In this document: positions 1-64,000 of the stretch, piece after piece | Numbering within the stretch: the first letter of the stretch is position 1 | Layout of the letters: the number at the start of each line of letters is the position of its first letter | NCBI RefSeq assembly: GCF_900215145.1 | Contig: NZ_OBDO01000011.1 | Location: 62,001 to 126,000, forward strand | Length of the DNA stretch: 64,000 nt | DNA from: Geodermatophilus sabuli | Lineage (GTDB): Bacteria > Actinomycetota > Actinomycetes > Mycobacteriales > Geodermatophilaceae | Direction of reading: 5' to 3' | Notes under the pieces: model-generated | What the model was told of the DNA's origin: nothing | The model's database searches: none | What the model saw: only the letters and a program-made list of their open reading frames with translations | Position numbers and translations under genes: made by a program

Positions 1-2
1 CC

Positions 3-269
3 GGCACCATGGACGCCTGCGGCCTGTGGTCCGGCGCGCCGGACGCCGACGCCCGGCTGGCCGCGGCCGTGGACGCGCTCGTGGGCGCCTGGGCCACCAC
101 GCCGCGCCGGGTGACCGCGGTCAGCAACGAGGTCGGCAGCGGGGTCGTGCCCGCGACGGGGGCCGGACGGCGCTTCCGCGACGAGCTCGGCGCCCTCAAC
201 GCCCGGGTCGCCGCGACCGCCGACCGGGTCTGGCTGCTGACCGCGGGGATCCCGCAGCGGCTGCGCTGA
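3..269 (+). CDS. cobU: Adenosylcobinamide kinase/guanylyltransferase, C-terminal fragment
   Basis: This is the end of a CobU/CobP-type enzyme, which phosphorylates adenosylcobinamide and then adds GMP in late cobalamin assembly in the cytoplasm. The reading frame is open from the first bases, so the gene begins before the window and only its last part is visible. The family block SNEVGSGVVP, followed by RxFRDELGALNxRVA and ending in AGIPQRL, is diagnostic of the CobU C-terminal half. The N-terminal P-loop lies outside the window. The ATG at base 9 is probably internal rather than a start. No neighbouring cob gene is visible downstream. Confidence 0.85.
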   Translation, partial: GTMDACGLWSGAPDADARLAAAVDALVGAWATTPRRVTAVSNEVGSGVVPATGAGRRFRDELGALNARVAATADRVWLLTAGIPQRLR

Positions 270-316
270 CCGCCCCGGGCGGGCGCCGGCCACGCCGTCG
301 GCGGCTCGGCGACCGG

Positions 317-766
317 CTACCCGTCGTCGGTCGCGCGGTCGCTCACGAGGTGGACCGCCGCCTCCTCCGCCGAGGCGGCGCCACCGTCGATGCCGCGGTC
401 CCAGGCGGTCAGCTCCGCCTCCGTGTCGGCCCCCGTGCCGTCGTCGTCCTCCGCGAGCCGGCCGGCGCGGGCGTCCCCGACCTCCTCGTCGAGCAGCTCC
501 CCGTCGGTGTCGGAGGCGTCCCCGAGCCCGTCGCCGTCGGCGTCCCGGGGTTCGGGCACCTCACGGGCGAGGCGGCCGTCCAGGCTCTCCCCGCGCTCCT
601 CCTCGTCGCCGGTGGTACCCCAGTCGTCCACCGCCCAGGGACGCTCGGCCGGCGACCAGCCCTCGTCGAGGGGGTCCGAGCCGCGGGCGTCGAGGCTGTC
701 CTCCGGGTCCAGGACGCCGGAGTCGTTCTCGCCGTCGAGGTCGTCGGGGCTGCCGTACGGGAACAT
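317..766 (-). CDS. DUF5709 family acidic protein
   Basis: A 149-residue, very acidic protein (many Asp/Glu, few hydrophobics) that opens MFPYGSPDDL and carries the DPLDEGWSPAERPW segment typical of the actinobacterial DUF5709 family. It has no signal peptide or membrane segment, and its function is unknown. The start at 766 is chosen because a clean AGGAGG-type ribosome site lies just upstream; the frame stays open to 979 but that extension is basic and low-complexity, unlike the family. It is convergent with cobU, whose stop lies 47 bases away. Confidence 0.8.
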   Translation of the reverse strand: MFPYGSPDDLDGENDSGVLDPEDSLDARGSDPLDEGWSPAERPWAVDDWGTTGDEEERGESLDGRLAREVPEPRDADGDGLGDASDTDGELLDEEVGDARAGRLAEDDDGTGADTEAELTAWDRGIDGGAASAEEAAVHLVSDRATDDG

Positions 767-979
767 GCGGGCCTCCTGGCGTCGCCGGTGGACGCGGGCA
801 GCCTGCTCCGGTCGCGGCTCCGGCACCACCCGCGGCCGCGTGATCGCGTGCGCGTGCGCGGCCGGCCCGGCGGGTCGCGGCGGACGGTGCGGCCGGGCGC
901 CGAGGGGAGGCTGCCAGGATCGGGTGCGAGGTCGCCGGTCCGCGCCGGCGGGTCCCGACCACGACCGGAGGCAGAGCAC

Positions 980-2755
980 ATGGCGGTTCCGACGTCGTCC
1001 CGAGGGCGGCGGCCCGCGCGGGTCCTCGGCCTGCTGCTGCCGGGGGCGGTGCTGGCCCTCGCCGGGTGCAGCGGCGAGGAGGCGGCGGAGGGGATCCGCT
1101 CCTACGACGTGCGCGTGCAGGTCGCCGCCGACGGGTCACTGGCCGTCGAGGAGACCATCGACTACGACTTCGCCGGGGAGGAGCGGCACGGCATCGTCCG
1201 GCTGCTGCCCGACCGCGCCCCCTTCGCGCAGAACCGCGACCGCGTGTACCCCGTCACCGACCTGGCCGTCGAGAGCCCCACGGGGGCGCCGGTGGACACC
1301 GAGGTGACCGACGAGGGCGGCGCGCTGAGCATCCGGGTCGGCGACGAGGACACCGAGGTCACCGGCCGGCACACCTACGTCCTGGCCTACCGGGTGGCCG
1401 CGGTGGCCGACCGCGGCGCCGACGGCGACCGGGTCGCCTGGAACGCCGTCGGCACCGGCTGGGAGGTGCCGATCGACGACGTCGAGGTCGTCCTGTCCGG
1501 TCCGGTGGAGCCGGTCACCGCCTCGTGCGCGGTCGGCGGCGAGGGGGAGCGGACCCGCTGCGCGGCCGAGGTCGGGCCGGGCGGCGAGCTGCGCGCCACC
1601 GCGTCCGGTCTCGACGCGGGTGAGGGCGTGACGGTCGCGGCGACGTTCCCGGTCGGCACCCTCCCCGGCGCCGCGCCCCGGTACGAGGACACCTTCAGCC
1701 CGGCGCAGGCCTTCCGCGCCACCCCGGCCACCGTGGGGGTCGGGCTCGCGGCGCTGCTCGCCGTCGTCCTCCCCGTCCTCGCGCGGGCGCGGCGCGGCCG
1801 GCCGGCGCGGGACCCGGGCCCGGCGGCCCCCCAGCTGACGCCGCCGCGGGACGCCCGCCCCGGGCAGCTGGGCACCGTCCTGGACGGCCACGCGCAGCGG
1901 CACGAGGTGACGGCCACCCTGCTCGACCTCGCCGTCCGCGGCCACCTGCGGATCGAGGAGGTCGACGACGCCGACGCCGGGCGCGAGACCGGTGACCCGC
2001 CGGCGGACTGGCGGCTGGTCCGCACCCCCGGCGACGCCCGGGGCCTGCGCGGGTACGAGCGGGAACTGCTCGAGGGCCTGTTCGCCGACGGCGAGGAGAC
2101 GGCGCTGTCGGACCTCCAGCCCCGGTTCGGGGCACTGGAGACGCGGGTGCGCGCGGCCCTGTACCGCGACGTCGTCGAGCTGGGCTGGTTCGTCGCCGAC
2201 CCCGCGGCCGTCCGGCGGCGCTGGTACGCCCTCGGTGCGGCCGCTCTGGTCGCCGGCGTCGTCGCCACCGTCGTCCTGGCGCTCACCTCGACCTGGGCGC
2301 TCGCCGGCACCGGGCTCGTCCTCGCCGGCCTCGTCGTCCTCGGGACCGCCGGGCGGATGCCGCAGCGCACAGCGGCCGGCGAGGAGCTGCGCCGCGCGGC
2401 GGCGGCCTTCCGCGACCACCTGGCGACGGCCGGACCGCGCGAGCCGGCGGAGTCGGTGCGGGTCCCCGATCTCGCGGGGGCCGCGCGCACCGACGTGGCG
2501 GTCCGCCACCTGCCGTACGCCGTGGCGCTCGGTGTCGCCGACGAGTGGTCGCGGCGGCTGACCGCGGCCGGCCTGGACGCCACACCGGACTGGTACACGC
2601 CCTCGGCCCGCTACGGCGGGGTCCCGGTGTGGCCGGCGCTGGTGGCGTTCTCCTCCCCGAGCAACCCGGTGCTCACACCCCCGGCCACCGGCGGGAGCGG
2701 CGGGGGCGTGTCGGTGGGCGGCGGAGCCGGGGGCGGTGGCGGCGGCAGCTGGTGA
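980..2755 (+). CDS. DUF2207 family membrane protein with lipobox
   Basis: A 591-residue protein of the DUF2207 family. It starts with a signal sequence ending in a lipobox-like LAGCSG (near residue 30), so it may be a lipoprotein or simply a membrane protein. A large extracytoplasmic beta-rich domain follows (about residues 35-235; the EETIDYDF and GIVRLLP motifs are typical), then a transmembrane helix (about 245-270), a cytoplasmic part, and a second pair of helices near 415-460. The C-terminus is the Gly/Ser-rich tail seen in this family. Its role is unknown; envelope-associated proteins of this type are widespread in actinobacteria. GGAGG lies 9 bases before the ATG. It is monocistronic and closed by a strong hairpin shared with the convergent cold-shock gene. 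Confidence 0.85.
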   Translation: MAVPTSSRGRRPARVLGLLLPGAVLALAGCSGEEAAEGIRSYDVRVQVAADGSLAVEETIDYDFAGEERHGIVRLLPDRAPFAQNRDRVYPVTDLAVESPTGAPVDTEVTDEGGALSIRVGDEDTEVTGRHTYVLAYRVAAVADRGADGDRVAWNAVGTGWEVPIDDVEVVLSGPVEPVTASCAVGGEGERTRCAAEVGPGGELRATASGLDAGEGVTVAATFPVGTLPGAAPRYEDTFSPAQAFRATPATVGVGLAALLAVVLPVLARARRGRPARDPGPAAPQLTPPRDARPGQLGTVLDGHAQRHEVTATLLDLAVRGHLRIEEVDDADAGRETGDPPADWRLVRTPGDARGLRGYERELLEGLFADGEETALSDLQPRFGALETRVRAALYRDVVELGWFVADPAAVRRRWYALGAAALVAGVVATVVLALTSTWALAGTGLVLAGLVVLGTAGRMPQRTAAGEELRRAAAAFRDHLATAGPREPAESVRVPDLAGAARTDVAVRHLPYAVALGVADEWSRRLTAAGLDATPDWYTPSARYGGVPVWPALVAFSSPSNPVLTPPATGGSGGGVSVGGGAGGGGGGSW

Positions 2756-2770
2756 GCGCGACCCGGACAC

Positions 2771-2809
2771 GACGAAGGGCCCCGGCGCAGCGCGCCGGGG
2801 CCCTTCGTC
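2771..2809. terminator. Bidirectional hairpin terminator
   Basis: A perfect 18-bp inverted repeat (arms 2771-2788 and 2792-2809) with a 3-base loop sits exactly between the converging ends of the DUF2207 and cold-shock genes. The outer arms are GACGAAGGG/CCCTTCGTC. There is no U-tract; GC-rich hairpins of this kind serve as terminators on both strands in high-GC actinobacteria. Confidence 0.85.
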
Positions 2810-2818
2810 ATGCGGCGA

Positions 2819-3022
2819 TCAGACGGGGCGGACGTTCTCCGCCTGCGGGCCCTTCTGGCCCTGCGTGACGTCGAACTCGACCTTCTGGCCCTCGTCCAGC
2901 GAGCGGTAGCCGTCGCTGGCGATGGCGGAGTAGTGGCAGAAGACGTCGGCGCCGCCGCCGTCCTGGGCGATGAACCCGAAGCCCTTCTCCGCGTTGAACC
3001 ACTTCACAGTGCCCTGAGCCAT
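2819..3022 (-). CDS. cspA: Cold-shock protein, CspA family
   Basis: A 67-residue single cold-shock domain that binds single-stranded RNA/DNA and melts RNA secondary structure. It has the canonical opening [13 protein letters not shown]1 KGFGFI (13-18) and RNP2 VFCH (27-30), and the family end with PQAENVRP. The length is exactly that of stand-alone actinobacterial Csp proteins, which fixes the start at 3022, although only a weak ribosome site precedes it. The roughly 230 bases upstream contain no gene and probably form the long structured leader usual for csp mRNAs. It ends at the shared hairpin at 2771-2809. Confidence 0.97.
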
Positions 3023-3251
3023 GTCACATCTCGTTCCGTGCTGGAGGTGTCCGGACCGACGTGTGCCGGACCGGGATCGCCGCACCGACCGGAAGGACCG
3101 AGAGGAACGTCAGGCAGAGACTCCTGCGGACGTTCGAGAACGAGGCAGAGGCGCAACAGCGACCGCCGCCCACCATACGGCCTGCGGGCCGGTTCCGCTG
3201 CGGAGCCGGTCACACCTGCCCCGTCCGGGGGTGGCCCGACGCCGCCGGCGG

Positions 3252-3488
3252 TCACCAGCGCAGCGGGTCGGTGACGCGGGTGTGGGCCGTCCGGCAGGCG
3301 CGGCAGTTGCCCCACGTGACGATGGCCAGGGGGGTCGTCGGGGTGCCGCACTCGGGGCACTCCACCACCTCGCCCGACCGCGCCCGGGCGTCGGTGATCT
3401 CCCGGGACCGCTCCTCGTGGATGGTCTCGTCGCCCCGGCACGGGCACCCGAGGTGGGCTTCGGCGCAACGGCCGTGGTTCGTGGTGAT
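3252..3488 (-). CDS. Small cysteine-rich (zinc-ribbon-like) protein with apparent ATC start
   Basis: An open frame of 78 codons with a protein-like composition and paired cysteines: CAEAHLGCPC near the N-terminus, then CPECG and CRAC about 20 residues apart, suggesting one or two zinc-binding knuckles. It ends TRVTDPLRW. The frame has no ATG, GTG or TTG before the cysteine motifs. The only position at a proper distance (6 bases) from the ribosome site AAGGGG is ATC at 3486-3488, followed by ACC ACG AAC; a stop lies six codons further upstream. Either ATC is used, the true codon is a mutated or misread ATG, or the gene is dead. The family is not recognised, and the function is unknown. Confidence 0.5.
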   Translation of the reverse strand: MTTNHGRCAEAHLGCPCRGDETIHEERSREITDARARSGEVVECPECGTPTTPLAIVTWGNCRACRTAHTRVTDPLRW

Positions 3489-3617
3489 GGGGTTCCCCTT
3501 CGCTCAGGGGGAACGCTACCCCGGTTGCGGCGGCCCGCCGGTCCGGATCGTCCCGGCGCGCGGGGCGGCCGGGACCGACGCGTGCCCCTGCACCCGGCGG
3601 TGTGCCAGGGAGCGCGG

Positions 3618-4337
3618 TCAGCCGGGCTCGGACACCAGGTGGGACCAGCTGTCGGCCAGGACGTCGATCATCCGGTCGAGCTCGTCGGCCGGGCGCCCCT
3701 CGGCCCAGTGCCGGGCCACGAAGTCCAGTTGGGCGAAGGCGAGGACGCCCCGCGCGTGCCGGGTCGCCGGGTCGAACCGGCCGGCCTGCTCCAGGCCGTC
3801 CTCGATGTCGGCGACGACCTCGTCGATCCACTGGTCGACCAGGCCCCGCAGCTCGGGATCGACCGTCGCCGCCTCATTCGCGGCGTTCGTGTACGGCCGG
3901 ATGGTGTCCCACTGCGCCGCGACCCCGGTCAGCCACCCGCGCAGGGACTCCCGGGTCCCCTCGGCGACGGCGGCCACCAGCGTCTTCGCGGTGGAGCCGT
4001 GCGCCGGTGAGTTGATCCGGTCGAGGATCTCGTTGAGCTCGTCGATCAGCGCCCGCATCAGGTCGCTGCGGGACGGGAAGTAGGCGTAGAAGGTCACCCG
4101 GGTGGTGCCCGCGGCGGCCGCGATGTCGTCGACCGTCGTCGCGGCGTAGCCCTGGGTCCGGAACAGCTCGAGGGCGGTCGAGAGCAGCAGCCGGCGGGTC
4201 ATCTCCTTCTGCGCGGCGCGCAGCCCCGAGGGGGCCCTGCCGCGCGGCTTCGCCCCCGTGGTCGCCCCCGCCTTCGTCCCCGCTCTCGCGCTCGGCCGGA
4301 CCGCCGGTGACCTCCCCGCGGCCGGTCGTTGCGTCAT
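3618..4337 (-). CDS. TetR family transcriptional regulator
   Basis: A 239-residue regulator with a basic, disordered N-terminal tail (residues 1-45) before the TetR domain. The helix-turn-helix is clear at 69-90 (TVDDIAAAAGTTRVTFYAYF). The C-terminal ligand domain is all-helical and not diagnostic of an inducer. TetR proteins usually repress a neighbouring efflux or catabolic gene. Here the only candidate partner is a decayed MFS efflux-pump tail 31 bases upstream on the same strand, so the regulator may be orphaned. The ATG at 4337 was preferred to upstream codons in the same frame because those lie inside the MFS remnant. Confidence 0.85.
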   Translation of the reverse strand: MTQRPAAGRSPAVRPSARAGTKAGATTGAKPRGRAPSGLRAAQKEMTRRLLLSTALELFRTQGYAATTVDDIAAAAGTTRVTFYAYFPSRSDLMRALIDELNEILDRINSPAHGSTAKTLVAAVAEGTRESLRGWLTGVAAQWDTIRPYTNAANEAATVDPELRGLVDQWIDEVVADIEDGLEQAGRFDPATRHARGVLAFAQLDFVARHWAEGRPADELDRMIDVLADSWSHLVSEPG

Positions 4338-4368
4338 GCCGCCCAATGTACGGCCGGGCCACGGTCGG

Positions 4369-4497
4369 TCAGTGCGCCGCGGGCACCAGCACGAGGGCCT
4401 CGCCCCGGCGCACGACGGTCCAGGCCCTGATGAGCACGGCGGTGCCCAGCGCACCGCCCACCTGCAGCGCCGTCGACTGCAGCCCGCCCGCACGGGA
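4369..4497 (-). pseudogene. C-terminal remnant of a DHA2-type MFS efflux transporter
   Basis: About 43 codons reading SRAGGLQSTALQVGGALGTAVL and ending in a stop at 4369. The QSTALQVGGALGTAVL stretch is the conserved last-but-few transmembrane region of DHA2 (14-helix, EmrB/QacA-like) drug exporters. Nothing upstream in this or other frames continues the transporter, so this is a tail left after a deletion. Its position just ahead of the TetR gene on the same strand recalls the common exporter-TetR pair. The opposite strand holds the start of an unrelated small gene at 4550. Confidence 0.55.
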
Positions 4498-4549
4498 GGG
4501 CGGGCCGGGCGGAGGGGCGGCGGTGCGGCGTGCCGAGGACGCTGTGGCC

Positions 4550-4801
4550 ATGGACATCACGACCGTCAACGACCGGCACCTCTACGAGGGCCGGGTCGTC
4601 CTCCAGGACGCCGACGACCCGGCCGGCCGGGTCGAGCTGCCGTCGCGGGTCGTCCGGTTCGGCCCGCCGGGCTGGCTCACCGTGGTGGACGTGCTGACCG
4701 AGGACGCCGATGTGGAGCTGTACCCGGTCAGCCGCGTGCTCTCGGTGTCGGCGCTGCACGAGCTCGGCGGAGCGGCGTTGCAGTCGAGCGCCACCCACTA
4801 G
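4550..4801 (+). CDS. Hypothetical protein, 83 residues
   Basis: A small acidic protein starting MDITTVNDRHLYEGRVVLQD and ending ALQSSATH. It has a mixed hydrophobic/charged pattern suggesting a small folded beta-rich domain, no signal peptide, no membrane helix and no cysteine pairs. I do not recognise a family. GAGG lies about 10 bases before the ATG. The frame is open further upstream, but that part overlaps the MFS remnant antisense and has biased composition, so the ATG at 4550 is preferred. It is convergent with the STAS gene at 4917-5387. Confidence 0.5.
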   Translation: MDITTVNDRHLYEGRVVLQDADDPAGRVELPSRVVRFGPPGWLTVVDVLTEDADVELYPVSRVLSVSALHELGGAALQSSATH

Positions 4802-4916
4802 GACGTCGCGCGGCCCGGGATGCCGTCCGGCGGCCAACCGGCCTGCTCGGGAACAGGTGGTGCTCCACCTCGTGGTCGAGCCCCCCGAGCGGCGAGCGGC
4901 GGGGGGGGCCGTCACG

Positions 4917-5387
4917 TCAGGCCTCGTCCCGGGGCGGGTGGTCGGGGTCCACCGCCGCGTCCGGTCGCCCGTCGTAGGGCCCCGGCCACGGAGCGCCGGG
5001 CGGTGGACCGCAGCGGAGGGTCCGCGCACAGCGCGGGTCGGCCAGGTGGTGGGTGACGGCCGGTGACGGGGCGACCAGCCGCAGGACCGCCTCGCGCAGG
5101 GCCATCGCCTCGTCGGCCTCGTGGATCGGGGCCATCCCGTCCTCGTCGACGGCGCGCACCCCGGACAGGTCGAGGACCAGCTCCCGCGGACCGCCGACGA
5201 CGGTGAACATCGACAGGAACATGCGCAGGCGGCCGGCCGTGTCGGCGTCGAGCCGGCCGCCGATCCCCAGCACCAGGGACTCCTGACGGAGGCTGAGCGG
5301 GCCGGGCCGGAGCGGGATCGTCCCGGGCTCGGCCGACGCTGCGGCGTCCGGGACCACGTGCAGGCCGTGCCGTGGCCGTGGAGTCAT
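4917..5387 (-). CDS. STAS-domain protein (anti-sigma factor antagonist-like)
   Basis: A 156-residue protein whose middle (about 30-115) is a STAS domain: the LVLGIGGRLDADTAGRLRMFL strand-helix, then RELVLDLSGVRAVDEDGM. Canonical antagonists such as SpoIIAA carry a phosphorylatable Ser after the DLSG block; here the equivalent stretch reads VRAVDEDG with no Ser, so classical phospho-switching is doubtful. The C-terminal 40 residues are Pro/Arg/Asp-rich and probably disordered. It is the most downstream member of a same-strand block with two GAF-ANTAR proteins and an RsbW-like ATPase, which suggests a role in partner-switching stress control. Confidence 0.75.
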   Translation of the reverse strand: MTPRPRHGLHVVPDAAASAEPGTIPLRPGPLSLRQESLVLGIGGRLDADTAGRLRMFLSMFTVVGGPRELVLDLSGVRAVDEDGMAPIHEADEAMALREAVLRLVAPSPAVTHHLADPRCARTLRCGPPPGAPWPGPYDGRPDAAVDPDHPPRDEA

Positions 5388-5543
5388 CCCGTGCCTCGTT
5401 CCCCGGGCAGTCGGACGCGCGGCTGCCGGGTCCGGGGCAGTGCCCGCTCGCGCGGGCGTCGTGCCCAGCCTACGGCGGCGAGGTCGATCCGGTGGGGCGA
5501 GCGCGCCGGTCGCCGCCCGCCCACGGGGTGCGCGGCGGCCGCG

Positions 5544-6293
5544 TCACCGTCGCTGTCGGGACGGGGCGGGCCGGCCGTCGGACAGCTCGCCGGCCCCGAG
5601 CGTGCCGGCGACGACGGCGTCGGCGACCGCGGTCAGCGGCCTGCCGGTCCGGCGGGCGTGGGTGCGCATGAGCCGGAAGGCCTCGTCGACGCTGGTCGCG
5701 GCGCGCGCCGACAGGACCCCCTTGGCCTGCTCGATGAGGATCCGGCTGTGCAGGGCGGCCTGCAGCTGCTCGGAGAGCACGACCTGGTCGCGGATCGCAC
5801 GCTCGTGCAGCAGCCCGATGGTGGCGATGTCGGCGAGCCCCCGGGCGACGGCGAGGTGCTCGTCGCTGAGCCGCCGCTGCTCGACCGTGAACAGGTTGAG
5901 CGCGCCGATCACCTGCTGGCGCAGCCGGAGCGGAACGGCGTGCGAGACGGCGAACCCGACGCCCCGGGCGGCCTCGGCGAACCGCGGCCAGCGGCTCCCG
6001 GCCTCGGTCAGGTCGATGTTGGCGATCACCTGGCCGGTGCGGAAGCACTCCAGGCAGGGCCCCTCGTCCCTCTGCAGCTCGAACAGCTCCAGCAGCCGGG
6101 CCGACTCGGAGGTGCTGGCGACCACCTGGAGCGTGCCGCGCTGGTCGTCGAGCATGAGACCGGCGGCATCGGTGTCGACCAGTTCCACGCAGCGTTCGGT
6201 GAGCACCTGCAGCAGGTCGACGACGTCGAAGTCGTCGACCAGCGTGTCGGCCAGCTCGACGAAGACCTCCACCAGGCGCTGGTCCCCGCTCAT
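5544..6293 (-). CDS. GAF and ANTAR domain-containing protein
   Basis: A 249-residue sensor-output protein. Residues about 15-165 form a GAF domain (DTDAAGLMLDDQ, DEGPCLECFRTG, HAVPLRLRQQVIGALNLF). Residues about 175-235 form an ANTAR RNA-binding domain (LIEQAKGVLSARAATSVDEAFRLM), which binds paired hairpins in nascent mRNA to prevent termination. The CLECF segment with two cysteines in the GAF pocket could suit a redox or metal signal. The start at 6293 has GGGAGG six bases upstream. It is cytoplasmic. A second protein of the same architecture lies immediately upstream, a pairing common in Geodermatophilaceae. Confidence 0.9.
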   Translation of the reverse strand: MSGDQRLVEVFVELADTLVDDFDVVDLLQVLTERCVELVDTDAAGLMLDDQRGTLQVVASTSESARLLELFELQRDEGPCLECFRTGQVIANIDLTEAGSRWPRFAEAARGVGFAVSHAVPLRLRQQVIGALNLFTVEQRRLSDEHLAVARGLADIATIGLLHERAIRDQVVLSEQLQAALHSRILIEQAKGVLSARAATSVDEAFRLMRTHARRTGRPLTAVADAVVAGTLGAGELSDGRPAPSRQRR

Positions 6294-6373
6294 CGACACC
6301 TCCCGCCCCCCTCTGCCCAGGACCCTGCCCGGGACCGACCGCGTTCGGAGAGTCTGCCCCGTACCGCCCGGGG

Positions 6374-7087
6374 TCACGCGCCGTCGTCCTGACCGAGGTG
6401 GACCCGCCCGCGCAGCACGTCCCGGGCCAGCTCGGCGATGGGCCGGTGGTCGGCGTAGGCCCGGGCCCGCAGCATGACCAGGGCGACGGCGAGGCCGACC
6501 CCGGCCTGGACGGAGACGACCCCGGTCGCCTGGTGCACCTCGGCCCGGTCCTCGACCGCCGCGGTGAGGTCCGGGGGGAGCCGGGCGCCGGCCTGCAGCG
6601 CCTGCGCGTGCAGCAGCAGCACCGTCGCCGCGTCGGCGAAGGCCAGCGCGTCGGCGAACTCCCGCGACGACAGGACGCCGGGGACGTCCCGGTGCAGGTC
6701 GAGCACGCCCAGCTGGATGCCGCCCACGCGCAGGGGGAAGGCGAAGACGGCGCGCAGCCCGGCGCGTGCCGCGCCGTCGGCGAACGCCGGCCACCGCTGG
6801 GGGGCCGTGCGGGCGAGGTCGGGCTGGAGGACGGGGCGTCCGGTCCGGGAGGCGTCGATGCACGGGCCCTCCCCGAGGGTGAACTGGAGCTCCTCTAGCT
6901 GCTGCGCGGCCGCGTCGGTGGCCGTCACCGTCCCGGCGGGGCCCGCAGGCGACATGAGCGCCATCCCCGCGCCGGTGACCGGCAGCGACCGGACGCAGGC
7001 GCGCACCAAGACCTCGGGCAGCGCCTCCCCACCGGCGGCGCCCGCGACGACGGCGGCCAGGATCCGGGTCACTCGTCTCGACGCCAC
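6374..7087 (-). CDS. GAF and ANTAR domain-containing protein (second copy)
   Basis: A 237-residue paralogue of the downstream GAF-ANTAR protein. The GAF part (about 20-155) shows LGEGPCIDASRTGRPV and FAFPLRVGGIQLGVLDLHR; the ANTAR part (about 165-225) shows EVHQATGVVSVQAGVGLAVALVMLRARAY. It has only one cysteine at the position where the neighbour has two, so the pair may sense different signals. GTG start at 7087 with GGAGGGA nearby. It is separated by 80 bases from the downstream gene and by 93 from the RsbW-like gene upstream, so the three may be co-transcribed. Confidence 0.9.
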   Translation of the reverse strand: MASRRVTRILAAVVAGAAGGEALPEVLVRACVRSLPVTGAGMALMSPAGPAGTVTATDAAAQQLEELQFTLGEGPCIDASRTGRPVLQPDLARTAPQRWPAFADGAARAGLRAVFAFPLRVGGIQLGVLDLHRDVPGVLSSREFADALAFADAATVLLLHAQALQAGARLPPDLTAAVEDRAEVHQATGVVSVQAGVGLAVALVMLRARAYADHRPIAELARDVLRGRVHLGQDDGA

Positions 7088-7180
7088 GTCTCCCTCCGAC
7101 CGGGTGCCTGGTCCCGAGGTCTCACGGTGCCCGGCGGGCGCGCCAGGTGCGCGCCGCCCCGTTCCGGGTGTGTCCCCGGC

Positions 7181-7726
7181 TCAGCCGCTGGCCACCGCCG
7201 CTCGCCGACCCGCACGGTGGCGCAGGGTCACGGTCGTCCCGCGGGCCTCGGTGAGGATGGTCGTCTCGGCCAGGGTGTCCATCATGGCCAGGCCGCGTCC
7301 CCGGTGGGTCCCGCTGGGCTCGTCGCGCCACTGGCCCGAGTCGCGCACGGTGATCGTCACCTGGTCCGGGACCACCGAGAGCACGACGTCGAAGAACGGC
7401 TCGGTCGGGTGCTGGGCGTGTTCCAGCACGTTGCTGACGGCCTCGCTGGTCGCGAGGACGAGGTCCTCGACGTCATCGGCCGGCAACCAGGTGCTCTCCA
7501 GGCAGCCGCGCAGGTCGCGCCGCACGGCGCGCAGGGACAGCGCCGTGGAGGGCACCCGCCACTCGTGGCGCAACGTCCTCCCGCGCGACGGCGGACTCGC
7601 GGCAGCCGGAGCACCACGGCGGGGCCGCACGCCGTCAGGGTCGGGCGGCTCGGCGGGAGGGTCGGTGACGGGTTCGAGCACGGCCGGCTCCTCGGGAGGT
7701 GAGGTCGCCGGGTCCGGGGCTCCCAC
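7181..7726 (-). CDS. RsbW-like ATP-binding regulatory protein (HATPase_c_2)
   Basis: A 181-residue protein with a Pro-rich disordered N-terminus (1-50) and a GHKL ATPase domain: N-box ATSEAVSNVLEHA (about 92-104), then TITVRDSGQWRDEP and the G-box GTHRGRGLAMMDTLA. Such proteins are the kinase/anti-sigma switch of the SpoIIAB/RsbW type or stand-alone relatives. With the STAS gene downstream it would make a phosphorylation partner pair, but that STAS protein lacks the usual serine, so pairing is uncertain. GTG start at 7726 has no strong ribosome site; a later start would only trim the disordered part. Confidence 0.85.
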   Translation of the reverse strand: MGAPDPATSPPEEPAVLEPVTDPPAEPPDPDGVRPRRGAPAAASPPSRGRTLRHEWRVPSTALSLRAVRRDLRGCLESTWLPADDVEDLVLATSEAVSNVLEHAQHPTEPFFDVVLSVVPDQVTITVRDSGQWRDEPSGTHRGRGLAMMDTLAETTILTEARGTTVTLRHRAGRRAAVASG

Positions 7727-7836
7727 AGAGCGGCTGATCCGCTCCCGTGGTCACCAGGGTAGCCCTGGTCCGCGCCGGCGGGTGGTCACCGCCGGCGACG
7801 GCCCGGCGAGCTGCAGCCGCCCCGCGCCGGGGAGGC

Positions 7837-7971
7837 TCAGTGCTTCTTGTCCTGTGTCAGCCGCTCCATCTGCGTCGTGGTGTCGGCCTTGGCCTTGCGT
7901 TCGACGCGCTTCTCCTTGAGCGACTTGCCGGACTTCTTCGACATCGAGTGTCGCGGGGACTTGTCGGCCAT
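7837..7971 (-). CDS. Small highly basic lysine-rich protein, 44 residues
   Basis: A short open frame starting MADKSPRHSMSKKSGKSLKE and ending RLTQDKKH, with 12 lysines and 4 arginines and no hydrophobic core. AGGGAGC lies about 8 bases before the ATG. Small Lys-rich proteins of this type are common and uncharacterised in Geodermatophilaceae and relatives; charge and size would suit nucleic-acid binding, but that is inference. It stands alone between the ATPase gene and the DUF5994 gene, both on the same strand. Confidence 0.7.
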   Translation of the reverse strand: MADKSPRHSMSKKSGKSLKEKRVERKAKADTTTQMERLTQDKKH

Positions 7972-8061
7972 GGGAGCTCCCTCACCGGGAGCCTGAGCGG
8001 CTCCGTGCCCGAACCGTACGCCCCCGGGGTCGCCCCCGAGACGGTCCCGACAGCCGGCGGC

Positions 8062-8553
8062 TCACGTGCCGGGGCGGCCCTCCTCGACGCCGTCGAGGAC
8101 GGCGGTCGGGCCGCCGTGGTTGCCCGGGGCGGAGGCGGCGGACAGGGCACGCGCGGCGACGGCGTCCGCCGTGTCCGGCGGAACGACGAGGAGGTCGAGA
8201 CGGTCGCGCCCGTCGTCGCCGCCGCTGAGGTTCACCAGGTGCGGGTCGAGGCCGCGGAACCAGCCCAGCCGGACCGTGCGCCCACCGACCGTGAGCCGCC
8301 GGGGCGCGGCGTCCCAGCTCTGCGGGTTGAAGGTGACGCGGCTGACCCGGATGCCGCGGCGCTGCAGGTCCGTGAGCAGCCCGGGCAGCTCGTCGGCGAG
8401 GCTGCGGGAGCGGGGCCACCACCCGCCGTCGAGTGTCGTGTGGTCGCCGGGCCCGTCCAGCAGCGCCAGGCGCAGCGGCGCGCCGGCGGTCACGGGCGGG
8501 GCGGGTGCGGCCGGGGCCGTCCGGTCGACGCGGGTGACGCGGATGGTGGTCAC
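8062..8553 (-). CDS. DUF5994 family protein
   Basis: A 163-residue protein of the actinobacterial DUF5994 family, recognised by GGWWPRSRSLADELPGLL, the VSRVTFNPQSW segment, the RRLTVGGRTVRLGWFR core and LDLLVVPPDTA near the end. No catalytic motif, signal or membrane segment is visible and the function is unknown. GTG start at 8553. The region between it and the DNA ligase (166 bases) has no gene. Confidence 0.8.
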   Translation of the reverse strand: MTTIRVTRVDRTAPAAPAPPVTAGAPLRLALLDGPGDHTTLDGGWWPRSRSLADELPGLLTDLQRRGIRVSRVTFNPQSWDAAPRRLTVGGRTVRLGWFRGLDPHLVNLSGGDDGRDRLDLLVVPPDTADAVAARALSAASAPGNHGGPTAVLDGVEEGRPGT

Positions 8554-8719
8554 GGCCGACCGGACGTCGTGGTCGCGGCGGAGGGCGTGGTCGTCCTGGT
8601 GGGCCCCATCGGGGACCGCCGATCTCCCTCCGGCAGCGGAGGGGCTGGGCGCCGAACTGGCGTTGCCGCTGACGCTACGCGCAGTCGGCCGCCGCGCCGG
8701 CCACCTCCGCCCGGGCCTC

Positions 8720-10267
8720 TCAGGCCCCGGTGAGCAGGGCGCGCACGGCGTCGACGGTGTCGGCCTCGGCCGGCGTCTTGTCCGGGCGGTAGCGCAGCAC
8801 GCGGGCGAAGCGCAGCGCGACGCCCCCGGGGTAACGGGGGCTGCGCTGGGCGCCGTCCAGGGCGATCTCGACGACCAGCTCCGGGCGCAGCAGCACGCCC
8901 CACTCCGCCTGCTCGCGGGCCAGGCCGGGGAAGGTGGCGGTCTGCCAGTCCAGCAGTTCGTCGGTCATGCCCTTGAAGGTCTTGCCGACCATCACCGGCT
9001 CCCCGCCGTCGGGGTCGCGGGCGCCCAGGTGGATGTTGGACAACTTCCCCGACCGGCGGCCGTACCCCCACTCCGCGCCGAGCACGACGAGGTCGAGGGT
9101 GTGCACCGGCTTGACCTTCTGCCAGGCCCGGCCGCGCCGGCCCGCGGCGTAGGGCGCGTCGAGGGCCTTGACGACGACGCCCTCGTGCCCGGCCGACAAC
9201 GCCGCGTCGAGCACCCCGGCGGCCTGGTCGGCGTCGGGGGAGCGGACGCCGGGCATCCGCAGCTCCGCGTGCTCGTCGCCGGCCAGGAGCTGCGCGAGCG
9301 CGTCGAGGCGGACCGCGAGCGGCTCGTCGAGCAGGTCGCGGCCGTCCAGGTGCAGCAGGTCGAAGAAGAACGGGCTGAGCAGCACGCCTGCGTCGGAGGA
9401 CCCGCCGTCGGGGAGCTGGCTGCCGAAGCGGCTCATCGTCTCCTGGAAGGCCCGCGGGCGCCCGTCGTCGTCCAGGGCGAGGGTCTCGCCGTCGAGCACG
9501 GCGGCCGAGCAGGGCAGGGCACGGACGCGCTCGACCAGCTCGGGCATGCCGTCGGTCACCTCGCGCAGGGTGCGGGTCCAGACCCGGACGTCGTCGCCGT
9601 CCCGGTGCACCTGGATGCGGGCGCCGTCCAGCTTGAACTCGACGGTGACGTCGGTGCCGAGGTCGTCCAGCGCCGCGTCCAACGAGGACCCGGGGCTGGC
9701 CAGCATGGGCCGCAGCGGGCGGCCGACCCGCAGCCGCACGGCGTCCAGGGCCGCCTGACCGCCGGCCAGCGCGGTCGCCGCGGTCTCCGGCAGGCTTCCG
9801 GAGAGCATGGCGGCCCGGCGCGCGCTCGCTGCCGGGACGCCGGCCGCCGCGGCCACCGCGTCGAGGACGACGCCCTCCAGGGCGCCCTGGCGCAGCTCGC
9901 CGGTGAGCAGGCGGACGAGGAACCGCTGCTCGTCGGCGGTGGCCGCCGACAGCAGCGCGCCGAGCAGCGTCTCGCGCCGTGCGGTGGAGCCGGTGCCGGC
10001 GGTCGTGGCGATCTCGTCGAGCGAGGCGTCCACGGCCGGGACGGTCAGCGAGGGCTCACCGGCGGGGTCGCCGGTCAGCCGCGCGAGCGTGCGCCAGCCG
10101 ACGCCGAGCCGGCGCTGCAGCGGCTCGCCGGCCAGCCACGCGGTGACCGGCGGCACCTCGTCGGCTGCGGCGCGCCGCAGCAGGTCGGCGATCGCCGCGG
10201 CCTTGGCCGTGCGGGACCGGGTGGCCGCGACGGCGGCGGAGGCGGCGACGACGTCGGCGAGCAGCAC
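8720..10267 (-). CDS. lig: ATP-dependent DNA ligase
   Basis: A 515-residue ligase of the archaeal/actinobacterial LigB type, which seals nicks with ATP. The N-terminal DNA-binding domain (about 1-180) is followed by the adenylation domain with nucleotidyl lysine K212 in EFKLDGARIQVH (motif I), motif III VLDGETLAL, motif IV GVVVKALDAPY and motif V WQKVKP. The OB-fold domain ends with ALRFARVLRYRPDK. It is full length for the family. It is accessory to the NAD-dependent LigA expected elsewhere and probably acts in repair. GTG start at 10267 without a strong ribosome site. It is separated from the upstream esterase by a perfect palindrome. Confidence 0.93.
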   Translation of the reverse strand: MLLADVVAASAAVAATRSRTAKAAAIADLLRRAAADEVPPVTAWLAGEPLQRRLGVGWRTLARLTGDPAGEPSLTVPAVDASLDEIATTAGTGSTARRETLLGALLSAATADEQRFLVRLLTGELRQGALEGVVLDAVAAAAGVPAASARRAAMLSGSLPETAATALAGGQAALDAVRLRVGRPLRPMLASPGSSLDAALDDLGTDVTVEFKLDGARIQVHRDGDDVRVWTRTLREVTDGMPELVERVRALPCSAAVLDGETLALDDDGRPRAFQETMSRFGSQLPDGGSSDAGVLLSPFFFDLLHLDGRDLLDEPLAVRLDALAQLLAGDEHAELRMPGVRSPDADQAAGVLDAALSAGHEGVVVKALDAPYAAGRRGRAWQKVKPVHTLDLVVLGAEWGYGRRSGKLSNIHLGARDPDGGEPVMVGKTFKGMTDELLDWQTATFPGLAREQAEWGVLLRPELVVEIALDGAQRSPRYPGGVALRFARVLRYRPDKTPAEADTVDAVRALLTGA

Positions 10268-10280
10268 GGGGGGATCGTGG

Positions 10281-10318
10281 CAGGGGGCGCCGGCACCGCG
10301 CGGTGCCGGCGCCCCCTG
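10281..10318. terminator. Perfect 38-nt palindrome, probable terminator of the esterase gene
   Basis: A 38-base perfect palindrome (CAGGGGGCGCCGGCACCGCG and its mirror) lies 10 bases beyond the esterase stop and just ahead of the DNA ligase start, both on the minus strand. It would end esterase transcription and insulate the ligase, or else fold in the ligase leader. Confidence 0.75.
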
Positions 10319-10327
10319 GTACCGCGA

Positions 10328-11278
10328 TCAGGTGAGGGCGCGCCGCAGGGCGTCGATGCGGATGCCCCAGATCCGCCGGGACAGGGCCGCGTCCGGCGCG
10401 AAGGTCTCCGCCGCGTGGTAGCTGCCGGGGTGCACGTGCAGCTCGCACGGCACGCCGGCCGCCATCAGCCGCTGGGCGAAGGCGATGTCCTCGTCACGGA
10501 ACAGGTCCACGGTGCCGACGTCGATGAAGGCCGGCGGCAGCCCCGAGACGTCCACGGCCCGGGCCGGCGCGGCGTACTCGTCGGCCGGCTTGCCGCCGAG
10601 GTACCAGGCCCACGCCTCGATGTTGCCGGCGCGGTCCCAGATGCCGATGTCGGTGATCTCCTGGCTGGACACGGTCTCGTTGCGGTCGTCGATCATCGGG
10701 TAGATCGGCATCATGAACCGGAGGGCGGGGCCGCCCCGGTCCCGGGCCAACAGCGCGGTGGCGATGGTCAGGCCGCCGCCCGCGCTGGCCCCGTAGACGG
10801 CGATCCGGTCGGCGTCCACCCCGAGGTCGGCGGTGTTGGCCGCCATCCAGCGCAGCCCGGCGTAGCAGTCCTCCACCGGGGCGGGGTGGGGGTGCTCGGG
10901 GGCCAGGCGGTACTCCACGGAGACGACCACGGCGCCGACCTGCTCGCACAGCATCGTCGCGGGGATGTCCTCCCCGGCCACGTCGCCGAGGACCATCCCG
11001 CCACCGTGGATGTAGTAGATGCCCGGCAGCGTGCCGGTCGCGCCGGCCGGGCGGTAGATGCGCACGGAGATGTCCGGCTCGCCCTCGGGTCCGGGGACGA
11101 CCCGGTCCTCCTTGGTGACGTTCGGGTTCTCCGGTACCTCCATGGAGGCGAGGATCTGCTGCACCGTCGCGCGCCGGGCCACGATGTCGGGGATCGAGTT
11201 GAAGCCCCCGGGCAGGGCCTCCAGCAACCCGTCGAGCGGGACGCGGCACTCGGGGTCGATCAGGTCACGGCGGGACAT
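10328..11278 (-). CDS. Alpha/beta hydrolase, HSL-family esterase
   Basis: A 316-residue carboxylester hydrolase of the hormone-sensitive-lipase (family IV) type. The oxyanion-hole HGGG is at 91-94, the nucleophile elbow GASAGG at 163-168 (Ser165), with probable catalytic Asp258 (GTVDLFRDE) and His288 (PGSYHAAE). GGAGG precedes the ATG by 7 bases. It is divergent from a GntR regulator and close to a Baeyer-Villiger monooxygenase. In such modules the monooxygenase turns a ketone into an ester or lactone that the esterase hydrolyses, so the substrate is likely that product. Confidence 0.92.
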   Translation of the reverse strand: MSRRDLIDPECRVPLDGLLEALPGGFNSIPDIVARRATVQQILASMEVPENPNVTKEDRVVPGPEGEPDISVRIYRPAGATGTLPGIYYIHGGGMVLGDVAGEDIPATMLCEQVGAVVVSVEYRLAPEHPHPAPVEDCYAGLRWMAANTADLGVDADRIAVYGASAGGGLTIATALLARDRGGPALRFMMPIYPMIDDRNETVSSQEITDIGIWDRAGNIEAWAWYLGGKPADEYAAPARAVDVSGLPPAFIDVGTVDLFRDEDIAFAQRLMAAGVPCELHVHPGSYHAAETFAPDAALSRRIWGIRIDALRRALT

Positions 11279-11402
11279 GGGTCCTCCATCGGGTCGGGTG
11301 CTCGGGTGTGTGCGGGACCGGCGAGGGTGCGGCCGGGGACTGGGGGGCGGAGCCGGGCAGGTGCGGCGCCCGGCTGGCAGGATGACCGGGAGAGGGGGTC
11401 CG

Positions 11403-12071
11403 GTGACGTCGTTCGAGGTCCCGCTCACGCGGCGGGAGGCAGTCGTCCGGCGGCTGCGGCAGGAGATCACCGCCGGCCAGCTGCCGGCGGGCACCGTCCT
11501 GAAGGACGCCGAGCTCGCGGCGCGGCTGGGCGTGAGCATCACCCCGGTGCGCGAGGCCATCACGCAGCTGGCCGCCGAGGGGCTGGTCGACGTCGCACCC
11601 AACCGCACCCGGAAGGTCGCCGGGCTCACGCAGAAGTCGGCGCTCGAGCTCGTCGACGTCATGGAGCTGCTCGCCTGCGCGGGGTTCGCCGGGGGCGTGG
11701 ACAACCTGACCGACGAGCACCTGGCCCGGCTGCGCACGCGCTACACGGAGTACACCGGCGCGCTCGCCCGCGGCGACGTCACCACGGCCTCGGCGGCGGG
11801 CGCGGACTTCAGCACGATCGTCGTGATGGCGAACGGCAACCGGGAGCTCCAGTCGATGCTGGACCTGGTGGTGGTGCGGGTGCTGCGCATGCTGGCCATG
11901 GAGTCCCACAGCGACTCCTGGCGGCCGTGGGTCGAGGGCTACGGCGAGGTGCTCGAGCTGCTCGAGCGCGGCGATCGCGCCGGCGCCGTGGCCCGCTACC
12001 GGCGGATCTACGTGGAGTTCCGCGCGGCGGTGGAGCGCTCCCTGTGGCCCGGGGAGGCCGGGGACGCCTGA
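11403..12071 (+). CDS. GntR family transcriptional regulator (FCD type)
   Basis: A 222-residue regulator with an N-terminal winged helix (about 8-75: LPAGTVLKDAELAARLG, then ITPVREAITQLAAEGLV) and an all-helical FCD ligand domain (about 80-215). GTG at 11403 is preferred over ATG at 11382 because GAGAGGGGG lies 5 bases before the GTG, whereas the ATG has no spacing for a ribosome site. The FCD domain usually binds carboxylates with a metal; the expected His ligands are not obvious here. It sits between the divergent esterase and the convergent monooxygenase and most likely controls both. Confidence 0.9.
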   Translation: MTSFEVPLTRREAVVRRLRQEITAGQLPAGTVLKDAELAARLGVSITPVREAITQLAAEGLVDVAPNRTRKVAGLTQKSALELVDVMELLACAGFAGGVDNLTDEHLARLRTRYTEYTGALARGDVTTASAAGADFSTIVVMANGNRELQSMLDLVVVRVLRMLAMESHSDSWRPWVEGYGEVLELLERGDRAGAVARYRRIYVEFRAAVERSLWPGEAGDA

Positions 12072-12087
12072 CGGCAGGCGCGCCGGG

Positions 12088-12121
12088 CCCGGGCCGCGGA
12101 CGGCGCCGTCCGCGGCCCGGG
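12088..12121. terminator. Convergent terminator, 34-nt perfect palindrome
   Basis: A perfect palindrome of 34 bases, opening CCCGGGCCGCGGACGGC, lies between the converging GntR and Baeyer-Villiger monooxygenase genes and can serve both strands. Confidence 0.8.
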
Positions 12122-12139
12122 TGTGCCGGTGGGTGGTGG

Positions 12140-13777
12140 TCACGCGTCGAGGAGGAAGCCCTCGTAGCCCTTGGCGGCCACCTCGTCGCACTTCTTGCGG
12201 TACTCCCCGACACCTCCGGCGTACGGCATGAAGACCCGCGGCTTGCCGGGGACGTTGGCGCCCATGTACCAGGAGTTGGCCTTGGGGTAGAGGGTGTAGG
12301 ACGCGATGAGGTTGACGTGGTCGACCCACGCGTCCTGCGCCTCCTGGCTGGCCTCGATGGTGCGCAGGCCCTGGTCGCGCAGGTGGGCGATGGCGTCGCA
12401 CACCCAGTCCACGTGCTGCTCGATGGACACGATCATGTTCGACAGCACCGACGGGCTGCCCGGCCCGGTGATCATGAAGAGGTTGGGGAAGCCCGCCGAG
12501 CCGATGCCCAGGTAGGTCCGCGGCCCGGCGCTCCACGTCTCCTTGAGCGAGGCCCCGCCCCGGCCGCGGATGTCGACGTTGGTGAGGGACCCGGTCATGG
12601 CGTCGAAGCCGGTGGCGTAGACGATCGCGTCGAACACGTACTCCTCGGCCGCCGTCCGGATGCCCTTCTCGGTGATCTCCACCAGGGGCTCGCGCTGCAG
12701 GTTGACCAGGTGCACGTTCGGGCGGTTGTAGGTCTCGTAGTAGTGCGTGTCCAGGCAGGGGCGCTTGGTGCCCACGGGGTACTCCGGGCACAGGTCCGCG
12801 GCCGTCTGGGGGTCCTCGACGATCTCCTTGATCTTGCGGTGGACGAACGCCTTGGCGAGGTCGTTGGCCTCCTGGGAGAGCGCCAGGTCGGTGTAGGTGG
12901 TCAGCAGGTTGACCAGGCTGCCGCTCTCCCAGGCCTCCTCGAACCGGGCCTCGCGCTCCTCCGGGGAGACCTCCAGGGCCGACTTGGTGGCCGGTGGGAC
13001 CGGGACGCCGAACCCGGACTCCTTCTGCGCCTGCCGGTAGTCCCGGTAGTGCTCCCTCATCTCCGCGACCTCGTCGGGGCGCAGCTTGCGGTTGCGGGCG
13101 GGCAGGGAGTACGCCGGGGTGCGCTGGAAGACCGTCACGTCGGAGGCCTGGGCGGCGATGACCGGGATCGACTGCACGCCCGAGGAGCCGGTGCCGATGA
13201 CGCCGACGCTCAGCCCGGTGAAGTCCACGCCCTCGTGCGGCCAGTGCGCGGTGTGGTAGCTGGCGCCCTTGAACGTCTCCAGGCCCGGGATCTCCGGGTG
13301 CTTGGACGCCGACAGGCACCCGGTGGCCATCACCAGGTACTGGGCGTGCACCGCGTCCCCGTGCTCGGTGCGGACCTCCCAGGTGCCGCCGTCCTCGTCG
13401 AAGTGCGCCCCGACCACCCGGGTGCGGAAGACGATGTCCCTGCGCAGGTCGAACCGGTCGGCGACGTGCTGGGCGTACCGGAGGATCTCCGGCTGGGTCG
13501 GGTAGCGCTCCTCCCACTCGAAGGTCTGCTCCAGGTCCGGGTCGAAGGAGTAGGAGTACGCCAGGCTCTCGACGTCGACCCGCGCGCCCGGGTAGCGGTT
13601 CCAGTACCACGTGCCGCCCACGTCGGTGCCGGCCTCGAACACCACCGCGGTCAGCCCCATGCCGCGCAGCTTGTGCAGCAGGTACATGCCGGAGAAGCCG
13701 GCGCCGACGATGACGGCGTCGACGGTGGACGGGACGGGCGGGGTCGCGGCCTGGGGGTCGGCTGCTGGTGCGGACAT
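12140..13777 (-). CDS. Baeyer-Villiger flavin monooxygenase
   Basis: A 545-residue FAD/NADPH monooxygenase of the cyclohexanone/phenylacetone monooxygenase type, inserting oxygen next to a carbonyl to give an ester or lactone. Two Rossmann motifs are present, GAGFSG (25-30, FAD) and GTGSSG (195-200, NADPH). Between them lies the Baeyer-Villiger fingerprint FKGASYHTAHWP (169-180). Length is typical. The ATG at 13777 is followed by a short disordered tail before the FAD motif. A strong sigma-70-type promoter at 14137-14166 faces it, with an esterase remnant in between. Its partner is the esterase at 10328-11278; the substrate cannot be read from sequence. Confidence 0.94.
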   Translation of the reverse strand: MSAPAADPQAATPPVPSTVDAVIVGAGFSGMYLLHKLRGMGLTAVVFEAGTDVGGTWYWNRYPGARVDVESLAYSYSFDPDLEQTFEWEERYPTQPEILRYAQHVADRFDLRRDIVFRTRVVGAHFDEDGGTWEVRTEHGDAVHAQYLVMATGCLSASKHPEIPGLETFKGASYHTAHWPHEGVDFTGLSVGVIGTGSSGVQSIPVIAAQASDVTVFQRTPAYSLPARNRKLRPDEVAEMREHYRDYRQAQKESGFGVPVPPATKSALEVSPEEREARFEEAWESGSLVNLLTTYTDLALSQEANDLAKAFVHRKIKEIVEDPQTAADLCPEYPVGTKRPCLDTHYYETYNRPNVHLVNLQREPLVEITEKGIRTAAEEYVFDAIVYATGFDAMTGSLTNVDIRGRGGASLKETWSAGPRTYLGIGSAGFPNLFMITGPGSPSVLSNMIVSIEQHVDWVCDAIAHLRDQGLRTIEASQEAQDAWVDHVNLIASYTLYPKANSWYMGANVPGKPRVFMPYAGGVGEYRKKCDEVAAKGYEGFLLDA

Positions 13778-13865
13778 GGGTCCTCCTGGGCGGAGCCGGT
13801 GCGGGACAGGGGTGTGCGGGGACGCCGGCCGGGAGCCGGCGCCGTTCAGGGGTGGGGGAGGGGGT

Positions 13866-14069
13866 TCAGGCGGGCTGCGGGGCGGACCGCGCGGCGATCG
13901 CGGCGGGGACGTGGTCGATGGCGACCGCCGCGCCGGGCGGCAGGCCGGAGAGGTCGGCGGCCCGCAGCGGGAGGGCGTCCACCTGCGGTCGGGAGTCCGG
14001 GTCGGGCGCGTGGTGGTCGCAGAACCCGGTGAGGAAGGCCGTCGTCTCGTCCAGCGCCATCCGCGTCAC
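13866..14069 (-). pseudogene. Remnant of an HSL-family esterase
   Basis: A 67-codon frame whose middle, DHHAPDPDSRPQVDALPLRAADLSGLPPG, resembles the stretch of HSL-type esterases just before the catalytic Asp (compare DVSGLPPAFIDVG in the intact esterase of this locus). Neither the HGGG nor the GxSxG region precedes it, and the catalytic Asp and His do not follow. It looks like an internal scrap of a second esterase once located directly upstream of the monooxygenase, in the same orientation. It could still be translated as a short peptide, since it begins with an ATG downstream of the promoter at 14137-14166. Confidence 0.5.
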
Positions 14070-14136
14070 CTCGACGTCAGTAGGGCTCGTCCCACCCGGG
14101 CTCGGAGTTCACCCGAAGGGGTGTGATCGGAACCAC

Positions 14137-14166
14137 AAAATAGGATGCATCGGAGGTGGGGGTCAA
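14137..14166 (-). promoter_or_regulatory. Sigma-70-type promoter for the monooxygenase unit
   Basis: On the minus strand TTGACC (14161-14166) is followed after 18 bases by TATTTT (14137-14142), in a small A/T-rich island (about 14110-14166) unusual for this window. Just downstream lies GTGGTTCCGATCAC, an imperfect dyad that could be an operator for the GntR protein. It reads toward the esterase remnant and the monooxygenase. Confidence 0.6.
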
Positions 14167-14212
14167 TGGTCGCCAGCCCACAAAGGCGGTGGCCGGAGTG
14201 GACACGGCAACG

Positions 14213-14252
14213 GCGGGCGGCCCCGGACGGGTGTCCGTCCGGGGCCGCCCGC
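14213..14252. terminator. Hairpin terminator of the antitoxin-like gene
   Basis: An 18-bp perfect stem (14213-14230 with 14235-14252) and a GTGT loop, 17 bases beyond the minus-strand antitoxin-like stop codon. The architecture and loop are the same as the hairpin at 21488-21527. Confidence 0.8.
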
Positions 14253-14268
14253 CGCTCGGGTACCGGCC

Positions 14269-14457
14269 TCAGGCCTCCTGCTGCCCGATCCGCTGGTCGG
14301 CCATGTTGCCGACCTTGTCCGACTGCTGGTCGAACTTGCCGCCGGTCCTGTCGTCGGCGACCTGCTCGGCCTTGTCCAGGGCGGCGTCGCTGCCCTTCTC
14401 GCCCTTCTCGCTGTCGAGGGCCTGCTTCGCCTTGTCGCCGAGTCCTCCGACGTCCAT
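14269..14457 (-). CDS. MT0933/Rv0909-like antitoxin family protein
   Basis: A 62-residue, highly charged helical protein. The pattern GLGDKAKQAL, DAALDKAEQVADDRTGGKFDQ and SDKVGNMADQRIG matches the MT0933-like antitoxin family (compare DKAGDFVDEKTGGKY). No toxin gene is adjacent: the neighbours are a gene remnant and a palindrome. It may therefore be a solitary family member with a stress-protein-like role, as many in actinobacteria are. AGGAGG lies 8 bases before the ATG, suggesting strong translation. Confidence 0.7.
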   Translation of the reverse strand: MDVGGLGDKAKQALDSEKGEKGSDAALDKAEQVADDRTGGKFDQQSDKVGNMADQRIGQQEA

Positions 14458-14552
14458 GTGGTGCTCCTCCCTGTGGGTGCGATGCCCCGTGGCACTACCC
14501 GGCCGGGATGCCACCGACCCCTCGCGTGTCCTCCAGGAGGAAGGCGGGCAAG

Positions 14553-14691
14553 GGTCGGGCAGCAGTCGCTCGCCGAACTCCGCCGGATCGTCGAGGCCAT
14601 CGTGGCCCGGGACCCGCGGGCGGCCGGGGCGGCGGCGTGCAGCCACGTCGCGAGCGTCGTCGCCGCTCTCGCCGAACATCCTGTCGCCTGA
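14553..14691 (+). pseudogene. C-terminal remnant of an FCD-type GntR regulator
   Basis: About 45 codons ending at a stop (14689-14691): LAELRRIVEAIVARDPRAAG, then a helix AACSHVASVVAALAE. This is the last helix pair of FCD-domain regulators (typical form HRAIVDAIxARDPxAAxxAMRxHL). No DNA-binding domain or earlier FCD helices are present upstream. It lies immediately before the LigK/PrpF chimera and the LigJ operon on the same strand, and is probably the former regulator of that operon. Confidence 0.5.
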
Positions 14692-14802
14692 CCCACCACC
14701 CCGCGAGGAGGAGTCCGTGTCCGCCCCCCGTCCCCCCACCCGGCGGCAGCCGGTGGCCGGTGCCCTCGTGGCCGGCCGCGTCGAGCGTGCGATGGTGCCG
14801 GC

Positions 14803-15063
14803 ATGAGGACCGTCGTCGTCACCGACCCGTCGCGGGCGGACGCCGGCGAGGCCCGGACGCTGGGCGCCTACGGCGTCGCCACCGTCCACGAGGGCCCGTC
14901 GGAGCACCCCGGGGCCGACGTCCACCACCTGTGCCTGCAGCTGGGCGTGGACGAGACCACCGTCAGTGACCAGCCCCGCGTGGTCCGGTCCGGCGTGGTG
15001 CGGACCGCCCGCACGCTGTTCGACGGGATCGCCTGCCTGCGTGCCGAGGGGGGTCTCGCGTGA
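14803..15063 (+). pseudogene. Chimeric remnant: LigK/RraA-type aldolase N-terminus fused to PrpF-type tautomerase C-terminus
   Basis: An open frame of 86 codons made of two unrelated ends. Residues 1-30 (TVVVTDPSRAD, TLGAYGVATVHE) match the first strand and helix of RraA-like 4-carboxy-4-hydroxy-2-oxoadipate aldolases. From about residue 33, EHPGADVHHLCLQL and RVVRSGVVRTARTLFDG match the end of PrpF/4-oxalomesaconate tautomerases. An in-frame deletion between two adjacent genes of a protocatechuate/gallate 4,5-cleavage operon explains it. Neither active site survives. The TGA overlaps the next gene's GTG by 4 bases, so translation coupling is preserved, which may be why the fusion is retained. 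Confidence 0.6.
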
Positions 15064-15836
15064 CCGTCCGCATCGCCGTCCTCGGGCTGGGCGAGGCGGG
15101 GTCGGAGATCGGCCGCGACCTCGTCGCGGCCGGTGCCGACGTCCGCGGCTACGACCCGAAGGGCATCGTGGTCGACGGCGTGCAGCCCCGCGGCAGCGAG
15201 GCCGAGACGGTCGCCGACGCGGATCTGGTGCTCAGCGTGAACAGCTCGCAGGACGCCGTCCCGGCCCTGGTCAACGCGCTGCCGGCGCTGCGTCCCGGCA
15301 CCGTGTGGGCCGACCTGAACACCGCGCCCCCCGGCGTGAAGGCGGCGCTGGTGGAGCAGCTGGCCGGCCGTGACGTGCCGGTCGCGGACGTGGCGCTCAT
15401 GTCGCCGGTGCCCGGCAAGGGGCTCCGGGCGCCGATGCTGGTCTCCGGCGAGGGCGCGGCTCGCTACGCCGAGATCCTCGCCGGGTTCGGGATCCAGGTC
15501 GCGATCCAGCCCGGCCCGGCCGGGGAGGCGATCTCCCGCAAGCTGCTGCGCAGCGTCTTCTACAAGGGCCTGGCCGCCGCCGTGGTCGAGGCGCTCACGG
15601 CGGCCGAGGCCGCCGGCTGTGCCGACTGGCTGCGGGACGACATCAGCGGCGAGCTGGCCGGCTTCGACGAGCGGGCCATCGACCGGCTGGTCGACGGTAC
15701 CCACCGGCACGCCCGGCGTCGCGCCGACGAGATGACCGCCGCCACCGACCAGCTCATCGAGCTGGGTGTGCCGGCGCGGATCTCGGCCGCCGCCCGCGAC
15801 CTGCTCGTGGAGTTGCGGGACCGCCAGGACACCTGA
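15060..15836 (+). CDS. NAD(P)-binding DUF1932 dehydrogenase (6-phosphogluconate dehydrogenase-like)
   Basis: A 258-residue two-domain oxidoreductase: an N-terminal Rossmann fold (GLGEAGSEIGRDLVAAG, about 9-25) and a C-terminal helical DUF1932 domain (about 165-250, with ISRKLLRSVFYKGLAAAVVEAL). DUF1932 proteins resemble beta-hydroxyacid dehydrogenases. Members occur in aromatic 4,5-cleavage clusters, where their reaction is not firmly assigned. GTG start overlaps the preceding stop by 4 bases; LigJ follows 52 bases later. With the upstream aldolase and tautomerase collapsed, this enzyme may have lost its pathway or been recruited elsewhere. Confidence 0.85.
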   Translation: MTVRIAVLGLGEAGSEIGRDLVAAGADVRGYDPKGIVVDGVQPRGSEAETVADADLVLSVNSSQDAVPALVNALPALRPGTVWADLNTAPPGVKAALVEQLAGRDVPVADVALMSPVPGKGLRAPMLVSGEGAARYAEILAGFGIQVAIQPGPAGEAISRKLLRSVFYKGLAAAVVEALTAAEAAGCADWLRDDISGELAGFDERAIDRLVDGTHRHARRRADEMTAATDQLIELGVPARISAAARDLLVELRDRQDT

Positions 15837-15888
15837 CCGACGCGCCGCCGACGAACAGACCACAGACGACCGCACGAGGGGACAGCGC

Positions 15889-16908
15889 ATGATCATCGAC
15901 TGCCACGGCCACTACACCACCGCACCGGCACCGCACACCGCCTGGCGCGAGGAGCAGACGGCGGCGTTCGGCGCGGACGAGGAGCCGCCGCCCTACCCGC
16001 AGATCTCCGACGACGAGATCCGCGAGACGATCGAGGGCAGCCAGCTGCGGCTGATGGACGAGCGCGGCATCGACCTGACCGTGTTCTCGCCGCGCGCCTC
16101 GGCGATGGGCCACCACGTCGGCGACCAGGCGATGAGCACCCGCTGGGCGCAGGTGAACAACGACCTCGTCGCCCGGGTGGTGGAGCTGTACCCGGACAGG
16201 TTCATCGGGGTCGGCCAGCTCCCACAGTCGCCCGGCGTCCCGATCGAGCACTCCGTCGCCGAACTGCGGCGCTGCGTGGAGGAGCTCGGTTTCGTGGGGT
16301 GCAACCTCAACCCCGACCCCAGCGGTGGCAACTGGACGGCGGCACCGCTGACCGACCGCAGCTGGTACCCGTTCTACGAGGCGATGGTCGAGCTGGACGT
16401 GCCGGCCATGGTGCACGTCTCCGCGGTGACCAACGAGAACTTCCACGCCACCGGGTCGCACTACCTCAACGCCGACACCACGGCGTTCATGCAGTTCGTG
16501 CAGGCGGACCTGTTCCGGGACCTCCCGGACCTCCGCTTCGTCATCCCGCACGGTGGTGGCGCGGTGCCCTACCACTGGGGCCGCTTCCGGGGGCTCGCCG
16601 ACATGCTCGGCCGGCCGGCCGTCGAGGAGGCGGTGATGAGGAACGTCTTCTTCGACACCTGCGTGTACCACCAGCCGGGGATCGACCTCCTGTTCGAGGT
16701 GATCGACGTCGACAACATCCTCTTCGGCTCCGAGATGGTCGGCGCGGTCCGGGGGATCGACCCCCGGACCGGCAACTACTTCGACGACACCCGGCGCTAC
16801 GTCGAGGCGCTGGACCTGACACCCGAGGACCGCGAGAAGGTGTTCGAGGGCAACGTCCGCCGGGTGTACCCGCGGCTCAACGCCGCCCTGGAGAACCGCA
16901 CCCGCTGA
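15889..16908 (+). CDS. ligJ: Amidohydrolase family protein, 4-oxalomesaconate hydratase-like (LigJ)
   Basis: A 339-residue TIM-barrel amidohydrolase. It opens MIIDCHGHYT with the HxH metal motif (His6, His8), has VPAMVHVSAVT and the FVIPHGGGAVPYHWGR block, and matches LigJ, which hydrates 4-oxalomesaconate to 4-carboxy-4-hydroxy-2-oxoadipate in protocatechuate 4,5-cleavage. GAGGGG lies 9 bases before the ATG at 15889. The next enzyme in that pathway (the aldolase) and the tautomerase before it are only present as the chimera at 14803-15063, so LigJ appears stranded unless other copies exist. An alternative is a generic cyclic decarboxylase (ACMSD-like). Confidence 0.85.
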   Translation: MIIDCHGHYTTAPAPHTAWREEQTAAFGADEEPPPYPQISDDEIRETIEGSQLRLMDERGIDLTVFSPRASAMGHHVGDQAMSTRWAQVNNDLVARVVELYPDRFIGVGQLPQSPGVPIEHSVAELRRCVEELGFVGCNLNPDPSGGNWTAAPLTDRSWYPFYEAMVELDVPAMVHVSAVTNENFHATGSHYLNADTTAFMQFVQADLFRDLPDLRFVIPHGGGAVPYHWGRFRGLADMLGRPAVEEAVMRNVFFDTCVYHQPGIDLLFEVIDVDNILFGSEMVGAVRGIDPRTGNYFDDTRRYVEALDLTPEDREKVFEGNVRRVYPRLNAALENRTR

Positions 16909-16953
16909 GGGGCCGCCACGCAGATCGACGCCGGCCGACCCCCGCCCCGACGA

Positions 16954-16992
16954 CACCGACGCCCCGCCGGGGAACCGGGCGGGGCGTCGGTG
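16954..16992. terminator. Bidirectional hairpin terminator
   Basis: A 15-bp perfect stem (16954-16968 with 16978-16992; CACCGACGCCCCGCC and its complement) with a 9-base loop, between the converging ends of ligJ and pckG. Confidence 0.8.
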
Positions 16993-17013
16993 TTCTCGTC
17001 TCGGGGTGGGGCG

Positions 17014-18852
17014 TCAGTCCTGTTCGTCGAGGGCCGCCGCGACGCGGCGGTGGGCCTCCCAGATCTCCTCCGGCAGCCCCTGGAACGCCGACAGGTGCTC
17101 CTCGCGGTACGCCATCTCCTGCCGCCACCGCACGGTGTCGATGCTGAGGATCGTCTCGAGGTCCTCGGGGGTGATGTCGACGCCCTCGAGCTCGAGCTCG
17201 TCCTCGGTGGGCACGACCCCGACCGGGGTCTGCCTACCGGTGACCTCGCCGTCCCGGAGGCGCATGAGCCACAGCAGGGGGCGCAGGTTGTCGCGGTAGC
17301 CCGGCCACAGGAACCGGCCGTCCTCGCCCCGCTGGAACCAGTTGACGTGGGCGAAGATCGGCTGGTTCGTCGCGGCGCCGATCACCTTGAGCCAGTGCGC
17401 GGCGTACCGACCCTCGGGGTAGGACATGAACGGGCGCATCGACATGGGGTCGTAGCGCAGGACGCCCTCGGTGCCCTCCGCGGCGAAGGTGGCCTCCGCG
17501 CCCAGGGTGAGCCCGTCGTAGACGCCCTCGGCGAGGTCGGTGATGGCCCGGATCAGCGGCTCGCGGTCCCGGGTGCGCCCACCGAAGATGATCCCGTCGA
17601 TCGGGACGCCCTTGGGGTTCTCGTAGTCCTCCGCGATGTTCGGCACGTTGGCCAGCGTGGTGGTGAACCGGCTGTTCGGGTGCGCCCACGGGGCGTCCTT
17701 GGCGTCCGCCGGACGCTCGGAGATCAGCTGCCCGGCCCAGTCCCGCCACCCGGTGGGGTCGGCCGGCGGCCGGGGGGTCTTGCCCTCCCACCAGACCTCG
17801 CCGGTGTCCTCGTTGTAGGCGACGTTGGTGAAGATCGTGCCGGTGCCCTCGGCGATGGCGTCGACGGCGGTCGGGTTGGTCACCTCGTTGGTGTCCTTGG
17901 CGACCCCGAACGCGCCGAACTCGGGGTTGATCCCGTAGACCCGGCCGTCCTCGGGGTCCACCCGCAGCCACGCGATGTCGTCGCCGTAGAAGGAGACGTG
18001 GTAGCGGTCCCCGAGGGCGTCGGGCGCCAGCATCATCGCCAGGTTCGTCTTGCCCGAGGCGCTCGGGAAGCCACCGCAGATGTGGTAGGTGCGACCGGTC
18101 TGCTTGTCGGTGATCCCCAGCAGCATGAACTGCTCGGCGAGGAACTCACCCGACGCCCAGCCGTCGTAGGCCGCCTGCCGCAGGCCGTGGGCGATCTTGC
18201 CCAGCAACGCGTTGCCGCCGTAGGAGGAGCCGTAGTGCAGGATCGTCCGCTCGTCGGCGACGGTGACGAAGTACCGCTGGTCGTCCTCGGTCCCGTGGCC
18301 GAGGTTCTCCAGGTCGCCGGTGACGTGCACGGCGCGGACGAAGCTGTCCTGGTCGGCGAGGTCGTTGATGTGGTCGACCCCGACGCGCGCCATGCGGATC
18401 ATGTGCAGCACGACCGTGCGCGTGTCGGTGAGCTCGACGCCGGCGGCGTAGGGCTCCAGCGGCGAGCCGGGCGGGGCCATCAGGTAGGGGACGACGTACA
18501 TCGTCTTGCCCGCCGACTTGCCCCGCATCCGCTCCTCGAGCAGCGGGCGCATCTCCTGCGCGGGGCGCCAGTTGTTGTAGACGCCCTTGTCGGCGGGGTT
18601 GTTCGTGGCGACGACCGTGCGCTCCTCGGAGCGGGCGGTGTCCTTGGGGTGGCTGCGCGAGTAGTAGCGTCCCTCGCCCGCGGGCAGGAGCTCGCCGGCG
18701 TCCAGCGCCTCCTGGATCAGGCGGGCGTCGTCGGAGGCGTTGACCACCTCGATCCGCTCGGCTCCGGTCAGCTCGGCGTACCGGTGCACGAACTCGCGCA
18801 CGCGGGCGTTCTTCAGTCCTGCGTCGTCCAGCACGGCGTCAATGGCGGCCAC
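17014..18852 (-). CDS. pckG: Phosphoenolpyruvate carboxykinase (GTP)
   Basis: A 612-residue GTP-dependent PEPCK, converting oxaloacetate and GTP to PEP and CO2 at the entry to gluconeogenesis in the cytosol. The P-loop FPSASGKTNL (262-271), the YGGNALLGKI block (211-220) and VTNPTAVDAI are diagnostic, and the length is that of actinobacterial and animal GTP-PEPCKs. GTG start at 18852 with GGAGAAGG about 8 bases upstream. It is monocistronic, with a terminator after it. It would serve growth on the acids and aromatic products that this region's catabolic genes feed into the TCA cycle. Confidence 0.98.
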   Translation of the reverse strand: MAAIDAVLDDAGLKNARVREFVHRYAELTGAERIEVVNASDDARLIQEALDAGELLPAGEGRYYSRSHPKDTARSEERTVVATNNPADKGVYNNWRPAQEMRPLLEERMRGKSAGKTMYVVPYLMAPPGSPLEPYAAGVELTDTRTVVLHMIRMARVGVDHINDLADQDSFVRAVHVTGDLENLGHGTEDDQRYFVTVADERTILHYGSSYGGNALLGKIAHGLRQAAYDGWASGEFLAEQFMLLGITDKQTGRTYHICGGFPSASGKTNLAMMLAPDALGDRYHVSFYGDDIAWLRVDPEDGRVYGINPEFGAFGVAKDTNEVTNPTAVDAIAEGTGTIFTNVAYNEDTGEVWWEGKTPRPPADPTGWRDWAGQLISERPADAKDAPWAHPNSRFTTTLANVPNIAEDYENPKGVPIDGIIFGGRTRDREPLIRAITDLAEGVYDGLTLGAEATFAAEGTEGVLRYDPMSMRPFMSYPEGRYAAHWLKVIGAATNQPIFAHVNWFQRGEDGRFLWPGYRDNLRPLLWLMRLRDGEVTGRQTPVGVVPTEDELELEGVDITPEDLETILSIDTVRWRQEMAYREEHLSAFQGLPEEIWEAHRRVAAALDEQD

Positions 18853-18932
18853 GACCCACCTTCTCCCTCACCCGGAACTCCCGCCACCGCACCACCCGAT
18901 CGGGCGCGGTGGGGGCCTGCTGACCGGCAAAC

Positions 18933-19652
18933 CTAACGGAGCGCTGCCGGCGTCTCGCCGGGGGCGGCACGACGGGACCGGCGGCCGGCGAGGTACCACT
19001 CCGCGACCAGCAGGTTGGGCACCCAGGAGAGGAAGGGCACCAGCAGGTAGGCGCGGTCGAACGCGACCGCGGCGTCCACGCCGGCCACGGCGGTCTGACC
19101 GCTGATCAGCACGAGCAGCCACAGCCGGAGGGTGACCGCGGCATAGGTCAGGGCGAAGGTCCGCACCATCCAGCGTCGGTGGGTGACGACGTCCCGGCGC
19201 CGGATGGCCCGGAAGGCCGTGGCGGCGCAGCCCAGCCACAGGACCGCCAGCAGGCCGAAGCCGGCGGTCCCGACCGGGCCGGCGAGGTTGTGCGGCGCGA
19301 GGACGAGCCCGGCGACGCCGGCGACCGCGATCGCCGCGACCGTGACCCGCCCGAGGACCCGGTGCACCTGCGGAGCCCGGGCCCGCAGCCGCGTCGCGAA
19401 CTGCAGCGGCGAGAGCAGCAGGGCGAGCCCGCCGGCCCCCACGTGCAGGTAGAGGGCCAGCTGGACCAGCGGGGAGCGGTCGGCGTAGGTGGCCGCCACC
19501 TCCAGGCCGTCGAGTTCGCCCAGCGGGTTGAGCAGGTACGGCAGCGGTGCGAACACGGCGATCGCGAGCGCGCTGAGCGCGATCCACCAGTAGGCGCCGC
19601 GGGTGCGCCAGGTCGACGGCCGGGGCGACGTCGCGGGTGCGGTCAGGGTCAT
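18933..19652 (-). CDS. DUF2306 membrane protein
   Basis: A 239-residue integral membrane protein with about seven hydrophobic segments (about 20-40, 70-90, 105-125, 130-150, 170-195, 200-215), and conserved histidines (HVGAGGLALLLSP, QVHRVLGRV, VTHRRWMVR). This matches DUF2306, whose members look like cytochrome-b561-type haem proteins; the paired His in helices would be haem ligands, but that is inference. GGAG precedes the ATG at 19652. Its only close same-strand neighbours are the aldO unit upstream. Confidence 0.8.
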   Translation of the reverse strand: MTLTAPATSPRPSTWRTRGAYWWIALSALAIAVFAPLPYLLNPLGELDGLEVAATYADRSPLVQLALYLHVGAGGLALLLSPLQFATRLRARAPQVHRVLGRVTVAAIAVAGVAGLVLAPHNLAGPVGTAGFGLLAVLWLGCAATAFRAIRRRDVVTHRRWMVRTFALTYAAVTLRLWLLVLISGQTAVAGVDAAVAFDRAYLLVPFLSWVPNLLVAEWYLAGRRSRRAAPGETPAALR

Positions 19653-19840
19653 GCGGGGGCTCCGTGCTCGCCGTGTGCCGGTCCCCGTGCGCCGCCGAGG
19701 GTCGGCGCGCCCCGGGACCCCCGCCAGGGCCCAAGGTCGCCAGGTCCCGAGGTCACCGAGGCCCGCTCCCGGCGGGTCTCGGTGACGCTGGAGGAGCTGG
19801 TGGGCCTCCGGCTCGGGCCGGCCGGCGTGCTGCCGCCGGC

Positions 19841-21106
19841 TCAGCGACCGAGCACCCTCTCCTCCAGCCAGTCGTTGCGGAAGGCGCCGCGGGGGTCGAG
19901 CCGCTGCACCAGGTCGACGAAGTCCGCGTGCCGCTCGTACAGCGGGGCGATCCTGGTGGCGCCGGACCGGAACACCTTCCCCCAGTGCGGGCGCGCCCCG
20001 AACGGGTCCAGCGCCGCCTCCAGGTCGGTCAGGACGTCGAGGACCCCCGCCGGATCCCGTCGCCAGGTGAAGTGCAGGGCGACGCAGTCGTGGCCGTACG
20101 CGGTGCTCAGCCACAGCCGGTCGGCCGCGACGGTGCGGATCTCGCAGGTCAGCAGCAGCGGCCGGATCCGCGCCGCGATCGCGCGGACAGCGGTGATCGC
20201 CTCGACGGCGCGGGAGGAGTGGAGCAGGTACTCCGACTGGAGCTCGTCCCCGACGCTCGGGGTGAAGCCCATCCGGAAGTGCGGCAACCGGTCCGACCAC
20301 GGCCCCGGCCGGCCCAGCTGCGGCGTGCACGGCGTCGGGTCCAGGCCGACCACGGGGTTCCGGTCGACGACCGCGGGGACGGCGCCGAAGAGGTCGCCGT
20401 CCGGTGCGCCGTCCCGGTCGGTCCGGGACTTCACCCAGATCATCTCCACGTCCTCGCCCCAGAGCGTGAAGAGACTGACGCTGTAGCCGCAGCCGACGAC
20501 CTCGTCGAAGTGCTCGGACAGGGCGTCCCAGGACAGTCCCTCGAACACCCGCTGTGCCACCTCGAACGCCGGCTCGACGTCGAGCGTGAGGCGGGTGACC
20601 GCGCCGAGGGCACCCAGGCCCACGACCATCCCGTCGAAGTCCGCGTCCCCGCGGGCCATCCGGACCACCTCCCCGTCGGAGGTGACCACCTCCAGCGCCG
20701 CGACGGCGGTGGCCAGGTTGCCGTTGGTCACGCCGGAGCCGTGGGTGGCCGTCGCGACGGCGCCCGCGACGGAGATGTGGGGGAGCGAGGCGGTGTTGTG
20801 CAGGGCGGCCCCGGCGTCGCGCAGGACCTCGGCCAGCTCGCCGTACCGGACGCCCCCGCCCAGGGTCACCGTGCCGCCGTCGAGGTCGACGTCGATGCCG
20901 GCGAGCGGGGACGCCGCGGCCGAGACGGCCTCCAGCGAGAGGAGCTCCGCGGAGTCGGCGATGCCGGTGAACGAGTGCCGGGAGCCCAGCACGCGGATGC
21001 GCGGGGCGGCGGCGACGATCTCCTGCACCTGCTCGAGGGTCGTCGGCCGGTGCAGCCGCCGCGCCCGGTAGGTGTGGTTGCCGGCCCAGTTGGTCCCCGC
21101 GGTCAC
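19841..21106 (-). CDS. aldO: FAD-dependent alditol oxidase (AldO/xylitol oxidase-like)
   Basis: A 421-residue VAO-family flavoprotein closely resembling Streptomyces AldO, which oxidises xylitol or sorbitol at C1 using O2 and makes H2O2. The FAD domain has RIRVLGSRHSFTGIADS (covalent His near residue 44), LPHISVAGAVATATHGSG and GALGAVTRLTL; the C-terminal HWGKVFRSG and FRNDWLEERVLG are the ALO-type substrate/FAD-cap motifs. GTG start at 21106 overlaps the STAS-like gene by 4 bases, so translation is coupled. Sugar acids made from its aldose products could feed the 33-45 kb catabolic cluster, though they are far apart. Confidence 0.9.
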   Translation of the reverse strand: MTAGTNWAGNHTYRARRLHRPTTLEQVQEIVAAAPRIRVLGSRHSFTGIADSAELLSLEAVSAAASPLAGIDVDLDGGTVTLGGGVRYGELAEVLRDAGAALHNTASLPHISVAGAVATATHGSGVTNGNLATAVAALEVVTSDGEVVRMARGDADFDGMVVGLGALGAVTRLTLDVEPAFEVAQRVFEGLSWDALSEHFDEVVGCGYSVSLFTLWGEDVEMIWVKSRTDRDGAPDGDLFGAVPAVVDRNPVVGLDPTPCTPQLGRPGPWSDRLPHFRMGFTPSVGDELQSEYLLHSSRAVEAITAVRAIAARIRPLLLTCEIRTVAADRLWLSTAYGHDCVALHFTWRRDPAGVLDVLTDLEAALDPFGARPHWGKVFRSGATRIAPLYERHADFVDLVQRLDPRGAFRNDWLEERVLGR

Positions 21107-21450
21107 GGCGGGACGCTACCGGGGGGCGCGGGCGGTCGGCGTCGGCCCGGCAGTGCCGTGGCGAGCACCCGGTCCACCAGCGGGGAGCGGCGCACCGTCA
21201 CCGGCCGGCCGGCGCGCTCCGCGGCGTCGAGGTGGTCCAGCAGCAGTTCCACCGCGGGCGCCGACAGGCCGGTCACCGAGCCGGCGTCGATCGCCTCGAC
21301 CCGGGCGGGCTCGCGGCCGTAGCGCCGCAGGAAGGACTCGACCGCGGCGGCGTCGACGTCGCCGGCCAGGCACAGCACCCGCCCGCCGGCGGTGTTGAGC
21401 AGGCGGACGACGCCGCGGGCGGTGGCGCTGTCGGGCGGCGCAGGAGGCAC
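21103..21450 (-). CDS. STAS-like small protein coupled to aldO
   Basis: A 115-residue protein whose core (RVLCLAGDVDAAAVESFLRRYG, VEAIDAGSVTGLSAPAVELLLDHLDAAE) has the strand-helix pattern of a STAS domain, with Ser in SVTGLS at the position where antagonists are phosphorylated. The tail is Pro/Arg-rich. GTG at 21450 is chosen because the frame upstream runs into a terminator hairpin; no strong ribosome site is seen. Its TGA overlaps the aldO GTG by 4 bases, so the two proteins are made together, an odd pairing for an anti-sigma-antagonist-like domain and a sugar-alcohol oxidase. Confidence 0.65.
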   Translation of the reverse strand: MPPAPPDSATARGVVRLLNTAGGRVLCLAGDVDAAAVESFLRRYGREPARVEAIDAGSVTGLSAPAVELLLDHLDAAERAGRPVTVRRSPLVDRVLATALPGRRRPPAPPGSVPP

Positions 21451-21487
21451 CGCACCAGTGTGCCGACGACGACCGCGGCCGGGACGG

Positions 21488-21527
21488 CCGGCGGCCCCGC
21501 ACCCGGTGTCGGGTGCGGGGCCGCCGG
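21488..21527. terminator. Hairpin terminator of the 21.6-kb secreted-protein gene
   Basis: An 18-bp perfect stem (21488-21505 with 21510-21527) with a GTGT loop, 65 bases beyond the stop of the minus-strand secreted-protein gene and upstream of the STAS-like gene. Confidence 0.8.
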
Positions 21528-21591
21528 GGACCACGGTGCGGGTCCGGTCGTCAGGCCGCGTCCGCACGGCCGTGCGGGGTGCGGTCCCCGG

Positions 21592-22212
21592 TCACGCCCG
21601 GTAGTTCACGTGCGGGTGGTCCATGTGGTTGGCCGTCGGGCTGCCGCGGTCGGCCATCGCCTTCCAGACGCCGGTCGGCGAGGTGAGGATCCGCTGCTGC
21701 CAGATCACGTACTCGACGCCGAGCTCGTCCCAGTGGGCCAGGTGATGGGCGACGATCGCGTCGCCGAGGGCGGCGTCGGTGCCGACCATGTAGTCCAGCG
21801 CCAGGCCGGACGGGTGGCCGTGCGGGTCGGCGGCGCTGGCGCGGGTGCCGCCGATGGTGATGCCGGCGGCGCCGGGCACGGCCGCGACGACGGCGTCGGC
21901 GGCCGCCTGCGCCCGGGGCTGCACGGCCCCCGCGCTGTTGGTGATCTCCGCGGCGGCGGTCGGGGCCGGGGCGATGGGAGGCAGCGGGGTCGCGACGGGC
22001 TCGGGTGCGACCACGGGGAGCGGTGCCACGGCGGGGGTGGCCGGGGCCACCGCCACGGCCGACTGGGCGGCGCCGGTCCAGTCGTGGGTGGTGGCGGCGC
22101 TGGCCGGGGAGCTGAGGACGCCGAGGCCGACGACGGTGGCGCCGGCTGCGACGGGTACGCCCGCGAGGGCCTTCTTGGTGCGGACGTAACGGGGTGCGCG
22201 GTGCTTTGCCAT
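21592..22212 (-). CDS. Secreted protein with ARB_07466-type C-terminal domain, c-di-AMP-riboswitch controlled
   Basis: A 206-residue exported protein: basic start MAKHRAPRYVRTKK, hydrophobic core and AXA cleavage site (SSPASAATT, about residues 33-42), a Pro/Ala/Val-rich linker (about 45-90), and a C-terminal domain (about 100-206) with GITIGGTRASAADPHGHPSG, ALDYM, HWDELGVEYVIWQQR and NHMDHPHVNYR. His/Asp residues in HPSGLALDYM and HMDHPHV suggest a metallopeptidase-like active site (VanY/M15-like fold). A role in peptidoglycan is inferred from the domain and from the riboswitch. A paralogue with the same domain and riboswitch class lies at 45751-46710. Confidence 0.85.
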   Translation of the reverse strand: MAKHRAPRYVRTKKALAGVPVAAGATVVGLGVLSSPASAATTHDWTGAAQSAVAVAPATPAVAPLPVVAPEPVATPLPPIAPAPTAAAEITNSAGAVQPRAQAAADAVVAAVPGAAGITIGGTRASAADPHGHPSGLALDYMVGTDAALGDAIVAHHLAHWDELGVEYVIWQQRILTSPTGVWKAMADRGSPTANHMDHPHVNYRA

Positions 22213-22221
22213 GGTGGTGTG

Positions 22222-22400
22222 TGATCTCCGATCACCGCCGGCGAGGTGAGCTGTCGGGTTCGGGCGATCGGTGCCCGGCCGCGGTGCGCGGCTTCACCCC
22301 GAGGCGCGCGGAACGCGCCGGGAACGGTGGGTCCCCCACCCCTGCCCTGAGGGTCTGGAGGGCAGCCGGTGGGCAGGGTTTGGCGGACCGGCGCCACGTT
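22222..22400 (-). promoter_or_regulatory. c-di-AMP (ydaO/yuaA) riboswitch
   Basis: The minus-strand leader holds the conserved blocks of the ydaO class in order: GGGGGACCCACCG, then CTCGGGGTGAAGCCGCG, CGATCGCCCGAACCCGACAG, CTCACCTCGCC and a closing GGCGGTGATCGGAGA just before the start codon. In actinobacteria this riboswitch precedes cell-wall hydrolase genes (rpf, NlpC/P60) and turns expression off when c-di-AMP binds. The ends are approximate. Compare the element at 45320-45470, which shares the same blocks. Confidence 0.85.
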
Positions 22401-22639
22401 CACGAGCTGAACGCAGCCGAAACGCTACGTTCTGTCATGTGCAATGTCGCCGTGACGGCGGTCACGGTGACCCGCGGGCGAGGGGAGAAGTGCTGGTCGT
22501 GCAGGGCGGCCCGTACCGGCTCGGTGAGCCGACTCACGGCCGCGCAGAGGCCGGTCCGCGGCCGGCCGCGGGCGCCCGCGGACCGGACGCGTCGCGTCGC
22601 GCGCCTCGCGAAGGGGTGCCCGGCGCGCTGTCGCGGCGC

Positions 22640-23014
22640 TCAGCCGCCGTAGGGGCGGGTGATGACCTCCAGCAGGTGACCGTCGGGGTCGGGCCAGTAG
22701 ACGCCCCGACCGCCGTCGTTGGTGTTGACCTCGCCGGGGCGGCTGCGGAACGGGTCGGCCCAGTGGTCCAGGCCGCGGGCGCGGACCCGGCCGAGGATCG
22801 CGTCGAACTCCTCCTCGGTGACCAGGAACGCGTAGTGCCGCGGGGAGACCTCCGCCTCGTCCATGAAGTCCAGCGAGACGCCGTTGGCGAGGGTCACGAC
22901 GGCGAACGGGCCGAACGGCGTGGGCGGTGGGAGGCCGAGGACGTCGGCGAGGAAGCGCGCCGACTCCTCCTTGTCGGAGGCCGCGACGATGGTGTGGTTC
23001 AGCTGCACGGGCAT
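22640..23014 (-). CDS. VOC family (glyoxalase-like) protein
   Basis: A 124-residue protein with the two beta-alpha-beta-beta-beta modules of the vicinal oxygen chelate fold: LNHTIVAASDKEESARFLADVLGL at the start with a metal-binding His, then HYAFLVTEEEFDAIL, and GRGVYWPDPDGHLLEVITRPY with Glu at the end. The three likely metal ligands (His7, His60-ish, Glu near 118) are kept. The substrate is unknown. GAGGAG precedes the ATG at 23014. It is 74 bases downstream of the MarR gene on the same strand and may be co-transcribed. Confidence 0.88.
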   Translation of the reverse strand: MPVQLNHTIVAASDKEESARFLADVLGLPPPTPFGPFAVVTLANGVSLDFMDEAEVSPRHYAFLVTEEEFDAILGRVRARGLDHWADPFRSRPGEVNTNDGGRGVYWPDPDGHLLEVITRPYGG

Positions 23015-23088
23015 CGGGACTCCTCGCAGGCCGTGCCGGCAGCCAAGCACGCCGGCGGTCCGGCCGGGAGGCCTGCGCGCGCCGCCGC

Positions 23089-23517
23089 TCAGCCGGTGGC
23101 CAGGCGCTCCAGCAGCCGGCGCAGGGTGCGCGCCTCGGCGTCCGACAGCGGGGCCAGCCCGTCGCGCTCGGCGTCGGCGACGCGGGGCGCCAGTGACCGG
23201 CACAGCGCGGACCCCCGCTCGGCGGCGTGCACGAGGACGCGGCGGCGGTCGGCGGCGTCGACGTTGCGGTAGAGGAGCGCGCGCTCCACCAGCCGGTCGA
23301 CGATCCGGGTGAGCGTCGGACCGGTGACGTGCGTGAGCGCGCTCAGGTCGCTCATGGACAGCGGCCCCTGCTCGGTGAGGGTCCTGAGCACGCGCCACTG
23401 GTCCAGGGTCAGGTCGTCGGCGCCGAGGATCTCCTCGAGGCGGGACGTCAGGCCGGAGGCGGCCCGCCGCAGCAGGTCGACGTGGGACGCGGGGCTCCCC
23501 GGACCGTCTGGCCCCAT
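23089..23517 (-). CDS. MarR family transcriptional regulator
   Basis: A 142-residue MarR-type winged-helix repressor: LTLDQWRVLRTLTEQGPLSM leads into the recognition helix LSALTHVTGPTLTRIVDRLVE, and the wing has DAADRRRVLVH. GAGGAGA lies about 6 bases before the ATG at 23517. It is divergent from the AmiC-like gene with 143 bases between them; a short dyad at 23572-23585 near its own putative -10 could be its operator. It may regulate itself, the VOC gene and possibly the formamide operon. Confidence 0.9.
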   Translation of the reverse strand: MGPDGPGSPASHVDLLRRAASGLTSRLEEILGADDLTLDQWRVLRTLTEQGPLSMSDLSALTHVTGPTLTRIVDRLVERALLYRNVDAADRRRVLVHAAERGSALCRSLAPRVADAERDGLAPLSDAEARTLRRLLERLATG

Positions 23518-23571
23518 GCTCGTCTCTCCTCGGCCGCGCACGCTCTTCCCTTGGCCGGGTGAGGTCAGCAT

Positions 23572-23585
23572 AGTGGGCCTCCACT
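23572..23585. promoter_or_regulatory. Candidate MarR operator
   Basis: AGTGG-GCCT-CCACT, a 5-bp dyad with a 4-base centre, overlaps a minus-strand TATGCT (23568-23573) in the divergent MarR/AmiC-like intergenic region. The small half-sites make this tentative. Confidence 0.3.
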
Positions 23586-23660
23586 CGGGGCCCTCGATTC
23601 TCGCAGACCCCCGGGATGCTGCGTTCCTTCGCCGCACGGTTCACGCCGAAGGGGGAATCG

Positions 23661-24716
23661 ATGCGATCGACGGCAGACGTCGCCCGCATCGGCCTGATCG
23701 TCCCCCTGCAGGGGCCGGCGGGCATCTTCGGGCCGTCGTGCGAGGCCGTGGCGGCGACGGCGCTGGCGGCGATCAACGGCACCGGGGTCCTGGGCCGCCA
23801 GGTGACCGTCGAGGTCGTCGACGGCGGGGCGCGCCCGGAGCGGGTCGGTGCCGAGGTCGGCCGGCTGATCGCCGCCGGGCGCATCGACGCGGTGACCGGC
23901 TGGCACATCTCGGCGGTGCGCCACGCGGTGGCCCCGGTGACCGCCGGGCGGATCCCCTACGTCTACACCTCGCTCTACGAGGGCGGGGAACGGCGACCGG
24001 GCGTCTTCTGCTCCGGCGAGACGCCGGCGCGCCAGATCGCGCCGGCGCTGCGGTGGCTGCGCGACGTCTGCGGGCTGCGGCGGTGGTTCGTCGTGGGGGA
24101 CGACTACGTCTGGCCGCGCGCCTCCGTCGACGTCACCCGGGTGTTCGCCCGCGAGCTGGGGCTGGAGCTCACCGGGACGGCGTACGTGCCGCTGGGGACC
24201 GAGCAGTACGGCGCCGTCGTCGACCGCATCCGGGACAGCGACGCGCAGGGGGTGCTGCTCTACCTGGTGGGGCAGGACGCGGTCGGGTTCAACCGGGCCT
24301 TCGCCCGGGCCGGTCTGCAGGAGCGGCTGGTCCGCTTCAGTCCGCTGATGGAGGAGAACATGCTCCTGGCCAGCGGGGCGGAGGCCACCCGGAACCTCTT
24401 CGTCTGTGCCGCCTACTTCCGCTCGCTGGCGACGTCGTCGGCGCTGGACCTGACCCGGGCCTACGTCGACCAGCACGGCCCCGACGCGCCTCCGCTGAAC
24501 AACGCCGCGGAGTCCTGCTACGAGGGGCTGATGACGCTCGCGGCGCTGGCCGAGCGGGCCGGCAGCCTGCGGGTCCCCGACGTGCTGGGGGCCGCCGACG
24601 GGCTCGGCTACGACGGCCCGCGCGGTCCGGTGTCCTTCGCCGGCAACCACCTGCAGCAGCGTGTCCACCTCGCCGTCGCCGACGGGTACGACTTCGACGT
24701 CCTCGCCACCCTCTGA
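23661..24716 (+). CDS. AmiC-like amide/short-chain-amide binding protein
   Basis: A 351-residue type-I periplasmic-binding-fold protein of the AmiC/FmdD/UrtA group: RIGLIVPLQGPAGIFG at the N-terminus, INGTGVLGRQVTVEVVDGG, WHISAVRHAVAPVTAGRIPYVY and LFVCAAYFRSL. It has no signal peptide or lipobox, so it is probably a cytosolic receptor like AmiC (the amide sensor of the Pseudomonas amidase operon) rather than a transporter component. GAAGGGGG lies 5 bases before the ATG at 23661. It stands just upstream of fmdB, an AmiS/UreI channel and formamidase, so formamide or another short amide is the likely ligand. No AmiR (ANTAR) partner is adjacent. Confidence 0.85.
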   Translation: MRSTADVARIGLIVPLQGPAGIFGPSCEAVAATALAAINGTGVLGRQVTVEVVDGGARPERVGAEVGRLIAAGRIDAVTGWHISAVRHAVAPVTAGRIPYVYTSLYEGGERRPGVFCSGETPARQIAPALRWLRDVCGLRRWFVVGDDYVWPRASVDVTRVFARELGLELTGTAYVPLGTEQYGAVVDRIRDSDAQGVLLYLVGQDAVGFNRAFARAGLQERLVRFSPLMEENMLLASGAEATRNLFVCAAYFRSLATSSALDLTRAYVDQHGPDAPPLNNAAESCYEGLMTLAALAERAGSLRVPDVLGAADGLGYDGPRGPVSFAGNHLQQRVHLAVADGYDFDVLATL

Positions 24717-24748
24717 CCGGCGCACACGCGCCGCCGGGTGCGGAGGGC

Positions 24749-24776
24749 TTGACACTTCCTTTCATGTGAATATGTT
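24749..24776 (+). promoter_or_regulatory. Consensus promoter of the formamide operon with overlapping dyad
   Basis: TTGACA (24749-24754), a 16-base spacer and TATGTT (24771-24776): the closest match to the sigma-70 consensus in the window. CATGTG at 24763-24768 and CACGTG at 24779-24784 form an imperfect dyad around the -10, suggesting an operator. The fmdB start follows 26 bases after the -10. Confidence 0.75.
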
Positions 24777-24801
24777 CCACGTGACAGGAAGGGAGAGCCC
24801 C

Positions 24802-25131
24802 ATGGCGACGTACCTGTTCCGGTGTCCCGACTGCTCGGTCTTCGAGGTGGTCCAGCCCATGGCCGCGCTGCGGCCCACCAGTCCGTGCCCCGCCTGCGGC
24901 GCGGACGCCGCCCGCGTGTACACCGCGCCGGCGCTCGCGACGGTGCCCACCGGGACGCATCGCGCGATCGACGCCGCCGACGCCAGCGCCGAGACCCCCC
25001 AGGTGGTGCGCTCGATCCCCAACGGCGCGCCACGCCCGCGCAGCCGCCGGTGGAGCCCCGTGACCGGGCCGGCCCCGGTCAACGCGGCCCGCCGCCCCGC
25101 GGGTCCCCACCCCTCCCTGCCCCGCTGGTGA
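24802..25131 (+). CDS. fmdB: FmdB family zinc-ribbon protein
   Basis: A 109-residue protein with the FmdB zinc ribbon: YLFRCPDCSVFEVVQPM then PCPACGADAARVYTAPAL, giving two CxxC pairs in the first 40 residues. The rest is Pro/Arg-rich and disordered. FmdB accompanies formamidase in Methylophilus and many actinobacteria and is thought to be regulatory, but its action is unproven. GAAGGGAG precedes the ATG. It is the first gene of the promoter-bearing fmdB-amiS-fmdA unit; the next gene starts 3 bases after its stop. Confidence 0.92.
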   Translation: MATYLFRCPDCSVFEVVQPMAALRPTSPCPACGADAARVYTAPALATVPTGTHRAIDAADASAETPQVVRSIPNGAPRPRSRRWSPVTGPAPVNAARRPAGPHPSLPRW

Positions 25132-25134
25132 CCC

Positions 25135-25767
25135 ATGGGCACGGTCGGACTGCTCTACGTCGGCGCCGTCCTCGTCGTCAACGGCGTCATGCTGCTGGGT
25201 CACGTGAGCCCGCGCGGCGCGGCGCCGCTGAACCTCTTCGTCGGCGCCCTGCAGGTCGTGGCACCGACCTACCTGATCGTCTTCGCCGCCGGTGACCCGG
25301 CGCGCATCGCGCTGGCCGCGGGGCTGTACTTCTTCGGCTTCACCTACCTGTGGGTCGGCATCAACGGCATCACGGGCTGGCCGAACGAGGGCCTCGGCTG
25401 GTTCTCCCTGGTGGTGGCCGTGGCGGCGGTGGGCTTCGCCGTCCACTCGTGGGTCGAGGTCGGCGACCGGGTCTTCGGCGTCATCTGGCTGCTCTGGGCG
25501 GTGCTCTGGACCGCCTTCTTCCTGCTGATGGCCCTGCACCGGGACCATCTCGCGCCCGCCATCGGCGTCCTGGCCGCCGGTGAGGGCCTGCTCACCGCCT
25601 TCGTCCCGGCCTTCCTGATCCTCGCCGGCTGGTGGGACGACTCCTGGGCCCAGGCGCTCGTCGTCGCGGCCCTCGGCCTACTCCTGCTCGGCGTCAGCGC
25701 CCCGCTGAGCCGTTCGCTGACCGCCCCCGCCCCCGTTCCGTCCGGTACCGCGCCGGGCGTCCACTGA
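25135..25767 (+). CDS. amiS: AmiS/UreI family amide/urea channel
   Basis: A 210-residue membrane protein with about six or seven transmembrane helices (approximately 2-22, 30-50, 58-76, 86-106, 112-132, 140-162, 168-188). The family signature appears in VGLLYVGAVLVVNGVMLLG, YFFGFTYLWVGINGITGW and GLGWFSL. Members conduct urea or short aliphatic amides across the inner membrane. Between fmdB and formamidase it would admit formamide. It starts 3 bases after fmdB ends and stops 12 bases before fmdA, so it is operonic. Confidence 0.92.
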   Translation: MGTVGLLYVGAVLVVNGVMLLGHVSPRGAAPLNLFVGALQVVAPTYLIVFAAGDPARIALAAGLYFFGFTYLWVGINGITGWPNEGLGWFSLVVAVAAVGFAVHSWVEVGDRVFGVIWLLWAVLWTAFFLLMALHRDHLAPAIGVLAAGEGLLTAFVPAFLILAGWWDDSWAQALVVAALGLLLLGVSAPLSRSLTAPAPVPSGTAPGVH

Positions 25768-25779
25768 GAGGTAGTCGCC

Positions 25780-27027
25780 ATGCCCGATGTCGTGTTCAGC
25801 GTCGACCAGAGCAAGTCCATGCGGGACCAGGCGGTCCCCGGCCACAACCGCTGGCACCCGGACATCCCGCCGGCGGTGACCGTCCGGCCCGGGCAGAACA
25901 TCCGGGTGGAGTGCAAGGAGTGGACCGACGGACAGATCGGCAACAACGACTCCGCCAACGACGTCCGCGACGTCGACCTGTCGCACGCCCACATGCTCTC
26001 CGGCCCGATCGCGGTGGAGGGCGCCGAGCCCGGTGACCTCCTGGTCGTGGACATCCTCGACCTCGGGCCGGTCCCACAGACCCAGGGACCGAACTGCGGG
26101 GAGGGCTGGGGCTACTCCGGCATCTTCGCCAAGGTCAACGGCGGCGGCTTCCTGACCGACTACTTCCCGGACGCCTACAAGGCCATCTGGGACTTCGAGG
26201 GCCAGCAGTGCAGCTCGCGCCACGTGCCCGGCGTCAAGTACACCGGCATCACGCACCCCGGGCTGTTCGGCACCGCGCCGTCGGCGGAGCTGCTCTCCCG
26301 CTGGAACGCGCGGGAGCGGGCGCTGATCGCCACCGACCCCGACCGGGTGCCGCCGCTGGGGCTGCCGCCGCTGCCGGAGAACATCCTGGCCGGCACCGCC
26401 ACCGGCGACCTGCTCACCTCGATCGGCCAGGACGGCGCCCGGACCGTCCCCGCCCGCGAGAACGGCGGCAACCACGACATCAAGAACTTCACCCGCGGCA
26501 GCCGGGTCTTCTACCCGGTCTACGTCGACGGGGGCCTGCTCTCCGGGGGCGACCTGCACTTCAGCCAGGGCGACGGTGAGATCAACTTCTGCGGCGCCAT
26601 CGAGATGGGTGGGTTCATCGACTTCCACGTCGACCTCATCAAGGGCGGCATGGAGACCTACGGGGTCACCACCAACCCGATCTTCATGCCGGGCCGGGTG
26701 GAGCCGCGGTACTCGGAGTTCCTGACGTTCATCGGCGTCTCGGTCGACCACCGCGACGACACCAACCACTACATGGACGCCACGCTGGCCTACCGCAACG
26801 CCTGCCTCAACGCGATCCGGTACCTCGAGAAGTGGGGCTACACCGGGGAGCAGGCGTACCTCATCCTGGGCACCTCGCCCATCGAGGGCCGCATCGGAGG
26901 CGTCGTGGACATCCCCAACGCGTGCTGCTCGCTGTTCCTGCCGACCGAGATCTTCGACGTCGACATCCGGCCCGGTGGCCGGGGGCCGCAGCGGGAGGAC
27001 CGTGGCCAGGTGGCCGTCACCTCCTGA
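25780..27027 (+). CDS. fmdA: Formamidase
   Basis: A 415-residue acetamidase/formamidase-family enzyme that hydrolyses formamide to formate and ammonia. Typical family stretches are present: WHPDIPPAVTVRPGQNIRVECKEWTDGQIGNNDSANDV in pieces across 26-63, the NGGNHDIKN block with metal-binding His/Asp (about 227-235), LHFSQGDGEINFCGAIEM, and IPNACCSLFLPTEIFD near the end. Full length. GAGAGGTAG lies upstream of the ATG. It is the last gene of the formamide operon and is followed by a 17-bp terminator stem. The operon gives a nitrogen source and formate. Confidence 0.96.
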   Translation: MPDVVFSVDQSKSMRDQAVPGHNRWHPDIPPAVTVRPGQNIRVECKEWTDGQIGNNDSANDVRDVDLSHAHMLSGPIAVEGAEPGDLLVVDILDLGPVPQTQGPNCGEGWGYSGIFAKVNGGGFLTDYFPDAYKAIWDFEGQQCSSRHVPGVKYTGITHPGLFGTAPSAELLSRWNARERALIATDPDRVPPLGLPPLPENILAGTATGDLLTSIGQDGARTVPARENGGNHDIKNFTRGSRVFYPVYVDGGLLSGGDLHFSQGDGEINFCGAIEMGGFIDFHVDLIKGGMETYGVTTNPIFMPGRVEPRYSEFLTFIGVSVDHRDDTNHYMDATLAYRNACLNAIRYLEKWGYTGEQAYLILGTSPIEGRIGGVVDIPNACCSLFLPTEIFDVDIRPGGRGPQREDRGQVAVTS

Positions 27028-27042
27028 CCGGGGGGTGAGCAC

Positions 27043-27081
27043 GGAGCGGGCGGGCCGGGCGCACCCCGGCCCGCCCGCTCC
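27043..27081. terminator. Hairpin terminator of the formamide operon
   Basis: A 17-bp perfect stem (27043-27059 with 27065-27081; GGAGCGGGCGGGCCGGG) and 5-base loop, 15 bases after the fmdA stop. Confidence 0.8.
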
Positions 27082-27129
27082 ACCGCGCTGCCGCGGCGGG
27101 GGAGCCGGCCGCGCCGCCGCGCGGGAGCG

Positions 27130-28365
27130 GTGAGCCGGGCACCCGGCCCCGACGCGGGCTCCCCGGACCGCTCGCCGTCCCTGCGGCCGGTCGCCTCCGG
27201 CGTGCTCGCGAACCTCGCGGTGGGGACGCTGTTCGCCTGGAGCCTGGTCGCGCCGGACGTGACGGCCGACGTCGGGGCGCCACCGGGCAGCGGCTCCGCG
27301 GTGTTCGCCGCCGCGCTCGTGGTCTTCACCGCCGTGCTGCTCGGCGTCGGCCGCGGGATGGCGCGCTTCGGGCCACGGTGGCTGCTCGGCGCGGCCGCCG
27401 TCCTGGCCGGGGCCGGGCTGGGGCTGACCGCCACGGCACAGCGGCCGGAGCTGCCGTGGCTGGGCGTCGGGCTGCTGTTCGGCGCCGCCAACGGCGTGGC
27501 CTACGGCGTCTCCGTCGCGCTGGCCGCCCGGGTGCCCGAACGCCGCCGCGGCGCCGCCAGCGGCCTGGTGGTCGGGGCGTACGCGGCCGGGCCGGTGCTG
27601 CTCGGGTTCGCGGCCCCGCCCGCGCTGGCGGTCGCCGGGTGGCGGACGGCGCTGGCCGTCCTGGCCGTCACCGCGACCGGACTGCTGGTCGCGGCGGCCG
27701 CCCTGGCCCCCGCGGACCGGGCAGCCGGTGCGGGTGCGGACCGCGCGCGGGAGCCGGTGGAGCGCGGGGCGCTGGTCGCCCTGTGGGTGCTGTTCGCCGG
27801 CGGTGCCGCGCCCGGCCTGGTGCTGTTCGCCACCGCCGCCCCGCTGGCGGCCGCGCGGGGCCTGGACGCCGAGGCCGCCGGAGCGGCGGTCTCGCTGCTG
27901 GCCGCCGGCAACCTGGCCGGCCGCCTCGCGGCCGGGTGGTGGTCCGACGCCGTCGGGCGGCTGCCCGCGCTGGTCACCGCCCTGGCCGTCACCACGACGG
28001 CCCTGGGAGCACTCGCCGTGTCCTCGGGAGCGGCCGCCGTGCTGCCGGCCTTCGCCGCGGTCGGCCTCGCGTACGGCGCCGTCTCCGCGCTGGTGCCCGC
28101 GGCGACGGCGGACCGGGTCGGCGCCCGCGCGTTCGCCACGGTGTACGGCCGGGTGTTCACCGCGTGGGGGTGCGCCGGTCTCCTCGCCCCGGCGCTGGCC
28201 GGGGAGGTGGCCGCGGCGGGGAGCCGCCGGCCCGGTGCCCTGCTCCTGCTGGCCGCCCCCGTCGTCCCCGCCGTCCTGGCCGTGGTGGCCCTGGCCCGCC
28301 GGCCCACCGGCCGGGGCCCGTCCGCGGCCGGGAACCGGCCGACGCCCGCCGGAGGACGCGGCTAG
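27130..28365 (+). CDS. MFS transporter
   Basis: A 411-residue major-facilitator protein with about 12 hydrophobic helices, a cytoplasmic loop after helix 2 (GVGRGMARFGPRWLLG) and its repeat after helix 8 (AGWWSDAVGRLPALV). The VSVALAARVPERRRGAASGLVVGAYAAGPVL segment and overall pattern resemble oxalate/formate antiporter-like (OFA) carriers. Placed just after formamidase, which releases formate, a monocarboxylate carrier would make sense, but a terminator separates them and the substrate is unproven. GTG start with GGAG upstream. The HhH gene follows 9 bases later. Confidence 0.8.
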   Translation: MSRAPGPDAGSPDRSPSLRPVASGVLANLAVGTLFAWSLVAPDVTADVGAPPGSGSAVFAAALVVFTAVLLGVGRGMARFGPRWLLGAAAVLAGAGLGLTATAQRPELPWLGVGLLFGAANGVAYGVSVALAARVPERRRGAASGLVVGAYAAGPVLLGFAAPPALAVAGWRTALAVLAVTATGLLVAAAALAPADRAAGAGADRAREPVERGALVALWVLFAGGAAPGLVLFATAAPLAAARGLDAEAAGAAVSLLAAGNLAGRLAAGWWSDAVGRLPALVTALAVTTTALGALAVSSGAAAVLPAFAAVGLAYGAVSALVPAATADRVGARAFATVYGRVFTAWGCAGLLAPALAGEVAAAGSRRPGALLLLAAPVVPAVLAVVALARRPTGRGPSAAGNRPTPAGGRG

Positions 28366-28374
28366 GGTCGGGCC

Positions 28375-28911
28375 ATGCCGACCAGGTCGCCGGGCGACGC
28401 GCCCGCGGGCTCCCTCGAGGAGCTCGGCCTGCCCGGGCGGGCGGTGACCGCGCTGACCCGCGCCGGCGTGACCAGCGCCGCGGAGCTGGCGGGCCTCACC
28501 CGCGCGGAGCTGGCCGCCGTCCCCGGCCTCGGCCCCGGCACGGTGGCCGCGATCCGGCGCGTCGTCCCGGAACCGGACGCCGCGGCCGCCGAGGAGGAGT
28601 CGCCGGCCGCGCCGGCGATCCCGTCGTTCGCGTCGCTGCGGGACCCGCGGCGACGCACCGCGGTCGACCTCATCGTGCCGGCGACACCGCACCCCGCTGA
28701 CCGGGCCGCGACGCGGCCGGGGGAGCCGGCCGCGGCGCCGTCAGGCCCCCGCGCCGCGGCTCGACCGGCCACCGGGCCGCGGCCGGCGGAGTACGCCGAC
28801 CTGCTCCGCCTCGGGGCGCGCGTGGTCCGCGCCGCCGCGGGCGTGCCGCTGCGGATGGCCGGGTGGCCGGTCCGCTGCCTGCGCCGGCTGGTCGGCGGAC
28901 AGCCCGGCTGA
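28375..28911 (+). CDS. Helix-hairpin-helix protein
   Basis: A 178-residue protein whose first 65 residues form a RuvA/RNA-polymerase-alpha-CTD-like helix-hairpin-helix unit (LEELGLPGRAVTALTRAGVT, AELAGLTRAELAAVPGLGPGTVAAIRR), which binds DNA backbone or proteins. The rest is Ala/Pro/Arg-rich and disordered, ending in a basic amphipathic helix (YADLLRLGARVVRAAAGVPL). Function unknown. It is 9 bases downstream of the MFS gene and 141 bases before a polymerase gene, so a DNA-related role is plausible. Confidence 0.7.
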   Translation: MPTRSPGDAPAGSLEELGLPGRAVTALTRAGVTSAAELAGLTRAELAAVPGLGPGTVAAIRRVVPEPDAAAAEEESPAAPAIPSFASLRDPRRRTAVDLIVPATPHPADRAATRPGEPAAAPSGPRAAARPATGPRPAEYADLLRLGARVVRAAAGVPLRMAGWPVRCLRRLVGGQPG

Positions 28912-29052
28912 CGCACTCCCGGGCGGGGTCGGGCCGGGGTGCCGCGCGCCGGTCGGCCCGGGGGACGCCCTGAGCACGTCAGCCGGGGTGCGCCGCCGTC
29001 ATCGCGGTCCACGGGCGCGGTCGGCGGTGGTCCCGGCGGCGACACTGGGCGG

Positions 29053-30711
29053 GTGCACCGCGTCGTCCTCCTGCGGCGCGGCGGGTCCGCCGTCGAGGCG
29101 CGGGAGCTGGCCGACGACGGGACGACGACCGCCGCGACCCGGCTGCCCACCGCGGAGCTGGCCCGGTTCGTCCGGGACCGGGAGCGCGCGCCGGTCCGCT
29201 GGGTGTGGGACGACACGACCCGCTGGTACCCGGACCTGCTGACGGCCGGCGTCCGCGTGGAGCGCTGCACGGACCTGCGGCTCAGCCACGCCGTCCTGCG
29301 CCGGTCGCCGTTCGTCGACCAGGCGCTGCTCGCCGACGACCAGACCGCGGGCTGGGACGCGCTGCAGCCGGTGACGGCTCCCGACGCCGCGCTGTTCCCC
29401 CTCGAGGACCCCGCCGACCGGCTGGACCCGGTCGCCGAGCACGAGCGCCAGCAGGCGGCCCTCGCCGCGTCGGCGCACCGCGGGCGCCTGGGGCTGCTGC
29501 TCGCCGCCGAGTCCTCCGGCGCGCTGGTGGCCGCCGAGATGACCGCCGCCGGCCTGCCGTGGCGGGCCGACGTGCACGAACGCATCCTCACCGAGCTGCT
29601 CGGGCCCCGGCCGGCGCCCGGTCAGCGGCCGGCGGTGCTCGAGCGGCTGGCGGGGGAGATCCGCGTGGCGCTCGCGGCTCCCGACCTGAACCCCGACTCA
29701 CCGGGCGCGGTGCTCCGTGCGCTGCAGACGGCGGGGCTGCCGGTGGACGACACCCGGTCGTGGACGCTGGAGCCGATCGACCACCCCGCCGTCCCGCCGC
29801 TGCTGGAGTACAAGAAGCTGTCCCGGCTGCTGACCGCCAACGGCTGGAGCTGGCTGGACAGCTGGGTGCGCGACGGCCGGTTCCGGTCGTGGTTCCTGCC
29901 CGGCGGGGTGGTGACCGGACGGTGGGCGTCCAACGGTGGGGGAGCGCTGTCGGTGCCCACCCAGGTGCGCCCGGCGGCGGTCGCGGACGACGGCTGGCGG
30001 CTCGTGGTCGCCGACGTCGCCCAGCTGGAGCCGCGCGTGCTCGCGGGGATGAGCGGGGACGTGGCGATGGCCGAGGCGGCCCGCTCCGCCGACCTGTACC
30101 AGGGCATGGTGGCCGGCGGCGCGGTGGCGACCCGCGCCGAGGCGAAGGTGGGGATGCTCGGGGCGATGTACGGCGGCACCCGCGGCGAGAGCGGCCGCAT
30201 GCTGCCCCGGCTGGCGCGTCGCTACCCGCGCGCCATCGGGCTGGTGGAGGAGGCTGCCCGCGCCGGTGAACGCGGCGAGGTGGTGCACACCCTGCTCGGC
30301 CGCGGGTCCCCGCCGCCCACCGGCGCCTGGGCGGAGCGCCCGGTCGACCTGGGCGAGGCGCCGGACCGGAGCGGCTCGCGCGAGGAGCGGGAGCGGGCCC
30401 GCCGCGCCTGGGGCCGGTTCACCCGCAACTTCGTCGTCCAGGGCACCGGCGCGGAGTGGACCCTGTGCTGGCTGGCCGACCTCCGCAACCGGCTGTGGCG
30501 CCTGGGCGGCGGTCCGGGGGACAGCCGGCCGCACCTGGCCTTCTTCCTGCACGACGAGGTCGTCGTCCACACCCCGGAGCACCTGGCCGCGGACGTCGCC
30601 GACGAGGTGCGCCGCGCCGCGTCGACGGCCGGCCGGCTGCTGTTCGGCGACTTCCCCGTCGACTTCCCCCTGGACGTCGCCGTCGTCCGTTCCTGGGCCG
30701 ACGCGGGCTGA
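29053..30711 (+). CDS. PolA-like bifunctional 3'-5' exonuclease/DNA polymerase
   Basis: A 552-residue family-A polymerase of a small actinobacterial type. The polymerase domain fills the C-terminal two thirds: motif A DVAQLEPRVLAG (about 319-330), motif B with AKVGMLGAMYGGTRGE (about 363-378) and motif C HDEVVVH (about 502-508), with both metal-binding aspartates. The N-terminal 160 residues replace the 3'-5' exonuclease domain, and the usual DxE exonuclease motif is not visible, so proofreading may be lost. No 5' nuclease domain is present. GTG at 29053 is chosen because the frame upstream is low complexity. It is probably a repair enzyme rather than the replicative Pol I. Confidence 0.88.
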   Translation: MHRVVLLRRGGSAVEARELADDGTTTAATRLPTAELARFVRDRERAPVRWVWDDTTRWYPDLLTAGVRVERCTDLRLSHAVLRRSPFVDQALLADDQTAGWDALQPVTAPDAALFPLEDPADRLDPVAEHERQQAALAASAHRGRLGLLLAAESSGALVAAEMTAAGLPWRADVHERILTELLGPRPAPGQRPAVLERLAGEIRVALAAPDLNPDSPGAVLRALQTAGLPVDDTRSWTLEPIDHPAVPPLLEYKKLSRLLTANGWSWLDSWVRDGRFRSWFLPGGVVTGRWASNGGGALSVPTQVRPAAVADDGWRLVVADVAQLEPRVLAGMSGDVAMAEAARSADLYQGMVAGGAVATRAEAKVGMLGAMYGGTRGESGRMLPRLARRYPRAIGLVEEAARAGERGEVVHTLLGRGSPPPTGAWAERPVDLGEAPDRSGSREERERARRAWGRFTRNFVVQGTGAEWTLCWLADLRNRLWRLGGGPGDSRPHLAFFLHDEVVVHTPEHLAADVADEVRRAASTAGRLLFGDFPVDFPLDVAVVRSWADAG

Positions 30712-30757
30712 CGGTGACGATGTGGGCGGACGGGGTCACTCCGGTGGGCCCGACTCC

Positions 30758-30781
30758 CCGGCTGACCGGCCCGTCAGCCGG
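30758..30781. terminator. Short convergent hairpin
   Basis: A 9-bp stem (CCGGCTGAC 30758-30766 with 30773-30781) and 6-base loop between the converging polymerase and glycosyltransferase genes. The right arm overlaps the last codons of the glycosyltransferase. Confidence 0.55.
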
Positions 30782-31961
30782 AGCGGGCCGCGGGGGCCGC
30801 GGACCGGTGGGGACGCCCGGTCCGGCGGAGGACCTCGGCGTAGAGCCGCTCGTACCCGTCGGCCATGACGGCGGGGGAGAAGCGTCGCCGGGCCGTGGCG
30901 GCGCACACCCGCGGGTCCACCTCGTGGATGCGGTGCAGGGCCGCGGTGAACTGCGCCGCGTCGCCCGCCAGGAACCCCGTGACGCCGTCGTCGACGAGGG
31001 CGGGCAGGCAGCCCCGTGCCATGGCGACGACCGGGGTCCCGGCGGCCAGTGCCTCGCACACAGCGGTCCCGCCGGGCTCGTCCCAGCGGACGGGGAACAG
31101 CACGGCCCGAGACCGGCGCAACAGGTCGTCCTTCTCCGCCCCGGACACCGACCCGATCCAGCGGGCGTGCTCGCCCAGTTCAGGCTCGACGTGCTCGCGG
31201 AACCACCGGACGTCCGGGTGGGTCCGCGCCGGGCTGCCCGGGTCGGCCAGGGCCGCCTCGAGGGCAGCGCGGTCCGGCTGCCCGCCCACCGGGCCGGCGA
31301 GGACCAGTGGCACGCCCGCCTCACGGCAGGCCCGGACAGCGAGGTCGGTGCCCTTCGCCTCGCACAGCCGCGACAGCACCAGCACCGCGTCCGTGCGGTC
31401 GGCGCGCGGCACCGGGTCCTGCTCCGGGAGGGGGACCGACAGCGGCACCGCGCCGAGCGTCTGGCGGCGGAGCGCGGCGGGCCCCCGGGCGACCTGCGTG
31501 TCCGAGACGCCGGCGAAGAAGACCCGGCCGCGGCCGTCGAAGGCGGCGTAGAACTCGGCGTTGCGCCGCAGGTCCCAGTGCAGCGTGTGCAGCACCGGCG
31601 GCGCCGCGTCGCCCATCGCCGCCAGCACCGCCGGCCCGACCACCTCCAGGTGGGTGTGCACCAGGTCGAACGGCGCCCCGGCCGCGGCGTGCCGGTGGAT
31701 CTCGGTCACCACGGCCTGCTCGTGCGCGTGCGCCAGCCCCGTCACGTCGGGATACGGGGCGGCCAGCCGGGTGAACTGCCCGGTGGCGAAGGCGGAGACC
31801 AGACCGTCCGCCGGCTGCCGGCTCTCGGCGACGGTGGCGAGCACGACGGTGTGCCCCCGGCGGCGGAGCTCGGTGGTCAGGGTGGCGACGACGTTCTCCA
31901 GGCCGCCGTACCCGCGCGGCGGCACCGCCAGCCACGGCCCGGCGTCCATGAGGACCTTCAC
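30774..31961 (-). CDS. GT4 family glycosyltransferase coupled to GpgS
   Basis: A 395-residue GT-B glycosyltransferase: WLAVPPRGYGGLENVVATLTTELRRRGH at the N-terminus (the GG loop of GT4 enzymes), LVLSRLCEAKGTDLAVRACREAG at the start of the nucleotide-sugar domain, and the FPVRWDEPGGTAVCEALAAGTPVVA motif with the donor-binding Glu. GTG start at 31961 overlaps the gpgS stop by 4 bases, so the two proteins are translationally coupled. With GpgS making glucosyl-3-phosphoglycerate, this enzyme is a candidate for adding a second sugar to glucosylglycerate; a sucrose- or trehalose-related role is an alternative. No phosphatase (GpgP) gene is adjacent. Confidence 0.85.
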   Translation of the reverse strand: MKVLMDAGPWLAVPPRGYGGLENVVATLTTELRRRGHTVVLATVAESRQPADGLVSAFATGQFTRLAAPYPDVTGLAHAHEQAVVTEIHRHAAAGAPFDLVHTHLEVVGPAVLAAMGDAAPPVLHTLHWDLRRNAEFYAAFDGRGRVFFAGVSDTQVARGPAALRRQTLGAVPLSVPLPEQDPVPRADRTDAVLVLSRLCEAKGTDLAVRACREAGVPLVLAGPVGGQPDRAALEAALADPGSPARTHPDVRWFREHVEPELGEHARWIGSVSGAEKDDLLRRSRAVLFPVRWDEPGGTAVCEALAAGTPVVAMARGCLPALVDDGVTGFLAGDAAQFTAALHRIHEVDPRVCAATARRRFSPAVMADGYERLYAEVLRRTGRPHRSAAPAARSG

Positions 31962-32935
31962 CGCAGGCGCCCTGGTGCCGGCATGCCACGGCGGGCCCGG
32001 TACTCCGGCAGGCGGTCCATGGGTGGGCGCTCGCGGATCCCGACCTCCCAGGCGACCGGCTCCACCGACCCCCCGGAGCGCACGAACTGGACCAGCTGGT
32101 CGCCCGGCACCTGCAACGACGGGCAGCGGGCCAGGGCGGTCTGCAGGATCTGGCCGGCCATCCGGCCCAGGGCGGCGTCGCTCTGGTGCCGGTGCCGGCG
32201 GACGCCGAGGTCGACCTGGGCGAGGGCGTCGATCCCCGCGAGCTCGGCGAGGTCCACGAGCAGGCCGAACTCCACGCCGTAGTGGGAGGCGAACGGGACC
32301 CGCTCCAGGAGTCGCCGGCGGCCGGCGTACTCCCCGGACAGCGGTTGGACGAACCCCGCCAGGTGCGGCCAGAGGGCGCCGAGCAGCGGGCGGGCGGTGA
32401 GCTCGGTGACGCGCCCACCCCCTGAGGGGACGATCCCCTCGGCGGTGGCCAGCGGCCGGTCGTAGAGGCCCTTGACGTAGCCGACCGTCGGATCGGCCAG
32501 GAGGGGCCCCAGCAGCCCGACGACGAAGCAGGGGTCGAAGTCCTGCACGTCGGAGTCGAGGAACACCAGCACGTCGCCGCTGGTGACGAACAGGGACTTC
32601 CACAGGGCTTCGCCCTTGCCGGAGACGTGACCGTGCCCGGGCAGGACGTCGTCGACGTGCACCACCCGCGCCCCGGCGGCCTCGGCCACAGACGCCGTCC
32701 GGTCGCTGGAGCCGCTGTCGACGACGACCAGCTCGTCGACGAGGGGGACGTCCTCGACGAAGGCCCGCCGGATCACCTCGACGATGGCGCCGACGGTCCG
32801 CTCCTCGTCCAGCGCGGGCAGGACCACGCTGGTCGTCGTCCCGGACCGTCTCTTGGCCTCCAGCAGGTGCGGGGCCGAGAACTGCGCGGCCCGGTAGGTC
32901 CGTCGGGCCAGCCACGTGGCGACGTCCGCCCTCAT
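31958..32935 (-). CDS. gpgS: Glucosyl-3-phosphoglycerate synthase
   Basis: A 325-residue GT81 GT-A enzyme that transfers glucose from NDP-glucose to 3-phosphoglycerate, the first step to glucosylglycerate (a compatible solute) and, in mycobacteria, methylglucose lipopolysaccharides. Visible features: SVVLPALDEERTVGAIVEVI, VVDSGSSD (71-78), GKGEALWKSL, the metal-binding DSD at 127-129 in VFLDSDVQDFDP, and LSGEYAGRRRLLERVPF. Length is that of characterised GpgS proteins. AGAAGGGGG precedes the ATG at 32935. It is followed by the overlapping GT4 gene and is divergent from the sugar-acid cluster. Confidence 0.93.
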   Translation of the reverse strand: MRADVATWLARRTYRAAQFSAPHLLEAKRRSGTTTSVVLPALDEERTVGAIVEVIRRAFVEDVPLVDELVVVDSGSSDRTASVAEAAGARVVHVDDVLPGHGHVSGKGEALWKSLFVTSGDVLVFLDSDVQDFDPCFVVGLLGPLLADPTVGYVKGLYDRPLATAEGIVPSGGGRVTELTARPLLGALWPHLAGFVQPLSGEYAGRRRLLERVPFASHYGVEFGLLVDLAELAGIDALAQVDLGVRRHRHQSDAALGRMAGQILQTALARCPSLQVPGDQLVQFVRSGGSVEPVAWEVGIRERPPMDRLPEYRARRGMPAPGRLR

Positions 32936-33087
32936 CCGAGATCCCCCTTCTGCGGTACGGGCGCACCCGTTCCTGCCGGTCGTCCGGCGCGGCCGTCAGT
33001 GTGCGGAGTAGACGGCCCCGACGGAACCGGTTGACGCGCCGGTGCACGGACCCGGACGCTGCGCGGGTCCGACGGGGAGGGGGCGCG

Positions 33088-34047
33088 ATGACCGTTCGGG
33101 TAGGGCTCGTGGGTGCCGGCGCGGTCGGTGCCCGGCACGCCCGCACGCTCGCCGCCTTCGACGACGTCGAGCTGGTCGGTGTCTGCGACCCCGTGCCGGC
33201 GGCGGCCGGGGCGCTGGCCGCGGAGCTCGGCGTGCCGGCCGTCGCGGACCTGGACCGGCTGCTCCGGGCCGGGGTCGACGCCGTCTGGTTGTGCGTGCCG
33301 CCCTTCGCGCACGGCGACCCGGAGCTGGCCGCGGTGCGCGCGGGCGTGCCGTTCTTCGTCGAGAAGCCGCTGGCCGCCGACCTGCCCGTGGCGCGCCGGG
33401 TCGCCGACGCCGTCGCCGCGGCCGGGCTGCCGACCGCGACCGGCTACCACTGGCGGCACCTGGACACCGTGGAGCGGGCCCGGCAGGTGCTGGGCGGCGA
33501 CCGGGTCCGCCTGGTCGACGTCCGCTGGTGGGGGACGACGCCCCCGGCGGCCTGGTGGCGCCGCGAGGACCGCTCCGGCGGGCAGGTCGTCGAGCAGGCG
33601 ACCCACGTGCTCGACCTCGTCCGCGTGCTCGCCGGCGAGGTCACGGAGGTGGTCGGTGCGGCGGCACCCTCCACGAGGGAGGCCCGCGACGTGCCGGACG
33701 CGACCGCCGCGGTGCTCCGGTTCCGGTCCGGCGCCGTGGGGACCGCGAGCACCTCGTGCGTCCTCCCCCTCCCGACCGCGGCTGGCCTCGACGTGGCGGC
33801 CGCCGGCGTGTCGGTCGCCCTCACCGAGACCTCGCTGCGGGTGGGTACCGCGGAGGGGGTGGAGGAGGTCATCCCCACCGTCGACGCCCGCCGTGCCGTC
33901 GACCGCGCCTTCGTCGACGTGCTCTCCGGCCGGCCCCGGGCGCCCGGGCTGGTCGACGTCGCCGAGGCACTGCGCACGCACCACCTGGCCTGCGCCGTCG
34001 CGGAGGCCGCCCGCACCGGCGCTGCGGTCCGGGTCGGGGAACCGTGA
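33088..34047 (+). CDS. Gfo/Idh/MocA family oxidoreductase
   Basis: A 319-residue NAD(P)-dependent oxidoreductase: Rossmann GLVGAGAVGARHARTL (6-21), the catalytic EKP motif (FFVEKPLAADLPVA, about 91-104), and GGQVVEQATHVLDLVR with the conserved His region of the substrate domain. Members oxidise sugars, inositols or sugar acids. GGGGAGGGGG precedes the ATG. It is the first gene of the sugar-acid catabolic cluster and 152 bases from the divergent gpgS; 106 bases separate it from the zinc dehydrogenase. Confidence 0.88.
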   Translation: MTVRVGLVGAGAVGARHARTLAAFDDVELVGVCDPVPAAAGALAAELGVPAVADLDRLLRAGVDAVWLCVPPFAHGDPELAAVRAGVPFFVEKPLAADLPVARRVADAVAAAGLPTATGYHWRHLDTVERARQVLGGDRVRLVDVRWWGTTPPAAWWRREDRSGGQVVEQATHVLDLVRVLAGEVTEVVGAAAPSTREARDVPDATAAVLRFRSGAVGTASTSCVLPLPTAAGLDVAAAGVSVALTETSLRVGTAEGVEEVIPTVDARRAVDRAFVDVLSGRPRAPGLVDVAEALRTHHLACAVAEAARTGAAVRVGEP

Positions 34048-34153
34048 CCGGTCCGCACACCGACCTGGACTGCCTGGTTCGTCCGCGCGCTTCCTGGGCA
34101 CTCCGCGACCGGCCGGTGGGCGGCCACCGGGACGGATGTGCGAGGGAGCTGCG

Positions 34154-35302
34154 ATGCGGGCGATGGTGTACCGGGGGCCCTACAAGATCCGGGTGGAGGA
34201 GAAGGACGTCCCGGCCATCGAGCACCCGAACGACGCGATCGTCCGCGTGACGCTCGCCGCGATCTGCGGCTCGGACCTGCACCTCTACCACGGCCTCATG
34301 CCGGACACCCGGATCGGGCACACGTTCGGCCACGAGTTCATCGGCGTCGTGGAGCAGGTCGGCTCCTCCGTGCAGCACCTGCAGGTCGGCGACCGGGTGA
34401 TGGTGCCGTTCAACATCTTCTGCGGCTCGTGCTGGTTCTGCGCGCGGGGCCTGTACTCCAACTGCCACAACGTCAACCCGAACGCCACGGCCGTCGGTGG
34501 CATCTACGGCTACTCGCACACCACCGGCGGCTACGACGGCGGCCAGTCGCAGTACGTCCGCGTGCCGTTCGCCGACGTCGGCCCGGTGAAGATCCCGGAC
34601 TGGATGCACGACGAGGACGCGGTCCTGCTGACCGACGCCGCCGCGACCGGCTACTTCGGCGCCCAGCTCGGCGAGATCGCGCAGGGCGACACCGTGGTCG
34701 TCCTCGGTGCCGGGCCGGTCGGCCTGATCGCCGCCCAGTCGTCGTGGCTGATGGGCGCCGGCCGGGTCATCGTCGTCGACCACCTCCAGGAGCGGCTGGA
34801 GAAGGCCCGCACCATGGCCTACGCCGAGACGCTGGACTACGACGAGTACGACGACATCGTGGTCGAGCTGAAGAAGCAGACCGACTTCCTCGGTGCCGAC
34901 GTCGTCATCGAGGCCGTCGGCGCGGAGGCCGACGGCAACCTGCTGCAGCACGTGACCGGGACCAAGCTCAAGCTGCAGGGCGGCTCACCGGTGGCGCTGA
35001 ACTGGGCGATCGACGGGGTGCGCAAGGGCGGCACCGTCTCCGTCGTCGGCGCCTACGGCCCGATCCCCAGCGCGGTGAAGTTCGGTGACGCGCTCAACAA
35101 GGGGCTGACCCTCCGGATGAACCAGACGCCGGTGAAGCGCCAGTGGCCCCGCATGTTCGAGCACGTGCGCAACGGCCACCTCACGCCGCGGGCGATGGTC
35201 ACCCACCGGTTCCCGCTGGAGCACATCGCCGAGGCCTACCACGTGTTCTCGGCCAAGCTCGACGGCTGCATCAAGCCGCTGGTCCTGCCCGATGCGGCCT
35301 GA
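34154..35302 (+). CDS. Zinc-dependent alcohol dehydrogenase (formaldehyde-dehydrogenase-like MDR)
   Basis: A 382-residue medium-chain dehydrogenase. The catalytic zinc site has Cys in AAICGSDLHLYHG and the GHEFIG motif; the structural zinc loop is present with C-G-S-C-W-F-C and a later Cys (NIFCGSCWFCARGLYSNCHN). The NAD site reads VVLGAGPVGLIAA. The long form and loop insertion resemble glutathione-independent formaldehyde dehydrogenases and related threonine/sorbitol dehydrogenases. The substrate could be a sugar alcohol or an aldehyde from the cluster. GGGAG lies upstream of the ATG at 34154; the next gene starts 12 bases after the stop. Confidence 0.9.
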   Translation: MRAMVYRGPYKIRVEEKDVPAIEHPNDAIVRVTLAAICGSDLHLYHGLMPDTRIGHTFGHEFIGVVEQVGSSVQHLQVGDRVMVPFNIFCGSCWFCARGLYSNCHNVNPNATAVGGIYGYSHTTGGYDGGQSQYVRVPFADVGPVKIPDWMHDEDAVLLTDAAATGYFGAQLGEIAQGDTVVVLGAGPVGLIAAQSSWLMGAGRVIVVDHLQERLEKARTMAYAETLDYDEYDDIVVELKKQTDFLGADVVIEAVGAEADGNLLQHVTGTKLKLQGGSPVALNWAIDGVRKGGTVSVVGAYGPIPSAVKFGDALNKGLTLRMNQTPVKRQWPRMFEHVRNGHLTPRAMVTHRFPLEHIAEAYHVFSAKLDGCIKPLVLPDAA

Positions 35303-35314
35303 GGAGGAGCGACG

Positions 35315-37507
<2,193 letters not shown>

Positions 37508-37522
37508 CCCCCTGCCCGGTGG

Positions 37523-37550
37523 TGGTCGCGGCTCAGTGGTCGCGGCTCAG
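37523..37550. repeat. 14-bp direct repeat at a stop codon
   Basis: TGGTCGCGGCTCAG occurs twice in tandem (37523-37536, 37537-37550) at the junction of the converging aldolase and dehydratase genes. The second copy contains the dehydratase's stop codon and the first carries a spare copy of it. Confidence 0.6.
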
Positions 37551-39346
37551 TGGTTGTCGCGCGGGATGCCCGCGGTGTGCGCCACCCGCCGGTAGCCCAC
37601 CGCGGGACGCAGCACCATCCCCTCGTCCAGCTGGGTGACCATCGAGCGCTGGATCTCCTGCCACGGCGTCTGCGAGGCCGGCACGGGGTAGCCGCCGGCC
37701 TCCTCCAGCGCGCGCCGCCGCTCGGCCAGCTCCTCGTCGGGGAGCAGGACGTCGGCCCGGCCGGCCCCGAGGTCGATCCGGACGACGTCGCCGGTCCGCA
37801 GCAGCGCGAGCCCGCCGCCGTCGGCCGCCTCGGGAGAGGCGTTGAGGATCGACGGGGAGCCCGACGTCCCCGACTGGCGGCCGTCCCCGATGCACGGCAG
37901 CGCGTGGACGCCCGCCCGGATCAGGGCCGCCGGCGGCTGCATGTTGACGACCTCGGCCGCGCCCGGGTAGCCCAGTGGGCCGACCCCGCGGATGACCAGC
38001 AGGCACGTCTCGTCGATCTCCAGGGCGGGGTCGTCGATGCGGGCGTGGTAGTCCTCCGGTCCGTCGAAGACGACGGCGCGACCCTCCATCACGCCGGGCT
38101 GCTCCGGGTCGGACAGGTAGCGGTCGCGGAACTCCGGGGAGATCACGCTGGTCTTCATGATCGCGCTGTCGAACAGGTTGCCGCGCAGCACGAGGAAGCC
38201 GGCGTCGGGCAGCAGGGCGGTGTCGAAGGTGCGGATGACCTCGCGGTCGGTCGCCGGGGTGTCCCGGCAGTTCTCCCCGATCGTGCGGCCGTTGACCGTC
38301 CGGGCGTCCTCGTGGACCAGGCCGTGGCCCATCAGCTCGTGGACGACGGCGGGCACGCCGCCGGCGCGGTGGAACTCCTCGCCGAGGAACCGGCCGGCCG
38401 GCTGCAGGTCGACGATCAGCGGGACCGCGAGCCCCAGCTCCTGCCAGTCGGCCACGTCCAGGGGGACGCCGACGTGCCGGGCGATCGCGTTGACGTGGAT
38501 GGGGGCGTTGGTCGAGCCGCCGATGGCGGAGGTGACCACCACGGCGTTCTCGAACGCCTCGCGGGTGAGGACGTCGGACGGCCGGAGGTCCTCGTGCACC
38601 ATCTCCACGACCCGCCGGCCGGTCAGGTAGGCCATGCGGGCGCGGTCCCGGTGCGGGGCGGGGATGGCGGCGCAGCCGGGCAGGCTCATGCCGAGGGCCT
38701 CGGCGACGGCGTTCATCGTCGACGCCGTCCCCATGGTGTTGCAGTGCCCGGGGGAGGGGGCCGCGGAGGCGACCAGGTCGACGAACCCCGCCTCGTCGAT
38801 CTGCCCGGCGGCGAGCAGCTCGCGCGCCTTCCAGACGATGGTCCCCGACCCGGTCCGCACGCCGTCGTACCAGCCGTCGAGCATCGGGCCCCCGGACAGC
38901 ACGATCGCCGGGAGGTCCACCGTGGCCGCGGCCATCAGGCAGGCCGGCGTCGTCTTGTCGCAGCCGGTGGTCAGCACGACGCCGTCCAGCGGGTAGCCGT
39001 GCAGCACCTCGACCAGGCCGAGGTAGGCCAGGTTGCGGTCCAGCGCCGCGGTGGGCCGTCGCGCGGTCTCCTGGATGGGGTGCACCGGGAACTCCAGCGC
39101 CACCCCGCCGGCGTCCCGGATGCCCTCGCGCACGCGCCCGGCCAGCTGCAGGTGGTGCCGGTTGCACGGGGCGAGGTCCGAACCGGTCTGCGCGATGCCG
39201 ATGACCGGCCGGCCGGACTGGAGCTCCTCGCGGGTGAGCGCCCAGTTCAGGTAGCGCTCGACGTAGAGCGCCGTCATCCCGGGGTCGTGCGGGTCGTCGA
39301 ACCAGGCCTGGCTGCGCAGCCGCCGTGCCGGCGTTCCGTCGTCCAC
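37547..39346 (-). CDS. IlvD/Edd family sugar-acid dehydratase
   Basis: A 599-residue iron-sulfur dehydratase. The cluster ligands are visible as NRHH (C in LAPCNRHH), [14 protein letters not shown] and [31 protein letters not shown] and [17 protein letters not shown] are family signatures. The GTG start at 39346 is chosen on GGAGGAG 6 bases upstream. Sequence features such as [15 protein letters not shown] and the gene's context favour a pentonate/hexonate dehydratase (arabinonate-, xylonate-, gluconate- or galactarate-like) over branched-chain DHAD. Its product would be a 2-keto-3-deoxy acid for the kinase and aldolases nearby. It is the only minus-strand gene of the cluster. Confidence 0.9.
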
Positions 39347-39544
39347 CGGGGTCTCCTCCCGCCGTGACCGGCCCGCACCCGACCGCCCGGGCCGTTTCCG
39401 CAGGATCGTGGTCCCGGCGGGCACCGGGCGCCAGCGGCGACGACGGCGCGGTGGACGGCGAGCGGACCAACGGGGACCCTGCGACCCTGGACGGCACCAC
39501 GTCCCTGGCCGCTCGGCACTGGCGCACACCCGGGAGCGAGGACC

Positions 39545-40828
39545 ATGACCGACGAGCGGGCGCTGCCACCCGTCCCGACGGCCCGGCAGGCGCCGAGGTG
39601 GTCGGAGCTGCGGGAGGTCGTGCAGTTCCGCCGGCCGCCACTGGGGCGCACCGCGCGGCGCCTGGAACGGGCTCTGACGATCCGCGACCTGCGCGCCGCG
39701 GCCCGGCGCACCACGCCCCGCGCGGTGTTCGACTACGTCGACGGCGCCGCGGAGGAGGAGATCACCGCGGCCCGCAACGTCGCGGCCTACCGGCGGGTCA
39801 CCTTCTCCCCGGACGCCCTGCGCTCGGTCGCCGACCCCGACCCGGGCGTGGAGCTGCTCGGCCGGCGCATCGCGATGCCGCTGGCCTTCGCGCCCACCGG
39901 CTACACGCGGATGATGCACCACCAGGGGGAGGCCGCCGTCGCCTCCGTGGCCGGGCACGTGGGCGTCCCCTACGCCCTGTCGACGGTGGGCTCCACCTCC
40001 ATCGAGGACGTGCGGGCCGCCGCGCCGGACGCCGACCTGTGGTTCCAGCTGTTCTTCACGGCCGACCGGGAGCTCAACGCCGGCCTGCTGGAGCGGGCGG
40101 CGGCGGCCGGGTACTCGACGCTGCTGCTCACCGTCGACACGACCGTCTCCGGGATGCGCTACCGGGACGTCGTCAACGGCCTCACCATCCCGCCGACCCT
40201 CACCGCCCGGACCGTGCTGAACATGTCCCGGTTCCCGCGCTGGTGGTTCGACAAGCTGACCACCGGCGGGATGACCTTCGCCTCGCTGACCGGTGTCCCC
40301 GGCAACCCGACCCCCGGCGAGGTCGCCAGCATGATGTTCGACCCGTGCCTGGACGTCTCCGCACTGGACTGGTTGCGTGATCGGTGGCGGGGTTCCCTCC
40401 TGGTGAAGGGCGTGACGACGCCCGCGTCGGCGCGGGAGGCCGTGGAGCACGGCGCCGACGGCGTGGTGGTCTCCAACCACGGCGGCCGCCAGCTGGACCG
40501 CTCCGCCGCGACGCTGGACGTGCTGCCGGCGATCCGCGCGGCGGTGGGCCAGTCGGCCACGGTCCTCATCGACGGCGGGGTCCTGCACGGGCAGGACGTC
40601 GTGGCGGCCCGCGCGCTGGGGGCGGACGCCGTGCTGATCGGCCGGGCCTACCTGTACGGGCTCATGGCCGGTGGCCAGCGGGGCGTGGCCCGTGCCTACG
40701 AGATCCTCGCCGAGGAGTACCTGCGGTCCATGCAGCTGCTCGGCGCGCGGTGCAGCGCGGACCTGTGCGAGCGGCACGTCGCGTTCACGCCGCACGGCAC
40801 CGGGGACTACCCGAACGTCTCGGTCTGA
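39545..40828 (+). CDS. FMN-dependent alpha-hydroxy-acid oxidase/dehydrogenase (LldD-like)
   Basis: A 427-residue member of the L-lactate dehydrogenase/glycolate oxidase family. It shows [34 protein letters not shown], the catalytic block [13 protein letters not shown] with His and Arg, and [25 protein letters not shown] for FMN phosphate binding. It oxidises L-lactate, glycolate or a similar 2-hydroxy acid to the oxo acid. In this cluster glycolate (from glycolaldehyde released by Dahms-type cleavage of a pentonate) or lactate are likely substrates. ATG at 39545; divergent from the dehydratase. Confidence 0.92.
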
Positions 40829-40917
40829 CCGCGGTCGCCCGTCCCGGGTTGCCGGCGAGCCGCCGACGTGCAGGATTGGACCCACCAGGAAGTGACGCTG
40901 CTCACACAGGGGGCGCG

Positions 40918-42360
40918 ATGGTCACGACCCGTCCGGGAGGACGACCGTCCTCGGTGGTGGACCTGTTCCCGACCAAGTACCTGGCCGCACCGTCGGTGCG
41001 GGACATGCCGGAGCCGCCGGCCAGTTTCCGGCACGTCATCGGCCCGGGGATCATCGCCGCCGGCGTGGGCATGGCCAGCGGTGAGTTCATCCTCTACCCC
41101 TACATCGCCTCGCAGGTCGGCCTGGTCTTCGTCTGGGCGGCCTTCGTGGGCCTGGCCACCCAGTACTTCCTCAACATGGAGATCGAGCGCTACACGCTCG
41201 CCACCGGGGAGACCGCACTCACCGGCTTCAGCCGGTACTGGCGGCACTGGGGCCTGGTGTTCGCGATCATGGCCTACTTCGCCAACATCTGGCCGGGGTG
41301 GGCGACGAGCTCGGCGACGCTGGTCACCTACCTCGTCGGCGGCAGCGTGGTGCCCATCGCGATCGGCTTCCTCCTGCTGATCGGCATCATCCTGACCATG
41401 GCGCCGGTGGTGTACCAGGCCCTCGAGAAGATCCAGATGGTCAAGGTCGCCGCCGTCCTGCTGCTCATCGTCGTCGCCTCCGTCGCCGTGATCGGTGCAT
41501 CGACCTGGGCGGACGTGCCGCAGATCGTCACCGAGGCCGGGGTGCCGGCCGAGGAGCTCGGGTTCGCGCTGCTGCTGGGCGCGCTGGCCTTCGCGGGAGC
41601 CGGTGGCGGGCAGAACCTCTGCCAGAGCAACTGGATCCGCGACAAGCGATTCGGCATGGGCGCCTACGTCCCGCGGATCGTCAGCCCGATCACCGGCCAC
41701 CCGGAGGCCGCACCGTCGACCGGCTTCGTGTTCGAGCCGACGCCGGAGAACCTGGGCCGGTGGCGGCGCTGGTGGAAGTTCGCCAACACCGAGCAGCTGA
41801 CCACGTTCGTGCTGATCAGTTTCCTGACGATCCTGTTCACCTCGCTGCTGGCCTACGCCACGGTGTTCGGCCAGGAGGGCCTGGCCAGCGACATCTCCTT
41901 CCTCGAGGCCGAGGGGAACGTCCTCAACGACACCGTCGGCGGCTGGTTCGGCACGTTCTTCTGGATCATCGGCGCGTTCTCGCTGTTCGCCGCCGCGCTG
42001 GGCATCGTGGACTACACCAGCCGGCTGGGGGCCGACGTCCTCAAGACCGCGTACCTCCGCAACGCCAACGAGAGCAAGATCTACTTCGCGCTGGTGTGGG
42101 GCCTGGTCGCGATCGGCATCATCGTGCTGCTGTCCGGGCTGTCGCAGCCGCTGATCCTGCTGGTCATCTCCGCCGTCACCGGCGGGCTGATGATGTTCAT
42201 GTACTCGGCGCTGCTGCTCCTGGTGAACCGGCGGACGCTGCCGCGGGAGATCCGACCCGGCGCCGTCCGGATCGTCGCCCTCGTCTGGGCCTTCCTGCTC
42301 TTCGGGTTCCTCTCCGTGCTGACCTTCAACGAGCAGCTGCGGACGCTCTTCGGTGGGTGA
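40918..42360 (+). CDS. Nramp-fold transporter lacking the metal-site motifs
   Basis: A 480-residue membrane protein with about 11 helices and recognisable Nramp relatedness ([20 protein letters not shown] at helix 1; [42 protein letters not shown] at helix 6). True Mn/Fe transporters have DPGN in helix 1 and MPH in helix 6; here these read GMASGEF and GAGGGQN, so the Asp, Asn and Met metal ligands are gone. It also carries a large loop (residues about 240-285) not usual in Nramp. It sits between the 2-hydroxyacid oxidase and the PfkB kinase, whose start overlaps its stop by 8 bases, so a sugar-acid or related substrate is more likely than a metal. Confidence 0.8.
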
Positions 42361-43315
42361 ACCGGTGGGCGCCGTCCCGCGGGTGGTCACCGCGGGGGAG
42401 ACGATGGTGCTGGTCGTCCCCACCGCCCCCGGCCGGCTCCGCCACGCCGGCGCGGTGACGCTGTCGATCGGCGGCGCGGAGAGCAACGTGGCGATCGGCC
42501 TGTCCCGGCTCGGCGTCCCGGCGGCCTGGGTGAGCGCGCTGGGGGAGGACGAGCTCGGCGAGCTGGTGCTGCACCGGGTGCGCGCCGAGGGGGTGGACAC
42601 CAGCGCCGTGCGGCGGGTGCCGGACCGGCCCACCGGGCTCTACCTGCGCGAGGAGGTCGCCGGCGCGCTGCGGGTGTACTACTACCGCCGCGGGTCGGCT
42701 GCCTCGACCCTGGCGCCGGGTGCCTTCGACCCGGCGGTCCTCGAGGGCGCGGCCTTCCTGCACCTCACCGGGATCACCGGGGCGCTGTCGCCCGAGTCCG
42801 CCGAGTTCCTGCCGTGGGCGGCGCGGACGGCCCGGGAGGCCGGCGTCCGGGTGAGCTACGACGTCAACTACCGCAGCCGGCTGTGGGAGCCGGCGGCCGC
42901 CCGCGCCGCCACCGAGGCGCTCCTGCCGCACGTCGACGTCCTGCTCGTGGGCGACGAGGAGGCCCGCGCCCTGTGGGGGGAGGACGACGAGACCTGCCTG
43001 GAGCGCCTCGCCGCCGCCGGCCCCGACGAGGTGGTGCTCAAGCTCGGCGCCCGCGGCTGCGCGGCATCGGTGGGCGGCGAGCGGCTGACCTCCCCGGGGT
43101 TCCCGGCGCGCCAGCTCGACCCGATCGGGGCGGGGGACGCGTTCGCCGCCGGCTACCTCGCCGCGAGCCTGTGGGGACTCGACGCCACCGAGCGCATGCG
43201 GACGGCCAACGCCATGGGCGCCTTCTGCGTGCAGGACCTCGGCGACTACGAGGGCCTGCCCAGCCGCCGGGAGCTGAGCGCGTTCCTGGACCGGACCGTC
43301 GACCTGGGGAGGTGA
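42353..43315 (+). CDS. kdgK: PfkB family sugar kinase, 2-keto-3-deoxygluconate kinase-like
   Basis: A 320-residue ribokinase-fold kinase: IGGAESNVAIGLSRLG (PfkB signature 1), SYDVNYRSRLWEP (the DxNxR motif typical of KDG kinases), and LDPIGAGDAFAAGYLAA (signature 2 with catalytic Asp). GTG at 42353 overlaps the transporter's end; GTG 42365 is an alternative. It would phosphorylate the keto-deoxy acid made by the dehydratase for cleavage by the KDPG-type aldolase. The symbol is by similarity; a fructokinase-like role cannot be excluded. Confidence 0.85.
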   Translation: MGEPVGAVPRVVTAGETMVLVVPTAPGRLRHAGAVTLSIGGAESNVAIGLSRLGVPAAWVSALGEDELGELVLHRVRAEGVDTSAVRRVPDRPTGLYLREEVAGALRVYYYRRGSAASTLAPGAFDPAVLEGAAFLHLTGITGALSPESAEFLPWAARTAREAGVRVSYDVNYRSRLWEPAAARAATEALLPHVDVLLVGDEEARALWGEDDETCLERLAAAGPDEVVLKLGARGCAASVGGERLTSPGFPARQLDPIGAGDAFAAGYLAASLWGLDATERMRTANAMGAFCVQDLGDYEGLPSRRELSAFLDRTVDLGR

Positions 43316-43320
43316 CGAGG

Positions 43321-44205
43321 ATGACCGCCGGCGACCCCGCCATGCTCCTCGAGGGCGTCTACGTCGCCAACGTGACGCCCTTCCGCGACGACGCGCGGTA
43401 CAGCATCGACGTCGACGCCTACCTCGCCCACGTCCGGTGGCTGGCCGGCCAGGGGGTCACCGGCGTCATCCCGTTCGGGACCAACGGGGAGGGCCCCTCG
43501 GTGTCGGCGAGCGAGAAGCGGACCGTGCTCCGGGCGCTCCTGGCCGACCCCGGCGGGCTGTACGTCGTCCCGACGGTCGCCGAGGGCAATCTGCCGGACA
43601 CCCTGGACCTGCTGGCCGAGCTGGAGGACCTGCCCGTGCGGGCGGTCATGGTGCTGCCGCCCTACTTCTTCAAGCCGGTGTCGGCCGAGGGGCTGCGACC
43701 GTTCTACGAGCGCGTCCTGGCCGCCACCCGGCACCCGGTCGTCGTCTACCACGTCCCCAAGTACGCGGTGCCCGTCCCCGCCGACCTCGTGACCAGCCTG
43801 CCGGTGTGGGGGGTCAAGGACTCCGGCGGGGAGGCCGGCTACGCCGCGACCGTCTCCGCGGCGGGGAAGGGGGTGCTCGTCGGCACCGAGGACGACCTGC
43901 CGGCCCGGCTGCCGACCGCCCAGGGCGCGATCTCCGCGCTGGCCAACATCGTCCCCGAGCAGGTCGTCGCGCTCTACGGGCACGTCCGCGGCGGCCGGTC
44001 GGCGGAGGCGGCGGCACTGTCCGCCCACCTGCAGCGGGTGCGGGCGATGACCAAGGAGCACGCCGCTCCCGGCGTGCTCAAGCGCGTCGCCCAGCGCCGG
44101 CACGGGCACCCGATGGGGACCGTGCGCCCGCCGCTGGTCCCGGTCCCGGACTCGTTCGACGCCGCGGCCGCGACCGAGCGCGCCGTGGCGGTCCCGGTCG
44201 GCTGA
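43321..44205 (+). CDS. DapA/NanA family aldolase (2-keto-3-deoxy acid aldolase-like)
   Basis: A 294-residue class-I aldolase of the dihydrodipicolinate-synthase superfamily: GTNGEGPS (53-60), catalytic Tyr143 in VVYHVPKY and Schiff-base Lys166 in VWGVKDSGG. The KDSGG context fits non-biosynthetic members (KDG aldolase, KdgD-type dehydratase, hydroxybenzylidenepyruvate aldolase-like) rather than DapA proper. It would cleave an unphosphorylated keto-deoxy acid to pyruvate plus an aldehyde, giving the cluster a second branch beside kinase plus KDPG aldolase. GAGG directly precedes the ATG; 5 bases from the kinase. Confidence 0.88.
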   Translation: MTAGDPAMLLEGVYVANVTPFRDDARYSIDVDAYLAHVRWLAGQGVTGVIPFGTNGEGPSVSASEKRTVLRALLADPGGLYVVPTVAEGNLPDTLDLLAELEDLPVRAVMVLPPYFFKPVSAEGLRPFYERVLAATRHPVVVYHVPKYAVPVPADLVTSLPVWGVKDSGGEAGYAATVSAAGKGVLVGTEDDLPARLPTAQGAISALANIVPEQVVALYGHVRGGRSAEAAALSAHLQRVRAMTKEHAAPGVLKRVAQRRHGHPMGTVRPPLVPVPDSFDAAAATERAVAVPVG

Positions 44206-44217
44206 GGCGGGGGCGGC

Positions 44218-45171
44218 ATGCGGGTGCTCGTCACCGACGCCGACTACGGGGAGCTCGACATCGAGGCCGACGTCCTCACCGCCGCCGGCCACGAGCTGCG
44301 CACCGCGCAGTGCCGGACACCGGAGGACGTCATCGCGGCGGCCCGGGACGTCGACGCCGTCCTCGTGCAGTACGCCCCGGTCACCGCCGAGGTGCTGGCG
44401 GCGCTGCCGCGGCTGCGGCTGGTCAGCCGCTACGGCGTCGGGGTCGACGTCGTGGACCTCGACGCCGCCCGCGCCCGGGGCGTGTGGGTCTGCAACGTCC
44501 CCGACTACGGCACCTCCGAGGTCTCCCTGCACGCCGTCGCGATGCTGCTGGCCCTGCTCCGCAACCTCCCCGAGCACGACCGGCAGGTGCACGCGGGGCG
44601 GTGGGACCACCGGGCCGGTGGGGTGCTACAGCGCCCCGGCCGGCTCACCCTGGGTGTGGTGGGCCTCGGCCGCATCGGGCGGATGACGATGGAGCGGGCG
44701 GCGCCGTGGTTCGGCGGCTGCGTGGGCTACGACCCGCACCTGCCGGAGGAGGCCTGGCCGCCCGGCGTCGAACGGGTCGGGCTGGAGGAGCTCGCCGCCC
44801 GGAGCAACGCCGTCACGCTGCACCTGCCGCTGACCCCGCGGACGCGGGGCCTCGTCGGGGCCGACCTGCTGGCGCGGCTCCCCCCGGCGTCGTACCTGGT
44901 CAACACCTCGCGCGGGGGCCTGGTGGACCTCGACGCCGTGCTGGCGGCGCTGGCGGACGGGCGGCTGGCCGGCGTCGCCCTCGACGTGCTCCCCGAGGAG
45001 CCGCCGCCGACGGGGCACCCCCTGCTGGACCACCCGCGCGCCCTGCTCACGCCGCACGTCGCGTGGTACTCCGCGGAGGCCGAGGCGGAGCTGCGCCGGA
45101 AGGCGGCGGAGAACGTCGTCACGTGGGCACGGACAGGGCGCCCCACGTACCCCGTCGTCGACGGCCGCTGA
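44218..45171 (+). CDS. 2-hydroxyacid dehydrogenase (phosphoglycerate-dehydrogenase-like)
   Basis: A 317-residue D-isomer-specific dehydrogenase, second of the cluster: LGVVGLGRIGRMTMERA for NAD, the LVSRYGVGVDVVDLDAA entry segment, VNTSRGGLVDLDAVLAAL with the catalytic Arg, and LLTPHVAWYS with the catalytic His. It is more SerA-like than the copy at 35919-36860. Likely a glyoxylate/hydroxypyruvate reductase or an acid dehydrogenase of the pathway. ATG at 44218, 12 bases after the aldolase, so it is the last gene of a transporter-kinase-aldolase-dehydrogenase operon. Confidence 0.88.
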   Translation: MRVLVTDADYGELDIEADVLTAAGHELRTAQCRTPEDVIAAARDVDAVLVQYAPVTAEVLAALPRLRLVSRYGVGVDVVDLDAARARGVWVCNVPDYGTSEVSLHAVAMLLALLRNLPEHDRQVHAGRWDHRAGGVLQRPGRLTLGVVGLGRIGRMTMERAAPWFGGCVGYDPHLPEEAWPPGVERVGLEELAARSNAVTLHLPLTPRTRGLVGADLLARLPPASYLVNTSRGGLVDLDAVLAALADGRLAGVALDVLPEEPPPTGHPLLDHPRALLTPHVAWYSAEAEAELRRKAAENVVTWARTGRPTYPVVDGR

Positions 45172-45244
45172 GGACCCCTACACCCTGGCGGCGCGGAACG
45201 GACGGTGCGCGACGCGCATCACCCGACGAATCGACGGCTCACGA

Positions 45245-45274
45245 TTGTCACAACTGCATAACGACGGCTACCGT
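45245..45274 (+). promoter_or_regulatory. Promoter ahead of the c-di-AMP riboswitch
   Basis: TTGTCA (45245-45250), 18 bases, TACCGT (45269-45274), in a short A/T-richer patch 50 bases before the riboswitch starts. The -10 fits the actinobacterial TANNNT form. Confidence 0.5.
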
Positions 45275-45319
45275 GGGCGGGTCCGGTCGATCGTCACGTC
45301 CCCGCCCGGGGAGGCCGAA

Positions 45320-45470
45320 CGGACGCCGCCGAGTCGCCCTCCGGGGCGAGCCGGGGACCCACCGCAGTACTGGGGTGAATCCCGCTCCTGGACGCCTGTC
45401 CGGGAGCGGGTAGGGCTGCTTCCCGCCCGAACCCGTCAGCTAACTCGGTAGGCGGCCATCGGAAGAACGG
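45320..45470 (+). promoter_or_regulatory. c-di-AMP (ydaO/yuaA) riboswitch
   Basis: A near-textbook ydaO element: GAGCCGGGGACCCACC, CTGGGGTGAATCCCGCTC, a variable stem, GTAGGGCTGCTTCCCGCCCG, AACCCGTCAGCTAACTCGGT and AGGCGGCCATCGGAAG. It lies about 280 bases upstream of the secreted-protein gene at 45751, in the same orientation. The 280-base stretch after it contains no gene and would host the expression platform. The ends are approximate. Confidence 0.92.
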
Positions 45471-45750
45471 AGAGCGGCCGGATGGCGCGCCCTTGCCCTG
45501 CAGCACGACCCCGCCCGAACCGGTACCGCCGGAACCCGGTGCGCCCGCGCAGCTGATCGCACGCGGCCGTCCCTGATGGACGCCGCCCGCGGGCCCACCA
45601 CCCGAGCACCCTCGCTCGACCGGCCGACCGCCGATCCTCCCTGGTGACCCGCGCCGGCTCCCGGACGCCCGCAGCCGTCGCTGCCCGCCCTCCCCCCGCA
45701 GCCCGCCGCCCCGGCGCAGCTGTGCCCGCACACCTCGGAGCACATCCCCC

Positions 45751-46710
45751 ATGGACCCCCGCACCACCACGTCCGGCCGCGCCGCCGACCGCCGCGCCCA
45801 GGCCCCCCGCTCCCGCCGCCGCCCGCCGTCGGCCGTCCGCCGTCCCGGCCTGTACCTGGGTGTGGCCACGGCCGGCGCCCTGATGGTCAACGTCGTGTTC
45901 GGGTCCGACCCGGGCGCGCAGGCCGAGGCCGGGGTGTCGGAGTCGGTCAGCGTCGCCCAGGAGCTCGGGCTCACCGCCGGCTCGGTGCCCACCGCCGCGG
46001 CGACGCCGGACCTGCAGCCGCTGGAGCAGCTGACGGCCAGCCGCAGCACCCGCGAGGCCGAGCAGACCGCGGCGCAGCAGGCCCAGGCCGCCGCCGACCA
46101 GGCCGAGATCGACCGGCAGCGGGCCGAGGCGGAGGCCGCCGTCCGCGCCGCCGAGGAGGCCGCGAAGGCTGCCGAGGCCGCGAAGGCCGCCGAGGCCGCG
46201 AAGGCCGCCGAGGCCGCGAAGGCCGCCGAGGTCGCGCGGGCGGCCGACGCCGCGAAGGCCGCCGAGGCCGCGGCCGCGGAACAGTCCGAGCAGCCGGCGC
46301 CGGCGGCCGCTCCCCGGTCCGCCGCCGTCGCGGCCGGCGTCGCCGCGTCCACCGTCGCGCGCATCAGCAACAGCGCGGGGCCCACCAAGCCCGCGGCGCA
46401 GGCGGCCGCCAACGTGGTGGTCAGCAACGTGCCCGGCGCCGCCGGCATCACCATCGGCGGCACCCGCGCCAGCGCCGCCGACCCGCACGGCCACCCGTCC
46501 GGCCTGGCCCTGGACTACATGTGCAGCTCGTCGCTCGGCGATGCGATCGCCGCCTACCACATCGCGCACTGGGACGAGCTCGGCGTCGAGTACGTCATCT
46601 GGAAGCAGCGGATGCTCAGCTCACCGAACGGTTCCTGGAAGCCGATGGCGAACCGGGGCAGCCCGACGGCCAACCACATGGACCACGTCCACGTGAACTA
46701 CCGGGGCTGA
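45751..46710 (+). CDS. Secreted coiled-coil protein with ARB_07466-type C-terminal domain, riboswitch controlled
   Basis: A 319-residue exported protein and paralogue of the one at 21592-22212. A basic N-terminus (about 1-28) precedes a hydrophobic stretch (LYLGVATAGALMVNVVFG, about 31-48). Residues about 95-180 are an Ala/Glu/Lys helix with hexapeptide EAAKAA repeats, a rigid coiled-coil or single-helix spacer. Residues 200-319 are the shared domain with GITIGGTRASAADPHGHPSG, ALDYM, HWDELGVEYVIWKQR and NHMDHVHVNYRG. The spacer could project the domain into the wall. GGAGC lies about 10 bases before the ATG. Confidence 0.85.
   Translation: MDPRTTTSGRAADRRAQAPRSRRRPPSAVRRPGLYLGVATAGALMVNVVFGSDPGAQAEAGVSESVSVAQELGLTAGSVPTAAATPDLQPLEQLTASRSTREAEQTAAQQAQAAADQAEIDRQRAEAEAAVRAAEEAAKAAEAAKAAEAAKAAEAAKAAEVARAADAAKAAEAAAAEQSEQPAPAAAPRSAAVAAGVAASTVARISNSAGPTKPAAQAAANVVVSNVPGAAGITIGGTRASAADPHGHPSGLALDYMCSSSLGDAIAAYHIAHWDELGVEYVIWKQRMLSSPNGSWKPMANRGSPTANHMDHVHVNYRG
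46174..46263 (+). repeat. 18-bp coding tandem repeat in the helical spacer
   Basis: GAGGCCGCGAAGGCCGCC and near-copies repeat in register, encoding the EAAKAA hexapeptide about five times (the last copies degenerate to EVARAA/DAAKAA). Such repeats expand and contract by slippage, so spacer length may vary between strains. Confidence 0.75.
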
Positions 46711-46752
46711 GGCCCGGCCCCTCGGCTCCGTTCCCGCGGGCGACCGGGACCG

Positions 46753-47610
46753 CTACGTGGCCCGGTCCGGGGCGAGGCGGTCGAGGACGCCGACGAGCTC
46801 CGCGGGGTGCAGCTGGAACCGCAGGTGGCTGCCCGCCAGGGAGTGCACCGCGAAGGGCCGGTCCGGCAGCAGCGCGTCGGCCTCGGCGATGAAGCGGTCC
46901 TGCAGCGCGAGGGGCAGGGCGCGGTCGTCGGTGAGCCGGACGTAGGTGCGGGGGATCGTGCCCCACGTCGCCGGGTCCGCGCGGGTCGCGACCTCGTCGA
47001 CGACCAGCGCCTCGTCCGGCTCCTGGGTGTGCAGGTAGGCCAGCAGCTCCCGCCGGGTGCCGTCGGCCAGCAGCGCCTCCTGCAGCAGGTCGAGGTGGGC
47101 GGGGTCCGCGGTCCGCCAGTTGAGCCGGATCGCGCCGATCTCGGCGGGGTCCCCCACGGCGAGGGCACCGGCCGCGCCGAGCAGGCTGGCCGCGTTCTCC
47201 GGGCCGGCGGAGTACTCGGCGACCGTGGCCCCCACCGGGCACCACGCCGAGACGTAGACCAGCCGGTCGATCGACCCGCTGAGCACGTTGCCGACGGCGG
47301 TCAGCGTCAGGCCGCCGCGGCTGGCGCCGACCAGGACGACCGGGCCGTGCTCGCGGGCCCGCCGCACGACCGCGGAGACGGCGGCCACGTCGTCGGCCGT
47401 GCTGATGCCGGCCATCCCGCTGGGGGAGGAGGCCAGCACGGCGAGGTCCTGCGCGCCCAGGTACCCGTCGGGGATGGTGGCGGCCAGGCCGTGCCCGGGC
47501 AGGTCGACGGCGACCGCGCGGTGCCCGCGCAGGGTGAGCTCGCGCGCGGTCGGCGACCAGACCGCGGAGTTGCAGAACGCGCCGTGCACGAGGACGAAGG
47601 TGGTGGTCAC
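46753..47610 (-). CDS. Alpha/beta hydrolase
   Basis: A 285-residue hydrolase of the salicylate-esterase/EstC-like group: FVLVHGAFCNSAVW (oxyanion hole), AVDLPGHGLAA, the nucleophile elbow VLVGASRGGLTL (GxSxG with Ser), and VHSLAGSHLRFQLHPAEL with the catalytic His. GTG at 47610 is chosen on GGAAGG about 9 bases upstream. It lies 49 bases downstream of the MerR gene on the same strand and may be co-transcribed with it. Confidence 0.88.
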   Translation of the reverse strand: MTTTFVLVHGAFCNSAVWSPTARELTLRGHRAVAVDLPGHGLAATIPDGYLGAQDLAVLASSPSGMAGISTADDVAAVSAVVRRAREHGPVVLVGASRGGLTLTAVGNVLSGSIDRLVYVSAWCPVGATVAEYSAGPENAASLLGAAGALAVGDPAEIGAIRLNWRTADPAHLDLLQEALLADGTRRELLAYLHTQEPDEALVVDEVATRADPATWGTIPRTYVRLTDDRALPLALQDRFIAEADALLPDRPFAVHSLAGSHLRFQLHPAELVGVLDRLAPDRAT

Positions 47611-47659
47611 GCCGATCGCCTTCCGCCTGCCTCGGGGACGCGACGACGGCGAGTCTGCG

Positions 47660-48469
47660 TCAGCCGGGCGCGACGCGGAAGACCGGCCACCCGATCTCGG
47701 TGCGCCACCGCGCCGGGTCGGGGGTGTCTCGCGGACCCACGAGGTAGGTCTCCCGCACCGGGCCGGCCACCGCCAGCGCGGACCGGACCACCCAGGACCC
47801 GAGCCGGCCGTAGGTGACGTCGATGGTGTCGTGCTCACCGGGGTGCACGGTGACGGCGAGCTCCGCGGCCGGCAGCGTCCGGGCCCGCACCCGTCCGGTG
47901 GCCGGCGGTGCGTGGGAGACCGGCAGGTACACCACCGCCTGCCCGTGGCCGTCGGTGAACAGGGCGTTGTCGTAGAGGCCACCGGGCGGGCCGGCCGGGG
48001 CGGGTACCGCGGCGTCCAGCTGCGCCATGGCGGCGGAGTACCAGTCGAGGACGTCGTCGGAGCCCACCGTGCCCTCGACGGCGGCGACCAGGGTGGCAGG
48101 CACCCGGCGCAGCTCGACCGGCAACGGGGCCGGCTCCGGGTGCAGCAGGCGCCGCAGGGACGCGACCGCCGACCGGGTGCGCTGCAGCTGGTCCTCCAGC
48201 CGCTGCAGGTGGCCCGCGACCAACCGCGCCCGGTCCTCGGTGCTGGGGGAGGCGAGGATGCGCCCGACCTCGGCCAGCGGCACGTCGAGCTCGCGCAGGC
48301 GGTGGATGACCTGCGCCGTGGGGATCTGCTCCGGGCCGTAGGAGCGGTAGCCGCTGGCCGGGTCGACGCGGGCCGGCTCGAGCAGCCCGGCCTCGTGGTA
48401 GCGGCGCAGCGTCCGCACGCTGAGGTGGGTCACCTGGGAGAACTCGCCGATGGACAGCAGCGGGGGCAC
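47660..48469 (-). CDS. MerR family regulator with GyrI-like effector domain
   Basis: A 269-residue activator: MerR winged helix (LLSIGEFSQVTHLSVRTLRRYHEAGLL, SGYRSYGPEQI; residues about 4-70), a dimerisation helix (about 75-115), and a GyrI/BmrR-type ligand domain (about 120-269: LRRVPATLVAAVEGTV, AVVYLPVSH, TVHPGEHDTIDVTYG). BmrR-like proteins bind hydrophobic cations and activate exporter or detoxification genes. No metal-binding Cys pair is seen. It is divergent from the SnoaL-like gene, across a long-spacer promoter typical of MerR targets. GTG start at 48469. Confidence 0.9.
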   Translation of the reverse strand: MPPLLSIGEFSQVTHLSVRTLRRYHEAGLLEPARVDPASGYRSYGPEQIPTAQVIHRLRELDVPLAEVGRILASPSTEDRARLVAGHLQRLEDQLQRTRSAVASLRRLLHPEPAPLPVELRRVPATLVAAVEGTVGSDDVLDWYSAAMAQLDAAVPAPAGPPGGLYDNALFTDGHGQAVVYLPVSHAPPATGRVRARTLPAAELAVTVHPGEHDTIDVTYGRLGSWVVRSALAVAGPVRETYLVGPRDTPDPARWRTEIGWPVFRVAPG

Positions 48470-48519
48470 GCCCGGGACTGTGCACCCTCGCCCGGGGGGA
48501 GGGACCAGTTCGACGCGTC

Positions 48520-48550
48520 TTGACCCTCCCGCAGGGGGAGCCCGCAGGGT
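48520..48550 (+). promoter_or_regulatory. MerR-type promoter with 19-bp spacer and central dyad
   Basis: TTGACC (48520-48525), a 19-base spacer and CAGGGT (48545-48550). Within the spacer CTCCC (48526-48530) and GGGAG (48536-48540) form a dyad. A dyad in an overlong spacer is the hallmark of MerR-activated promoters; the SnoaL-like gene starts 46 bases downstream. Confidence 0.7.
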
Positions 48551-48595
48551 CGGGTCGGCGGCGGCGCCCGCCGTCCCCTGAGGAGGAGAGCACCC

Positions 48596-48949
48596 GTGAG
48601 CACACCCACCCGCATCGACCCGGGCCGGCTGCCGGCCGTCGTCCGCGACTTCCTCGCCGCGCACGCCGCCCACGACGTCGACGCCGCCCTGCCGGCGTAC
48701 ACCGACGACGCGGTCGTCGTCGACGAGGCGCGTCCCCACCGCGGGAAGGCGGAGATCGCCGACTGGATGAGCCGGTCGGCGGCCGAGTACACGTACACGA
48801 CCGAGCTGACCGGCGCGGCACGGGTCGACGACGAGCACTGGATCGTCACCCACCACCTGGAGGGTGACTTCCCCGGCGGGGTGGTGGACCTGCACTACGC
48901 GTTCACGCTGCGCGGCGACCGGATCGCCGGGCTGACCATCGCGCCGTGA
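48596..48949 (+). CDS. SnoaL-like (NTF2-fold) protein
   Basis: A 117-residue cone-shaped NTF2/SnoaL domain: VVRDFLAAHAAHDVDAALPAYTDDAVVVDEARPHRGKAEIADWM is the family opening (spread over residues 16-60), followed by three strands (TTELTGAARVDDEHWIVTHHLEG, VVDLHYAFTLRGDRIAGLTI). Members bind or isomerise small hydrophobic molecules or serve as hydrolases. AGGAGGAG precedes the GTG start by about 8 bases. It is the evident target of the divergent MerR regulator. Confidence 0.88.
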   Translation: MSTPTRIDPGRLPAVVRDFLAAHAAHDVDAALPAYTDDAVVVDEARPHRGKAEIADWMSRSAAEYTYTTELTGAARVDDEHWIVTHHLEGDFPGGVVDLHYAFTLRGDRIAGLTIAP

Positions 48950-49101
48950 GCATGCAGACGTCCTGGACATCTGTTGCGGCGACGGCGTCCCCGTCGCATC
49001 CTGTCGGCGGGCGGGGCCCTGGGGCGTTCTCCGGGTGCGCCTCGCCCGCCAGCGTGTGCCGCGCGTTTGGGTCGTGCCCCACGGGGCACCCATCGTGCGA
49101 C

Positions 49102-49140
49102 CGGCCCCGGCGTGGCCGTGAAACCCCCGCGCCGGGGCCG
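49102..49140. terminator. Hairpin after the 49.2-kb hydrolase
   Basis: CGGCCCCGGCG (49102-49112) pairs perfectly with 49130-49140 across a 17-base loop, about 65 bases beyond the stop of the minus-strand hydrolase. The rest of the 257-base gap (48950-49206) holds nothing recognisable. Confidence 0.45.
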
Positions 49141-49206
49141 TGGCCCGTCCGCGGCGGGGGCAGGGACCGTCCTACCGGGTCACCGCGGGCGGTGGTCTCG
49201 TCGACG

Positions 49207-50016
49207 TCACTGCGAGGCGGCGGCCTCGTCGACGAGGCGGACCACCCGCTCCGGGACGTCGGCGACGCCGCTGTGGCCGGCGAACGGGAGCACGCGGAAC
49301 CGGGCCCCGGGCACGAGGAAGGCCAGGAGCGCGGCTTGGCTGAGGGTCAGGACGTCGTGGCTGCCCTGGGCGATGAGGACCGGGCACCCGACCGCGCGGT
49401 AGTCGATCGTCGCCTCGGGCACCACGGCGTGGCGGACCAGCCGCCAGAAGTCCTCCGCCTCCGCGAACCCGCGCACGAGGGCCACCGCCTCGGCGGGCGG
49501 CGTCCGCCATCCCCGCGCACGCAGGAGGGCCAGCGCGGCGGTGCGCGGCACGGCCGGGCGCAGCAGCGGCCCCGCGACAGGGGCCAGGGCCCGGAAGCCG
49601 AGACGCGCGGACACCAGCAGCGCGACCTGCCAGGCCCGCTCGGGCGGCGTGAGCGGTCCGGTCGGTGCGATGGCGACCACCGACCGGGCCCGCTGGCGCT
49701 GGGCCAGCTCGAGGCAGATCCGCCCGCCGAGGGAGACGCCGAGGAGGTGGGGGACGCCGACCCCCCGGGCGTCGAGCTCCTGCTCCACGGCGTCGGTCAG
49801 GGCCGCGACGTCCGGCGCGGTGCGCAGGGCGGGGGAGCGGCCCTGGCCGGGTAGGTCGAGGGCCAGCACGTCGTAGCGCCGGGCGAGTTCTGGCAGCACC
49901 GCCTGGAACTCCGCGCGCGTGCTGCCCAGGCCCGGCAGGAGCAGTAGTGGCGCTCCGCTGCCCTCCCGGTGCCCGTCCAGCCGCGGATGGCGCGTCGACG
50001 TCTCCACCCGGCCCAT
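49207..50016 (-). CDS. Alpha/beta hydrolase
   Basis: A 269-residue alpha/beta hydrolase: LLLLPGLGSTRAEFQAVLPEL (oxyanion strand), LALDLPGQGRSPAL, the elbow LLGVSLGGRICLEL (GxSxG), VLIAQGSHDVLT with the acid residue and FAGHSGVADVPERVV with the catalytic His. It resembles esterases/haloperoxidase-like enzymes; the substrate is unknown. ATG at 50016. A hairpin follows. The AraC gene ends 47 bases upstream on the same strand, so they may be co-transcribed. Confidence 0.88.
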   Translation of the reverse strand: MGRVETSTRHPRLDGHREGSGAPLLLLPGLGSTRAEFQAVLPELARRYDVLALDLPGQGRSPALRTAPDVAALTDAVEQELDARGVGVPHLLGVSLGGRICLELAQRQRARSVVAIAPTGPLTPPERAWQVALLVSARLGFRALAPVAGPLLRPAVPRTAALALLRARGWRTPPAEAVALVRGFAEAEDFWRLVRHAVVPEATIDYRAVGCPVLIAQGSHDVLTLSQAALLAFLVPGARFRVLPFAGHSGVADVPERVVRLVDEAAASQ

Positions 50017-50063
50017 TGAACGACGGCCGACCGGCGTGTGCCCGCCGACCGGTCGCCGGGGGA

Positions 50064-50915
50064 TCAGACGGCGTAGCGGGCCGCGAACTCACCCGGCGTC
50101 ATGGCGGTCACCCGGGAGAAGTCGCGGGTGAAGTGGGACTGGTCGGCGTACCCCAGGGCGGCCGCGGCCTCCCCGAGCGTCGTCCCTCGGGTCCGCAGCC
50201 GCTCGGCCGCCTCCTGGAGCCGGCGGCGCTGGATCAGCCACTTCGGCGTCAGGCCCAGCCGCCGGTGGCACAGCCGCTGCAGGCCGCGCTCGGACAGGTC
50301 GAACTCGGCGCAGACCTGGGCGACCCTGATGACGTCGGTCCGGGACTCCACGAACGCGACGACCCGGTTGACCAGGTCGCCCTCGGCGTCGACGGGCAGG
50401 AACGGCAGGAGCGCCTCCGTGCAGGCCGAGACGGCGCGCCCGTGCGCCTCGGCCGAGTGGGGGTCGCCGGACATGGCGGCCCGCACCCGCGTGACCAGCC
50501 GCTCGCCGTCGGCGCCCAGCACGTCGGCGACGTCGGCAGAGCGGTCGGTGTAGCGGGCCATCGGGGCACCGGTGAGCAGGGCTCCCGCGGCCGGGGCGAG
50601 CATCATGCCGACCGCCCACCCCTCGCCGCTCAGCGTGGTCGTCGACAGGCCGGAGACCACGCCGTAGAAGCGGGCGTACCCGGTCGCGACGACGAGCAGG
50701 GAGCCGGGGTACTGCAGGACCCGCTGCGGCGCCTCCCGGCCCGGCGGGACCGACCAGACGGGCAGCCAGAAGCGCTGGAGGAGGCCGGCGCACTCGGCTG
50801 GCGCCGCGTAGCGGTACATGACGTGCGACGCGTCGCCGGGGTCCCTGAGGTGGGCCCGCTCGATCACGTCCAGCCGGGTCGGCCGACCGTCGGCCTGCTC
50901 GCTGTCGGGTTTCAT
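50064..50915 (-). CDS. AraC family transcriptional regulator
   Basis: A 283-residue regulator with an N-terminal effector domain (about 20-150: YRYAAPAECAGLLQRFWLPVW, typical of the DUF6597-type sensor) and a C-terminal double helix-turn-helix (about 185-283: VAQVCAEFDLSERGLQRLCHRRLG and LGEAAAALGYADQSHFTRDFSRVTAMTPGEF). The start at 50915 is the first ATG before the sensor; no strong ribosome site is seen. It is divergent, 37 bases apart, from the DinB-like gene at 50953, its likely target. Confidence 0.88.
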   Translation of the reverse strand: MKPDSEQADGRPTRLDVIERAHLRDPGDASHVMYRYAAPAECAGLLQRFWLPVWSVPPGREAPQRVLQYPGSLLVVATGYARFYGVVSGLSTTTLSGEGWAVGMMLAPAAGALLTGAPMARYTDRSADVADVLGADGERLVTRVRAAMSGDPHSAEAHGRAVSACTEALLPFLPVDAEGDLVNRVVAFVESRTDVIRVAQVCAEFDLSERGLQRLCHRRLGLTPKWLIQRRRLQEAAERLRTRGTTLGEAAAALGYADQSHFTRDFSRVTAMTPGEFAARYAV

Positions 50916-50952
50916 CAAGACGCAGGGTGCCGCACGCCCGCATGCTGCGGCC

Positions 50953-51501
50953 ATGACCGACACCGCGGCTCTGTACGAGTCGGCCCACCGGCCCCTGTCC
51001 GACGTCCTCGACGCGGTGCCCGACGACGGGTGGGCGAACCCGTCACCCTGCACCGGCTGGACGGCCCGCGACGTCGTCGCCCACCTGGTCGACACCCAGC
51101 GTGAGTTCCTCACCGGACGCGGCGTCGACCTGGGCCCGGCGCCCGACGTGGCCGCAGATCCCGCCGCGGGGTGGCGGGACCACGCGAAGCGGGTGCTGGC
51201 GGCGATCTCCGACGGCGGGGTCGTCACCGCCGCCTACGACGGCTTCTTCGGCCCCACGACCGTCGGCGCGACGTTCGAGCAGTTCTACGTCTGGGACATG
51301 GTGGTGCACCGCTGGGACGTCGCCCGGTCGGTCGGCGCGGACGCCGGCCTGACCGACGCCGAGCTCGACTGGATCGAGCGGGGGGCGGACAGCTTCGGCG
51401 AGGCCCTGTACGGGGACGGCATCTGCCGCCCGGCGGTGCCGGCCGCCCCGGGCGCGGACCGGGTCACGCGCGTGCTCGCCCGCCTGGGGAGGCGCGCCTG
51501 A
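50953..51501 (+). CDS. TIGR03086/maleylpyruvate-isomerase-family metal-binding protein
   Basis: A 182-residue DinB-fold protein of the actinobacterial TIGR03086 (mycothiol-dependent maleylpyruvate isomerase N-terminal) family. The opening helix, WANPSPCTGWTARDVVAHLVDTQREFL with the first metal His, and the later YVWDMVVHRWDVARS with the second, make a His-triad metal site. Family members with known function are mycothiol transferases. Very short divergent spacing to the AraC gene implies shared control. It is followed by 21-bp tandem repeats. Confidence 0.85.
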   Translation: MTDTAALYESAHRPLSDVLDAVPDDGWANPSPCTGWTARDVVAHLVDTQREFLTGRGVDLGPAPDVAADPAAGWRDHAKRVLAAISDGGVVTAAYDGFFGPTTVGATFEQFYVWDMVVHRWDVARSVGADAGLTDAELDWIERGADSFGEALYGDGICRPAVPAAPGADRVTRVLARLGRRA

Positions 51502-51514
51502 CCGGCGGCCCCGA

Positions 51515-51565
51515 CGGGACGGCGCGACCGGCAGTCGGGACGGCGCGACCGGCGGTCGGGACGGG
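51515..51565. repeat. 21-bp tandem repeat, 2.4 copies
   Basis: CGGGACGGCGCGACCGGCAGT (one base short of identical in the next copy, A to G at position 19) at 51515-51535 and 51536-51556, plus a 9-base partial copy to 51565. It fills the gap between the converging DinB-like and whiB genes and ends exactly at the whiB stop codon. Confidence 0.7.
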
Positions 51566-51895
51566 TCAGGCGCTGAGCTGGTCGCGGCGCTGAAGGCGCA
51601 GCCGGCGGCGCTCCCGCTCGGACAGGCCGCCCCAGATGCCGAAGCGCTCGTCGTTGGCCAGCGCGAACTCCAGGCACTCGGCGCGGACCGCGCACCCGGT
51701 GCACACGCGCTTGGCCTCGCGGGTCGAGCCGCCCTTCTCCGGGAAGAACGCCTCGGGGTCGGTCTCAGCGCACAGGGCGTCCAGCCGCCACGCCTCGTCG
51801 GCGGGGCCGGACACGGGCCACTCCGGCAACGACGGCTCCAGGCCGGCGGACCAGTCGGGGAGCAGGGTCAGGGAGGGGCGGGCGGAGGACGGCAC
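51566..51895 (-). CDS. whiB: WhiB family iron-sulfur transcriptional regulator
   Basis: A 109-residue WhiB-like protein with four cluster cysteines (Cys42, Cys65, Cys68, Cys74 in LCAETDPEAFF, VCTGCAVRAEC), the GIWGG turn (86-90) and a basic C-terminal tail ERERRRLRLQRRDQ that binds DNA through sigma factor contact. The C-x22-C-x2-C-x5-C spacing is canonical. GTG at 51895 is preferred because AGGAG lies 6 bases before it; the frame remains open to 52000 but without a ribosome site. WhiB2-like proteins control septation; WhiB1/4/7 types control stress, and the subclass is not certain. Confidence 0.92.
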   Translation of the reverse strand: MPSSARPSLTLLPDWSAGLEPSLPEWPVSGPADEAWRLDALCAETDPEAFFPEKGGSTREAKRVCTGCAVRAECLEFALANDERFGIWGGLSERERRRLRLQRRDQLSA

Positions 51896-52080
51896 GGGAA
51901 GCTCCTGGAGGTGGGTCGGCGGCGCACCGGCGTGACGGACCGGTACGAACTGGCTGCTGTCCGTGACGTTACGGATCCCCCCATCGGGTGGCACAGGCAC
52001 AAACCGAACGAAACCACCTCGTCCGATTGGTGGATTGTGTCGGCCGTTCCCTGGTGTCCGGCGAGCCGGAGGCCGGCCAC

Positions 52081-52305
52081 GGGGCCGGCGCGGCCGGCTT
52101 CCTGCTCGAGGACGTCACGCCGGGCAGGTGCTCGCCTTCGTGAGTCGCGGCCTGTCCAACGAGGAGATCGCCGGGGAGCTCGTGCTCTCCCCGGCGACCG
52201 CGCGGACCCACGTCTCCCGGCTGCTGACCACGCTCGACGCCCGGGACCGCGCCCGCCTGGTGGTGCTGGCCTACGAGACCGGCCTCGTGGTGCCGGGGGC
52301 CTGGG
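52081..52305 (+). pseudogene. Collapsed NarL/FixJ response regulator
   Basis: Two pieces of one protein family in different frames. At 52081-52116 the plus strand reads GAGAAGFLLEDV, the end of a receiver domain. From 52119, in another frame, it reads AGQVLAFVSRGLSNEEIAGE, LVLSPATARTHVSRLL and LVVLAYETGLV, a LuxR-type HTH domain. The linker between them and most of the receiver are gone, so a deletion with frameshift has destroyed the gene. Its 3' end runs antisense into the DUF1772-like gene. No kinase remnant is visible. Confidence 0.65.
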
Positions 52306-52828
52306 ACCGGCTCCCGGTGGTCGCGGACCCCCGGCCGCCGTCGGCCCGCACCCAGCGCAGGAGCGCCGTGAACACCAGGACGGCGGTTGCGGCGCCGCCC
52401 GCGAGACGCACCCGGTGGCCGGCGACGAACTCCCCGGCCACCCGGCGGAGGACCTCCGGGCTGTGGGTGCCGACCGGGTCGACGAACATGATCTCGTTGC
52501 GCGGCCAGAAGAACAGCACCGAGAACAGGAACTCGCAGGTGACGTACACCGCCGCGGCGCCGGCGACCCACCACCGCAGCCGCGGCTCACGCCACGTCAG
52601 CACCGTCGTGACCAGGCCGGCCAGCACGACGGAGGCGCCCAATGGCGGGAAGTAGTCACTCGGGCCGCCGGCGACCAGGAACTCGCGGGCTCGCTCCAGG
52701 GACGCCGGGGGGTCGCCGAACACGTTCGGGTACAGCATCACGGTCTCGGCGGCGACGCCGCCGAAGGAGAGCATCGCCGCCCACACGAGGACGACGAGGG
52801 AGACGGTGGTGAGCGTCGTGCGGTTCAT
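52271..52828 (-). CDS. DUF1772-like four-helix membrane protein
   Basis: A 185-residue integral membrane protein: helix 1 in LTTVSLVVLVWAAMLSFGGVAAE, a periplasmic segment VMLYPNVFGDPPASLERAREFL, then helices near 60-80 (LGASVVLAGLVTTVLTW), 88-108 (WVAGAAAVYVTCEFLFSVLFF) and 140-158. The LYPNVF and FFWPRNEIMF patterns resemble the DUF1772 family. Function unknown. GAGAGGACC precedes the ATG. Its 3' end overlaps the response-regulator remnant on the opposite strand by about 35 bases. Confidence 0.7.
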   Translation of the reverse strand: MNRTTLTTVSLVVLVWAAMLSFGGVAAETVMLYPNVFGDPPASLERAREFLVAGGPSDYFPPLGASVVLAGLVTTVLTWREPRLRWWVAGAAAVYVTCEFLFSVLFFWPRNEIMFVDPVGTHSPEVLRRVAGEFVAGHRVRLAGGAATAVLVFTALLRWVRADGGRGSATTGSRSQAPGTTRPVS

Positions 52829-53152
52829 CGCGGGTGGTCCTCTCGCTGGTCCCGGCCCCGGCGCCCGGCCGGGCCGCCGTCGTCCAGCGAGGATGGGTCC
52901 GGGCCACCTCGCCGGTCTGCCGGCCGGGGGCGCGATCCGGGGTCGCCCCACGACGTACGGCGAGCCGCCGACGGATCGACCGGCCGGGTCCGCGACGGCG
53001 CCCGGGGGAGCACGGGGCCGTCGCCCTCGGGCGACCCCGGCCCGGATCTCCCGGGACCGCGTGGCTGGCGCCCGGCCGGGCGCCTGGTGTCATGTCTCGG
53101 CAGCGGGCCCGCACGGGGTCGCAGCCACGGACCACCCGGCCGGAGGTGCCCC
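52829..53152. other. 324-base gap without a recognisable gene
   Basis: GC-rich sequence between the divergent DUF1772-like and lhgO genes. Open frames here are short or low-complexity Arg/Pro/Gly translations, and I see no tRNA, riboswitch or strong promoter. It presumably holds both genes' promoters. Confidence 0.5.
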
Positions 53153-54364
53153 ATGAGCTCGACCGGACCCGTCCGCATCGGGGTGGTGGGCGCCGGCATC
53201 GTCGGCCTCGCGGTCGCCCGCCGGCTCGCCCGGCTGCGGCCCGACGCGCACATCACCGTGCTGGACAAGGAGCGCGACGTCGCCGTCCACCAGACCGGGC
53301 ACAACAGCGGCGTGGTCCACGCCGGCCTCTACTACGCGCCGGGCTCGCTGAAGGCCGAGCTGTGCACACGGGGACGGCGGCTGCTCCGGGAGTTCTGCGC
53401 CGACCACGGCCTGGTCTACGACGAGTGCGGCAAGCTCGTCGTCGCCCGCGACGCCGGCGAGCTCCCGGCGCTCCGGGAGATCGAGCGCCGGGCCACGCAG
53501 AACGGGGTGCCCGGCCTGCGCCGGCTGTCCGGGGCGCAGCTGCGGGAGGTCGAGCCCGAGGTGGTCGGGGAGGCGGCGCTGCACTCGCCGCACACCGCGA
53601 TCGTGGACTTCCGGGCCGTCGCCCGGGCGGTGGCCGACGACCTGCGGCAGGCGGGCCACGAGATCCGGCTGGGCTTCGAGGTCACCGGGGTGCGGCGGCA
53701 GGTCGGCGGGGGAGTGGTCGTCACCTCCGGCGAGGAGGCGCTCGCCGTGGACCGGCTCGTCGTGTGCGCGGGTCTGCAGGCCGACCGGGTGTCCCGGCTC
53801 GCCGGGGACGAGGAGGGCCCGGCGATCGTGCCCTTCCGTGGCGAGTACTTCCGGCTGGTGCCGGAACGCAGCTCCCTCGTGCGCGGGCTGGTCTACCCGG
53901 TGCCCGACCCGCGGTACCCGTTCCTCGGCGTCCACTTCACCCGCCGGGTCGACGGGGGCGTGGACATCGGGCCGAACGCCGTGCTGGCGCTGGCGCGCGA
54001 GGGGTACCGCCGGCGCGACGTCCGGCCGGCGGACGTCCTCCAGACCCTGAGCTGGCCGGGGATGCGGCCGCTGGCGCGGCGGCACTGGCGGACGGGGCTC
54101 GGGGAGTTCCGGGGTTCGCTGTCCCGCCGGGTCTTCCTGGCGGCGGCCCGCGAGTTCGTCCCCGCGCTGACCGGCGCCGACGTCCGGCGGGCCCCGGCCG
54201 GCGTCCGTGCCCAGGCCGTCGACCGTGACGGCACCCTGGTCGACGACTTCCGCGTCAACCGGCTCGGCTCGGTCGTCACCGTGCGCAACGCGCCGTCCCC
54301 GGCGGCCACCTCGGCGCTGGCGATCGGCGAGTACGTCGCCGATCGCGTCCTGGCGCCGGAGTGA
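53153..54364 (+). CDS. lhgO: L-2-hydroxyglutarate oxidase
   Basis: A 403-residue FAD-dependent oxidase of the LhgO/YgaF family, oxidising L-2-hydroxyglutarate to 2-oxoglutarate. FAD motif GAGIVG (13-18), the family block TGHNSGVVHAGLYYAPGSLKA (in two parts, about 47-67), PFRGEYFRL and the C-terminal RNAPSPAATSALAIGEYVAD. Length as expected. GGAGG lies 7 bases before the ATG. It removes a metabolic by-product of TCA enzymes or feeds glutarate/lysine catabolism; no csiD-like gene is adjacent. It is convergent with padR. Confidence 0.93.
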   Translation: MSSTGPVRIGVVGAGIVGLAVARRLARLRPDAHITVLDKERDVAVHQTGHNSGVVHAGLYYAPGSLKAELCTRGRRLLREFCADHGLVYDECGKLVVARDAGELPALREIERRATQNGVPGLRRLSGAQLREVEPEVVGEAALHSPHTAIVDFRAVARAVADDLRQAGHEIRLGFEVTGVRRQVGGGVVVTSGEEALAVDRLVVCAGLQADRVSRLAGDEEGPAIVPFRGEYFRLVPERSSLVRGLVYPVPDPRYPFLGVHFTRRVDGGVDIGPNAVLALAREGYRRRDVRPADVLQTLSWPGMRPLARRHWRTGLGEFRGSLSRRVFLAAAREFVPALTGADVRRAPAGVRAQAVDRDGTLVDDFRVNRLGSVVTVRNAPSPAATSALAIGEYVADRVLAPE

Positions 54365-54397
54365 GCTGAGCCGGGCCGCCCGCGAGCGGCAGCCGGG

Positions 54398-55012
54398 TCA
54401 GTCGCCGCCGGCGGGCGGGGTGCCGGGCTGGTCGGGCCCCTCGGCGAGCAGCAGGTAGAGCGAGCGGCGTGCCTCGCCCAGGATCGTCGCCGCGGCGGCC
54501 CGCTGGGCCTCGGAGCCGGTGCGCGCCACCTGGCGCGCGGCCGCCTGCAGCTGCTCGAGCGGCCCCCGGAGGTCGGTCCCCGGCGCGGTTCCGGCCGGAC
54601 CGGCGAACGGGTCCGGCCACGTGCCGCGCCGGGACGCCACGTGCTCGCGGCCGGCCTCGGTGAGGGTGGCCAGCTTGCGTCCGGCGTCGGCCGTGACGGT
54701 CACCAGCCCCTCGTCCTCCAGCTGGCTGATCGTCGGGTAGATCGCGCCGGGGCTGGGCGTCCACCGGCCGCCGCTGCGCTCGGCGATCGACTGCATGAGC
54801 TGGTAGCCGTGCATCGGCTCCTCGGCGAGGAGGAGCAGCACGGCCGCGCGGACGTCGCCGCGCGGAACGCGACCGCGGCCGCCCCGGCGGTGGGGCGGGG
54901 GGCCGCCGGACGGGCCCGGCCGCCCGTGGTGGGGGTGGTGGTGGCGCTCGCCGGAGTGGTGGTGGCGCCGGCCGGGGTGCTGGCCGTCACGGCCTCGCAT
55001 GGGGTGCAGCAT
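54398..55012 (-). CDS. PadR family regulator with histidine-rich N-terminus
   Basis: A 204-residue regulator. Residues 1-50 are rich in His, Gly and Arg (runs HHH, HHHPHH), an apparent metal-binding tail. The PadR winged helix follows (about 55-130: DVRAAVLLLLAEEPMHGYQLM, PGAIYPTISQLEDEGLV) and a C-terminal dimerisation helix. AGGAGG lies 6 bases before the ATG at 55012. Its promoter is fully covered by a 36-bp dyad (55030-55065), so autorepression is likely. The MFS gene upstream on the same strand is the natural partner, and the His tail suggests metal sensing. His-rich PadR proteins are known in actinobacteria. Confidence 0.88.
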   Translation of the reverse strand: MLHPMRGRDGQHPGRRHHHSGERHHHPHHGRPGPSGGPPPHRRGGRGRVPRGDVRAAVLLLLAEEPMHGYQLMQSIAERSGGRWTPSPGAIYPTISQLEDEGLVTVTADAGRKLATLTEAGREHVASRRGTWPDPFAGPAGTAPGTDLRGPLEQLQAAARQVARTGSEAQRAAAATILGEARRSLYLLLAEGPDQPGTPPAGGD

Positions 55013-55029
55013 GGGTCCTCCTGGACTAT

Positions 55030-55069
55030 CGAATGACGGTAACGATACATCGCTACCGTCATTCGTCAA
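55030..55069 (-). promoter_or_regulatory. padR promoter covered by a 36-bp operator dyad
   Basis: CGAATGACGGTA (55030-55041) and TACCGTCATTCG (55054-55065) are perfect 12-bp inverted arms; inside them CGAT and ATCG also pair. On the minus strand TTGACG (55064-55069) and TATCGT (55042-55047), 16 bases apart, lie within the dyad and precede the padR start. A repressor dimer bound here would block RNA polymerase completely. Confidence 0.85.
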
Positions 55070-55086
55070 GCCGCCGGACGCCGCGG

Positions 55087-56268
55087 TCAGGAGCCGGACC
55101 GGGGGCCCCGCAGCTCCTGCCACAGCCAGACGGCGAGCGCCACCGGCACCGCCACGAACGCGGCCATCGCCGGCACGGTGCCGAGGGTGGAGCCCAGCCA
55201 GGCCAGCAGCAGCGGGGTGCCGAACCCGGTGTAGGCGAAGGCGTAGAAGGCGCTGTTCATCGCGCCCCGGGTGTGCGGCGGCGCCAGCCGGGCGGTCAGG
55301 GTCAGCCCGGCGGTGAGGCACAGTCCGCCGCCGGCGCCCAGCAGCACCGCCGCGGGCAGCAACAGCGCCTCGGACCCGGCCACGACCGCGGCCACCCCGA
55401 GGCCGTGGCCGAGCGCGCCGAGCGCCATCCCGAGCGGTGCGGCGCCGCGCTCGGCCCGGCGTCCGACGCGGGCGGCGACGGCGCTCGCGGCCAGCGCGAG
55501 CCCGCCGATCAGGCCGGCGTAGGCGACGCCGACCCCGTCCCGCACCACGAGCAGCGGCAGCAGCGTGGCCGCGATGGCCGGGAACGCGAACACGCCCACC
55601 GCGGTGGGGGCCAGCACCGCCCGGAACGGCCGGCGCGCCTCCGGCGGCAGGCCGAGCGTCATCAGCCGGCCCGGACGCCGGGCGCGCACGGTCTCCGGGA
55701 CGGTGACCAGCGCGCCGATGCCCACGGTCAGGACGGCGACGTGCACGAGGTACGGCAGCGTCGTCGGCGCCGGCCCGTACTGGGCGAGCACCCCGCTCAT
55801 GGCCGGGGCGACGGCGAAGCCGAGGGACGTCGAGACCGCGCCGCGGGTGGCCGCCGACTGCTGGCCCTCCGGGCCGGCCAGCTCCTGCAGCCAGGCGTTG
55901 GCGACGGAGAACACGACCCCGGACACGACGCCCTGCAGCAGCCGGCCGGTGTAGAGCAGGGGGAGGTGGTCGACGGCGGGGAGGAACAGCAGGGAGACGA
56001 GGCCGGCGACGACCGCGAACGGCAGGACGAGGGCGCGCCGGCCGAACCGGTCCGACGCCGCCCCGGACACCGTGAGCGCCGCGATCAGCCCGACGGCGTA
56101 GCAGCCGAAGACGGCGGTGAGGTCGGCGTCGGACAGGCCCAGGGTGCGCCGGTAGACCAGCAGCAGTGGCGTGGGGATGTTGGTGCCCAGGGCCACCGTG
56201 AACAGCCCGAAGGTGAGGGCGTCGAGGTGCCGCCGCGTGGGGTCGCGCTGGAGCGTGGCCTCCGGCAT
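55087..56268 (-). CDS. MFS transporter (DHA1-like)
   Basis: A 393-residue 12-helix MFS protein: helix 1-2 region NIPTPLLLVYRRTLGLSDADL, the loop-2/3 motif SGAASDRFGRRALVLP, RLLQGVVSGVVFSVANAWLQE, the repeat in the second half (RVGRRAERGAAP), and APPHTRGAMNSAFYAFAYTGFG near helix 10. It resembles drug/metabolite exporters of the YfcJ/YhhS group. It ends 18 bases before the padR promoter, on the same strand, so padR may be read through from it or autonomously. A 9-bp tandem repeat lies just before its ATG at 56268. Confidence 0.87.
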   Translation of the reverse strand: MPEATLQRDPTRRHLDALTFGLFTVALGTNIPTPLLLVYRRTLGLSDADLTAVFGCYAVGLIAALTVSGAASDRFGRRALVLPFAVVAGLVSLLFLPAVDHLPLLYTGRLLQGVVSGVVFSVANAWLQELAGPEGQQSAATRGAVSTSLGFAVAPAMSGVLAQYGPAPTTLPYLVHVAVLTVGIGALVTVPETVRARRPGRLMTLGLPPEARRPFRAVLAPTAVGVFAFPAIAATLLPLLVVRDGVGVAYAGLIGGLALAASAVAARVGRRAERGAAPLGMALGALGHGLGVAAVVAGSEALLLPAAVLLGAGGGLCLTAGLTLTARLAPPHTRGAMNSAFYAFAYTGFGTPLLLAWLGSTLGTVPAMAAFVAVPVALAVWLWQELRGPRSGS

Positions 56269-56281
56269 CCGTCGGACGCTA

Positions 56282-56335
56282 CCGGTCTCCCCGGTCTCCC
56301 CGGTCTCCCCGGTCTCCCCGGTCCGCCCGGTCCAC
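56282..56335. repeat. 9-bp tandem repeat (CCGGTCTCC) between MFS and lipase genes
   Basis: Four perfect copies of CCGGTCTCC from 56282 and two degenerate copies (CCGGTCCGC, CCGGTCCAC), 13 bases upstream of the MFS start codon on the minus strand. Because 9 is a multiple of 3, the array stays open in all frames and creates false GDR/VSP peptide repeats. Copy number is likely variable. Confidence 0.8.
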
Positions 56336-56385
56336 CCGAGCGTCCGGGTTCCCGATCACGGAGCCCACCGTCCGCGCGGAGCGGG

Positions 56386-57150
56386 TCAGCGACGCCGTGG
56401 GAAGAACGGGCGCAGGGCCGGCGGCGGGGAGAAGGGCCGCCAGCTGCCCTCCGGCGCGCCCAGCCGGTCGGCGAGCAGCCACAGCACGGCGGGGTTGTGG
56501 GCCAGGCCGAGGTGGCTGCCGCGCACCTCGACGTTCTCGCGGTGCCGGCCGGGCGGGTAGCGGCACGCGGTCCAGTCGACGATCCCGTCGGACCGGGTGA
56601 GCACCGAGGTGGCGGGTACCCGCAGCGAGCCCGCCTCGGCCCAGGGGCGCGCGAAGCCGCCGGTGCCCGGGGCGAGCCGCGTCCCCTGGTCGACCAGCTG
56701 GGACAGTGTGCGGACCCACGGCGGGTGCCGGAGGACGGGCGTGCCGAGGGTGACCAGTCTGCGCACGCTCCCCGGCCTGGCCCGGGCGAGCTCCTGGGCG
56801 TACAACCCGCCGAGGCTCCAGCCGACGAGGCTCACCCGCCTGCCGGACTCGCGGTGCAACCGGTCCAGCCGGGCGCGCAGGTCCCGCACGACGCGTCCCG
56901 TGGGACCCCGGTTCGTGCCCAGGCTCCAGCCGGACACGTGGTGCCCCAGCGCGCGGAGGACCCCGCGGAGCAGCACCGTGGACGGGTCGCCGGTCAGGAG
57001 TCCCGGGAGCACGAGCACCGGGTGCCCGTCCCCGCGCCGGGCCGTCGCCAGCAGCGGCCAGGTCGCCAGCAGGGCGGCGAGGTCGATACCGGCCCGGGGC
57101 GGCTCGGTCAGCAGCAGGGCTCGGGGAAGGCGGCGTCGGGTCGTCGGCAC
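56386..57150 (-). CDS. Alpha/beta hydrolase, lipase-like (PGAP1/EstA type)
   Basis: A 254-residue hydrolase: PVLVLPGLLTGDPSTVLLRGVLRALGHHV (family opening, about 44-72), GWSLGTNRGPTG, the nucleophile elbow SLVGWSLGGLYAQELA (Ser in GWSLGG), TSVLTRSDGIVDW with the acid, and VEVRGSHLGLAHNPAVLWLLADRL with the catalytic His. The organisation matches bacterial lipases/esterases acting on membrane lipids, although no signal peptide is seen. GTG start at 57150 with GGAAGGAAGGGG upstream. It lies 48 bases after the GNAT gene in the same run. Confidence 0.85.
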   Translation of the reverse strand: MPTTRRRLPRALLLTEPPRAGIDLAALLATWPLLATARRGDGHPVLVLPGLLTGDPSTVLLRGVLRALGHHVSGWSLGTNRGPTGRVVRDLRARLDRLHRESGRRVSLVGWSLGGLYAQELARARPGSVRRLVTLGTPVLRHPPWVRTLSQLVDQGTRLAPGTGGFARPWAEAGSLRVPATSVLTRSDGIVDWTACRYPPGRHRENVEVRGSHLGLAHNPAVLWLLADRLGAPEGSWRPFSPPPALRPFFPRRR

Positions 57151-57198
57151 ACCCCCTTCCTTCCCCGGCTGCGGGCCGCCGTCCCACCGTTTGCGGGG

Positions 57199-58194
57199 TC
57201 AGATCCGCCGGGACCAGGTGGACAGCCGCCCGGCGCGCCGGAAGCCCAGCGCCTCGTTGACCGCGACCATCGCCCGGTTGGACTCCGCGTTGTAGGTGGT
57301 GATGCGGCGGACCGCCGGCAGCGTCGCGGCCACCTCGCGCAGCACCGCGGCCTTGACCAGGGCGCCGAGCCGGCGGCCACGGTGCTCGCGCAGGACCAGC
57401 GTGCCGCCCTGCTGGGCCAGTGCCGGGTGCTCCAGGGGCACCTGCAGGTCGGTGAAGGCGACCAGCCGGCTCCCGGTCACGGCCCCGGCGGAGAGCACCG
57501 TCCGTCCCCGGGCGAGGTGCGCGTCCTCGTACTCGCGCACCCGCGCGGCGTCCCAGTGCTCCTCCTGGACCGGGAGGTCCCCGTGCGGGGCGTCGGTGGT
57601 CATCCGGCGCTCCAGCAGCGCCCGGTCGTCGAGCAGCGCGTCCGGCGTCCGGTCCCGCCAGGTGACCACCTCGTAGCCACGGCCGGCGGCGCGCGCCTGC
57701 TCCTCGAGCGCGCACAGCCGCGCCTCGTCGGGTGGCAGCAGCAGGTCGCGGCGGCTCTCCGCCAGGTCGCAGCGCCATCCGTGGCGCAGCGCGAAGCCGC
57801 GGCCGGCCACCTGCGGACCGGGCTCGTCCACCTCGGTGACCACCTCGGTGCGGCCGGCGGCCCCGGCCAGCCGCACCGCCTCGGCCAGCAGCAGACCGCC
57901 GATCCCCCGACGGCGGTGCCCGGGGTGGATGGCCAGGTCGACGTGCGCGACGGTCGGGTTGTCCCGCACCGGCAGCAGCAGCCGCAGCGCACCCACCACG
58001 GCGTCCCCGAGGAGGAGGGCCCGGTGGGTGCCCCGCAGCGAGCCGCCCGGTGCCAGGAGCCGGCGCGCCAGGGCGACGTGGTCGCTCGCCGGCCGCGGCG
58101 GGTCACCGGGCCGGTCCGCGCGCTGGCTCGCCGCCCAGACCCGGCACCAGGCAGTGAACCGCTCGTCGTCCGGGCCGGTCTCCGCGATGCGCAC
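57199..58194 (-). CDS. Tandem GNAT-domain acetyltransferase
   Basis: A 331-residue protein with two GNAT units, as in mycothiol synthase (MshD) and its relatives. The first shows HVDLAIHPGHRRRGIGGLLLAEAVRLA (acetyl-CoA loop, about 83-110), the second TLVLREHRGRRLGALVKAAVL (about 268-288) and the ending TTYNAESNRAMVAVNEALGFRRAG. Both Q/RxxGxG/A pyrophosphate loops are intact. The substrate is unknown. GTG start at 58194, 44 bases after the deacetylase stop, in the asparaginase-deacetylase-GNAT-lipase run. Confidence 0.85.
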   Translation of the reverse strand: MRIAETGPDDERFTAWCRVWAASQRADRPGDPPRPASDHVALARRLLAPGGSLRGTHRALLLGDAVVGALRLLLPVRDNPTVAHVDLAIHPGHRRRGIGGLLLAEAVRLAGAAGRTEVVTEVDEPGPQVAGRGFALRHGWRCDLAESRRDLLLPPDEARLCALEEQARAAGRGYEVVTWRDRTPDALLDDRALLERRMTTDAPHGDLPVQEEHWDAARVREYEDAHLARGRTVLSAGAVTGSRLVAFTDLQVPLEHPALAQQGGTLVLREHRGRRLGALVKAAVLREVAATLPAVRRITTYNAESNRAMVAVNEALGFRRAGRLSTWSRRI

Positions 58195-58238
58195 GTCCCC
58201 GTCCTACCGCCCCGGGCAACCGGGTTCCGGCGGCCGGC

Positions 58239-59129
58239 TCACGCCTCCGGACGCCGGCGCGGACAGCGGCGCAGGAAGTCCTGGGCGATCTGGTCGAAGG
58301 TCGCCCACGTGACGCCCTCGTGGCCGTTGATGTGCTCGATGAGCCGCTCCAGGGCCAGGAGCACCTGCGGGCGCCCGGACACGTCGGGGTGGACGGTCAT
58401 CGTGAACACGGCGTGGTCCTGCTCGCGGTACACCCAGTCGAACTGGTCCCGCCAGGACTGCTCGATGTCCCGGGGGCTGACGAACCCGTGGCTGTTGGGG
58501 CTGGTCTTGACGAACATCATCGGCGGCAGGTCGTCGAGGTACCAGTTCGCCGGGATCTCCACGAGGTCGGTCTCCTCGCCGCGGACGAGGGGCCGCATCC
58601 ACTCCCGCGCCGGCTTGGAGTAGTCGATGTTCGTCCAGCTGTCGCCGACCCGGACGTAGTACGGCTCGAAGTCCCGGTGCATCAGCGAGTGGTCGTAGGT
58701 GACCCCGCGTTCGAGCAGCAGCTCGTTGGTCACCGTGCTGAACTCCCACCACGGTGCGACGTAGCCGGTGGGACGGCGGCCGCTGCGCTGCTCGATCAGG
58801 TCGATGCAGTGGTCGAGCACCGCCTCCTCCTGCTCCCGGCTCATGGCGATCGGGTTCTCGTGGCTGTAGCCGTGCAGCCCGATCTCGTGCCCGGCGGCGA
58901 CGCAGGCGTCGAACTGCTCCGGGAAGGTCTCGATCGAGTGACCGGGCCAGAAGAAGGTCTGCGTCAGCCCGTGGCGCCGGAACAGCTCCTGGACGCGGGG
59001 CACCCCCACCTCCCCGGCGAACAGGCCCCGGGAGATGTCGTCGGGGGAGTCCTGCCCGCCGTAGGACCCCAGCCAGCCGGCCACCGCGTCGATGTCGACG
59101 CCGAACGCCACCAAGATCTCCTTGCTCAT
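58239..59129 (-). CDS. Polysaccharide deacetylase family protein
   Basis: A 296-residue NodB-fold metal hydrolase of the HpPgdA/PuuE-like type (no signal peptide). Motif 1 reads VAFGVDIDA with the catalytic and metal Asp, motif 2 [13 protein letters not shown] with HxxxH-type metal ligands, and [20 protein letters not shown] is motif 3. Intracellular members act on small cyclic amides or N-acyl compounds rather than polymers. Being 45 bases downstream of an asparaginase it may act on an amide substrate, but the reaction is unassigned. ATG at 59129. Confidence 0.85.
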
Positions 59130-59174
59130 CCCTGTCAGCTCCTCCCCGGGGGCCGGACGACTCCCCGACGTGGG

Positions 59175-60143
59175 TCAGCCGGGCAGCCGGTCGGCCAGCA
59201 CCCGGAACGGATCGCGCGGGTCGAGGGAGAGGGCGGCGGCGAGCAGCAGCCGGCCCTGCCAGGGGCTCAGGTCGCCGGCGAACCGCGCCCCGGCCCGGGC
59301 CAGGCCGGCGCCCCCGCCGGCGTAGAGCGGGGCGACCGGTCCGGACGGCACCCGGGAACACACGAGCACCGGGACGCCGCGGGCCACCAGCCGGCCGGCC
59401 TCCTCGGCGATGGCGGGAGGGGCGTTGCCCGCACCGAGGGCCTCCAGCACGACCCCCGCCGCGCCGGCGTCGACGGCGGCGCGCAGCAGGGCCGCGTCCG
59501 CGCCCAGGTAGCAGGGGATGACGTCGACGCGCGGCAGCTCCCGGTCCAGGTCGAGCGGCAGCGGCCGGTGCCGGACCGGGCGGGCCAGCGGGACGACGGA
59601 CTCGTCGCCCACCTGCAGCAGCGGCCCGCGGCCCGGCGCGGCGAAGGCGGCGGTGCGGAGCGTCTCCACCTTGCGCACCCCGCGGCCGGCGAAGACCAGC
59701 CCGTCGAAGCACAGCAGCACGCCCAGCTCCCGGGACAGCGGGGAGGCGGCCACCCGCAGCGCGGCCGAGAGGTTCGCCGGCCCGTCCGGCGCGGGGGAGT
59801 CGAACGGCCGCTGGGCGCCGGTGAAGACCACCGCACGCGGGTCGTCGTGCACCAGGTCGGCGAGGTAGGCGGACTCCTCCATCGTGTCGGTGCCGTGCGT
59901 GACGACCACGCCGTCCACGTCGTCGGCCAGGTGCCGGCGCACCTCGGCCACCAGCCCCCGCAGGTCGGCGGAGGACAGCGCGAAGCTGGCGACCGTGGTC
60001 AGGTCCGCGACGCCGACCTCGACACCGGGAGGACGGCCGGCCGCGGCGAGCAGCTCGGCCGCCGTCGTCGTGGCCGTGAGCCCGTCGGCGCTGCGCCGGC
60101 TGGCGATGGTGCCGCCCGTCGCCAGGAGCTGGACCCGTCCCAC
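59175..60143 (-). CDS. ansA: Asparaginase
   Basis: A 322-residue type-I/II bacterial asparaginase, hydrolysing L-asparagine to aspartate and ammonia. The two nucleophile motifs are intact: LLATGGTIAS with Thr12 (9-15) and VVTHGTDTMEE (82-86 THGTD). AGAAGVVLEALGAGNAPP is the dimer/active-site loop. No signal peptide, so cytoplasmic. GTG at 60143 follows GGGAGGG. It leads the run with the deacetylase, GNAT and lipase genes. The symbol is by family, and related enzymes may hydrolyse other amides. Confidence 0.9.
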   Translation of the reverse strand: MGRVQLLATGGTIASRRSADGLTATTTAAELLAAAGRPPGVEVGVADLTTVASFALSSADLRGLVAEVRRHLADDVDGVVVTHGTDTMEESAYLADLVHDDPRAVVFTGAQRPFDSPAPDGPANLSAALRVAASPLSRELGVLLCFDGLVFAGRGVRKVETLRTAAFAAPGRGPLLQVGDESVVPLARPVRHRPLPLDLDRELPRVDVIPCYLGADAALLRAAVDAGAAGVVLEALGAGNAPPAIAEEAGRLVARGVPVLVCSRVPSGPVAPLYAGGGAGLARAGARFAGDLSPWQGRLLLAAALSLDPRDPFRVLADRLPG

Positions 60144-60359
60144 GCACCCTCCCGGTCCGCCGGTGGCGCCGCCGTCGGGGCGGCCGGCGCGCTGCCCGAC
60201 CAGGTCACCACGTCGGCGGCCCCGGCGCACGTCGTCGGCCGTCCCCGGGGCCGGGCCTTCCGGCCGGGCCCTTCCGGTGGTACGGCGGAGAGGGCCAGAC
60301 TCCCGGGTGCAGGGCAACCACACGGCGGCGCACGCCGACGCTCCCCCGAGGGGACTCCG

Positions 60360-61745
60360 ATGCTCGACCACCCGATGCTCGACCCCAGCCGGTTCGTCCA
60401 GGGGCCCTTCGCGCCGGTCACCGAGGAGGTCACGGCGTTCGACCTGCCGGTGTCCGGCCGCCTCCCGGCCGAGCTGAACGGGCGGTACCTGCGCAACGGG
60501 CCCAACCCGCTGGGCCTGGACGAGCCGGTCCGGCACTGGTTCCTCGGGCCCGGCATGGTGCACGGCGTCCGCCTGCGCGACGGCCGGGCCGAGTGGTACC
60601 GCAACCGGTGGGTCCGCTCCCGGCAGGTGGCCGGGGCACTCGGCGAGCCGTGGCCGGGCGGACCCGTGCACGCCGACATGGACTTCGCCGCCAACACCCA
60701 CGTCATCGCCCACGCCGGGCGCACGCTGGCGACCGTCGAGGCCGGCGCGCTGCCCTACGAGCTCACCGACGACCTCGACACCGTCGGCCCGTGCGACTTC
60801 GGCGGCACGCTGCCCGGTGGCTACGCGGCGCACACCAAGCTCGACCGGCGGACCGGGGAGCTGCACGCGGTCGCCTACTTCTGGGCGTGGGACCACGTGC
60901 AGCACGTCGTCGTCGGGCCGGGCGGGGAGGTCACCGGCACCACCGACGTGCCGGTGCCCGACGGGCCGATGATGCACGACTTCGCCCTCACCGAGCGCTA
61001 CGTCGTCCTCCTCGACCTGCCGGTCACCTTCAGCATGGACGCCGCGGCCGCCGGCTCCTCGCTGCCCTACGGGTGGAACCCCGGGCACCGGCCGCGCGTG
61101 GGCCTGCTGCCCCGGGCCGGGACGACCCGCGAGGTGCGCTGGTTCGAGGTGGAGCCGTGCTGGGTGTTCCACACGCTCAACGCCTACGACGACGGCGACC
61201 GGGTCGTGGTCGACCTGTGCCGCTACGCGGGCTCCTTCGACCTGCCGAACCTGTCCGGGACGGGGCCGCTGACCCTGGACCGGTGGACCGTCGACCCGGT
61301 CGCCGGCACCGTGCGCCAGGACCGCCTCGACGACCGCGGGCAGGAGTTCCCGCGCGTCGACGAGCGGGTCGTCTCGCGGCCGCACCGCTACGGCTACAGC
61401 GCGGTGACCGGCGAGGTCGGCCGGGCCACCGTCGGGATGGACGGCACCTTCGCCGACGACGCGTTCGCCGACGCCCTGCTCAAGCACGACCTGGGCACCG
61501 GCCGGGTCGAGGCGCACCGCTTCCCGCGGGACGCCACCGTGGGGGAGGCCGTCTTCGCCCCGGCGGCACCGGAGGCGGCCGAGGACGACGGCTACGTCCT
61601 GGCCTTCGCGCACGACGCGGACCGGGGCGCCGCGGATCTGGTGGTCCTCGCCGCGCAGGACTTCACCGCCCCGCCGGTCGCCCGCGTCCACCTGCCGGCG
61701 CGGGTGCCGCTCGGCTTCCACGGCAGCTGGGTCGCCGACGCGTGA
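60360..61745 (+). CDS. Carotenoid oxygenase family protein
   Basis: A 461-residue seven-bladed beta-propeller dioxygenase (RPE65/apocarotenoid-cleavage family). The four iron-binding histidines are readable: His158 (YAAHTK), His206 (MMHDF), His271 (VFHTLN) and His454 (GFHGSW). The opening NGRYLRNGPNP and GGYAAHTKLD are typical. It cleaves a carotenoid or a stilbene-like double bond with O2. GAGGGG precedes the ATG at 60360. It converges with the P450 gene. Geodermatophilaceae are pigmented, but the substrate is not shown. Confidence 0.92.
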   Translation: MLDHPMLDPSRFVQGPFAPVTEEVTAFDLPVSGRLPAELNGRYLRNGPNPLGLDEPVRHWFLGPGMVHGVRLRDGRAEWYRNRWVRSRQVAGALGEPWPGGPVHADMDFAANTHVIAHAGRTLATVEAGALPYELTDDLDTVGPCDFGGTLPGGYAAHTKLDRRTGELHAVAYFWAWDHVQHVVVGPGGEVTGTTDVPVPDGPMMHDFALTERYVVLLDLPVTFSMDAAAAGSSLPYGWNPGHRPRVGLLPRAGTTREVRWFEVEPCWVFHTLNAYDDGDRVVVDLCRYAGSFDLPNLSGTGPLTLDRWTVDPVAGTVRQDRLDDRGQEFPRVDERVVSRPHRYGYSAVTGEVGRATVGMDGTFADDAFADALLKHDLGTGRVEAHRFPRDATVGEAVFAPAAPEAAEDDGYVLAFAHDADRGAADLVVLAAQDFTAPPVARVHLPARVPLGFHGSWVADA

Positions 61746-61748
61746 GGC

Positions 61749-61778
61749 GCTGCCCGTGATCCCGGGGCCACGGGCAGC
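61749..61778. terminator. Convergent hairpin terminator
   Basis: A 10-bp stem (GCTGCCCGTG 61749-61758 with 61769-61778) and 10-base loop between the converging carotenoid oxygenase and P450 genes. Confidence 0.65.
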
Positions 61779-61785
61779 CGCCCGC

Positions 61786-63051
61786 TCACCCCGGGCCGGG
61801 GCCGGCGGTGTCCCGTAGCCGCACCGGCAGCCGGGTCAGCCCGCGCATCAGGATGCTGGCCCGCCAGCTCAACTGGTCCGGCTCGACCGCCAGCGCCAGG
61901 TCGGGGAAGCGGGCGAGCAGCGTCCGGAACGCCACCTCACCCTCCAGCCGCGCCAGCGGGGCGCCGAGGCAGTGGTGGAGCCCGAAACCGAACGCCAGGT
62001 GACCTGAGGCGTCGCGGTGCAGGTCCAGGTCCTCGGCGGAGGGGTAGTGGTCCGGGTCGTGGTCGGCGGAGGCCAGGGCGACCAGCACCACCTCGCCGGC
62101 CGGGATGGGGACGCCGCCGATCTCGACGTCCTCGGTGGTGTGGCGGAACGTGGCCAGGTTGACCGGGCCGTCGAACCGCAGGAACTCCTCCACGGCCCGG
62201 GGGACGAGCTCCGGGTCGGCACGCAGCTCCGCGAGCCGGTCGGGACGACGGAGGAGTGCCAGCACGCCGTTGCCGATGAGGTTGACCGTCGTCTCGTGGC
62301 CGGCCACCAACAGCAGGAACGCCATGGCCACCGTCTCGTCGGCCGAGAGCTGGTCGGCGTCGGCCGAGGCGGCCACGATCGCGGACAGCATGTCGTCCGC
62401 CGGTCTGGCCCGCTTCTCGGCGACCAGGGCGGTGAGGTACTGCGCCATCGCCGCCCCCGCGGCCGTGCGTGCGGCAGCGTCGCCGTCGGACGACAGGAGC
62501 GTGTTGGACCACCTCCGGAACGTCCCGCGCTCGGCGTCGGGCACCCCCAGCAGGTCGCAGATCACGCTCATGGGCAGCGGGAAGGCGAAGGCGTCGAGCA
62601 GGTCGACCTCGGGGGGACCGGCGGCCATGCGGTCGGCGAGCTCGGTGGCGATCGCCTCGATCCGCGGCCGCATGCCGGCGATGGCGCGCATCGTGAAGGC
62701 CCGGCTCACCAGCTTGCGCAGCCGGGTGTGGTCGGGCGGGTCGGAGCTGAGCATGTGCCGGCTGAGTTCCTGGGCGAACACGGTCCGGCGCTCGGCGGGC
62801 AGCGGGTGCCGTTCCAGCACCCGGGCGAACCCGGCCGCGTCCTTCGCCAGCCGGGGGTCGTTGAGCGCTGCCCGCGCATCGTCGTAGCGGGTGACCAGCC
62901 AGACCGGGAGGCCCACCGGGGTCCGCCCCCGCGCGACCGGGTCCTCGGCGCGGAGCCGCGCGTACAGGGCGTACGGATCGGCGAAGAAGGCCGCGTCGAG
63001 CTCCACCACCGTGCCCGCGGTCCGTGCGGCACCCGACCGGCCGTGTTCCAT
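61786..63051 (-). CDS. Cytochrome P450
   Basis: A 421-residue soluble bacterial P450 of the CYP107-like type: I-helix AGHETT (250-255), the ExxR pair (E289/R292) in VEEFLRFDG, and the haem-binding FGFGLHHCLG with axial Cys361. It needs ferredoxin and reductase partners, and none is adjacent. The start at 63051 leaves a normal short N-terminus. The substrate cannot be deduced. It is divergent from the PEP-synthase-like gene across a 150-base gap. Confidence 0.95.
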   Translation of the reverse strand: MEHGRSGAARTAGTVVELDAAFFADPYALYARLRAEDPVARGRTPVGLPVWLVTRYDDARAALNDPRLAKDAAGFARVLERHPLPAERRTVFAQELSRHMLSSDPPDHTRLRKLVSRAFTMRAIAGMRPRIEAIATELADRMAAGPPEVDLLDAFAFPLPMSVICDLLGVPDAERGTFRRWSNTLLSSDGDAAARTAAGAAMAQYLTALVAEKRARPADDMLSAIVAASADADQLSADETVAMAFLLLVAGHETTVNLIGNGVLALLRRPDRLAELRADPELVPRAVEEFLRFDGPVNLATFRHTTEDVEIGGVPIPAGEVVLVALASADHDPDHYPSAEDLDLHRDASGHLAFGFGLHHCLGAPLARLEGEVAFRTLLARFPDLALAVEPDQLSWRASILMRGLTRLPVRLRDTAGPGPG

Positions 63052-63201
63052 CGTGCGAGGTTCCCCCCGGGTCCGCCGACGGCACAACCCCCGTGGGAGC
63101 GGCTCCGGTCCGCCGGGCGTGAGGGGCGATCGGCGGTCGCCGGGTGCGGGTCCGGAGTAGCGTCCGGACCGCTGCGCCGGTGACGACGGCGGGAGATGGT
63201 C

Positions 63202-64000
63202 GTGGGGACGACGTCGCAGGTGGGCGGTCGAGGAGAGGACACGCCCCCGCTCGTCGTCGGGCTCCGGGACGTCGACGCCGGCGCCGGCGAGCGCGTCGGG
63301 GGCAAGGCCGCGAACCTGGGCGAGCTGATCGGCGCGGGCCTGCCGGTGCCGGACGGCTTCTGCGTGACCACCGACGCGTACCGCGACCTGGCCGCCGCGG
63401 CGGACCTCACCGACGTCATCGACGCGTTGGCCGACACCGCGGCGGACGACCTGGTCCGGTCCGCTGAGCTGGCCCGGCGAGCGCGGGACCGGATCGTGTC
63501 CACCCCGGTGCCCGCACACGTGGCGCAGGCGGTGACCGCGGCCTACCGGGAGCTCGGCGGGTCGACGGTGGTCGCCGTCCGCTCCTCGGCGACGGCCGAG
63601 GACCTGCCCTTCGCCAGCGCCGCCGGCCAGCAGGACACCTTCCTGGGGGTGGTGGGCGCGGATGCCGTCCTCGACGCGGTCCACCGGTGCTGGGCGTCCC
63701 TCTGGACCGACCGGGCCGTCGTCTACCGGGTCCGCAACGGGATCGACCACGCGACCACGCGCCTCGCCGTCGTGGTGCAGCGGATGGTGGACTCCGCGGT
63801 TGCGGGCGTGCTGTTCACGGTCAACCCGGTGACCGGACGGCGCGGGGAGACCGTTGTCGACGCCAGCCCCGGCCTCGGCGAGGCCGTCGTCAGCGGCGCG
63901 GTCAACCCCGACCACTTCGTCCTCGACAGCCGGACCGGCGCCGTGCTGGAGCGACGTCTGGGGGACAAGCGCCTCGTCGTCCGGGCCCGCGCGGGCGGCG
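63202..64000 (+). CDS. PEP synthase/pyruvate-phosphate-dikinase-like protein, N-terminal part (cut by window end)
   Basis: The N-terminal ATP-grasp domain of a PPDK/PEP-synthase or rifampin-phosphotransferase-like enzyme: GERVGGKAANLGELIGAGLPVPDGF, VVAVRSSATAEDLPFASAAGQQDT, RLAVVVQRMVDSAVAGVLFTVNPVTGRRGE and ASPGLGEAVVSGAVNPD. The frame continues past base 64000, so the swivelling His and C-terminal domains are not seen. GTG at 63202 has GGGAG 6 bases upstream; the ATG at 63196 lies too close to it. Whether the enzyme makes PEP or inactivates rifamycins depends on the missing part. Confidence 0.85.
   Translation, partial: MGTTSQVGGRGEDTPPLVVGLRDVDAGAGERVGGKAANLGELIGAGLPVPDGFCVTTDAYRDLAAAADLTDVIDALADTAADDLVRSAELARRARDRIVSTPVPAHVAQAVTAAYRELGGSTVVAVRSSATAEDLPFASAAGQQDTFLGVVGADAVLDAVHRCWASLWTDRAVVYRVRNGIDHATTRLAVVVQRMVDSAVAGVLFTVNPVTGRRGETVVDASPGLGEAVVSGAVNPDHFVLDSRTGAVLERRLGDKRLVVRARAGG

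What the first reader, a model, noticed from the sequence alone, without database searches (positions are those of the whole stretch)
40918..42360. Nramp-fold transporter without metal ligands, embedded in a sugar-acid operon
The protein is recognisably Nramp-related, but the helix-1 DPGN motif reads GMASGEF and the helix-6 MPH motif reads GAGGGQN, removing the Asp/Asn/Met that hold Mn or Fe in characterised family members. It also has a loop insertion of about 45 residues. Its start follows an FMN 2-hydroxyacid oxidase, its stop overlaps a KDG-type kinase, and the downstream genes are a keto-deoxy-acid aldolase and a dehydrogenase; no other transporter lies in the 33-45 kb cluster. The sequence change and context suggest an Nramp-fold carrier for an organic (sugar-acid) substrate, which would be a new specificity for the fold.
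Basis: partly seen in the sequence, partly recalled or inferred. Interest (0 to 1): 0.7.

Follow-up and report, generated by a model that had tools for sequence, protein, structure and literature searches.

The report
Nramp-fold carrier for hydroxy acids
A bacterial protein that databases label as a metal transporter lacks the residues that hold metal and travels as a gene pair with an enzyme that oxidises hydroxy acids, so it more likely carries small organic acids into the cell; some of its relatives sit beside lactate, glycolate and sugar-acid genes in other bacteria and in archaea.

Summary
Window 40918-42360 encodes a 480-aa Nramp-fold carrier (NF037982 541 bits; Foldseek's first 26 PDB rows all Nramp-type). 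Helix-1 DPGN reads ASGE and the helix-6 segment has no Met or His; Glu56 replaces the ligand Asn. Its >=85%-identical clade (c1) lies directly beside one FMN 2-hydroxyacid oxidase in 11 of 13 loci. In 200 genomes of the order, that oxidase (>=76%) and the carrier occur in the same 7, adjacent in 7 of 7 (these 7 are among the 11). Distant relatives (44-50%, c4) lie near lutABC, glcDEF or acid-sugar genes in 19 of 25 loci of 8 kb or more, controls 0 of 33. Against: the sister clade c2 (63-75%) has 0 of 70; 5 of 7 c1 genomes also hold an LctP-type permease; a few relatives lie near iron or siderophore genes. Best reading: an Nramp-fold carrier of 2-hydroxy-monocarboxylates (glycolate, lactate, aldonates), inferred from context, not assayed. 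An organic substrate for an Nramp-related protein has a published precedent (PxpT, 5-oxoproline), so this is a new variant. Main rival: metal supply to neighbouring enzymes.

The parts
40918..42360 (+). Nramp-fold carrier (P0001, 480 aa), motif ASGE / FAGAGGGQN
41041..41115 (+). helix-1 segment [25 protein letters not shown] (residues 42-66); D->A53, N->E56
41563..41646 (+). helix-6 segment (residues 216-243) with Gly-rich break FAGAG, no Met/His
41647..41778 (+). extended helix 6-7 loop (residues 244-287), about 33 residues longer than in the C11 paralogue
39545..40828 (+). FMN-dependent 2-hydroxyacid oxidase/dehydrogenase (PF01070), adjacent gene in 11 of 13 loci of the clade
42353..43315 (+). 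PfkB kinase, nearest to 2-keto-3-deoxygluconate kinases (below equivalog cut-off)
43321..44205 (+). DHDPS-family aldolase/lyase (below equivalog cut-offs)
44218..45171 (+). D-isomer 2-hydroxyacid dehydrogenase
37547..39346 (-). IlvD/EDD-type dehydratase (NF009560, 1046 bits), candidate sugar-acid dehydratase
36857..37507 (+). KDPG/KHG aldolase
35919..36860 (+). second D-isomer 2-hydroxyacid dehydrogenase
34154..35302 (+). zinc-binding alcohol dehydrogenase family
33091..34047 (+). GFO/IDH/MocA oxidoreductase

Best explanation
The protein is a LeuT/Nramp-fold secondary carrier that imports a 2-hydroxy-monocarboxylate (glycolate, L-lactate or an aldonate-type sugar acid) for the catabolic genes beside it. 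Proposed mechanism: the Gly-rich segments of helices 1 (ASGE) and 6 (FAGAGGGQN) replace the metal ligands and hold the carboxylate and hydroxyl of the substrate, as in amino-acid carriers of the same superfamily; the invariant Glu56 handles the coupling ion or a substrate hydroxyl. Inside, the acid is oxidised by the FMN 2-hydroxyacid oxidase, or dehydrated, phosphorylated and split by the dehydratase, kinase and aldolase. Shown: the fold, the loss of the metal ligands, the pairing with the FMN oxidase, and repeated linkage of some relatives to non-homologous hydroxyacid pathways. Inferred: substrate class, direction, coupling and binding geometry.
For: (1) Reciprocal pairing: of 200 genomes of the order, the >=85% carrier is in 7 and the >=76% oxidase in the same 7, adjacent in 7 of 7, in the window's family (4 genomes) and a second family (3); the next listed oxidase hits are <=61%. 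The pair persists in L034, L173 and L174, which lack the kinase and aldolase. (2) Loci >=8 kb with one of ten core markers (glcD, E, F; lutA, B, C; FMN oxidase; DUF1537; PdxA2; LarA): c1 11/13, c4 19/25, MntH controls 0/13, other stretches 0/20. (3) Different, non-homologous systems: glcDEF, in four of the five such c4 loci with or near a tartronate-semialdehyde-reductase or HpcH/HpaI gene; lutABC and acid-sugar kinase-PdxA-lactate racemase; glcDEF with malate synthase beside a 27%-identical relative; a gene matching the GlcD marker near 4 of 5 haloarchaeal relatives fetched. A further SGE-motif clade lies beside UxaA, acid-sugar kinase/PdxA or mannonate dehydratase in 3 of 6 loci viewed. (4) No other transporter domain in the window cluster; no PF02652 permease in this genome. 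(5) Precedent: C. glutamicum PxpT, whose best TCDB matches are NRAMP-family proteins, is required for growth on 5-oxoproline (PMC13274462, passages read).
Against: Sister clade c2 (63-75%, same motifs): 0 of 70 loci with a core marker; c3 0 of 5. The markers were chosen after seeing c1 and c4 loci; much of c4 is one family (f32); the 7 reciprocal genomes are among the 11 c1 loci. 18 of 28 carrier genomes, and 5 of 7 c1 genomes, also have a PF02652 permease, and in 3 of 5 haloarchaeal loci one lies in the same cluster. Relatives near metal genes exist: an iron ABC transporter in an Aureimonas c2 locus, siderophore-type genes in Roseomonas, CorA in L047; a haloarchaeal copy follows an ArsR-family regulator. 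Glu56 could be a hard-ion ligand. YcsG and MumT are reported to raise cell Mn (PMC10448178, PMC5050338, passages read). No transport data for this clade were found.
Confidence: 0.62

Rival explanations
1. Metal supply: the protein still imports a divalent cation (Mg2+, Mn2+ or Fe2+, perhaps hydrated, via Glu56 and backbone oxygens) and is co-located with enzymes that need metal or Fe-S clusters.
For: Many neighbours belong to Fe-S or metal-dependent families (GlcF, LutB, IlvD/EDD, POR, UxaA; metal needs from general knowledge). NRMT shows that the fold can carry Mg2+ with altered ligands (PMC8806188, passages read). YcsG and MumT are reported as Mn importers though in catabolic operons (PMC10448178, PMC5050338). 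Some relatives lie near an iron ABC transporter, siderophore-type genes, CorA or an ArsR-family regulator.
Against: The most constant partner in the window clade is an FMN enzyme not known to need metal (general knowledge). The Asp that PMC8806188 calls universally conserved in SLC11 proteins is absent. Neighbouring regulators include FadR/GntR, DeoR, IclR and LysR types; no MntR, DtxR or Fur was annotated in the records viewed, but regulators were not surveyed systematically. A canonical MntH exists elsewhere in the genome.
Confidence: 0.2
2. Metal-chelate symport: the carrier moves the complex of a divalent metal with a 2-hydroxy-carboxylate, in the manner of metal-citrate carriers.
For: Would reconcile the reported Mn effects of YcsG and MumT with organic-acid contexts; 2-hydroxy acids chelate metals (general chemistry). 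One invariant Glu in the helix-1 segment.
Against: No direct evidence; 5-oxoproline, the precedent substrate, is a poor chelator (general knowledge).
Confidence: 0.08
3. Hitch-hiking: a carrier of another substrate (whatever c2 carries) that was drawn by chance into a mobile hydroxyacid cassette.
For: c1 is nested within c2 in the tree, and c2 has no core-marker neighbours (0 of 70).
Against: 7 of 7 reciprocal pairing with the oxidase in two families and with changed flanks, and association in c4 and other distant clades.
Confidence: 0.1

Closest known systems
PxpT / YcsG (5-oxoproline-operon Nramp-related proteins)
   Same: Nramp-type protein in an organic-acid catabolic operon; PxpT is needed for growth on 5-oxoproline (PMC13274462). 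This genome seems to have such a gene too (C22, beside pxpA-, pxpB- and pxpC-like genes).
   Different: Very distant from this protein (hhalign probability 0.4% between A2 and the C22 copy); helix 1 of the C22 copy reads GPGF, not SGE; other substrate.
NRMT (EleNRMT, Mg2+/Mn2+)
   Same: Nramp-related protein with altered ligands; Foldseek ranks 17-18.
   Different: NRMT keeps the helix-1 Asp (DxxG per PMC8806188); here it is Ala, and Glu replaces the Asn.
Canonical SLC11/MntH (DraNramp, ScaDMT, EcoDMT)
   Same: Fold: first 26 Foldseek rows are Nramp-type (one is an integrative YcsG model), DraNramp 6d91 first with TM 0.66 on the query.
   Different: DPGN and MPH motifs absent; catabolic context.
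Nramp-related 'G-motif' groups of PMC12873925
   Same: Lack of the canonical motifs; the preprint's figure legend calls the groups other than NRMT-like and the MntG-containing one entirely uncharacterized.
   Different: Whether this clade is one of those groups could not be checked; its alignment and figures were not seen.
LctP-family glycolate/lactate permeases (GlcA, LldP; names recalled)
   Same: Proposed job: hydroxyacid import beside oxidation genes.
   Different: Unrelated family (PF02652), not found in this genome.

Membership tests
Canonical SLC11/Nramp metal transporter | Nramp fold | tested here: met
   AlphaFold2 model pLDDT 91.2, pTM 0.90; Foldseek ranks 1-26 Nramp-type
Canonical SLC11/Nramp metal transporter | helix-1 DPGN (Asp and Asn ligands) | tested here: not met
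   ASGE in the window protein
Canonical SLC11/Nramp metal transporter | helix-6 Met/His (MPH) | tested here: not met
   no Met or His in residues 216-243
Canonical SLC11/Nramp metal transporter | divalent metal transport | not testable with these tools
   needs an assay
NRMT magnesium transporter | DxxG helix-1 and TxxA/T helix-6 signature (PMC8806188) | tested here: not met
   helix 1 reads AxxE; the helix-6 half could not be placed in register
NCBIfam NF037982 'Nramp family divalent metal transporter' | score over the curated cut-off | tested here: met
   541.5 bits, cut-off 50; the function in the family name is not supported by the ligand test
Pfam PF01566 Nramp | match to the model | tested here: not met
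   no hit at 1e-3; not among the genome hits
2-hydroxyacid carrier (proposed) | conserved linkage to 2-hydroxyacid oxidation genes | tested here: inconclusive
   met in c1 (11/13) and c4 (19/25), controls 0/33, and reciprocal pairing 7/7; not met in c2 (0/70) and c3 (0/5)
2-hydroxyacid carrier (proposed) | transport of the acid | not testable with these tools
   needs an uptake assay
PxpT/YcsG 5-oxoproline group | adjacent pxpABC genes and close sequence | tested here: not met
   no pxp-type domains among the window proteins scanned; hhalign probability 0.4% to the genome's own PxpT-like copy

The most novel reading that the evidence does not exclude
The xSGE-motif branch of Nramp-related proteins, seen here in Actinomycetota, Alphaproteobacteria, Bacteroidota and haloarchaea and named 'Nramp family divalent metal transporter' in the plasmid records viewed, is a large family of hydroxycarboxylate and sugar-acid carriers; the Nramp fold thus holds a deep organic-acid branch beside its metal branch.
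Probability: 0.38. Interest if true: 0.82.

Novelty: new variant of a known kind. Interest (0 to 1): 0.66.

Why it matters
Nramp proteins are textbook metal transporters, and a 2026 preprint calls the sequences of its Nramp plus Nramp-related alignment 'likely metal transporters' of mostly unknown specificity (PMC13060092, passage read; whether this clade is in that alignment is not known). If this clade carries hydroxy acids, genes now named 'Nramp family divalent metal transporter' are misnamed, some lactate, glycolate and sugar-acid pathways gain a candidate permease, and the evolution of metal selectivity in the fold can be tested from an organic-substrate relative. It also bears on the open dispute whether YcsG/PxpT moves Mn2+ or 5-oxoproline.

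Tried and rejected
That the KDG kinase/aldolase is the constant context was rejected: 8 of 13 c1 loci have it, 11 have the FMN oxidase. That all close relatives share the context was rejected: c2 0 of 70, with neighbours such as a class-II aminoacyl-tRNA synthetase, Dus, chorismate synthase, SelO and CorA. Mutual exclusion with LctP permeases was not found (18 of 28 genomes have both). phmmer and a profile search of PDB sequences found no Nramp chain, so residue mapping rests on this genome's own MntH. The helix-6 register against MPH could not be fixed. An AlphaFold2 control on the own MntH failed (pLDDT 59, 11 sequences), so the continuous helix 1 in the window model (residues 43-67) has no control and is not used. 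VIA-align was unavailable. The first gene caller was poor and was replaced; gene counts depend on that script, so the marker test was repeated with tblastn on the DNA. A strict motif regex passed 60 of 69 c1-c4 tree rows; 7 rows did not match the pattern and 2 matched but held an excluded residue. Literature: searches of Nramp with glycolate, lactate, altronate, DUF1537 or sugar-acid terms showed no paper on such a carrier among the rows listed (15 of 36, 0 of 0, 4 of 4, 8 of 2,933, 12 of 392); only listings were seen, so this is weak evidence of absence.

Full report
Observation. The window (75.6% G+C) belongs to a 5.5-Mb genome; the nearest rows of the carrier are Geodermatophilaceae. ORF 40918-42360 is intact and encodes 480 aa. 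NCBIfam NF037982 matches over its full length at 541.5 bits. Pfam's PF01566 does not reach 1e-3, while AA_permease_2 just passes its cut-off. The AlphaFold2 model built from 62 sequences has mean pLDDT 91.2 and pTM 0.90. Foldseek's first 26 PDB rows are Nramp-type (row 19 is an integrative YcsG model), with amino-acid carriers following. The fold is Nramp; the ligands are not.

Site. Against this genome's own MntH (DPGN and MPH on contig C6), both hhalign (probability 47%, E 2e-4) and MAFFT place ASGE over DPGN, so Asp->Ala53 and Asn->Glu56. Glu56 is invariant in the 62-row alignment. Helix 6 reads [15 protein letters not shown]; its register against MPH differs between alignments, but no Met or His lies in residues 216-243. 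The helix 6-7 loop is about 33 residues longer than in the C11 paralogue, which matches the A2 profile at 98.7%.

Operon. Order: FMN 2-hydroxyacid oxidase, carrier, PfkB kinase, DHDPS-family protein, 2-hydroxyacid dehydrogenase; upstream a KDPG aldolase, an IlvD/EDD dehydratase on the other strand, a second 2-hydroxyacid dehydrogenase, a zinc dehydrogenase and a GFO/IDH oxidoreductase. Several NCBIfam hits fall below their cut-offs, so exact substrates are open. Of 19 other proteins scanned from 30.9 to 51.5 kb none has a transporter domain; two have no Pfam match.

Relatives. The tree (95 rows, quick method, midpoint root) puts the window in clade c1 (13 rows, support 100) within c2. In the 13 c1 loci the FMN oxidase is the adjacent gene in 11 and a KDG-type kinase or DHDPS-family gene is near in 8. 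The two without the oxidase are L036 (no marker) and L038 (2-hydroxyacid dehydrogenase next to it).

Reciprocal test. In 200 genomes of the order, the carrier at >=85% identity occurs in 7 and the oxidase at >=76% in 7. They are the same 7 genomes, four of the window's family and three of another, and the genes are adjacent in all 7; the next oxidase hits are at most 61%. These 7 are among the 11 c1 loci above, so the two counts are not independent. Four other genomes of the genus (G057, G146, G170, G176) have neither at these identities, so the pair behaves as a unit gained or lost together.

Wider family. c4 carriers (44-50% identity) lie near lutABC, glcDEF (with a tartronate-semialdehyde reductase in L145, L147 and L183), or a four-carbon acid-sugar kinase-PdxA-lactate-racemase cluster. 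In tblastn on the DNA with ten core markers, loci of at least 8 kb scored: c1 11 of 13, c4 19 of 25 (20 of all 30), c3 0 of 5, c2 0 of 70, MntH loci 0 of 13, other stretches from five carrier genomes 0 of 20. Fisher against the 33 controls gives p=6e-9 for c1 and 2e-10 for c4, both ignoring relatedness. The markers were chosen after seeing c1 and c4 loci. Much of c4 is one family, f32, which I take to be Rubrobacteraceae because contig G269:C2 has the length of a Rubrobacter indicoceani plasmid. Two MntH controls have a 2-hydroxyacid dehydrogenase nine genes away, which is not a core marker. With a wider list of 18 markers within 8 genes, 3 of 71 c2 loci have one; the best is Pseudonocardia xinjiangensis L093 with KDPG aldolase-KDG-type kinase-carrier. 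A c2 locus in Cellulomonas (L056) follows PrpD-, PEP-mutase- and citrate-synthase-family genes. A 27%-identical relative in the window's order lies beside glcDEF and malate synthase. In five loci of 29-34% identity the near genes are 2-oxoacid:ferredoxin oxidoreductase subunits; only 1 of these 5 has a core marker.

Named records. Rubrobacter indicoceani carries two Nramp-type genes: one directly before a UxaA family hydrolase, one beside lutABC and the acid-sugar kinase-PdxA-racemase set. Of nine haloarchaeal plasmid records hit I viewed five (L204-L208): the GlcD marker matches in 4, in genes annotated as FAD-binding and (Fe-S)-binding, which I read as D-lactate-dehydrogenase-like. Three of the five also have an annotated L-lactate permease in the cluster, and two have a branched-chain amino-acid ABC transporter. 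Of eight records with relatives of the UxaA-linked paralogue I viewed six: UxaA in Rubrobacter, acid-sugar kinase and PdxA in Streptomyces albus, mannonate dehydratase in Halocatena salina, a GH43 glycosidase in Microscilla; an SLC13 permease in Skermanella and siderophore-type genes in Roseomonas. An Aureimonas c2 copy has isocitrate lyase two genes upstream and an iron ABC transporter further downstream.

Permeases elsewhere. PF02652 is absent from this genome but present in 18 of 28 carrier genomes, 5 of the 7 c1 genomes among them, so the carrier is not a simple replacement for LctP.

Literature. PMC12873925 (passages and a figure legend read) describes Nramp-related groups without the canonical motifs, all but two uncharacterized. 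PMC13274462 (passages read) shows that C. glutamicum PxpT is needed for growth on 5-oxoproline. PMC10448178 (passages read) argues that YcsG, 50% identical to PxpT, imports Mn. PMC5050338 (passages read) makes the same case for MumT in a urea-carboxylase operon. PMC8806188 (passages read) shows Mg2+ transport by NRMT, which keeps the helix-1 Asp. So an organic substrate for an Nramp-related protein is in print; a hydroxyacid carrier was not among the rows listed by five searches.

Conclusion. The most likely function is import of a 2-hydroxy-monocarboxylate (0.62). The strongest support is the reciprocal oxidase pairing and the recurrence of unrelated hydroxyacid pathways around distant relatives. 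The strongest objections are the bare context of c2, the co-occurring LctP permeases and the invariant Glu56, which leave metal supply (0.20), hitch-hiking (0.10) and chelate symport (0.08) open.

Noticed in passing
own genome contig C22, locus L171 5902-10111: This genome also carries a PxpT/YcsG-like Nramp-related gene directly before a PxpA-like gene and two genes that look like pxpB and pxpC, followed by an IclR-like gene: a second Nramp-type protein in an organic-acid operon. The pxp and IclR names rest on recalled sequence features, not on a family search.
   Followed up: partly
own genome contig C11, locus L170 9092-10378: A fourth Nramp-type paralogue with a GAGD helix-1 motif, behind two short genes (115 and 82 aa) of unknown role.
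   Followed up: no
L203 4614-8754 (Rubrobacter indicoceani plasmid): A distant SGE-motif Nramp-type gene lies 22 bp before a UxaA family hydrolase gene.
   Followed up: partly
L157, L158, L161, L162, L163: A GLGE-motif Nramp-type clade (29-34% identical to the window protein) lies near 2-oxoacid:ferredoxin oxidoreductase genes in 5 of 5 loci, all from genomes of one family.
   Followed up: partly
L101, L102, L103, L106 (Saccharopolyspora): c2 carriers sit between an MFS-type gene and a LysR-type regulator gene, a conserved trio of unknown role (names from L102, the rest by clustering).
   Followed up: no
L043, L045, L057, L060, L063, L069, L072 (Amaricoccus, Aureimonas): Alphaproteobacterial c2 carriers are 68-72% identical to the actinobacterial window protein, which suggests transfer between phyla.
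   Followed up: no
window 35315-35905: 196-aa protein inside the cluster without any Pfam match at 1e-4.
   Followed up: no
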